Translations under genes and position numbers: made by a program | In this document: piece after piece, positions 1 to 32,297 of the stretch | How positions within the stretch are numbered: the stretch's first letter is position 1 | Layout: each line of letters begins with the position of its first letter | From: an uncultured Bacilli bacterium | Lineage (GTDB): Bacteria > Bacillota_I > Bacilli_A > RF39 > UBA660 | Direction of reading: 5' to 3' | Length of the DNA stretch: 32,297 bases | Assembly (NCBI GenBank): GCA_944371955.1 | Contig: CALVYB010000008.1 | Coordinates: 1-32,297, forward strand | Notes under the pieces: generated by a model | Databases searched by the model: none | The model's input: only the letters and a program-made list of their open reading frames with translations | What the model was told of the DNA's origin: nothing

Positions 1-147
1 TATATTCCAAAGCAGCAATAAGTCTTGTAAATTAAATGTTACTTCATAAACCTGCATTTAGTCTAAAAATTCACGATTTTTCTCTTATTTTGCTAAAAAT
101 TTGACTACTACCCCGTTCAAATGATAATATTAATAAGAGGTATAATT

Positions 148-843
148 ATGATAAAAACTATTTGTATATATATTTTATTCTTTTTCATATATTCATTTCT
201 AGGTTGGTGTCTAGAAGTAATATGTAAACTAATTTCAGAAAAAAGATTTATTAACCGTGGAATGTTAATCGGACCAATTTGTCCGATTTATGGGTACGGT
301 GTTCTAATAATGACTTTATTATTACAAGACTATCTAAAAGAACCCATCACTCTATTCATATTAATTATAGTTAGTTGTTCTATATTGGAATACTTTACTA
401 GTTATTTCTTAGAAAAAATTTATCACACTAGATGGTGGGACTATACAAATCGTAAATTTAATATTAATGGACGAATCTGTTTAGAAACCATGATACCCTT
501 TGGAGTTTTAGGTATATTAATTATGAATTATGGAAATTCACTAGTCTTTCGTTTCTTGAATCTTTTTTCAAATACAACGATTTGTATAGTAAGTATCATT
601 TTACTAATTACATATATGATGGATAATATTATATCTTGCAAAATTATTTACAACATTCAAAGATTAAGTAAAGAAATACAATCAAAACAAATAATACGAA
701 AAGATGATACAGAAAGAATTACAAAATTAGTGCGAAAACGAATCGAGGGATCCATGAAATTATTAGACAAACGTCTAATCAACGCTTTTCCACATTTAGA
801 AATGTTAAAATTTAAAAAAAGGAAAAAGAAACCCCATAATTGA
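148..843 (+). CDS. CmpB-like multi-pass membrane protein (putative ABC-transporter type IV family)
   Basis: A protein of about 231 residues with four or five hydrophobic segments. The N-terminal part has the pattern typical of the CmpB/PF06541 family: a helix followed by FLGWCLEV, then NRGMLIGPICPIYGYG, and later HTRWWDYTNRKFNINGRICL. These polar Trp/Tyr/Asn/Arg motifs between membrane helices are the basis of the call. The C-terminal 60 residues are basic and probably cytosolic. The biochemical role of the family is not established; the ABC-transporter label comes from family naming and no ATPase gene is adjacent. I chose ATG 148 over the in-frame ATG 121 because AAGAGG sits seven bases before 148 and nothing similar precedes 121. 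It converges with the dehydrogenase gene, with only 13 bases between the two stops. Confidence 0.75.
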   Translation: MIKTICIYILFFFIYSFLGWCLEVICKLISEKRFINRGMLIGPICPIYGYGVLIMTLLLQDYLKEPITLFILIIVSCSILEYFTSYFLEKIYHTRWWDYTNRKFNINGRICLETMIPFGVLGILIMNYGNSLVFRFLNLFSNTTICIVSIILLITYMMDNIISCKIIYNIQRLSKEIQSKQIIRKDDTERITKLVRKRIEGSMKLLDKRLINAFPHLEMLKFKKRKKKPHN

Positions 844-856
844 AAATTATCCATTT

Positions 857-1630
857 TTATCCAAAAAACAAAAAATATATTTTGAGTAAAATCCCTTGTA
901 ATTTAGGAATCCGAAGAATTTTCTTCGGTTTTTCTTTTAACATTTCCTTTACAATTTGGTTTCCAGCTTTTGTAATATGATTAGATTCTAATATAGCAAA
1001 CAGTTTTCTTTGATAATGAAGAATAGACAACTGCTGAGAATCTAATTTTTGATATTTTTCTACTCTATCAATCATAAACTGATTAAATCCCGTAGAATAA
1101 GCACCGGGTTCTACCAAACAAAAAGAAATATGATTATCCAATACTTTAGATTCTTGTTGTAAAGTTTTTACTAATTGAGAAACAGCTGCTTTACTAGAGC
1201 TATACACCCCTAAAAAAGGTAATGGATAAAGACTTATTAACGAAGACGTAACAAAAATCTTACCTGCTATATGCTTATTTACCATATTCTGATAAATTAG
1301 TTTCAAAAATAAAAAAGAGCGAAAAATATTTGTCTCATACACTTCCCGAAGAGCATCATTAGAAATAGACAAAATACTACCAGAGCATCCTATACCCGCC
1401 TGATTAAAAAGACAATCTATATCTAACGATTTCGCCAAATAAATATCATCTGTTAGAAGATCTAGCTTAAAACAAACAGCGCTTATATTCTCTTCTTCTA
1501 ATTTTTTCCTTAATCTAACGACTTCTTTCACCGTATGACAAGTCATATACACTAAATTCCCTTTTTTAGCAAGCATCTTCCCCACTTCATACCCAATACC
1601 TGAACTAGCTCCAGTAATTAAAACCTTCAT
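857..1630 (-). CDS. Short-chain dehydrogenase/reductase (SDR) family oxidoreductase
   Basis: This 257-residue protein is a classical SDR. It opens with the NAD(P)-binding motif TGASSGIG (residues 6-13). It has an N-x-A-G-type turn (NQAGIG) near residue 77 and the catalytic Ser plus YSSSK (Tyr-x-x-x-Lys), followed by a PGAYSTGF substrate-loop region. Length is normal for a classical SDR. The C-terminal end (ILLKIYFLFFG) is hydrophobic and may touch the membrane, as in some lipid- or sterol-type SDRs. The substrate cannot be read from sequence. AGGTGAT lies just upstream of the ATG at 1630. It follows the histidine kinase gene on the same strand after a strong terminator, so it is probably transcribed separately. 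Confidence 0.85.
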   Translation of the reverse strand: MKVLITGASSGIGYEVGKMLAKKGNLVYMTCHTVKEVVRLRKKLEEENISAVCFKLDLLTDDIYLAKSLDIDCLFNQAGIGCSGSILSISNDALREVYETNIFRSFLFLKLIYQNMVNKHIAGKIFVTSSLISLYPLPFLGVYSSSKAAVSQLVKTLQQESKVLDNHISFCLVEPGAYSTGFNQFMIDRVEKYQKLDSQQLSILHYQRKLFAILESNHITKAGNQIVKEMLKEKPKKILRIPKLQGILLKIYFLFFG

Positions 1631-1655
1631 AATATCACCTAGTCATAGGATAACC

Positions 1656-1690
1656 AAAAAAAGAAATTCTATAGTTAAGAATTTCTTTTT
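1656..1690 (-). terminator. Intrinsic terminator folded around the histidine kinase stop codon
   Basis: A perfect 13-bp inverted repeat pairs 1658-1670 with 1678-1690 around a 7-base loop (1671-1677). The kinase stop codon (1675-1677) lies in that loop. On the minus strand the 3' arm runs into a T-rich tail, as expected for Rho-independent termination. Confidence 0.85.
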
Positions 1691-2949
1691 ATAATAAAGG
1701 ATACACCTTTTTTCTCGTTTTTAATTGTAATATCATAATTCATAATATTTAAAGTCTTTTTAACAATCGAAAGTCCTAAACCAAACTCTCCTTTAATTCC
1801 TTTCCGGAACGGAGTAAAGATTCCTTCAAGAAAATCATCAGCGATATGTTCGCCATCATTATATAGAATGAGTTTGTTTTGTTTTGCCGTAATTTTAATA
1901 GTAGTATTAGTATATCTCATAAAATTCGAAAGCAAATTATCAAAAATAGTTTCCCAATGGTCAATAGTACCATAGTACTTAGATTTGCTATCAATCTCTA
2001 CAACAAAATCTATCTCTTTCCGATGAAATTTAAACTTATCAACTTCAGAGTAGATAATCTGCTCCATGTCAACTAATTCATTTTCAATGTTTTTAGAATT
2101 TTTAAGATAATCAAGTTTATTTAAGTAAAGAAGTGAGTGTACTTTATTTTCTAACTTTTCAGTTTGCTGCTTTATAACTTGAAGTGCGGTATTGGAATCT
2201 TCAATATTATCTTCAACAGCTTCAATATATGATTTTATAACGGTGAGAGGTGTCTTAAAATCATGTGATATATTTTGATACATTTGATTGCGATATTCTT
2301 CTTGGTTGATTAAAGATATTCGCATATCTTCGATTGCTAAAGCTAGCGACTTAATTTCATCATCAATTTCAAAATTAATTTTATGATTATAATCTGAGCT
2401 ATCAATATGATCTATCTTATCTTTTAATTTTTCAATCTTCTTAACAATAAAGGAAGACCACATTACAAGAAGTAGACCAATTAATAAACACGTACTTAAA
2501 ACTATTGGAAAGATAGTACTTAAAATAGCTTCTTTTGTTTTATTGATATAGCCATCATTAGAGATAGCCACTTTAGTAATTTCGTCTTTAGTAATTGTAT
2601 AGTAGTAGTAAGTTCTGTGATTATAATTAAATTTTCCATAATCACTTTTAATATAGGATAATAATTTTTTAATATCTTTAATGTTTATTACTTGTTGAAT
2701 ATTCTCACTGGTTGCGACGTCATCATCGACCATATAAATATAGGCAACTTCTGTGTTTAGTAAAGATTTATCAATGCGATTGTCACCTACAAATTTTAAT
2801 GGTTCACTTAAATAAGTATAAATATTCTTTTCAGCTACTGGAATCAACATTTTGGGAAGAATAACACCTAAGGAAATGAACAAAATAACAAAAGCCAAAC
2901 CAATAAGTGCAATTAATTGATGACTTAATTTTGTTTTACGCAATTTCAT
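1675..2949 (-). CDS. Sensor histidine kinase of a two-component system
   Basis: A membrane sensor kinase of 424 residues. A first membrane helix (about 11-34) is followed by an extracellular sensor of roughly 105 residues and a second helix (about 143-166). A HAMP linker and a HisKA dimerisation helix come next, with phospho-acceptor His229 in QNISHDFKTP. The HATPase domain shows an N-box (DNLLSNF, about 337-343), a G1-type YNDG (about 363-366) and FGLGLS (389-394), so the kinase appears intact. Its start codon overlaps the stop codon of the response regulator (ATGA), which indicates translational coupling and a dedicated pair. The signal is unknown; the sensor region has no recognised domain. 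Confidence 0.92.
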   Translation of the reverse strand: MKLRKTKLSHQLIALIGLAFVILFISLGVILPKMLIPVAEKNIYTYLSEPLKFVGDNRIDKSLLNTEVAYIYMVDDDVATSENIQQVINIKDIKKLLSYIKSDYGKFNYNHRTYYYYTITKDEITKVAISNDGYINKTKEAILSTIFPIVLSTCLLIGLLLVMWSSFIVKKIEKLKDKIDHIDSSDYNHKINFEIDDEIKSLALAIEDMRISLINQEEYRNQMYQNISHDFKTPLTVIKSYIEAVEDNIEDSNTALQVIKQQTEKLENKVHSLLYLNKLDYLKNSKNIENELVDMEQIIYSEVDKFKFHRKEIDFVVEIDSKSKYYGTIDHWETIFDNLLSNFMRYTNTTIKITAKQNKLILYNDGEHIADDFLEGIFTPFRKGIKGEFGLGLSIVKKTLNIMNYDITIKNEKKGVSFIIKRNS

Positions 2950-3608
2950 GATAAACGGTATCCATATCCATAAACTGCATTAACTTTAAGTTTAGACATT
3001 TTTTTCCTAAGTCTACGAATTAAATCATCTACTACTCGGTCCGTTCCAAAATAATCATTGCCCCAAACAGCGCCTAATATCTCTTCCCGCGAAAAACATT
3101 TATTTCTATTTTGTATAAGTAATAACAACAAGTCAAATTCTAAAGTTGTAAGTTTAATCTCATTATCTTTATCATCAAAAACCGTTCGTTTATCTATATC
3201 GATTTTATAACATTCATAAGTAATAATATGAGATTTAACATCTTTATATACTCTTTTTAAAATTTTATTTACACGTAAGACTAATTCCTTACTAGAATAA
3301 GGTTTGGTAATATAATCATCGCTACCAAGTTCAAGACCTAATATTTTATCTAAATCTTGATCTCTTGCGGAAGTAAAAATAACAGGTACATTTTCATCTT
3401 GCTCCCGGATAGCTTTGATTATATCATAACCATTTACATCATCTCCTAACATAATATCCAGTATCCAAAGATCTACTTTATTTCCAATATAATCGATAGC
3501 ATCTTGTCCCTTTGTAAAAGCGACAACTTCGTAACCAGAACGCTCTAAATAGGTCCGAATAAGGTTTGATAAGTCAATTTCATCTTCAACAAAACAAATC
3601 GTATACAT
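2946..3608 (-). CDS. OmpR/PhoB-family response regulator
   Basis: A 220-residue regulator with an N-terminal receiver domain: acidic pocket Glu8/Asp9, phospho-acceptor Asp51 in LWILDIML, conserved Thr79 and Lys102 in TKPY. A C-terminal winged helix contains the LTTLEFDLLLLL and YGYGYRL signatures of the OmpR/PhoB class. It should bind DNA as a dimer on direct repeats once phosphorylated by the adjacent kinase. The start is set at ATG 3608, which has AGGTGG five bases upstream; a GTG three codons further upstream is possible but lacks a site. The gene follows an unusually long leader holding several ribosome-binding-site-like motifs and a 10-bp tandem repeat. Confidence 0.92.
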   Translation of the reverse strand: MYTICFVEDEIDLSNLIRTYLERSGYEVVAFTKGQDAIDYIGNKVDLWILDIMLGDDVNGYDIIKAIREQDENVPVIFTSARDQDLDKILGLELGSDDYITKPYSSKELVLRVNKILKRVYKDVKSHIITYECYKIDIDKRTVFDDKDNEIKLTTLEFDLLLLLIQNRNKCFSREEILGAVWGNDYFGTDRVVDDLIRRLRKKMSKLKVNAVYGYGYRLS

Positions 3609-4027
3609 TTCTACCACCTACCAATAGTATAACACTATTCTCTAAAATCTTCTATAAACTTATAAGCATCCCCTCCTTTAATAAATAAATTATTTTATTC
3701 AATATAAGTATCAGCTTCCTTTCATCTATATAAAACATCTAGTATAAACTTTTTATGTGTTTCAGTTTTTATTCTAACTATCTTCCTCCTTTCGACAAAT
3801 TAACTATATCGTATAAATGTGTAAGAATTATTAAATAATTATGGGAAATTATGGGAATTTAACTTCCAATCCAATATCTTGCTATCTGTCCTCCTTTCTT
3901 GCTAACAGTATATAAAAGTATTATGAAATCTAATTGACAGAAAAACGGAAAATTATGGGTAAAAGGCAAAAATAATATATGATAGAAAAACATCCTCATA
4001 TAGATCAAATCCTACGACACCATCATA
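3609..4027 (-). other. Long leader of the two-component operon with four Shine-Dalgarno-like motifs
   Basis: About 420 bases without a credible gene. Read on the minus strand it holds AAAGGAGG at 3890-3897, 3785-3792 and 3672-3679, plus a weaker AAAGGAA near 3715-3722. Each is followed by a similar GATA or GATG element, but none is followed by an open frame longer than about 20 codons with a standard start. A TATACT box lies at about 3627-3632, just ahead of the regulator. Either this is a multi-promoter leader with upstream mini-ORFs, or it is the eroded remains of small genes. Confidence 0.4.
3838..3857. repeat. 10-bp tandem direct repeat, candidate response-regulator box
   Basis: The unit ATTATGGGAA occurs twice head-to-tail with an exact 10-bp period, about one helical turn. 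A third copy of its core (ATTATGGG) lies at 3952-3959. Direct repeats with 10-11 bp spacing are the usual target layout of OmpR-family regulators, and this one lies in the leader of such a regulator. Function is inferred. Confidence 0.4.
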
Positions 4028-4066
4028 TAAAAAAAAAGAAAAGAAACTAAATTAACTTCTTTTCTT
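4028..4066 (-). terminator. Intrinsic terminator around the acetyltransferase stop codon
   Basis: A perfect 10-bp inverted repeat pairs 4036-4045 with 4057-4066. The loop 4046-4056 contains the stop codon (4052-4054). The minus-strand 3' arm continues into a run of eight T residues. Confidence 0.8.
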
Positions 4067-4597
4067 GATATAACAATGTAAACAAGTGTCCTCTTCTTTC
4101 TCTCTAGTAGTATCTCTAAAAAAGCCAGCAGCACAAGCAACTCTAATACTTTTAGAATTAAAAGGACTAATAAAACATTCACAAAAATCAAGATGATAAA
4201 CCTTTTTTCGTAAAATATCATCACTAACAACACTTAAAGTATCCTTCATATATCCATGACCTCTTGCTTCTTTAATTAAAGCATAAGACAAATCAACATA
4301 AGAAAATTTTGATGTATATAAAATTCCAGAAACATCTAAAAAACCAATAGGATTATTTGCATAATAAATAGAAAATATAGATCCATATAACTCATCATGT
4401 TGCAAATAATTAAGATTTAAAAATGCTTCTTTTTCCAAATTCCAAAGATATCCGGGCATATCAAACTCATTAGACTCAGAAGAAAGACCATAAACTTCTT
4501 TATCCATTGTTAAATGATGAAGCAACCATAAATCATGCTCATTTGTAGGCTCTATTTTTTTTATTCGCAATTGTCCTTTAATTGGATAAAACTCCAT
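4052..4597 (-). CDS. GNAT-family N-acetyltransferase
   Basis: A protein of 181 residues with the acetyl-CoA pyrophosphate-binding motif of the GNAT fold in LIKEARGHGYMKDTL (R-x-x-G-x-G/A type). This is followed by the helix and C-terminal strand with NSKSIRVACAAGF, which matches the conserved N-x-x-S-x-x-x-A-x-x-x-GF pattern. It resembles RimJ/RimL-type or small-molecule acetyltransferases, but the substrate cannot be assigned. An AAGGGG-type site precedes ATG 4597, and a TATAAT box lies on the same strand at 4619-4624. It appears monocistronic, with its own terminator. Confidence 0.8.
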   Translation of the reverse strand: MEFYPIKGQLRIKKIEPTNEHDLWLLHHLTMDKEVYGLSSESNEFDMPGYLWNLEKEAFLNLNYLQHDELYGSIFSIYYANNPIGFLDVSGILYTSKFSYVDLSYALIKEARGHGYMKDTLSVVSDDILRKKVYHLDFCECFISPFNSKSIRVACAAGFFRDTTREKEEDTCLHCYIKKRS

Positions 4598-4618
4598 AAC
4601 AACACCCCTTAGCCACCT

Positions 4619-4624
4619 ATTATA
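4619..4624 (-). promoter_or_regulatory. Promoter -10 box of the GNAT gene
   Basis: TATAAT on the minus strand, 22 bases ahead of the start codon. No good -35 match is seen at 16-18 bases, so this is a -10 call only. Confidence 0.5.
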
Positions 4625-4733
4625 ACAAAATACAACAACAAATACTAGTTTTAAAATAAACGCTACAATAAGCTCATTCTCAGTAAAAAAAACAAAACTA
4701 CCAATAAAAAAAATTCATAAACTTATTACTAAC

Positions 4734-4769
4734 AAAAAAAGATTATTTTTAGTCTATATAAAAATAATC
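4734..4769 (-). terminator. Intrinsic terminator overlapping the thioesterase stop codon
   Basis: A perfect 11-bp inverted repeat (4741-4751 with 4759-4769) with a 7-base loop is followed by seven T residues on the minus strand. The stop codon (4749-4751) is the loop-proximal end of one arm. Confidence 0.85.
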
Positions 4770-5159
4770 AATAATAGCTTTAGCAACGATTACATCTTGA
4801 TCATCATAAATAGAAGCTTGATAAACGGAAACCGTTTTCCCAATTTTAACAGCTTCCACTACTGCTTTTACCTTACTTCCATAACAGGCATGCAAATATT
4901 CAATATGAGAACTCAATGTAACTGCTTTCTTACCAGTAGATCTTGCAGCTACACCAGCTGCAGTATCAGCAAGTCCAAACAAGAATCCACCATGCACCAT
5001 TCCATAGGGATTTAAACTATCATCAGTAACCTCAGCCTCCATCACACAATAGTTCTGTTTCAAATCAACTAAAGAATAATGATTATTTTTGATAAATCCA
5101 CCTACACTATTTATATATTTTTTTCCATATGTTAATAATTCTTCATCACTCGTATTCAT
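4749..5159 (-). CDS. PaaI-family hotdog-fold thioesterase
   Basis: A 136-residue single hotdog domain. The central PYGMVHGGFLFGLADTAAG matches the HGG-containing active-site helix of the PaaI group (Asn/His upstream, Gly-Gly, Asp in the helix). VTLSSHIEYLHACYG is the following strand. These enzymes hydrolyse acyl- or aryl-CoA thioesters; the exact CoA substrate is not readable. AGGAGA precedes the ATG. The start is five bases after the stop of the PDZ-Lon protease gene, so the two form an operon, though no functional link is obvious. Confidence 0.85.
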   Translation of the reverse strand: MNTSDEELLTYGKKYINSVGGFIKNNHYSLVDLKQNYCVMEAEVTDDSLNPYGMVHGGFLFGLADTAAGVAARSTGKKAVTLSSHIEYLHACYGSKVKAVVEAVKIGKTVSVYQASIYDDQDVIVAKAIIDYFYID

Positions 5160-5164
5160 TTCTC

Positions 5165-6175
5165 CTATAAATTATTCAAACTTTCAATAGCATCTTTAAT
5201 ATTTTTTACTGGAATAAGTTGAATATCTAGATTTTCTTCTTTTTTTAGTTTTTTACAATCTTGATAATTTTCACCAGCAGGCACTAAAAACACTTCAGCC
5301 CCACCATCAATAGCCCCTAACAATTTATATTGAACTTCACCGATTTGACCAATGGAACCATCAGCTTCAATAGTACCAGTACCTGCAATCAATTTACCTT
5401 TTGTTAAATCTCCTTTAGTAAGTTGATCATAAATAGAAAGCGTCGTAATCATACCCGCAGATGGCCCAGACTCATTTTTCTCGAATTGAAATTTAACATC
5501 AGGATCAACTTCATATGTAGAAACAGATTGTAGTGCAACCCCTAAAATTTTTCGATTCTCTTCTTCATATAATTTACAATCTAAAATAACCTCTTTATTA
5601 TCCCGTAACACAGTAACACTAACTTCATTTCCTTCTACTTTTGAAATTTCTTTTTGAAACTCTTCCAAATTAGAGCAACTCTGATTATTAATTTTTAAAA
5701 GCTTATCTCCCACTTCTAGCGGATTATTATAATCAGCAAACTTAACGATAACATAAACATCCGTTTTAATAATCTTACAAGGTTTACCAGCCAACTGATA
5801 AGCATAATATATAGCATTACTATTAGAGGTTAATAAATCTAATGAACTACGAAATTCAATATCTTGATAATCTTCTTCAGTTGTATACTTATAATCGTTC
5901 ATACTGACTCTCTTCCAATGTGGCATCACATAACTAAATAAATAGCTAAGCGTTGTACCTTTAAGTTCTGTGACATAAGATAAATTAAAACTTCCCTTAC
6001 TAGAATAACCATCCTCTACAACAACTCTGTCTGAAATATCGCTAATACCTCCACCAATCACAATATAATAATCAATCGGCCAAGTGCATATAATAGCAAA
6101 AATAACTAAAAATAATATAAATTTATATTCTTTCCTAATAAATTCTTTTAGTGCTTCATAAAATTTCTTAAACAT
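5165..6175 (-). CDS. PDZ and Lon-protease-domain membrane protein (YlbL/SepM-like)
   Basis: A protein of 336 residues: a short cytosolic N-terminus, one membrane helix (FILFLVIFAIICTWPI), a PDZ domain around LEVGDKLLKINNQ, and a C-terminal Lon-type S16 protease domain. The catalytic Ser is in ESGPSAGM and the Lys in GEVQYKLLGAIDGGA, so the Ser-Lys dyad is intact. Homologues are B. subtilis YlbL, which helps remove the cell-division inhibitor YneA after DNA damage, and streptococcal SepM, which processes a pheromone. The start is set at ATG 6175, preceded by GGAGGT at good spacing; a longer frame upstream has no such site. It lies divergent to the ylbJ-like gene, matching the ylbJ-ylbL neighbourhood of Bacillus. 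Confidence 0.88.
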   Translation of the reverse strand: MFKKFYEALKEFIRKEYKFILFLVIFAIICTWPIDYYIVIGGGISDISDRVVVEDGYSSKGSFNLSYVTELKGTTLSYLFSYVMPHWKRVSMNDYKYTTEEDYQDIEFRSSLDLLTSNSNAIYYAYQLAGKPCKIIKTDVYVIVKFADYNNPLEVGDKLLKINNQSCSNLEEFQKEISKVEGNEVSVTVLRDNKEVILDCKLYEEENRKILGVALQSVSTYEVDPDVKFQFEKNESGPSAGMITTLSIYDQLTKGDLTKGKLIAGTGTIEADGSIGQIGEVQYKLLGAIDGGAEVFLVPAGENYQDCKKLKKEENLDIQLIPVKNIKDAIESLNNL

Positions 6176-6194
6176 GAAACTACCTCCATGATAC

Positions 6195-6223
6195 ATTATA
6201 ACAAAGAAATGAGGAATTATGAA
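6195..6223 (-). promoter_or_regulatory. Promoter of the YlbL-like protease gene, overlapping the divergent start codon
   Basis: TATAAT (minus strand) at 6195-6200, with a weak TTCATA -35 at 6218-6223 and a 17-base spacer. The -35 covers the start codon of the divergent gene at 6219, leaving only 43 bases between the two start codons. Confidence 0.5.
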
Positions 6224-7109
6224 AAAAAATAAAACATCAAACATTATTTTAATTATATTAATTTGTCTAACACTTCTATATTTGACAAATTCTATACTCA
6301 TAACTAACCAAATTTTAATTTATACAAAACTATTCATAAAAAAATTATTCCCAGCTTGTTTTATCTTTTTAACTTTATCTACTTTACTAATAGAATATAA
6401 TGCCGTTGAAACATTATCAAAAATTCTTCATAAAAATGGAGCAAATTTATATGTTACATTAATGAGTTTAATTAGTGGTTTCCCGAGCGGGAGCATCTAT
6501 ACAACAGAACTGTTAAATAAACAAATGATTACAGAGAAAACTGCAAATTACCTAATTAAATTTACTCACTTTCCCAATCCAATCTTTATTCTAGGACCTG
6601 TATCACTATTATTTCCCAACAAAAGTTATGCATATAAAATATTAATCAGTATTATTCTAGCAAATATTATAATTGCCATAATAACAAATCCAAAAGAAAA
6701 AATAACATTACAAAAAAAACAAAAAGAAACTCCAATATTTTCTAAAATATTAACAAAAGCAACTTTATCAACATTAAAAACCATTATATTAATATATGGA
6801 ACATCTATTTTCTTATATTTAATAATTACCATAATAAATCATTACTATAAATTACCATTAATAAATTATATCTTATTAAATGGGATATTTGATTTAACAA
6901 ATGGCGTATTCTTAACAAGTTTAATTTCTTCTCCCCTAATAAGAGGAATTATTATTATCTTTTTCTTCAGTTTTGGTAGTATATCTGTTCACATGCAAAC
7001 AAAAAGTATCATTGCTGATACTAAAATAAAATATAAAAATTTCTTAATAGGACGAATATTTCAGATAATAATAGCAACTTTTATATTCTTATGGATAGTT
7101 AATTGGTGA
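6219..7109 (+). CDS. ylbJ: YlbJ-like integral membrane protein (nucleoside-recognition/Gate family)
   Basis: A very hydrophobic protein of 296 residues with about seven or eight membrane helices. The diagnostic stretch is FPACFIFLTLSTLL followed by SGFPSGSIYTTELL and FTHFPNPIFILGPV, the loop motif typical of YlbJ. In B. subtilis YlbJ is a sporulation membrane protein of about 400 residues, so this copy is roughly a quarter shorter, mainly between helices. GAGG lies just upstream of the ATG. Its neighbour on the other strand is the YlbL-like protease, the same association as in Bacillus. Whether this organism sporulates cannot be judged from the window. Its 3' end overlaps the converging pilin gene by 21 bases. 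Confidence 0.75.
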   Translation: MKKNKTSNIILIILICLTLLYLTNSILITNQILIYTKLFIKKLFPACFIFLTLSTLLIEYNAVETLSKILHKNGANLYVTLMSLISGFPSGSIYTTELLNKQMITEKTANYLIKFTHFPNPIFILGPVSLLFPNKSYAYKILISIILANIIIAIITNPKEKITLQKKQKETPIFSKILTKATLSTLKTIILIYGTSIFLYLIITIINHYYKLPLINYILLNGIFDLTNGVFLTSLISSPLIRGIIIIFFFSFGSISVHMQTKSIIADTKIKYKNFLIGRIFQIIIATFIFLWIVNW

Positions 7110-7712
7110 AACTATATCAATCGAATATTTAGACCCCAAATCAGGATGATTTAAAACAATTCGTAAAGAAAAAACTTGATTAGCAGTAGAAATATCAACT
7201 TCATTAATACGTAAAGCCGAAATAGTATGAGTACCACTATTATCTAAATTATCAAGTTCTTCCCTTCCTAAATTTGGTAAAGGATACTCAACAACATCAC
7301 CTTCAGGACCATAACTAATAGAAAAATCATCACTTGCATTTTTATCTATCCCTGCTTTAACACACAATTCATCCACTTCTATTGCATCAACAGCATTACA
7401 ACCGAACTGTTGTTTCACTTCTAAAATTCTCTTACTACCATCTCGAAGTGCCATTGTAATACGATATCCCGTACCATCACTTAAAGAACTCGTTTGAGCA
7501 CTAGACAAACCAATTTTTATTAAATCATCCTGAATATCCTTAGTAAGTAAATCTCGATAAGTAACTAAACTTAATTTATAAGACGCAATAGTTTCTTTAT
7601 TTTTCAATGCTACTATACCATCATATAAAGAAACTATAATAACTGCAACCAACAAAAAAGTAACCAAGATTTCTACAACCGTCATACCTTTATTATTTAA
7701 CTTACGAATCAT
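7089..7712 (-). CDS. Type IV pilin-like protein with prepilin cleavage signal (second of pair)
   Basis: A 207-residue pseudopilin. The leader MIRKLNNKG is followed by MTVVEILVTFLLVAVIIV, so predicted cleavage is after Gly9 and Glu is the fifth mature residue, both required by prepilin peptidases. The rest is a variable, Cys-containing C-terminal domain (Cys in FGCNAV and ELCVKA could form a disulfide). GGAGGTGAT precedes the ATG, which overlaps the stop of the upstream pilin gene (ATGA). This arrangement and the nearby GspE-type ATPase indicate a type II secretion, competence or type IV pilus apparatus. The partner genes for the platform and peptidase are not in this window. Confidence 0.8.
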   Translation of the reverse strand: MIRKLNNKGMTVVEILVTFLLVAVIIVSLYDGIVALKNKETIASYKLSLVTYRDLLTKDIQDDLIKIGLSSAQTSSLSDGTGYRITMALRDGSKRILEVKQQFGCNAVDAIEVDELCVKAGIDKNASDDFSISYGPEGDVVEYPLPNLGREELDNLDNSGTHTISALRINEVDISTANQVFSLRIVLNHPDLGSKYSIDIVSPINYP

Positions 7713-8299
7713 CTAATCACCTCCATATTAGAATATGTATAATATGGTTCTTCGTCTTCAGAATTACCAGTTGGGCGTTTAAATTCGACAAGTACCCGAT
7801 AACGCGCTGTGTTTAAAGATGCTACAATAAAATCTGGTAAATACTCTATATAACTACGAAAACTTTCGCTAACACTGGTATCGTTCATTACATTCAACTT
7901 AAAATTAGCAGTAGTACCATCACTATCATCTAAACGATACCGTGTAATAATAACATGATCAACATGTAAACGTTCAGCCATAACAAAGCAAAAATTTTTA
8001 TCATTACTACCATCTGGAAAATGACCACAGAAATCATTCGCATCCCCATAATAATAGCCTGGCTGCCCCTCTCCTTGAATCGCAGAAGATACTGAAGAAA
8101 ACTCAAAATTACCTCTTTGTATAAAAACTTTCATCCAATAAGCTCCATACTTACTATCTAAATCATCATAAAAATCTCTTCGTTCATATTCACCTACCAA
8201 TGGATAAAAATTAATATAAATAACTGAAAACACTGCCGCAACAAACGCTGTAACAACAAGCGTTTCTACCAAAACAAAACCTTTACTATTTTTTTTCAT
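7709..8299 (-). CDS. Type IV pilin-like protein with prepilin cleavage signal (first of pair)
   Basis: About 196 residues from ATG 8299. The leader MKKNSKG is followed by FVLVETLVVTAFVAAVF, giving cleavage after Gly7 with Glu at mature position 5. After the hydrophobic helix comes a soluble domain of about 160 residues with Cys pairs and several aromatic strands (GQPGYYYGDANDF). An in-frame ATG at 8308 is possible, but the -10 box at 8322-8327 would leave almost no leader. The start overlaps nothing upstream and is divergent from the ATPase gene. The gene is translationally coupled to the second pilin. Confidence 0.8.
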   Translation of the reverse strand: MKKNSKGFVLVETLVVTAFVAAVFSVIYINFYPLVGEYERRDFYDDLDSKYGAYWMKVFIQRGNFEFSSVSSAIQGEGQPGYYYGDANDFCGHFPDGSNDKNFCFVMAERLHVDHVIITRYRLDDSDGTTANFKLNVMNDTSVSESFRSYIEYLPDFIVASLNTARYRVLVEFKRPTGNSEDEEPYYTYSNMEVIR

Positions 8300-8316
8300 T
8301 TTCCACATCTACTTTC

Positions 8317-8345
8317 TTGCTATTATACTAAAAATATTATATAAT
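8317..8345 (+). promoter_or_regulatory. Promoter of the GspE/PilB-type ATPase gene
   Basis: TTGCTA at 8317-8322 and TATAAT at 8340-8345 with a 17-base spacer, about 40 bases ahead of the chosen start. Confidence 0.7.
8322..8327 (-). promoter_or_regulatory. Promoter -10 box of the pilin pair
   Basis: TATAAT on the minus strand, overlapping the -35 of the divergent ATPase promoter. The two transcription units could therefore compete or be co-regulated. No clear -35 is seen. Confidence 0.5.
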
Positions 8346-8391
8346 AAAAAAAGATAAAATACCATAGTAAAAATAAAAAGGGGCTATGACT

Positions 8392-10125
8392 ATGATTAAA
8401 TTTGATTTTACTAGGACACCAATAACTCAAATTGCAGACTATATAATAATCTCAGCAGCAAAATCAAATACTTCTGATATTCATTTTGATCCTAGAGAAG
8501 ATGGAATGATGGTCAGAACTCGTATAGACGGTGATTTGCAAAACTTTACATTCATCCCAAAAATATATGAAAGAAATTTAACAACAAGATTAAAATTATT
8601 GGCAAATATGAATATAACAGAATCTCGTCTACCACAAGATGGTGCTATTAAAGGAAATTTTGGTGGTACATATTTGGACATGCGTGTATCTTGCCTTCCT
8701 TTAAATGAAGGAGAAAAGATTGTTATTCGTATTTTAGACTATTCCAGAAGTTTGCAAGGATTAGACTGTTTAGGATTTAATGAATCAAATCTTGCTAGAT
8801 TAAAACGTATGATCCAAGTACCAAACGGAATTATTTTAATTACCGGAGCTACCGGTTCTGGAAAGTCTACCACTGTATATTCAGTATTAGAATCACTAAA
8901 CCGAGAAGAGACAAATATTATTACGGTTGAAGACCCAATAGAAATGAATATTGAAGGCCTAAATCAAGTCCAAGTAAACGCTGAAATTGGTATGACCTTT
9001 GCCGCTGCTCTACGTTCAATTTTACGTCAAGACCCAAATGTCATTCTAATCGGAGAAATTCGTGATAGTGAAACAGCTCAAATCGCAGTACGAGCCGCTA
9101 TAACTGGTCACTTAGTTCTATCAACAATCCATACAAATAATACTTTATCTACTGTAGAACGTTTATTAGATATGAATGTAGAACGTTACCTACTATCAAC
9201 TGCCCTAACGGGAATTATTTCGCAACGACTTGCTAAAAAAATATGTACTAAATGTAGAGTGGAAAGAGACACAACGGACTTTGAGAAAAAAGTATTCAAA
9301 AAATATATGCATAAAGACGTCAATAAAGTATGGGATGCTAACCATGAAGGTTGCGACGCCTGCCGAAAAGGTTATAAAGGGCGTATCGCAATTCAAGAAG
9401 TACTTGAATTAGATGATGAAATACGTAACGCTCTCAACAACGAAAATATTTCTAAAGAGCAATTATCTAATTTAGTATACAGTGAAAAAGTTATCACAAT
9501 GTTACAAGATGCTTTAGGTAAAGTACTAGATGGAACAACAAGTTTTGAAGAAGTACTACGTGTAATAGAAATAGAAGACGCTGAAGACTTTTTCGAAAAT
9601 GCAACAAAGGAAAAAGTGTTAGAGCATCAAAAAGAAAAAGATGAAAAAATTGCACAAGAATTAGAAGAACAAGAAGAAAAACAAAAAAAGCAAAAAGAAA
9701 ATGATGTAAATAATAATTTAGAAGAAATATCTCTAAATCACCCAAAAGAAACACCACAAGCTACTATTGTAAAAACAACAGCCAGTAACAAAACTATTAA
9801 CCCTTTAGAAAAAGTAGAAGCAATCGACTCACAAAAAAATACGCCTGAAATAACAAATACATTAAAATATGATATAAAGCAACCCACTCCATTTACTCAA
9901 CCAAACATTACTAAGCTTTCTGAAACAAATGAAAATACGCCAACACAACAACCAAAAACTTCAGTTAATATAATTCCTGCAATCACGATACCGCAACGAC
10001 CAGTTCCAAACAATCAACCATCACAACCACAACTAACACCAATACAACAACCAACAGCTCCCGTTCAAGTTGTACAACCACCAATTATCCAACAACCTAA
10101 AATGAATTCTACATTACCTCAATAA
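8392..10125 (+). CDS. GspE/PilB-family secretion or pilus assembly ATPase with long disordered tail
   Basis: A hexameric traffic ATPase of about 577 residues. An N2-type domain begins at once (SDIHFDPREDGMMVR), followed by Walker A GATGSGKST (152-160), the Asp-box ITVEDPIE, Walker B around LIGEIRD (219-225) and the His-box TGHLVLSTIHTN. A zinc tetracysteine motif follows (Cys285, Cys288, Cys321, Cys324), typical of GspE/PilB rather than PilT. The N1 domain of GspE is missing, as in ComGA. After about residue 400 the protein continues for about 175 residues: a highly charged Glu/Lys/Gln coiled-coil-like part, then a Gln/Pro/Thr-rich low-complexity tail, unusual for the family. ATG 8392 has AAAGGGG eight bases upstream; ATG 8386 is only two bases from it. 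No GspF/PilC gene follows. Confidence 0.88.
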   Translation: MIKFDFTRTPITQIADYIIISAAKSNTSDIHFDPREDGMMVRTRIDGDLQNFTFIPKIYERNLTTRLKLLANMNITESRLPQDGAIKGNFGGTYLDMRVSCLPLNEGEKIVIRILDYSRSLQGLDCLGFNESNLARLKRMIQVPNGIILITGATGSGKSTTVYSVLESLNREETNIITVEDPIEMNIEGLNQVQVNAEIGMTFAAALRSILRQDPNVILIGEIRDSETAQIAVRAAITGHLVLSTIHTNNTLSTVERLLDMNVERYLLSTALTGIISQRLAKKICTKCRVERDTTDFEKKVFKKYMHKDVNKVWDANHEGCDACRKGYKGRIAIQEVLELDDEIRNALNNENISKEQLSNLVYSEKVITMLQDALGKVLDGTTSFEEVLRVIEIEDAEDFFENATKEKVLEHQKEKDEKIAQELEEQEEKQKKQKENDVNNNLEEISLNHPKETPQATIVKTTASNKTINPLEKVEAIDSQKNTPEITNTLKYDIKQPTPFTQPNITKLSETNENTPTQQPKTSVNIIPAITIPQRPVPNNQPSQPQLTPIQQPTAPVQVVQPPIIQQPKMNSTLPQ

Positions 10126-10131
10126 AAGTTA

Positions 10132-10160
10132 AAAACCTAGATAATTCTAGGTTTTCTTTT
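10132..10160. terminator. Bidirectional intrinsic terminator between the ATPase and thymidylate kinase genes
   Basis: A perfect 10-bp stem pairs 10132-10141 with 10146-10155 around a 4-base loop. It has a T-rich tail on the plus strand (CTTTT) and a shorter one on the minus strand, and so serves both converging genes. Confidence 0.85.
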
Positions 10161-10169
10161 GCAATAAAA

Positions 10170-10838
10170 TCATAAATCTTCTAAACAATCCAATATCTCT
10201 TGATTAATATCTTCAACACCCCGAATATGTCCATCCTGTACACATTCAATTCTTCTCCAATTATATAGCTCAGAAAGTTCTATATATGCTTCTTCAGCAT
10301 TTTTCAAATGTTCTTCAGATCTTTCATTTTCGTCCAAAACACGGCGATTTTTCTTCAACTCCGAAGAATATTGATATGGCATATGTAAAAAAATTGTTTG
10401 ATCAGGTTTTGGCAATTGTAATAACCAGTACTCTAACTTATCAATCCACTGATACATCAAAAAACGTTCATCTTTATTATGAATTTTACTTCCTTGATGA
10501 GCCAAATTAGAAGTAGTATAACGGTCCAAAATAACATAATAGCCCTGTTCTAGATAAGGTAAAATTTTAGCCATATTATATTTTCTATCTGCCGCATAAT
10601 ATAAAGAAGCAATTTGAGGATCAACATGATCCGCCCCTTCAGGAAAAAATCCAAGACTTATTTCTGGATTACCCAAATAAGGTCCTCCAACAATCCTACC
10701 TGTTGGTGTATCATACATTGGAAATCCAAAATGAACACATTTTTTTCCTTGCGCTATTAACTTCTTTTCTAATAATACTGATTGCGTTTCTTTCCCAGAA
10801 CAATCCGTACCTTCAATAACTATAATTTTACCCTTCAT
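10170..10838 (-). CDS. tmk: Thymidylate kinase (dTMP kinase)
   Basis: A 222-residue P-loop kinase that phosphorylates dTMP to dTDP. The P-loop is EGTDCSGKETQ (about residues 8-18). It carries Glu where Ser/Thr normally follows the Lys. The DRY-type motif is ILDRYTTSNLAHQG, and there is a TIFLHMP strand before an Arg-rich lid-like segment (KKNRRVLDENERSEEH). The dTMP-binding region reads FGFPMYDTPTGRIVGG, resembling the Phe-Pro form of type I or eukaryal enzymes rather than the usual bacterial REPGGT. It is slightly longer than typical Tmk (about 205-212). The start is ATG 10838 with AGAGGA upstream. DNA-building activity is probable, but related deoxynucleoside-phosphate kinases cannot be excluded. 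Confidence 0.8.
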   Translation of the reverse strand: MKGKIIVIEGTDCSGKETQSVLLEKKLIAQGKKCVHFGFPMYDTPTGRIVGGPYLGNPEISLGFFPEGADHVDPQIASLYYAADRKYNMAKILPYLEQGYYVILDRYTTSNLAHQGSKIHNKDERFLMYQWIDKLEYWLLQLPKPDQTIFLHMPYQYSSELKKNRRVLDENERSEEHLKNAEEAYIELSELYNWRRIECVQDGHIRGVEDINQEILDCLEDL

Positions 10839-10872
10839 AACAATCCTCTTCTCTATCCAATCATTCCCATCT

Positions 10873-10901
10873 ATCATACCAAAAAATTAATAATCTAGCA
10901 A
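10873..10901 (-). promoter_or_regulatory. Promoter of the thymidylate kinase gene
   Basis: TTGCTA (-35, 10896-10901) and TATGAT (-10, 10873-10878) on the minus strand with a 17-base spacer. Confidence 0.65.
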
Positions 10902-10969
10902 CAAAAACAAGACTGCCTTTATATTACATGCAGTATACAATATGTATAAGACTCTTTGTATATATTAAA

Positions 10970-10998
10970 AAAGAAAAGCTTAGCTCTTTAAGCATGTT
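10970..10998 (-). terminator. Probable terminator at the end of the unknown 203-residue gene
   Basis: A short stem (AAGAGC with GCTTTT, one G-U pair, tight TAA loop) starting at the stop codon is followed by CTTTTTT on the minus strand. An alternative GCTTA/TAAGC stem overlaps it. Confidence 0.5.
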
Positions 10999-11599
10999 TA
11001 CTACTTTCTGTAGTTGTACGGTATTTATAACTTTCATAAACTATTTTAAATAAAGCTTCCATTTCTGGAACAAATTGTTCATTACCCTCAGCTTTATAAA
11101 GAGCTAACGCCTCTCTCATACCACAAAATTCCGCAGAGTCATCATATTGATACTCTGAATTTTCGCGTTGCTTTTGCCAAATATAAAATGGTACACTCAT
11201 ACTTTTACATAATAATTCTCTTTTCACTCTTCTTATTGCTAGATCCTTCGGAAGAATGTAATTCATCACAAAACAACTATGTTTAACAGCAGTATACAAA
11301 GCATTTACTTCTGGTAAGCAGAAAAACGGATGATTCTCTATATCCATGTACGAATCCATACTCATTACCGAAAACCAACATCTTCCAATTTCAGGGTGTA
11401 ATTTAACCGATGCTTGAAGACCTTGCTTACCATCCTGTTCCGCATATTGACTTAATATTTCTGCTAGGCCAACTTTACAATACATAATTTCATATATATC
11501 AGTTTCTGTTACTTCTGGATGCTCCTGAATTCGCCTATTAATTTCTTTTACTCCCTCAGTAAAAGTCTTCGTTTCACTTACTAATTTCCGTAATTCCAT
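10988..11599 (-). CDS. Uncharacterised soluble protein, 203 residues
   Basis: I do not recognise this protein. It is predicted to be mostly alpha-helical and soluble, with no signal peptide or membrane segment. It is notably rich in Met, Cys and aromatic residues (for example GRCWFSVMSMDSYMD, HSCFVMNYILP, EFCGMREALALY). Eight Cys residues are scattered without a metal-binding CxxC pattern. It looks like a real gene: AAGGAGA lies ahead of ATG 11599, a TTGATA-N17-TAATAT promoter at 11616-11644 is right upstream, and a terminator follows. Its codon use looks a little less AT-rich than its neighbours, which may hint at acquisition. It is a single-gene unit between an HD-domain hydrolase and thymidylate kinase. 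Confidence 0.7.
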   Translation of the reverse strand: MELRKLVSETKTFTEGVKEINRRIQEHPEVTETDIYEIMYCKVGLAEILSQYAEQDGKQGLQASVKLHPEIGRCWFSVMSMDSYMDIENHPFFCLPEVNALYTAVKHSCFVMNYILPKDLAIRRVKRELLCKSMSVPFYIWQKQRENSEYQYDDSAEFCGMREALALYKAEGNEQFVPEMEALFKIVYESYKYRTTTESSKHA

Positions 11600-11615
11600 A
11601 TAATTCTCCTTTTAT

Positions 11616-11644
11616 ATATTATCGTTAACTATTTTCCATATCAA
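11616..11644 (-). promoter_or_regulatory. Promoter of the unknown 203-residue gene
   Basis: TTGATA (11639-11644) and TAATAT (11616-11621) on the minus strand with a 17-base spacer, giving a transcript with a short leader. Confidence 0.65.
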
Positions 11645-11821
11645 AATAAAAATCTAAAATGGTTACTTTTTCTGCTTCTACTTAGTTTTCAGAATAATTA
11701 AGAATAGAAATATCCTGCATTTTTTCATTTTACAATTTTAATTGTTGCACTTGATACAAGTTATGTAATATTAAAAACAATAAATATAGAAAACTGCAAT
11801 GATTCAAAATAAATCATACAT

Positions 11822-12403
11822 TTATACACTTATCTTATTCTCATCGTCAAATGGCACTAATAGAAATTTACGACTAGCCAAATAATCACACATATGAACA
11901 AAATTCTGATATTTAGTTTTAGGTATCTCCAAGACTTCTTTTCCATTATAATCAGTAATCCAAGATCCCATATGTGTTCTAATCACAGAACACAAAAGTT
12001 CTATTTCTTCATCACTCATTAGCAAATCCACTTTGTGTTCCATAATATAATTAGCCATTAAAAGGGGATGATCAAAACGAACATATTGTTCTTTAGGTAT
12101 ACCGTGCTTGATACCATCGTGAAGTAAAAGCCCCATTAACATAATATCTTTTTCTATAGCAGTATATTTATCTCCAATAATTGGATCCTGCAATAGTTCA
12201 TATCCTATACGAACAGCAGCTTTTGTATGACGAAGAAGGCCACCTTTACCCAAAGAATAACTAGGGTGATATTTTCCTGTAGAACTGGCTGCAACCTCAA
12301 AAAAATAATCTGGCAACAACTCTATCAAAGTACGACAGTCCTCTTGTATAGTTTCATCTTTAATATATCCTAACTCTACTTCAAATTGTTCAACTTTATT
12401 CAT
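11822..12403 (-). CDS. HD-domain phosphohydrolase
   Basis: A 193-residue protein with a complete set of HD-superfamily metal ligands: GLLRHT (first His), LLLHDGIKHG (the His-Asp pair), FDHPLL, VIRTHMGSW and a final Asp in VHMCDYLASR. Such enzymes hydrolyse nucleotide or other phosphoesters; the substrate is not evident. The start is ATG 12403, with GGAGG about nine bases upstream; a longer frame to 12439 lacks a site. It overlaps the end of hemW by eight bases, so it is translated from the lepA-hemW operon. Confidence 0.82.
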   Translation of the reverse strand: MNKVEQFEVELGYIKDETIQEDCRTLIELLPDYFFEVAASSTGKYHPSYSLGKGGLLRHTKAAVRIGYELLQDPIIGDKYTAIEKDIMLMGLLLHDGIKHGIPKEQYVRFDHPLLMANYIMEHKVDLLMSDEEIELLCSVIRTHMGSWITDYNGKEVLEIPKTKYQNFVHMCDYLASRKFLLVPFDDENKISV

Positions 12404-13505
12404 AACTACACTCCTCCAATAATCTAACAATAATCTCATTACTCAAATACCAGTATTTTTCCGGAATAAATACGAAATTACCATTATCAATTAAATAGCC
12501 ATCATAAACCAATTTAGAATAATTATACACATCAGCTAATTGCCTATCAAATCTAATAAAAAACTCTTCTTTAGAAATTCCCCATTTTGTTCTCAAATTT
12601 AAAATTACTTGATATTCTATCTTATCACAATCACTAATTGTTTCTTCATCATAATGATAACTTCTCTGTAAATAATGTGTAATACTACGTGTATTATTAT
12701 AGCGAATATTTTTTAAATACCCACTAGCTCCTAACCCAAAACCATAATATTGATCATTTCTCCAATAACACAAATTATGTTGCGAATAAAAATCATCTTT
12801 AGCAAAGTTACTAATTTCATAATGATAATAATTTGATAATTTTGAACAAATCAACTCATACATTTGAGCATCTAATTCTTCGGAGATAGAATTTTCTTTA
12901 TCTAAATATAATTTAGTATGCTCTTCTAATATCAAAGAATAAGTGGAAACATGAGAAACATCCAAAGATAAAATAAAATCAATATCTTCTTCTACCTCTT
13001 CTAAAGTTTCTCCAGGGAAAGCATACATTAAGTCAACATTAATATTAGTAATACCAATTTTTTTACAATAAGAAATAATATAATTAACATACTCTATATC
13101 CAAAGTTCTATTCATCTTTTTCAAAATCCAAGAATGGGTGGTCTCTAATCCAAAACTAATTCTATTGACACCATACTTTTTAAATAACTCTAGCTTCTCA
13201 ACAGTAATACTATCAAAATTAGCTTCAATAGAAAATTCACAATCATCATCACGTTGCAAAACAGAAATGATAGAAAAAAATTGTTCCAACTCCGCCAAAG
13301 ATAAAGAACTAGGCGTTCCACCACCAACGTAAATAGTAGTTAATGGTTCTCCTTGATAAAACGTCTCTATTTCACCCTTTAACGCTTCTAAATAACGACA
13401 AACATATCCAGTATCATAAAATAATTTGCAAAAATCACAATAACTACAAATATTCTTACAGAAAGGAATATGAATATAACCATGCTTTACCATTCTCGAT
13501 TTCAT
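12396..13505 (-). CDS. hemW: Radical SAM heme chaperone HemW
   Basis: A 369-residue protein of the HemN/HemW family. The radical-SAM cluster motif is in the N-terminal segment IPFCKNICSYCDFCK: Cys16, Cys20, Cys23 (CxxxCxxC), with an extra Cys26. IYVGGGTPSSL, the SAM-binding GGTP motif, follows, then FSIEANFDS and NRISFGLET, which are hallmarks of the family. A C-terminal HemN-like domain with YWRNDQYYGFGLGASGY agrees with HemW. HemW inserts heme into acceptor proteins rather than acting as coproporphyrinogen dehydrogenase. Location directly after lepA is a conserved Bacillota arrangement. Met5 is an alternative start. Confidence 0.88.
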   Translation of the reverse strand: MKSRMVKHGYIHIPFCKNICSYCDFCKLFYDTGYVCRYLEALKGEIETFYQGEPLTTIYVGGGTPSSLSLAELEQFFSIISVLQRDDDCEFSIEANFDSITVEKLELFKKYGVNRISFGLETTHSWILKKMNRTLDIEYVNYIISYCKKIGITNINVDLMYAFPGETLEEVEEDIDFILSLDVSHVSTYSLILEEHTKLYLDKENSISEELDAQMYELICSKLSNYYHYEISNFAKDDFYSQHNLCYWRNDQYYGFGLGASGYLKNIRYNNTRSITHYLQRSYHYDEETISDCDKIEYQVILNLRTKWGISKEEFFIRFDRQLADVYNYSKLVYDGYLIDNGNFVFIPEKYWYLSNEIIVRLLEECSYE

Positions 13506-13569
13506 CTTCCTACTTTTCTTCTTTTCATAGTATTCACACCATCCTAATTTAATATCTGATAATTAAAAA

Positions 13570-15366
13570 TTATTTTTCGCTAGTAGATAATATAGATAAA
13601 AATGCTTCTTGAGGAACTTCGACGCTACCGATTTGTTTCATTCTCTTTTTTCCTTCTTTTTGCTTTTCTAATAATTTTTTCTTACGAGTAACATCTCCAC
13701 CATAACACTTAGCCAAAACATTTTTACGTAAGGCTTTAATGTCAGTACGTGCAATAACATGGGTGCCGATAGCAGCTTGAATTGGCACTTCAAACATCTG
13801 TCTTGGAATGATTTCTTTTAATTTTTCAACCACAACTTTTCCTCGATTATAAGCAAAATCTTTATGAACAATAACAGATAAAGCATCAACAATTTCTCCA
13901 TTAAGCAAAATATCCATTTTAACTAAATTACTTTCCTTATAACCAATAAGCTCATAATCAAAAGAAGCGTACCCTTTTGAGTAAGATTTCAATTTATCAA
14001 AAAAATCATAAACAATTTCAGAAAGAGGCAATTCATAATGAATAGTAACTCGAGTCTGATCCAAATACTCCATATTTATAAATGTCCCTCGTTTATCTTG
14101 ACATAACTCCATAATAGGGCCGATATAATCACTAGGTGTAAAAATACTAGTTTTTACATAAGGTTCCAATGTCTTAGATATTACTTCTCTTTTAGGCATT
14201 TTTGTAGGAGAATCTACCATAGTTTTAGATCCATCAGTAAGAAGAACTTCATAAACAACAGATGGAGAAGTAGCAATTAAGTCGATTCCAAATTCTCTTT
14301 CAATTCTTTCTTCAATAATTTCCATATGTAAAAGCCCTAAAAAACCACAACGAAATCCAAAGCCTAACGCTTTCGAAGTTTCTGGCTCAAAAGTTAATGA
14401 TGCATCATTTAACTTCAACTTTTCTAAAGCTTCTCTTAAATCTTCAAATTTACTAGATTCGATAGGATATAGTCCACAATAAACCATTGGTTTCATAGGT
14501 TTATATCCAGGTAAAGGCATATTAGCTGGATTATTATCTAAAGTAATCGTATCCCCTACTAAAACATCACTAATACTTTTGATAGAAGCATATAAATATC
14601 CAACCTCACCAGCTTTTAAAGTTTTAACCTTTTTCTCTTTAGGAGTATTAATGGAAAGCCCAACAACATCATAAACAGCTCCTGTTTCCATCATTCGAAT
14701 CATATCGCCTACTTTTACTTCCCCTTCAACCACTCGAATACTAATAATAACCCCACGATAAGCATCAAACAAACTATCAAATATTAAAGCTTTCAATGGT
14801 GAAGAACTATTACCTGTAGGTGCAGGAATTTTGTGAATAATAGCCTCCAACAATTCATCAATTCCAACCCCAGTTTTTGCACTAGTTAAAACAATCTCAT
14901 CACGAGAAAAACCTATATTTTCAAGTTCCGTTATTACTTTATCAATATCAGCATTAGGTAAATCAATCTTATTGACTACTGGAATAACAGTCAAATTATT
15001 ATCAATTGCTAAATAAAGGTTAGCTAATGTCTGCGCTTCTACGCCTTGAGCTGCATCGACAACAAGTAATGCGCCTTCGCAGGCTGCTAAACTACGCGAT
15101 ACCTCGTAAGAGAAATCAACATGACCAGGAGTATCAATCAAATGAAAATAATATTCTTGATCCTGATGTTTATAAGTAAGTTGAACTGCATTAAGTTTTA
15201 TTGTGATTCCACGCTCTCTTTCAATATCCATAGAATCTAACATTTGACTCTTAAGTTCTCTTTCTGTTATTGCGCCTGTTTTTTCTAAAATACGATCGGC
15301 AAGCGTACTTTTTCCGTGATCAATATGTGCAATAATACAAAAATTTCTAATATTTTCTTGTTTCAT
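13570..15366 (-). CDS. lepA: Elongation factor 4 (LepA)
   Basis: A 598-residue translational GTPase of normal LepA length. It shows G1 AHIDHGKST, the GITIK switch I region, DTPGHVDF (G3), NKIDLPNAD (G4) and SAKTG (G5). The LepA-specific C-terminal domain follows ([68 protein letters not shown]). It acts on ribosomes, favouring back-translocation or assembly under stress. GGAGG lies ahead of the ATG, and a TATAAT box lies just upstream. It is the first gene of the lepA-hemW-HD operon. Confidence 0.97.
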
Positions 15367-15387
15367 AAACTTGCCTCCAGTTTTTTT

Positions 15388-15416
15388 ATTATACCAAATA
15401 TATTATATTTTTTCCA
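15388..15416 (-). promoter_or_regulatory. Promoter of the lepA-hemW operon
   Basis: TATAAT (15388-15393) with TGG just before it and a weak TGGAAA -35 (15411-15416) at 17-base spacing, minus strand. Confidence 0.55.
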
Positions 15417-15576
15417 TGATTACTAAAGAAAGGTTCATAACCAACTACTTTCCCGCATCTCATTTATTTAATTGAAATGATTTTAATATCAACAAAATAA
15501 CATCCATACCAAATAAATCAAAAATAATTTTTGAATTTCTATTGAATACATTACAACTGTAAACTATTCTTAACAT

Positions 15577-17163
15577 TTATGAAGATAAATTGTCATACCT
15601 ACTGATAATCCACTCTGCTACTTTAATACCATCCATAGCAGCCGTAGTAATACCACCAGCATAACCACTTCCTTCACCACCTGGATAAATGCCTTTTATA
15701 TTAGCCTCGCCACTTTCATCACGAACAATTCTAACAGGAGAAGAAGTCCTACTTTCAACACCTGCCAAAATAGCATCACCCCGATCAAATCCAGTAATTT
15801 TCTTACCAAAAACTGGCATCGCTTCACAAATCGAATCAGTGACAAAAGAAGGTAAAACATCATTTAAATCACCAAAAGTATATTCCCCTTTAATAACAGG
15901 CAACACATCACCAAATTGTGTAGAAAATATTCCACAACGAAAATCATCATATAATTGGATAGGAATCTTGCCAGAACCATATAAAAAAGCTTTTTCTTCT
16001 AATTCTCGTTGAAAAGTCATTCCATCTAAAGGATTATTTCCAAAATCTTCTGGAGTTACAGTCACAACTAAAGCACTATTAGCATTCTTACTATCTCTGG
16101 CATGATAACTCATACCGTTAATAGCAAGGCGCCCTATCTCACTAGAAGAATTAACAACATATCCCCCAGGGCACATACAAAAAGAATAAACTCCTCGTCC
16201 TTTACTCGTGTTATAAGTAAGTTTATAGTCAGCAACAGGAAGCCTAGAATCCATAGTACCATATTGACTCATCTGAATCATACTTTGTGGATGCTGAATA
16301 CGAACTCCAACTGCAAATGGTTTGGCCTTCATTTCTAACCCTCTTTTAAAAAGCATTGAAAAAGTATCTCTAGCACTATGCCCTATTGCCAAAACTAAGA
16401 CAGAACAACTAATCTGTTCTTTACCATTAATTTCTACTCCCACTACTTTACCATCTTCAATAAATACATCCGTAAGGCAAGCAGAATAACGGAATTCTCC
16501 TCCCATACGAATAATTGAATTTCTTATATTTTTAACAACATCTTGTAATAAATCCGTACCAATATGTGGTTTTTGCAAATACATAATTTCAGAGGGTGCA
16601 CCATGCTCTACAAAAATAGAAAAAACTTGTTTACCACGGAAAAACTTATCCTTAACCATAGTATTTAATTTACCGTCAGAAAAAGTACCAGCTCCCCCTT
16701 CTCCAAACTGAACATTAGAATCAGGATTCAAAATACTTCCACTCCAAAAATTAGAAACCGTCTTTACTCGGTCCTCAACCTTTTCTCCTCGTTCAATAAC
16801 AATAGGAAAATATCCTTCTTTAGCCAACATATAAGCACACATTAACCCACAAGGACCACTTCCTATGATAATAGGACGATTAGAAAGTTTTTCTTTACCC
16901 ATTACTGGAAGTTTATACTCCTCTTTTGGTGCTAAAAAAATATCTTTAGAATGAGTTTTTTTCAAAACTTTAGAATCAGAAACTACTAAAACATCGACTT
17001 CATAAACATAATGAATATCATCTTTACGTCTAGCATCTAAGGATTTTTTTACAATAATAAGATCTAATATCTCACTAACACTTATATGTAATTTACGTGC
17101 AACTTCTTTCTTTAAAAAATCTTCTTCGCCTAATCTTACTTTTACTTGACGTACACGAATCAT
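15577..17163 (-). CDS. NAD(P)/FAD-dependent oxidoreductase (COG2509-type dehydrogenase)
   Basis: A flavoprotein of 528 residues. An N-terminal domain of about 95 residues (KEVARKLHISVSEI...) resembles the extra domain seen in COG2509 proteins. It is followed by an FAD-binding Rossmann motif GSGPCGLMCAYML with a distal Glu (VIERGE). VQFGEGGAGTFSDGKL and the late GGEGSGYAGGITTAAMDG, which closes the FAD site, are typical of this family. Cys residues are present but there is no CxxC redox pair. The substrate is unknown. Its start overlaps the stop of the next upstream flavoprotein gene by four bases (ATGA), so the two are translationally coupled. Confidence 0.85.
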   Translation of the reverse strand: MIRVRQVKVRLGEEDFLKKEVARKLHISVSEILDLIIVKKSLDARRKDDIHYVYEVDVLVVSDSKVLKKTHSKDIFLAPKEEYKLPVMGKEKLSNRPIIIGSGPCGLMCAYMLAKEGYFPIVIERGEKVEDRVKTVSNFWSGSILNPDSNVQFGEGGAGTFSDGKLNTMVKDKFFRGKQVFSIFVEHGAPSEIMYLQKPHIGTDLLQDVVKNIRNSIIRMGGEFRYSACLTDVFIEDGKVVGVEINGKEQISCSVLVLAIGHSARDTFSMLFKRGLEMKAKPFAVGVRIQHPQSMIQMSQYGTMDSRLPVADYKLTYNTSKGRGVYSFCMCPGGYVVNSSSEIGRLAINGMSYHARDSKNANSALVVTVTPEDFGNNPLDGMTFQRELEEKAFLYGSGKIPIQLYDDFRCGIFSTQFGDVLPVIKGEYTFGDLNDVLPSFVTDSICEAMPVFGKKITGFDRGDAILAGVESRTSSPVRIVRDESGEANIKGIYPGGEGSGYAGGITTAAMDGIKVAEWIISRYDNLSS

Positions 17164-18392
17164 TTTTCTTCACCTCGTAATGCCTTACCAACAATTATAC
17201 CTGACATAAAACTAAAACCTAAATTATATCCTCCGCAATCACCATCAACATCTAACACTTCACCAACAAAATATAAATGGGATACTTTTTTAGATTCCAA
17301 AACAGAATTAACTTCACTAAGTGGTACCCCGCCACTGCAAACTTGAGAAAAACTGAAATCTTTCGTACCAGTTGCAGAAAGAGAAAACTTTAAAATCATA
17401 TTAATAAGAATATTCTTTTCATCATCAGTCAACTGATTCCAGGTTCCTTTAAATGACAACCCACACCTTTTCAAAATAACTAATAATAACTTATATGGAA
17501 GAACTCCTTCTAAAAATTCTATTAAAGAACTATCACCTAGTACTTGTCCTCTCAAAGAAAACCAAGAATCAATTTCCTCTTTATTTTTACCATCTAAAAA
17601 CGGTAAAAAATTAAGTAATAATTGACATTTCTTATTTTCATGAATACCCTTTGAAATATATCGACTTAAATTAAAAACACAAATGCCACTAACCCCATAA
17701 TCAGTTAATTGAATCTCGCCAAATTCCCTTTTTATAAATTTTCCATCTTGAAACAAAGAAACACTACAAAAAGAACGTACACCTGCCCAATCTTTCAAAA
17801 AATTTCCTTCAGTAATAACTTGTACTAATGCTGGATATATAGGAATGATATTGTGTCCAAACTTTTCAGCAAACAAATATCCATCTCCTGTTGAACCAGT
17901 TTTAGGACTTGCTTTAGAACCTGTCGCAATTACTATGTCATCAAAATATTCGCAACCATCTTTCATAACCACGACAAACTTTTCATCTTCTTTAAAAATA
18001 TCTACGACGGTGGTATCAAAAGAAAAATGAACTCCAACTTTTTTAGCATAACTTTCTAATAAGTCCCTAACACTACTAGCCTGATTAGAATAAGGATAAT
18101 AATACCCATCCCTAATATGAGGAACAATACCTAACTTATCAAAAAACTTCAAAACTTCTTCTTGGACTTCTAATGTAATAATATTAGATAATAATTCAGA
18201 ATTACTACTATGATAATGTTCCAGGCTTTGATTACTATTCCAATAATTGCAACGCCCATTCCCTGTTGCTAAAAGCTTTTTACCAAGCTTTGGATTTTTA
18301 TCAAATAAAACGACTTGAACATCATCATTAACTGCCTGAATGGCACACATAACACCAGCAGGGCCAGCTCCAATAATCGCTACTTTTCTCAC
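17160..18392 (-). CDS. HI0933/YhiN-family FAD-dependent oxidoreductase
   Basis: A 410-residue flavoprotein of the HI0933 (BaiN/YhiN-like) family. It starts directly with the dinucleotide-binding IIGAGPAGVMCA, then KLGKKLLATGNGRCNYWN, a signature of this family. The motif ATGSKASPKTGSTGDGY and the C-terminal CSGGVPLSEVN and GEVLDVDGDCGGYNLGFSFMSG segments complete it. Related proteins are annotated as aminoacetone oxidases or bile-acid reductases, but their real substrates are mostly unknown. It is the first gene of a two-flavoprotein operon, with a TATAAT box at 18413-18418 just downstream of the argS terminator. Confidence 0.88.
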   Translation of the reverse strand: MRKVAIIGAGPAGVMCAIQAVNDDVQVVLFDKNPKLGKKLLATGNGRCNYWNSNQSLEHYHSSNSELLSNIITLEVQEEVLKFFDKLGIVPHIRDGYYYPYSNQASSVRDLLESYAKKVGVHFSFDTTVVDIFKEDEKFVVVMKDGCEYFDDIVIATGSKASPKTGSTGDGYLFAEKFGHNIIPIYPALVQVITEGNFLKDWAGVRSFCSVSLFQDGKFIKREFGEIQLTDYGVSGICVFNLSRYISKGIHENKKCQLLLNFLPFLDGKNKEEIDSWFSLRGQVLGDSSLIEFLEGVLPYKLLLVILKRCGLSFKGTWNQLTDDEKNILINMILKFSLSATGTKDFSFSQVCSGGVPLSEVNSVLESKKVSHLYFVGEVLDVDGDCGGYNLGFSFMSGIIVGKALRGEEK

Positions 18393-18412
18393 TAAGTACC
18401 ACCTCTTACTAC

Positions 18413-18418
18413 ATTATA
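18413..18418 (-). promoter_or_regulatory. -10 box of the flavoprotein operon
   Basis: TATAAT on the minus strand, 20 bases ahead of the start codon, immediately following the argS terminator. The -35 is poor. Confidence 0.5.
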
Positions 18419-18420
18419 AC

Positions 18421-18451
18421 ATAAGAAAAAGATTGAATAAATCAATCTTTT
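18421..18451 (-). terminator. Intrinsic terminator of argS
   Basis: A perfect 10-bp stem (18427-18436 with 18442-18451), 5-base loop, then TTTTC-type tail on the minus strand, directly after the stop codon. Confidence 0.8.
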
Positions 18452-20128
18452 CTACATATGCTCAATAGTATCAATTCCTAATATTCTAAGACCAGTTTCA
18501 AGTACTACCTTAATAGCACATATAAGTCTTATTCTAGAAGCTTTCAAAACCAAATCATCCTCACGTAAAATATTAATTTGTTCATAAAATTTAGAAAACT
18601 GTTGTGTTAAGTTAAATAAATACTTTGTTAAATGTGCAGGTTCATAAGATTGTAATAATTCTTGAATAACCTCCGGAAATCTATATAGATCGTGTACGAT
18701 CTTATATTCAATCGGTTCAACTAGTTTAATAATATTAGAAGAAACATCTCCAACATTCTTAAGTATAGAATTAATTCTAACAATACTATATAAAATATAA
18801 ATACCAGATTCCCCAGTAAAACTAGTAGACTTTTCTAAGTTAAAATTAACAATCTTATTTTTAGAAACATTTAACATAGTAAACTTAATACTAGCATTAC
18901 ATAATTTCTGTAAATCCTCTGGACTAATTTTTTCACCTCTAGAAGATAAATTTTCTTCTAGCTTTTCTTTAACCGCCTTCATAAACTCAGTAACTAAAAC
19001 GACAGTACCACCAGAAGTACTCATTTTGCCACCATCTAATAATACATATGAATAACTAACCAATTTAGGTGACTCATATCCTAAAATATCCAAAACAGCA
19101 CTAATCTGTTGCATATAAACAGCTTGATCTTCACCCAATACAATAAAATTATGTTCTGGATTCCTTTTTATTTTATAAATGGTATATAAAATATCTTTCA
19201 TTGGATATAAAGTGGTTTTATTAGATCTAGTCAATACTAAAACCGGCTCTTTAGTAGGAATATCATAACCAGTTAAATCAACATAATATCTTCCTAACTC
19301 ATCCTCTTTTAATCTATCTTTTTCTTTTAATTGAGTTAAAACAAAATCAATCTCACTTCTATCATAAACATAATCAGATTCATGAGTAAAAATATCAAAA
19401 TGAATATTTAATTCTCCAAAAATCTTTAGTTGTCCGCGAACACATTTATCAGTAATATCTTTAAATTTTTGTATCATTTCTTTATCTCCAGATTCTACTT
19501 TTTCTAAATAAAGAAATGCTTTTTCATCAATAGAACTATCTTCTTTTGCATCTTTACTAATTTTTACATAAACATCTAAAATAGAAGAAAAACTATCATC
19601 GCTAAGACCATAAGACTCAATGCCTATAATAAGTAAAGCAATTTTTTTACCTAAATCATTAATATAATAATGACGATCTACAGAATATCCTGAAAACTGA
19701 TATAAGTTAGATAAAAAATCTCCAATTAAGCTATTTCTGCATCTACCAATATGAGGTTCCGCATTAGGATTAATAGAAGTATGTTCTACTAAAAGAAAAT
19801 CGCCTTTTCCTTCATTAGAAGAACCATACTGACTTTTATTTTCTTCAATCATTGGAATAACATAATTAGCTAACACTTCATAATTAATATAAAAATTAAT
19901 ATAAGGTCCCATAAGCATAATTTGTCTAAAATAGTTTTTATCATCCACAAAGTGTTCTTGAACGTATTTTGCAACATCCATAGGAGTTTTTAACTCCTCT
20001 GTTCTATAATTAGCACATTGAATACTGTAATTTCCCATATTCTCTCTAGGCGGTATTTCTACAACCACATCTTTTTCTAATTGTAAAATTTCTTTAACTT
20101 TTTCTTTAATATAATTTTTAATATCCAT
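18452..20128 (-). CDS. argS: Arginine--tRNA ligase
   Basis: A class I aminoacyl-tRNA synthetase of 558 residues, the normal length. An N-terminal Add-1 tRNA-binding domain is followed by the HIGH-type motif in NPNAEPHIGRCRNS and the KMSKS-type loop DGGKMSTSGG. A C-terminal DALR anticodon-binding domain ends the protein. It charges tRNA-Arg. AGGAGAG lies about ten bases before ATG 20128; the upstream GTG at 20137 would overlap that site. Expression is controlled by the adjacent T-box leader, whose specifier region contains Arg codons. Confidence 0.97.
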   Translation of the reverse strand: MDIKNYIKEKVKEILQLEKDVVVEIPPRENMGNYSIQCANYRTEELKTPMDVAKYVQEHFVDDKNYFRQIMLMGPYINFYINYEVLANYVIPMIEENKSQYGSSNEGKGDFLLVEHTSINPNAEPHIGRCRNSLIGDFLSNLYQFSGYSVDRHYYINDLGKKIALLIIGIESYGLSDDSFSSILDVYVKISKDAKEDSSIDEKAFLYLEKVESGDKEMIQKFKDITDKCVRGQLKIFGELNIHFDIFTHESDYVYDRSEIDFVLTQLKEKDRLKEDELGRYYVDLTGYDIPTKEPVLVLTRSNKTTLYPMKDILYTIYKIKRNPEHNFIVLGEDQAVYMQQISAVLDILGYESPKLVSYSYVLLDGGKMSTSGGTVVLVTEFMKAVKEKLEENLSSRGEKISPEDLQKLCNASIKFTMLNVSKNKIVNFNLEKSTSFTGESGIYILYSIVRINSILKNVGDVSSNIIKLVEPIEYKIVHDLYRFPEVIQELLQSYEPAHLTKYLFNLTQQFSKFYEQINILREDDLVLKASRIRLICAIKVVLETGLRILGIDTIEHM

Positions 20129-20143
20129 AATAATCACTCTCCT

Positions 20144-20340
20144 AAAAAATAAAAAAGTCCACGAATAAGGACGATTTCTCGCGGTACCACCTTATTTCAT
20201 AGACTTTCTATGCACTTAACATTATAACGCTTTTTTGCGATTTAAACTCCAAGACGCGCTTCATTTATCATTACTATTACCTTTCACCAACCGGTAACAT
20301 CACTAAAATAAGAGGATAAATTACTTTTTCTTTTCACAGT
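20144..20340 (-). promoter_or_regulatory. T-box leader (tRNA-Arg-sensing riboswitch) of argS
   Basis: The minus strand carries the conserved T-box AAGGTGGTACCGCG at 20180-20193. The downstream terminator arms (20190-20205 with 20156-20170) and a long T-rich tract (20144-20155) compete with it. A stem I with the GGTTGGTGAAAGG distal part lies at about 20285-20265. The specifier region GAAGCGCGTCTTGGAG (20262-20247) holds CGC and CGT, both Arg codons, in agreement with the downstream gene. Uncharged tRNA-Arg would stabilise the antiterminator and turn argS on. The promoter must lie inside or near the 3' end of the GH25 gene. Confidence 0.92.
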
Positions 20341-20387
20341 TTAACAATAATAATTTTATAAACTTTAATAACTAACAACTAATACTT

Positions 20388-22154
20388 TTATCTTACTAAT
20401 CGTTTTCCGTGCCCTGTTTTACTTTTTAACTTACCAGCTACAATAGCTAAACCTGCTAAACTTACAACACCTACAATACCAATACCAGCTTCTCGAACAG
20501 GAGGACGTGGGCAACCAAAATCATGAACACCTAATAGCCCACCACTATCACCAAAATTATCAAATTTAGGGTTTGAATAATCTATTCCAGAAAAATTAAT
20601 ATCTAGATGTCCCTTTCCGTTTCCAGCTCCAGAATTAACTGCACTATCTGTAGACTGAACCATAGAAATAGCTGGATTCTCTTCTAGAAGAGAAGATGGT
20701 CTAACCTCTTCTAGCGGAATATCCTCTTTTCCTGAAGTATATTGTTCCCCCCCTGCAATCCATAATTCAAAATGATCTTCCAAAGGGTAATTAACCAATG
20801 CCTGTAAATTCTTAAGGCCATACTGATTAGAATAAAGACCAGGAATATAACCAGCTTGACTTACTTTTTCCACCCATAAGTTTAACATGGCACTAACATA
20901 TTCAGCATTAAATCTTTCATCCCAAGTAGCACCACTAGGTGTTTCAATATCTAAATAGACTGGATACACTACTTTCTTATTTTGTAATGCCTGAAGAACT
21001 GTATCAATTTGTTCTTTTTGTTTAGCAATAAAATCCTCCATAGAAGTAGTATTAGTCATATCATATGCATTATAACAATATACGCCAGCCGGAATATCAT
21101 AGAACTCTGCTTGAATCATATTATTTTCAAAGCAAGAATCTATATGCGTTCCTTCTGCACATTTAAAAATTAAGAACTCAAAATTTTCTGCCATCTTCTC
21201 CCAATTAATATTGTCACCTTGTGCATAAGATAAGTCAGCGCCGCGTAACGGAGGATCCGCTACTGCAAAAGTTTTTGGAACATCATCACATAATGCACTA
21301 GGAATACGGATTTCTCTCCCAACAGTCAAATCTTTCTCATTAATACCATTAAAACTCAAAATATCATCAGCACTTAAACCGTACTGAAAAGCTATATCTA
21401 AAAGTTCTTCACCCTCAGTGACTGTATGCACTTTATCATACTGAAAACCATCAACAGTATTATTGCCGTTTTGATTAATAACATTCTCTAAATCTATAGA
21501 AGATCGAATATTGCCATCTAAATCTTCCAAAATTGTATAAGAACCATCATATTGAACTTCTTCTGCATCTTGAACAACAAACGCATCATAAGAATCAATT
21601 CCAGTATATTTCTTAAAACGGCATAAATTACTATCTGTACCATAAACACCAACATATATTCCGTTGTCACTACATTTTTGTAAAAAAGCAGTAGCATATT
21701 CCGTCATAGCGGCAGTATTCAAACTAGTGTCTTTCATCAAAGCATCCACATTCAAATATACAGGATAAGAAATACTATAATCAGAAACAAGCCCTTTTAC
21801 ATATTCAACATCTTCATAAACAGTGGCTAAACTAGACGAATCAAGAGTAATAACTATTCCACAACCAATACCATTCTTTTCACAATATTTTAGCTTTGTA
21901 TCCTGCAAAAGAACACCATCATGCCAATGATTACCAACATCTAAAACTACGAACTCATCTTTCCCAGGAGCTAAAAAGGATAACGGAATAAAATCACTAT
22001 GCCCCTCTGAAGTTTTAGAATTATTTTCTTCTTTTTCGCTGCCAAAATGATGAACTGCTCCCACAGTTCCCCCAACCAAAACAGTTCCTAAAAGCAAAGC
22101 AGCTGTTGCTCTCCTTAAGTTAGGAATTCTTATCTTTCCTCTTGATTTTCTCAT
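20388..22154 (-). CDS. Membrane-anchored two-domain GH25 muramidase with LysM
   Basis: A 588-residue envelope protein. A basic N-terminus and one hydrophobic helix (about 15-35) precede a GH25-like domain (about 68-200), a LysM repeat (about 243-286), a second GH25 domain (about 303-523) and a C-terminal hydrophobic helix (556-574) with a basic tail. The second GH25 domain keeps the catalytic acids: Asp307 in RGADLSY and Asp402/Glu404 in YPVYLDIE. In the first domain the matching segment reads YPVYLNVD (Asn135, Asp137), so the catalytic acids are changed and it is probably a non-enzymatic binding domain. Likely cleaves peptidoglycan at the cell surface while anchored at both ends. It has its own strong promoter. 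Confidence 0.85.
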   Translation of the reverse strand: MRKSRGKIRIPNLRRATAALLLGTVLVGGTVGAVHHFGSEKEENNSKTSEGHSDFIPLSFLAPGKDEFVVLDVGNHWHDGVLLQDTKLKYCEKNGIGCGIVITLDSSSLATVYEDVEYVKGLVSDYSISYPVYLNVDALMKDTSLNTAAMTEYATAFLQKCSDNGIYVGVYGTDSNLCRFKKYTGIDSYDAFVVQDAEEVQYDGSYTILEDLDGNIRSSIDLENVINQNGNNTVDGFQYDKVHTVTEGEELLDIAFQYGLSADDILSFNGINEKDLTVGREIRIPSALCDDVPKTFAVADPPLRGADLSYAQGDNINWEKMAENFEFLIFKCAEGTHIDSCFENNMIQAEFYDIPAGVYCYNAYDMTNTTSMEDFIAKQKEQIDTVLQALQNKKVVYPVYLDIETPSGATWDERFNAEYVSAMLNLWVEKVSQAGYIPGLYSNQYGLKNLQALVNYPLEDHFELWIAGGEQYTSGKEDIPLEEVRPSSLLEENPAISMVQSTDSAVNSGAGNGKGHLDINFSGIDYSNPKFDNFGDSGGLLGVHDFGCPRPPVREAGIGIVGVVSLAGLAIVAGKLKSKTGHGKRLVR

Positions 22155-22183
22155 ATAAAATTCCCCCTTAACTATACGTGCAG

Positions 22184-22212
22184 ATTATATCATAAAAAAG
22201 AAAAATTGTCAA
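22184..22212 (-). promoter_or_regulatory. Consensus sigma-A-type promoter of the GH25 gene
   Basis: Perfect TTGACA (22207-22212) and TATAAT (22184-22189) with a 17-base spacer, minus strand. This is the strongest promoter match in the window. The -35 lies in a small palindrome (TGTCAA-A-TTGACA, 22207-22219). Confidence 0.88.
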
Positions 22213-22219
22213 ATTGACA

Positions 22220-22268
22220 TTTTGCAACAAAAAAACTTGCAACAAAAAAACTTGCCAAAAGCAAGTTT
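22220..22268 (-). terminator. Terminator of ymfH with duplicated tail
   Basis: Minus strand: AAACTTGC pairs with GCAAGTTT around TTTTG, followed by a T-run. The 15-base 3' arm plus T-run plus TT (GCAAGTTTTTTTGTT) is then repeated once directly after itself, giving a second T-run. Confidence 0.8.
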
Positions 22269-23547
22269 ATAATACTTCATCTTGAACATTCATAATAACA
22301 ACACTCATATTATCAAAATCAATTTTAGAAACAATTCTTTCCAATGTTTGCATATTCATATTACGTATCATATCAATCTTATTAGGAACTACTTTATGAT
22401 AACGAATCATATCATCATAAATATTATTAACAGTAGAATCAATATAATCTGCCATTTTCACTTCATTAGCTACCCATACCTTTTTCATCCTATTAAACAT
22501 ATTTTCATCTAATTCATGTTTAGACAACTCTTCTTTTATTGCTTTTACTAAACTTTCCGGATGATTAGTAGAAGATAAAATCAAAAAAGTCTTATATTGT
22601 TCTATATTATCCCAATCACTATAAAAATTATTTAAAAGTTTCTCACTTCGTGCTCGTTCTCTAAACAAAGAAGAAGAACCAAAAAGCATGGTGGAAAACA
22701 TATTTAAATACAAATCCAACTCTAAGTCATCATATTCTCCTAAATCAGAAATAGCAATCTTTAAACCGACTGCAATTTTAGGTACCTGAATATTGCCAAC
22801 AAAACTTTCTTCTTTCTTTCGAACAGTTTTTTTCTCTTTAATAGGAGTTATTTGTGCTTTTTCTAAATTTTCTTTATTATCTAATTCTTGATGAATAATA
22901 CTCATAGCCTCATCCATTGGAAATTTTCCAACCACAAGTATAAACATATTATTAGGACTGTAGAAATTGTTATAACACAAATACAAATCCTCTTTTGTTA
23001 TTTTATAAATTTCTTCAACTGTTCCTCCTATATCTACTCTTCTAGGATGTTCATGATAAATATTTTCTCGTAATCTAGTTTCTAACTGAACATCAGGTAA
23101 ATCTGCATACATTTTTAACTCTTCAGCAATAATTCCCTTTTCTTTTTCTACATTTTCATCTGTATAAAAAGGAGCATTTACATATCGAAGTAAATATCTT
23201 AAATTATCTTCAAAATTTTTAGTTCCATAGCAAATATACTGCGTATTATCATAAGAAGTAGAAGCATTCGCACCTGTACCACTTTTAGAAAAATAGGCAA
23301 AAGGATCCTCACCAGATTCTTGCTCAAACATTTTATGTTCTAGAAAATGTGCAATACCATCAGGAACTTTATGACTCTTTTTTTCAGAAGCAGGAGTAAA
23401 ACTAGTAATTTCACTTCCAAAACGAGTAGCGTAACTAATAAAATAATTAGATTTCTTTTCAAAAGGAACAAAAATGATATCTAAACCATTAGAAAGCGTT
23501 TCTGTATAAGCAACTAAATCTAGTCCTTTTAAATTAATTTTCTTCAT
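22267..23547 (-). CDS. ymfH: M16-family zinc protease, EF-P modification-associated YmfH-like
   Basis: About 426 residues. It carries the inverted zinc motif HFLEH with the third ligand in KGIIAEELKMY, so the protease half appears active. The family (YmfH next to YmfF) is linked by work in B. subtilis to the 5-aminopentanol modification of elongation factor P, although its precise role is not settled. ATG 23547 has AAGGTGAT just upstream; the GTG three codons earlier lies within that site. The gene overlaps the end of ymfF by 14 bases, so the two are coupled. EF-P with a Lys32 target is encoded about 5 kb away in this same window. Confidence 0.88.
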   Translation of the reverse strand: MKKINLKGLDLVAYTETLSNGLDIIFVPFEKKSNYFISYATRFGSEITSFTPASEKKSHKVPDGIAHFLEHKMFEQESGEDPFAYFSKSGTGANASTSYDNTQYICYGTKNFEDNLRYLLRYVNAPFYTDENVEKEKGIIAEELKMYADLPDVQLETRLRENIYHEHPRRVDIGGTVEEIYKITKEDLYLCYNNFYSPNNMFILVVGKFPMDEAMSIIHQELDNKENLEKAQITPIKEKKTVRKKEESFVGNIQVPKIAVGLKIAISDLGEYDDLELDLYLNMFSTMLFGSSSLFRERARSEKLLNNFYSDWDNIEQYKTFLILSSTNHPESLVKAIKEELSKHELDENMFNRMKKVWVANEVKMADYIDSTVNNIYDDMIRYHKVVPNKIDMIRNMNMQTLERIVSKIDFDNMSVVIMNVQDEVL

Positions 23548-24805
23548 GACTATCACCTTCTAATAAAAATACTGTATCCATCTTAATCTTTTTAGCAACC
23601 TTAATAATATCTGCTTTACTAACTCCCATAATTTTATGACGTTTCTCCTCTAAATCATCAGTACCAAGTAACTCCATCATATAATAATTGTCTAAAATCC
23701 TATTTGGGTTATCCATAACTTCATCTAAGGCTGTACAAAAATATTCTTTTGCAACTTTAATTTCATCATCACTAAAATTCCCTTTACGCATACTTTGCAA
23801 TTGCTTGTCAATAAGTTCCAATGTCTTAGAATAATTTTCTTTATCTATACCTGCTCGTATCAAAACCAAAAGATCTAATTTATTGGGAACAGAATTAATT
23901 ACATAACATAAAGAATTCTTTTCTCTAACTTCTTTAAATAACTTAGAATCTCCACTACCACCCAAAATAATATTATATAAAGTAAGAACATAATTGCGTT
24001 CATAAGAAGAAAGTTTATAACATCTACACCCAATAGCTAATTTAGATTGAGAGGTATCAATTTTTTCTTTTTCAAACATTCTTTTTACTCTAGGTCTAAC
24101 ATCATCAAGCAAATAAGGAATTTTTTGTCTCTTTACAGTCTTAATTGGAATAAACTGTCTAATCATTTCAGTCATTTCCTTAAAATCAATATCTCCAATC
24201 ACAAAAACATCAACCATATCACTATGTATCATTTTTTGATAATACTGATATAATGTTTCTGGTGTAACCTTATCTAAATCTTCTAAATACCCAACCATTC
24301 TATAAGACGACACCCTAGTTTTGTCCATCACTTCAAACAAACGTAACAAACTATAACTTGCTCCATCTTCCTTTAAAGAAGAAAGGTTACTGCGCATAGT
24401 ACTTTTAACAATCTCTAATTTTTCAGAAGAAAACTTTTGATTACAAACATCAGGATGAAAAACAATTTCATTTAAAAACTGTAAAGCCGACTTAAAATTC
24501 CCCTCTTCTGTATACTTATCATGTAAAACAGTTAAATAAACATCTAAATTATTATAATTACCAAGACGAGAATTATGAGTTTCGATATCAGCTGCATATA
24601 ACTCCTGAGCTGCAATAGTTAACTCTCTTTTACTAGGATATTTACCACTAGACTGTAAAAACATATCGCATAAAACATTACGTAAAGTAATTTTATCTTT
24701 TACCACCGGACTACGAAAAGCAATACGCACAGTAATCGTCTTAAATTGATTTGTCTTAATCAAATGTAAATTATAAGAACCTAAATCCTTTTTTATGTAT
24801 TCCAT
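23534..24805 (-). CDS. ymfF: M16-family inactive homologue, EF-P modification-associated YmfF-like
   Basis: A protein of 423 residues with the same fold as the neighbouring M16 protease but without HxxEH: the equivalent region reads LCDMFLQSSGKYPS. It has no zinc site and is expected to be the non-catalytic partner subunit, as in other two-gene M16 pairs. C-terminal motifs (GGSGDSKLFKEVREKNSLCY) match the M16 substrate-binding R/Y region. It belongs to an operon with deoD upstream (19-base gap) and ymfH downstream (overlap). Confidence 0.85.
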   Translation of the reverse strand: MEYIKKDLGSYNLHLIKTNQFKTITVRIAFRSPVVKDKITLRNVLCDMFLQSSGKYPSKRELTIAAQELYAADIETHNSRLGNYNNLDVYLTVLHDKYTEEGNFKSALQFLNEIVFHPDVCNQKFSSEKLEIVKSTMRSNLSSLKEDGASYSLLRLFEVMDKTRVSSYRMVGYLEDLDKVTPETLYQYYQKMIHSDMVDVFVIGDIDFKEMTEMIRQFIPIKTVKRQKIPYLLDDVRPRVKRMFEKEKIDTSQSKLAIGCRCYKLSSYERNYVLTLYNIILGGSGDSKLFKEVREKNSLCYVINSVPNKLDLLVLIRAGIDKENYSKTLELIDKQLQSMRKGNFSDDEIKVAKEYFCTALDEVMDNPNRILDNYYMMELLGTDDLEEKRHKIMGVSKADIIKVAKKIKMDTVFLLEGDSHEEN

Positions 24806-24824
24806 AGTTCACCCCATTTCAACA

Positions 24825-25541
24825 TTATAATATAACAGCATCAAGTGCCAATTGTATCATTTGATCTAAAGACTTTTCTCTTTCTTCACTAGAAAGACTT
24901 CTCTTATCATATAAAGAATCGACAACAGTCATTAAACAGCTTGCTTCTCTTCCCAATTTTCTTGCCATATAAAATAAACCAAACGCTTCCATTTCCACTG
25001 ATAAATAATCATCGCCCGGAAAATTAGCTCTAAATACATCTTTATTATCGGCATATAAATCAAATACATCACTAGTAATAGTCTTTCCAATTTTAATTGG
25101 AATATGTGTATTATCAGCAACTTTTTCAATATTTTGATTTAATATATGACTAGCTTCAACAAAATTAATATCTTGATTATCTAACAATTGATCAAAATAA
25201 CTTTTGCAATAACTACCAGTAGATAAAACCACATCCAATATTTTAATATCAGGATGAAAAGACCCGCTTGTACCAATGCGAATAATTTTTTTAACATTAT
25301 AAAATTTATAAAGTTCATAAGAATAAATTCCAATACTTGGTACTCCCATACCAGATGCAAAAACAGTTACTCTATTCCCTTTATAACACCCAGTATATCC
25401 ATACATATTTCTAACAGTATTAACTAACTTAGCATTCTCCAAAAAATTTTCTGCAATATATTTAGCTCGAAGAGGATCTCCGGGCATTAAAACTACTTCT
25501 GCAATATCTTCTAATTTACTTTCTATATGTGGTGTTGCCAT
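24825..25541 (-). CDS. deoD: Purine-nucleoside phosphorylase DeoD-type
   Basis: A hexameric-type PNP of 238 residues, the usual length. It begins MATPHIESK and has VLMPGDPLRAKYIAE (phosphate-binding Gly-Asp-Pro region with Arg), FASGMGVPSIGIYSYEL, IIRIGTSGSF and YLSVEMEAFGLFYMA, the ME motif for ribose binding. It cleaves purine nucleosides to base and ribose-1-phosphate in salvage. The start is ATG 25541 with AGAAGG upstream; the longer frame is not supported. A TATAAT box at 25567-25572 lies between this gene and the lipoprotein gene. Confidence 0.95.
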   Translation of the reverse strand: MATPHIESKLEDIAEVVLMPGDPLRAKYIAENFLENAKLVNTVRNMYGYTGCYKGNRVTVFASGMGVPSIGIYSYELYKFYNVKKIIRIGTSGSFHPDIKILDVVLSTGSYCKSYFDQLLDNQDINFVEASHILNQNIEKVADNTHIPIKIGKTITSDVFDLYADNKDVFRANFPGDDYLSVEMEAFGLFYMARKLGREASCLMTVVDSLYDKRSLSSEEREKSLDQMIQLALDAVIL

Positions 25542-25566
25542 AACATACCTTCTTTCTACATTATTT

Positions 25567-25595
25567 ATTATACCAAGAATACATAAAATTGAAAA
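25567..25595 (-). promoter_or_regulatory. Promoter of the deoD-ymfF-ymfH operon
   Basis: TATAAT (25567-25572), 17-base spacer and a weak TTTTCA -35 (25590-25595) on the minus strand, just past the lipoprotein terminator. Confidence 0.55.
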
Positions 25596-25624
25596 CAAAA
25601 GAAGTAAGATTATTTCTTACTTCT
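25595..25624 (-). terminator. Terminator with the lipoprotein stop codon in its loop
   Basis: A perfect 10-bp stem pairs 25600-25609 with 25615-25624. The 5-base loop contains the stop codon (25610-25612), and a short T-run follows on the minus strand. Confidence 0.8.
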
Positions 25625-26263
25625 AAACTCTTCATACCACGACTTGACACGACCTTTAACACTGTCATAAGCATCATGTACATCACCAAAGATTTGATTT
25701 TTAATATTACCAAGTGCTTCATAATTTTCATCACCTAAATACCCTCGTATTTTATCAAGAACAGATAAATACATATCACCAACAAATTCACTAGCAATCG
25801 AATATTTATCAGAAAGTTCATCTCTCCATCCAGGAATCACTTGATCAACCATATCACCTAAAGCCTCCAAATTATTCATAGTAATCCTTTTACCCTCTTC
25901 AGTTAATTCATCAAAAGTAACCCCCGAAATTACACCATTATAAAAAATAAAATCAATACCAGTAATAAAAATATCTTTCGCCTTACGTTTTACTTGATCA
26001 AGTTTATTCATTTGTATCATCCCTTCAACATCTATCAAATCCGTATAAAAATAATCAAAGTTTTCTTCCGGTAAAACTGTTTCTACTGGAATAATATCAT
26101 CATTTACTTCTGCTTCAGAATCTATAACTTCTTCACTCCCACTAGGAACATTACTATTAGAAGTATCTTCCTTTTTACTAGAACTACAACTACTAAGAGA
26201 AAATACAATTCCCATACTAAGTAAAATAGCTAAAAATCTTTTATTAATTTTAATCTTATACAT
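25610..26263 (-). CDS. Putative lipoprotein of unknown function
   Basis: A 217-residue protein with a clear type II signal peptide: basic MYKIKINKR, a hydrophobic stretch and the lipobox LSSC, giving lipidation at Cys26. A Ser/Glu/Asp-rich, poorly structured linker follows (about 27-65). The C-terminal domain of about 140 residues is helical with amphipathic character (DLIDVEGMIQMNKLDQVKRKAKDIF) and no domain I recognise. It is expected on the outer face of the membrane. It sits between ftsK and deoD with its own terminator. Function unknown. Confidence 0.8.
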   Translation of the reverse strand: MYKIKINKRFLAILLSMGIVFSLSSCSSSKKEDTSNSNVPSGSEEVIDSEAEVNDDIIPVETVLPEENFDYFYTDLIDVEGMIQMNKLDQVKRKAKDIFITGIDFIFYNGVISGVTFDELTEEGKRITMNNLEALGDMVDQVIPGWRDELSDKYSIASEFVGDMYLSVLDKIRGYLGDENYEALGNIKNQIFGDVHDAYDSVKGRVKSWYEEFRSKK

Positions 26264-26279
26264 AAATTACCTCACAAAA

Positions 26280-26335
26280 ATATTATAATACAAAAGAACA
26301 AAAAGAAAAGACTATTCTGCCTCTTCTTCACCACT
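26280..26335 (-). terminator. Possible weak terminator of the ftsK gene
   Basis: On the minus strand the last codons (AAGAAGAG) can pair with CTTTTCTT, with the TAG stop codon in the loop, followed by TTTGTT. The stem includes a G-U pair and is weaker than the others. Confidence 0.35.
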
Positions 26336-28597
26336 ATTATCTAATTGAACAAGAACTTCTCTAGGTTTAGAACCATTAGTAGGACCAATGATCCCTCTTT
26401 CTTCTAATAAATCGATAAGTCTTGCCGCACGATTATATCCTAATTTGAAACGTCTTTGTAATAGCGAAGCACTAGCCTTTTGACTTTCTATAACAAATTG
26501 AACAATATCATTATATAAAGGATCTTCATCATTAGCAGCATCACCAAACTCTTGTCCACTAACATTACTTACATTGTGATCAATTGCTTCTAAATTCATC
26601 AACTTCTCATCATATTGTGCTTTTTGTTGCTCTACAGTAAAATCAATAATTCTCTTAATTTCATCATCTGTAATAAAGGAACCTTGAATACGAGTCGGAG
26701 AATTAACACCAATTGGTAAAAATAACATATCTCCTTTACCAAGCAATTTTTCAGCCCCAGTTTGATCTAAAATAGTACGAGAATCTATTCCAGAACCAAC
26801 CGCAAATGAAATACGAGAAGGAATATTCGCTTTAATCAATCCTGTAATAACATCTGTAGAAGGTCTTTGCGTTGCAACAATCAAATGAATTCCTGCTGCA
26901 CGAGCTTTTTGTGTAATACGAAGAATAGAATCTTCTACTTCTTTAGCAGCAACCATCATCAAATCAGCAAGCTCATCAATAATAACAACAATGTATGGAA
27001 GTTTTGCTTTTGTAACTCCATCAGCTTTATGATCTTCATTCCATTTTTCTATATAAGAATTGTAAGTTTCAATATTTTTAGTTTTAGTTTCACTAAAAGT
27101 CTCATAACGACGTTCCATTTCAGCAACCATTTTAGAAAGCGCAACAGCCGCTTTTTTAGGATCAGAAACAACTGGGCACATCAAATGTGGAACACCATTA
27201 TAAACCGATAATTCAACAACCTTCGGATCTACCATAACCAGTTTAACTTCATCAGGACGAGCACGCATTAAAATAGAACAAATTATACCATTAACACAAA
27301 CAGATTTACCACTACCAGTAGTACCTGCAATCAACATATGTGGCATTTTATTAATCTCACAAACACCAATATCTCCCATAATACTTTTACCAAGAGGAAC
27401 CATAAGTTTTTTATCCATGGCATTCATCATCTGTTTGCTACTAATAATTTCATAAAAACTTACTGGAGTCGCAACATCATTAGCAAACTCAATTCCAACC
27501 GTGTTTTTACCAGGTATTGGCGCTTCAATTCTAACATCCTTCTTAGCAAGAGCCAAAGCAATTTCACGGTTAATACTCGTAATTTTATTAACCCGAGTAC
27601 CACTAGCAATTTCTAATTCATATTGAGCAACTGTAGGTCCTATATGAACCTCTACTACTTTACCAACAATTTTAAAATCTTTTAATACTCGTTCCAACGT
27701 TTCTATATTTTTTTCAATAGATGCTTCATCTGTTTCTTTTTGTTTTTTCTTCGGTTGATTCAATAAACTAAGCGGTGGTAGCTGATATTCATGATTCGTT
27801 GTAGGAATTTCCGCATTAATATTAGTATTAGACTCTTTACTTTCAACAGTTTCTTCCTTCACAGGAACTTTTTTCAAATCGTCAATACTAGTAATTTTAA
27901 TATGCTTTTCTTTTTCCTCAGATTCTTCATCTTCTTCTCCATTATTAATAATAACAGCTTTTTTATTTTCTTTCTCCCCTTTAAGTAACCTACGTTCCTT
28001 AGCTTGTTCTAATTTTTCTTTTTGCCTTGCTATTTTATCTTTAACAAAGTCTATAATAGAAAAACCTGTAAACAAACAAAATCCAACAATCACTAAAACC
28101 CAAGAAACAATCTGCATACCAGCATATGAAAATAGCTTATCAAATATAATGGCAAAAATACAACCAATAACTCCCCCACCAACTGAATACCAATTTTCCA
28201 AAACTCCTGTATTCATAATACCGTTAAAAGAAGCAACCAGTTGATCCATTGTAGATTTAAAAATAAGCATCATGTTACCATCATGTTCCAAAACAAAATC
28301 TTGATGCATAATTACCAAAAAACCAATACTAAGAATATAAAGTCCTATCAATTTAGTAGAGAAAAAATCTGGCCATTCTCTTTTAATCAGTAAATACCCA
28401 CCTACAATAAAAAACACGGCTAATAAAACCATATAAATAGAGCCTACCAGAAACAAAGCGAAAGAAGCAACCAACTCACCAGCCACCCCTAATTTACCAA
28501 TTCCTAAGACTGATAAAACTAATAAAACTAGTCCTATTAATTCATATTTATATTCAAAACTCTTTTTTGTTTGTTTCTTTCTTTTCTTTTTTGCCAT
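26312..28597 (-). CDS. DNA translocase FtsK/SpoIIIE
   Basis: A protein of 761 residues. Its N-terminal domain has four membrane helices (about residues 20-190), then a charged linker (about 190-290), the alpha/beta motor domain with Walker A IAGTTGSGKS and Walker B VVIIDELADLM, and the C-terminal gamma winged helix (QRRFKLGYNRAARLIDLLEERGIIGP) that reads KOPS/SRS-type sequences. Size fits the SpoIIIE/FtsK class. It pumps DNA through the division septum; FtsK and SpoIIIE cannot be told apart here. A TATAAT box lies at 28628-28633 on the same strand. Confidence 0.95.
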   Translation of the reverse strand: MAKKKRKKQTKKSFEYKYELIGLVLLVLSVLGIGKLGVAGELVASFALFLVGSIYMVLLAVFFIVGGYLLIKREWPDFFSTKLIGLYILSIGFLVIMHQDFVLEHDGNMMLIFKSTMDQLVASFNGIMNTGVLENWYSVGGGVIGCIFAIIFDKLFSYAGMQIVSWVLVIVGFCLFTGFSIIDFVKDKIARQKEKLEQAKERRLLKGEKENKKAVIINNGEEDEESEEKEKHIKITSIDDLKKVPVKEETVESKESNTNINAEIPTTNHEYQLPPLSLLNQPKKKQKETDEASIEKNIETLERVLKDFKIVGKVVEVHIGPTVAQYELEIASGTRVNKITSINREIALALAKKDVRIEAPIPGKNTVGIEFANDVATPVSFYEIISSKQMMNAMDKKLMVPLGKSIMGDIGVCEINKMPHMLIAGTTGSGKSVCVNGIICSILMRARPDEVKLVMVDPKVVELSVYNGVPHLMCPVVSDPKKAAVALSKMVAEMERRYETFSETKTKNIETYNSYIEKWNEDHKADGVTKAKLPYIVVIIDELADLMMVAAKEVEDSILRITQKARAAGIHLIVATQRPSTDVITGLIKANIPSRISFAVGSGIDSRTILDQTGAEKLLGKGDMLFLPIGVNSPTRIQGSFITDDEIKRIIDFTVEQQKAQYDEKLMNLEAIDHNVSNVSGQEFGDAANDEDPLYNDIVQFVIESQKASASLLQRRFKLGYNRAARLIDLLEERGIIGPTNGSKPREVLVQLDNSGEEEAE

Positions 28598-28627
28598 ACT
28601 ATCTATACTCCCATCTATTACAATCTA

Positions 28628-28633
28628 ATTATA
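28628..28633 (-). promoter_or_regulatory. -10 box of the ftsK gene
   Basis: TATAAT on the minus strand, about 30 bases before the start codon. The -35 region is T-rich without a good match. Confidence 0.45.
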
Positions 28634-28684
28634 CTATAAAACTAAAAAATAAAATAGAAGAAAGAAAAAGTAGACAGCAATTAG

Positions 28685-28710
28685 ACAAAATAAAAAGAGC
28701 TTACGCTCTT
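28685..28710 (-). terminator. Terminator with the EF-P stop codon in its loop
   Basis: AAGAGC pairs with GCTCTT (28695-28700 with 28705-28710). The stop codon (28701-28703) is in the 4-base loop, and a T-rich tail follows on the minus strand. Confidence 0.75.
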
Positions 28711-29258
28711 GAAACATATTTACCATCACTGGTAGATACAATAATTTTTTCTCCTTCTTCAATAAACAAAGGAACACGTACAATATACCCAGTTTCAACT
28801 TCAGCATCTTTAAGTGCATTATTTGTAGTATTACCTTTTACAGCTGCTTCAGTATGAGTAATAGTTAATTCTACTTTATCTGGTAAATCTATACCTAATA
28901 CTTCGCCTTCAAACATAGTAATGTAAACTTCTAAGTTTTCTTTCAAATATTTAGCATTATCACCAATAACTTCTTTAGATAATTCTAATTGCTCATAAGT
29001 ATCCATATTCATAAAATAATAAACATCACTCATAGTATATAAATATTGCATTAATTGTTTATCAATATGAGCAGTAGCAACTTTTACACCAGCATTAAAA
29101 GTTTTTTCAAAAATAGCGCCAGTTCTTAAGTTCTTTAATTTAGCTTTTACAATAGCAGCACCTTTACCAGGCTTTACATGTTGTGTATCCATAACAACAT
29201 AAATAGCACCTTCTACTTCAATTGTAATACCGTTTTTTAAATCATTTGTACTAATCAT
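28701..29258 (-). CDS. efp: Elongation factor P
   Basis: Three beta-barrel domains in 185 residues, the standard EF-P length. From ATG 29258 the tip loop reads KPGKG with Lys32, the residue that carries 5-aminopentanol in B. subtilis. The C-terminal signature is intact (CDS end ITHTEAAVKGNTTNNALKDAEVETG). EF-P relieves ribosome stalling at polyproline. GGGAG lies ahead of the ATG; the upstream GTG at 29267 is less likely. It follows rpmG by 46 bases with a terminator in between and no clear promoter, so some readthrough is probable. The ymfF/ymfH genes lie downstream in the same direction. Confidence 0.96.
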   Translation of the reverse strand: MISTNDLKNGITIEVEGAIYVVMDTQHVKPGKGAAIVKAKLKNLRTGAIFEKTFNAGVKVATAHIDKQLMQYLYTMSDVYYFMNMDTYEQLELSKEVIGDNAKYLKENLEVYITMFEGEVLGIDLPDKVELTITHTEAAVKGNTTNNALKDAEVETGYIVRVPLFIEEGEKIIVSTSDGKYVSRA

Positions 29259-29276
29259 TAAACTCACTCCCTACAT

Positions 29277-29306
29277 AAAATTAAAAATAAGTGATAAACT
29301 TATTTT
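29277..29306 (-). terminator. Terminator/attenuator between rpmG and efp
   Basis: AAAATAAG pairs with CTTATTTT (29299-29306 with 29284-29291) around a 7-base loop, followed by TAATTTT on the minus strand. It overlaps the rpmG stop codon (29305-29307). Confidence 0.7.
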
Positions 29307-29469
29307 ATTTCTTTTCCTTATGTGTTGTATGTTTTCTACATTTAGGACAATACTTACTAATTTCAAGACGTTCTGTAGTATTTTGTACATTTCTTGGTTT
29401 TCTATAGTTTTCTTCTTTGCATTCAGTACAAACAAGAGTCTTCATTTGTCTTTTTCCTTCTTTAGCCAT
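29305..29469 (-). CDS. rpmG: 50S ribosomal protein bL33, zinc-ribbon form
   Basis: A 54-residue protein starting MAKEGKRQMKTLVCTEC and ending HTTHKEKK. It has two CxxC pairs (CTEC and CPKC), so this is the zinc-binding type of bL33. NYRKPRNVQN and LEISKYCPKCRKHT match the family. AAGGAGG precedes the ATG. It has its own TTGCAA-N16-TATAAT promoter and lies directly ahead of efp. Confidence 0.95.
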   Translation of the reverse strand: MAKEGKRQMKTLVCTECKEENYRKPRNVQNTTERLEISKYCPKCRKHTTHKEKK

Positions 29470-29497
29470 TTCTATCCCTCCTTACACGTCTATAGGT

Positions 29498-29525
29498 ATT
29501 ATATCAAAAAAACAATAAATTGCAA
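29498..29525 (-). promoter_or_regulatory. Promoter of rpmG
   Basis: TTGCAA (29520-29525) and TATAAT (29498-29503) with a 16-base spacer on the minus strand. Confidence 0.75.
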
Positions 29526-29564
29526 AAGTTTTTTTTAATAATTACAAATAATTACACATTTTTA

Positions 29565-29766
29565 TTTTTTTTAAAACGAAATTTGATTCTGATGACCACT
29601 ATTACCATTTACTATTGCATCGGAATCAACCTTACCCAAACTAAATTTGGATCAACTTCCAGATTATCACAAACCTTCAATTAAGCTTAACCTGCTCTTA
29701 ACTTTCTACGGAGTGCATATTATTAATATCATCATATATTTCTCCCATATTCTCAACCAAATCACG
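29565..29766 (-). ncRNA. Candidate structured RNA between the PBP and rpmG genes
   Basis: About 200 bases between the PBP terminator and the rpmG promoter contain no credible gene but have their own promoter (29771-29799). The segment ends in a hairpin: 29618-29627 pairs with 29585-29594, one wobble in ten pairs, followed by a modest T-rich tail. Bases near the 5' end (29755-29762) can also pair with 29581-29588, bringing the ends together. A 16-codon frame (29698-29748) lacks a ribosome site. I tested it by eye against tmRNA, RNase P RNA and SRP RNA motifs and found no match. A decayed gene remnant is the main alternative. Confidence 0.35.
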
Positions 29767-29770
29767 CCAT

Positions 29771-29799
29771 AGTATATCAAAAAAATAAAAGAAAAGCAA
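29771..29799 (-). promoter_or_regulatory. Promoter embedded in the PBP terminator
   Basis: TTGCTT (29794-29799) and TATACT (29771-29776) with a 17-base spacer on the minus strand. The -35 lies across the terminator loop and 3' arm, and the terminator T-tract forms the spacer. Confidence 0.6.
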
Positions 29800-29815
29800 T
29801 CATTTTCTTTTATTT
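29780..29815 (-). terminator. Intrinsic terminator of the PBP gene
   Basis: A perfect 13-bp AT-rich stem (29783-29795 with 29803-29815), 7-base loop and T-run, starting right after the stop codon. Confidence 0.8.
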
Positions 29816-29816
29816 A

Positions 29817-31880
29817 CTAATTATAATACAATTCAAAAAACTTATTAGTAACTTCTTTAGTAATATGTAAAGTAACCAAACTAGCATAATCAGTACTAGA
29901 ATTAGGATGAGAAGAATTTGGAGAGGTCACCATAATCGTCATAACTGGATTATTAGCAGGAGCATATCCAACAAAAGATGATGTAATAGTCTCTGTGTCA
30001 ATAATACCATTTCCATCAGTATCTATAAAACTTTGAGATGTACCCGTCTTACCAGCCGCATCCCATTTATTATCAATATATCCTCTTCCATAACCACCAG
30101 TAGAATGCATAACAGCATAAAAGCCCTCTTTAACTCTCGCCATATACTCTGGCTTTGTATCAATAGTGTTCAAAACTTTTTTTTCGACGGTTAAAATAGT
30201 TTCTCCCAAACTGGAATCTTCCGTAGATTTATGTACTTCTTTTAATAGATGAGGAACAAGTCTATTACCATTGTTTGCTATAGTAGTAATATATTGTGAT
30301 AATTGCAAAGGTGTATATGACTCATACTGGCCCATTACAAAATCTAATAAGTTACCCGAATTCGTATCTTGTTTGGCACCATATCCTATACCTTCTGATG
30401 GTAAATCAATACCTGTTTCAACTCCTAAACCAAAGGAATGATACATATTACGATAAGTATCAAAAGCCTTTTGATTAAAATTAAGTTTCATACCAGGAGA
30501 ATACTCTTGACCATTGACCCTGATAGCTGCTTTAAACTGATAAACATTACTACTTTTAGCCAAAGCCGTAATATCATTAATAGTTCCCAAATTATTAACA
30601 GACGAACATTTTTCAGGAGCTCCCGCAACTTTAACACATTCATCAAACATATATTCTCCAATTTTAACAGCTCCTGTATTATAACCGACCAACATAGATG
30701 CCCCTTTAACAACAGATCCAGGCGTTATTGGAAGAGTAAAAACACTAGTTGTATTATCCACAACCTGATTACCTACTAATTTTTTAGATGCCATCGCTAA
30801 AATCTCCCCAGTATTTGGATCTTGAATAATAACACTAGAATGATCATAATATTGAGTATTAGGTTCTGACTTTGTCTTTAAAATTTGCTCAGTTAAAATC
30901 TTTTCTACTTCTTGTTGTAATTCTATATCAATAGCTAAAACGATATCATTACCACGTTTTCCTTCTTTAATTAATTTTAATTCATGAGAATTAATCACTT
31001 GATATTCAGCTTTTTCGCCTCGTAAATAATCTTCATATTGCTTTTCTAGATAGCTAAGGCCAACGCGATCATTCAAAGCATACCCCTTTGATAAATATTC
31101 ATCTTTTTCTTCAGCTGGCAACCCTTGCGTCGTAGTAGAAACCGTTCCTAAAATACTGCGAAAGGTATCACCATAAGGATACACTCGTTCCCAATCTAAA
31201 ACTGTATTAAAACCAGTTAACTCACTATTATGTTCAGCAATATAAGCATATTCTTGATCAGTAGCCTCTTCTTTAATAATTTTTTGATCATATGTATATC
31301 CTTTATTCATTAAATAATATAAATAAGCAGCTTGCAAATCGAGCTCTGTAAAACTAGACAACTCACTAGTCGTGATACGTTCTATTTTAAGTTCTTGCAA
31401 ATCTGTAGTACTAAGTTCACCTGTTTTAACTTTTCCTCTTTCTTTCTTAGTAATTTTTTCATCGCATAACTGAGGATATTTTGCTAAATAAAATTCCTTT
31501 TTGGCTCTATCAGTTAAACTAGAATAAGATAGTTCTAAATGAGGTGAAACAGTATAGGCAAGCTCAATCATTTGACTAGTAGAAATGTTTTTATCTTTTT
31601 TATAAGTAATACTTTTAATTGCTTTATTATCAACAATTATTTTATGATTTCTATCATAAATTCTCCCTCTAGGAGCACTGGTCCCTACTACCTTGGTATA
31701 AGAAAGTTCCTTTAACGTTTTTTTATAATCTTTAGCATCCACAACCATAACGGTATATAATTTAATCACTAAAACACAAAATAACAGAAGAAGAATTACT
31801 AAAAAAAATAAAAAACGTTTAGAAATAATCTGATTATAATTAATTTTCTTTTCTGGACGGTTTAAATAAAGTCTTGTCAT
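29817..31880 (-). CDS. Class B penicillin-binding protein (transpeptidase)
   Basis: A monofunctional transpeptidase of 687 residues. A short cytosolic N-terminus and one membrane helix (about 22-46) precede the dimerisation domain with the conserved RGRIYDRN (about 71-78). The C-terminal transpeptidase has SxxK Ser389-Val-Val-Lys392, SxN (SSN, 443-445) and KTG (611-613), all intact. It cross-links peptidoglycan for elongation or division (PBP2-type, as PbpA/MrdA or PBP2B); which of the two cannot be decided. No PASTA repeats are present. AGAGGG lies before the ATG, and a TATATT -10 box at about 31898-31903 is the probable promoter. Confidence 0.93.
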   Translation of the reverse strand: MTRLYLNRPEKKINYNQIISKRFLFFLVILLLLFCVLVIKLYTVMVVDAKDYKKTLKELSYTKVVGTSAPRGRIYDRNHKIIVDNKAIKSITYKKDKNISTSQMIELAYTVSPHLELSYSSLTDRAKKEFYLAKYPQLCDEKITKKERGKVKTGELSTTDLQELKIERITTSELSSFTELDLQAAYLYYLMNKGYTYDQKIIKEEATDQEYAYIAEHNSELTGFNTVLDWERVYPYGDTFRSILGTVSTTTQGLPAEEKDEYLSKGYALNDRVGLSYLEKQYEDYLRGEKAEYQVINSHELKLIKEGKRGNDIVLAIDIELQQEVEKILTEQILKTKSEPNTQYYDHSSVIIQDPNTGEILAMASKKLVGNQVVDNTTSVFTLPITPGSVVKGASMLVGYNTGAVKIGEYMFDECVKVAGAPEKCSSVNNLGTINDITALAKSSNVYQFKAAIRVNGQEYSPGMKLNFNQKAFDTYRNMYHSFGLGVETGIDLPSEGIGYGAKQDTNSGNLLDFVMGQYESYTPLQLSQYITTIANNGNRLVPHLLKEVHKSTEDSSLGETILTVEKKVLNTIDTKPEYMARVKEGFYAVMHSTGGYGRGYIDNKWDAAGKTGTSQSFIDTDGNGIIDTETITSSFVGYAPANNPVMTIMVTSPNSSHPNSSTDYASLVTLHITKEVTNKFFELYYN

Positions 31881-31897
31881 AGCATCCCTCTTTCACT

Positions 31898-31903
31898 AAT
31901 ATA
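31898..31903 (-). promoter_or_regulatory. -10 box of the PBP gene
   Basis: TATATT on the minus strand, 18 bases from the start codon. A TTGTC-like -35 is present but at sub-optimal spacing. Confidence 0.4.
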
Positions 31904-31954
31904 GTCTACCACATTTTTGACAAAGTTATTTCATATATTTTAATGAGGTGAAAT

Positions 31955-32206
31955 ATGTATAAAGAATTAATCAAAAACTGGATACCATATCTTACTCCAA
32001 AATTAATCTACGAATATGCAAAAAAGATTGGTATTTCATTAACCGACTCTGAAACAACTATATTATATCAATTTATTATAAAGAATTATAGCGAAATTTT
32101 AGAGGGAAATGAAAAAAGTTTTATAGAATTAAAAAAACAAATAAATCCAAAACTCTATACTCAGCTAATAAATTTATACAACACAAACAAAGAAAAATAT
32201 TTATAA
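31955..32206 (+). CDS. Small helical protein, possibly DUF2624/YqfT-like
   Basis: A soluble protein of 83 residues, rich in Lys, Ile and Tyr, and predicted all-helical. The pattern PKLIYEYAKKIGISLTDSETTILYQFIIKNYSEIL followed by a second helical pair has the length and layout of the DUF2624 (YqfT) family, but the match is by general resemblance only. GAGGTGA precedes the ATG at good spacing. It is divergent from the PBP gene. No function can be given. Confidence 0.6.
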   Translation: MYKELIKNWIPYLTPKLIYEYAKKIGISLTDSETTILYQFIIKNYSEILEGNEKSFIELKKQINPKLYTQLINLYNTNKEKYL

Positions 32207-32268
32207 AAAAACAAGTATTAAGAACTGATTTAATAAATTTATACACGAAATAAAAAGTTCTAACTATG

Positions 32269-32297
32269 ACTACATCGATAATTAATTGGTGTAGTTT
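32269..32297 (+). terminator. Possible terminator at the window edge
   Basis: ACTACATC (32269-32276) pairs with GGTGTAGT (32288-32295), with one G-U pair. The T-run would begin at the cut end, so it cannot be judged fully. Confidence 0.35.

Follow-up and report, generated by a model that had tools for sequence, protein, structure and literature searches.

A promoter-like signal nested in the terminator of a PBP2B-like gene, at a putative gene-turnover slot of an uncultured Bacilli bacterium

The hairpin that follows a PBP2B-like penicillin-binding protein (PBP) gene in an uncultured Bacilli bacterium is probably a dual signal, a terminator (T1) whose own bases also make up a promoter (P1), placed at a gene-turnover slot which in this genome holds orphan non-coding DNA. 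At the level of sequence the nesting of the two signals is real and recurrent in the genus, and the new small RNA that had been proposed for the DNA behind them is most likely leftover spacer of the slot, without conserved relatives. The window, i.e. the whole stretch of 32,297 nucleotides that was analyzed, is contig C8 of a genome bin of 1.13 Mb (69 contigs, 92.8% complete), which in the named genome collection is closely related to bins of uncultured Bacilli and to Candidatus Faecimonas gallistercoris. Both genes of interest lie on the minus strand: the PBP gene, with PBP_dimer and Transpeptidase domains above the Pfam cut-off (29817-31880), and, across a gap of 347 nt, rpmG, which encodes 50S ribosomal protein L33 (29305-29469; TIGR01023, PF00471). 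The top NCBIfam match of the PBP gene is PBP2B with an E-value of 9e-138, yet under the cut-off of that model. The promoter scan placed an rpmG promoter, P2 (TTTGCA-N17-TATAAT with an extended -10), at 29498-29526 of the minus strand, and it can be aligned across relatives. Beyond rpmG lies an ORF (29267-28701, minus strand) which we take to be efp. Elsewhere on the same strand of the window there is a T-box leader (20164-20346; RF00230, 118.5 bits) upstream of the ORF 18452-20137.

T1 begins one base past the PBP stop codon and consists of a 13-bp stem and a 7-nt loop (29783-29815, minus strand) immediately followed by a T-tract (29782-29779). Its energy (dG) is -8.4, with z values of -2.6 and -3.6 in two shuffle tests, and its stem contains one G-C pair only; the general terminator scan requires three such pairs, and T1 is absent from its output. 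A stable hairpin with an immediate T-tract just past a stop codon nevertheless has the makings of an intrinsic (Rho-independent) terminator, as which we read T1. The -35 element of P1, TTGCTT (29794-29799, minus strand), lies within the loop and 3' arm of this hairpin, and the extended -10, TGATATACT (29771-29779, minus strand), contains TATACT at 29776-29771 preceded by TG, which means that the loop, 3' arm and T-tract of T1 supply both the -35 and the spacer of a TTGCTT-N17-TATACT promoter. With a TGnTATAAT-like -10 and a -35 at 17 nt, where 16-18 are allowed, P1 would be a Sigma-70/SigA promoter of the extended -10 type; its agreement with the plain consensus is poor (8/12), and it is absent from the general promoter scan, whose cut-off was 9/12. 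The composite of hairpin, T-tract, TTG and extended -10, defined by criteria chosen once the site was known, occurs at a single site in the whole window and in none of 20 dinucleotide shuffles. A promoter overlapping the PBP terminator, as given in the preliminary description, is thus borne out as sequence, and it recurs after the same gene within the genus.

For this comparison PBP C-termini in the named genomes gave 73 loci, of which two were short of the PBP end; the other 71 and the window were scored. The strict composite was present at 14 of these 72 loci overall (shuffle mean 2.3) and at 10 of the 14 genus-level ones, window included (shuffle mean 0.50, maximum 3 in 20 rounds), that is, after the PBP gene of nine among 13 genus-level relatives; these counts are not independent events, as L095 and L096 are mutually close and the shuffles take no account of relatedness. 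The stems of the genus differ in sequence (arms are for example AAATAAAAGAAAA, AGGAAAAAG, GGCTAAGG and AAAATGTCAA) and each still pairs; the TTG of the -35 falls inside the hairpin, at a distance of 16-17 nt to the -10. This -10 is TATAAT in eight of the nine relatives and TATCAT in L106, while the hairpin starts at most 2 bases from the stop codon in seven and 62 bases past it in L095 and L096. The strict scan did not find the composite at L094 and L104; its remaining misses are L098, a promoter with an imperfect stem, and L099, where the contig ends 58 nt past the stop. At a further locus, L018, it was recognized by eye and stands outside the strict count. Folding of the P1 region averages -9.4 kcal/mol over 11 loci, as against -4.7 for P2 over 12 loci and -4.6 for a set of 48 similar promoters, the window's own P1 among them, from a 232-kb sample of its genome; only eight of these 48, again with the window's own, fold as well as -7.9 kcal/mol. 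The mean z of the P1 region is -2.93, and the hairpin is not significant at L101 (p 0.285) and L098 (p 0.08).

What lies between the PBP gene and rpmG differs by species, and we propose that the gap is a turnover slot, filled by a LysM/GH25 gene in some species and by orphan genes in others or else left empty, and that P1 would serve whatever occupies it. A LysM/GH25 protein is encoded there in L095, as identified by Pfam, and in L096 and L100 by sequence likeness. L103 and L106 share an orphan family of about 178 aa, a relative of which is also found behind the LysM protein in L100, and L097, with L094 the closest locus at 94% PBP identity, carries a 140-aa orphan; the slot proteins of L103 and L097 have no NCBIfam or Pfam match. 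In L098, L101, L102, L105 and L018 the slot is gene-less, P1 is only 38-68 nt from the rpmG promoter, and both TTGCTT and TGnTATAAT of P1 are invariant among these five species. In L094 and L104 the gap lacks P1 as well as any slot gene (no ORF of 60 aa), and P1 is therefore not essential.

In the window the slot contains approximately 206 nt of orphan non-coding DNA (29565-29770, minus strand), which would be the 5' leader of P1 or an RNA. No homologue of this segment was found in 15 other genomes of the genus, where only short AT-rich stretches matched, nor in 290 other sampled genomes of the family, 18 of which match by AT-rich pieces of 22-45 nt only (at E 5e-4 the family search returned 19 of 291 genomes, own genome included). 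The preliminary description had called it non-coding, and in the searches made there is no ORF of at least 60 aa, no coding signal (the score of the minus strand was reached by 368 of 1000 shuffles and that of the plus strand by 320 of 1000, in a test which picked out 88% of 60 genuine coding chunks carrying two deletions), and no protein homologue in shifted frames by Pfam, phage, family-genome and frameshift-aware searches. Its GC content of 0.32 is coding- or RNA-like, tied third among 41 intergenic stretches. The composition of the segment is therefore unusual in itself, and comparison with relatives lends it no support as an RNA gene.

The alternative which survives best, although we consider it rather unlikely, is a species-specific small RNA of about 190 nt, read by P1 on the minus strand and ending after a hairpin at 29583-29629 with a broken U-tract. 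The extended -10 promoter and the GC enrichment speak for it, as does the inverted repeat that would form the hairpin (TTGATTCTGATG / CATCGGAATCAA, present in both strands, with a 23-nt loop), which was matched by only 1 of 100 shuffles. Twelve positions of this repeat make 11 pairs and one mismatch (G.U in the plus strand, A.C in the minus strand). The 3' hairpin noted earlier thus exists as an inverted repeat, but only a broken T-run (AUUUCGUUUU as U-tract) lies 3' of it, and the pairable ends described together with it were not recovered, the 3' end of the segment being unpaired in the minimum-energy fold. Against a small RNA, the 206 nt of the minus strand fold no better than chance (z 0.04; 489 of 1000 shuffles as good); the part 29565-29700 alone has a z of -1.47. 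The search of Rfam gave no match at gathering score, in agreement with the earlier statement that the segment matched no small RNA recognizable to its author, which leaves no known RNA family as a candidate; below threshold, the gap matched OrzO-P and two snoRNAs best, with 17-19 bits. It is not the 6S RNA either, since RF00013 has no match in the window and the 6S RNA candidate of this genome is found on contig 10 (21693-21884; 39.3 bits, below the Rfam cut-off). Nine of ten other genus genomes searched have a 6S RNA that passes this cut-off. Of the features expected of a small RNA gene the segment has its own promoter, a good 3' terminator was not found, and neither conservation nor covarying structure was seen in the genus and family genomes searched. 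A unit running from P1 to a hairpin is also present in the gene-less relatives, which is in favor of a small RNA; the covariation check on homologous PBP-rpmG gaps, run with RNAalifold on the five gene-less slots, turned out unfavorable (covariation term +2.52, two-sided change in 3 of 37 pairs) and a conserved RNA in these slots was rejected. Because there is no conservation in the relatives searched, no significant minus-strand structure of the whole segment and no clear 3' terminator, the unassigned RNA of about 200 bases suggested in the preliminary description is left unsupported.

It is also unlikely that P1 has been kept as a second, tandem promoter of rpmG, with the segment only as its leader. 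The invariance of the P1 elements in the five species without an intervening gene would be explained in this way. However, a hairpin in the P2 region, which could stop transcripts from P1, is significant in four of these five (L101, L102, L105 and L018; p 0.01-0.02), and in L095 as well (p 0.005-0.02 for all five loci with the hairpin). In the window's own P2 region the hairpin is not significant (p 0.40). Furthermore, outside the genus the composite was scored at only four of 58 loci, and because three of these four are by position the rpmG promoter itself, P1 does not generally accompany rpmG. In the four gene-less relatives P1 and P2 bracket a tiny ORF-free unit, and transcripts from P1 may end there as discrete RNAs of about 50-80 nt rather than enter rpmG.

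A more extensive scheme, which we hold to be very improbable, is a polymerase relay along PBP-rpmG in which successive terminators would each hold the next promoter, with a stop at T1, a restart at P1 and, where a hairpin overlaps P2, a further stop and restart there; a cell-wall gene, a ribosomal-protein gene and the swappable slot between them would in this way be coupled although they share no transcript, and the tiny gene-less P1 units would hand the polymerase on. The plus strand of 29565-29700, C-rich and G-poor in its sequence, folds with a z of -5.2 (0 of 1000 shuffles as good, the inverted repeat being the main contributor), and the plus strand of the whole segment folds better than 998 of 1000 shuffles, in tests that covered several windows and both strands. 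Least probable of all is that this part is a plus-strand structured RNA or protein-binding element, antisense to the gap: its fold and the G.U pair of the repeat point that way, but no promoter-like site was listed on the plus strand of 29400-29816 at a cut-off of 9/12, no homologue was found on which covariation could be assessed, the same repeat is present in both strands, and several windows were tried.

As for the origin of the segment, a three-frame composite that was protein-like at first sight was rejected as a frame-shifted protein: a single piece of it matched Pfam, below threshold (hSH3, E 0.07, 14.1 bits versus a cut-off of 25.7), it had no match in PHROGs, phages and viral contigs, and its best E-value outside the own genome in 291 family genomes, 0.012 per genome, is about that of chance. 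Fourteen of the weak matches in the family genomes fall on ORFs of 628-676 aa, the start of which, as we take it, resembles that of a serine recombinase. The frameshift-aware score against six of these ORFs was reached by 2-16 of 100 shuffles, and a profile of ten, filtered on a motif, scored -1.1 bits on the segment; a recombinase relic is accordingly unsupported, the family having been picked because of its match. Six X-filled frames of the segment gave nothing in Pfam up to E 1. Remains of the known slot genes were not detected either, as 175-300 of 300 shuffles were as good against the four slot proteins tested, and a relic of the 140-aa or 178-aa gene in the window is not significant; in the gap of L094 (genome G003) only 8 of 300 shuffles were as good against the 140-aa gene, which is a weak hint of its relic there. 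An origin from plasmid or phage DNA was set aside, with no match in one search and E 0.7 only in the other. Neither protein similarity nor a coding signal marks the segment as a pseudogene by these tests, which heavily decayed remains would escape, and we infer that it may be the relic of a lost or replaced gene.

Our preferred explanation is that the PBP transcript ends at T1, acting in RNA as an intrinsic terminator, and that in DNA the same bases serve P1 as -35 and spacer. Judged by the position of the -10, an RNA from P1 would start near 29764. Because no good terminator was found between P1 and rpmG by the terminator scan and fold tests, this RNA most likely decays or runs into rpmG as a leader of about 295 nt beside P2. 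A polymerase let go at T1 would find itself right on P1, which makes recycling or mutual occlusion mechanically plausible, and equally so; it is possible that termination and initiation are here mutually dependent.

Tight terminator/promoter junctions are recurrent in this genome, an architecture that looks like compaction of an AT-rich genome and is possibly useful for polymerase recycling, and part of the likeness between hairpin and promoter can come from A- and T-tracts. In the 232-kb sample, window included, the strict composite was counted four times, once without flanking genes, versus 0-1 in five shuffles, and in 200 kb of genome G010 once, no more than in shuffles (0, 0, 0, 1 and 1). 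A terminator-like hairpin follows 51 of the 202 ORF ends in the sample, and in 9 of the 51 an extended -10 comes close behind; this count has no shuffle control, and one of the nine was printed over too short a stretch for the -10 to be visible. A further site of the same genome (L002, contig 25, about 18337-18372), which came from a DNA search, has TTGCTA-N17-TATACT inside a terminator and then a possible start codon.

Terminator and promoter signals of neighboring units are known to be intertwined in the frd terminator/ampC attenuator of Escherichia coli, where the promoter comes before the shared terminator. T1/P1 is similar in this intertwining and differs in that the terminator itself supplies the bases of P1, which is directed away from it. 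Single-molecule studies describe that RNA polymerase frequently remains on the DNA once intrinsic termination has taken place and is able to restart at a promoter nearby, and that in E. coli and B. subtilis terminators and promoters are close neighbors (PMC6978380, PMC11347151). In such recycling termination or facilitated reinitiation the promoters are, as described there, nearby, up to about 1000 bp away, whereas T1 and P1 share bases; by analogy, a promoter inside a terminator would be the shortest polymerase hand-over of that kind. Bidirectional A-tract/T-tract terminators (PMC12207403) resemble T1 in having an A-rich arm and a T-tract around the hairpin, but there termination occurs on both strands, while in T1/P1 a promoter uses the hairpin. 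Promoters nested in terminators were not found as a named bacterial class among open-access titles, mostly at title level.

One caution to be drawn is that in AT-rich genomes a promoter-like site that overlaps a terminator is not necessarily the sign of a small RNA gene. Should the dual signal act as we read it, this genus would offer a natural set of related sites, some followed by a gene and others not, where the same bases serve both termination and initiation, and on which polymerase recycling and the transcriptional coupling of neighboring genes could be tested directly.
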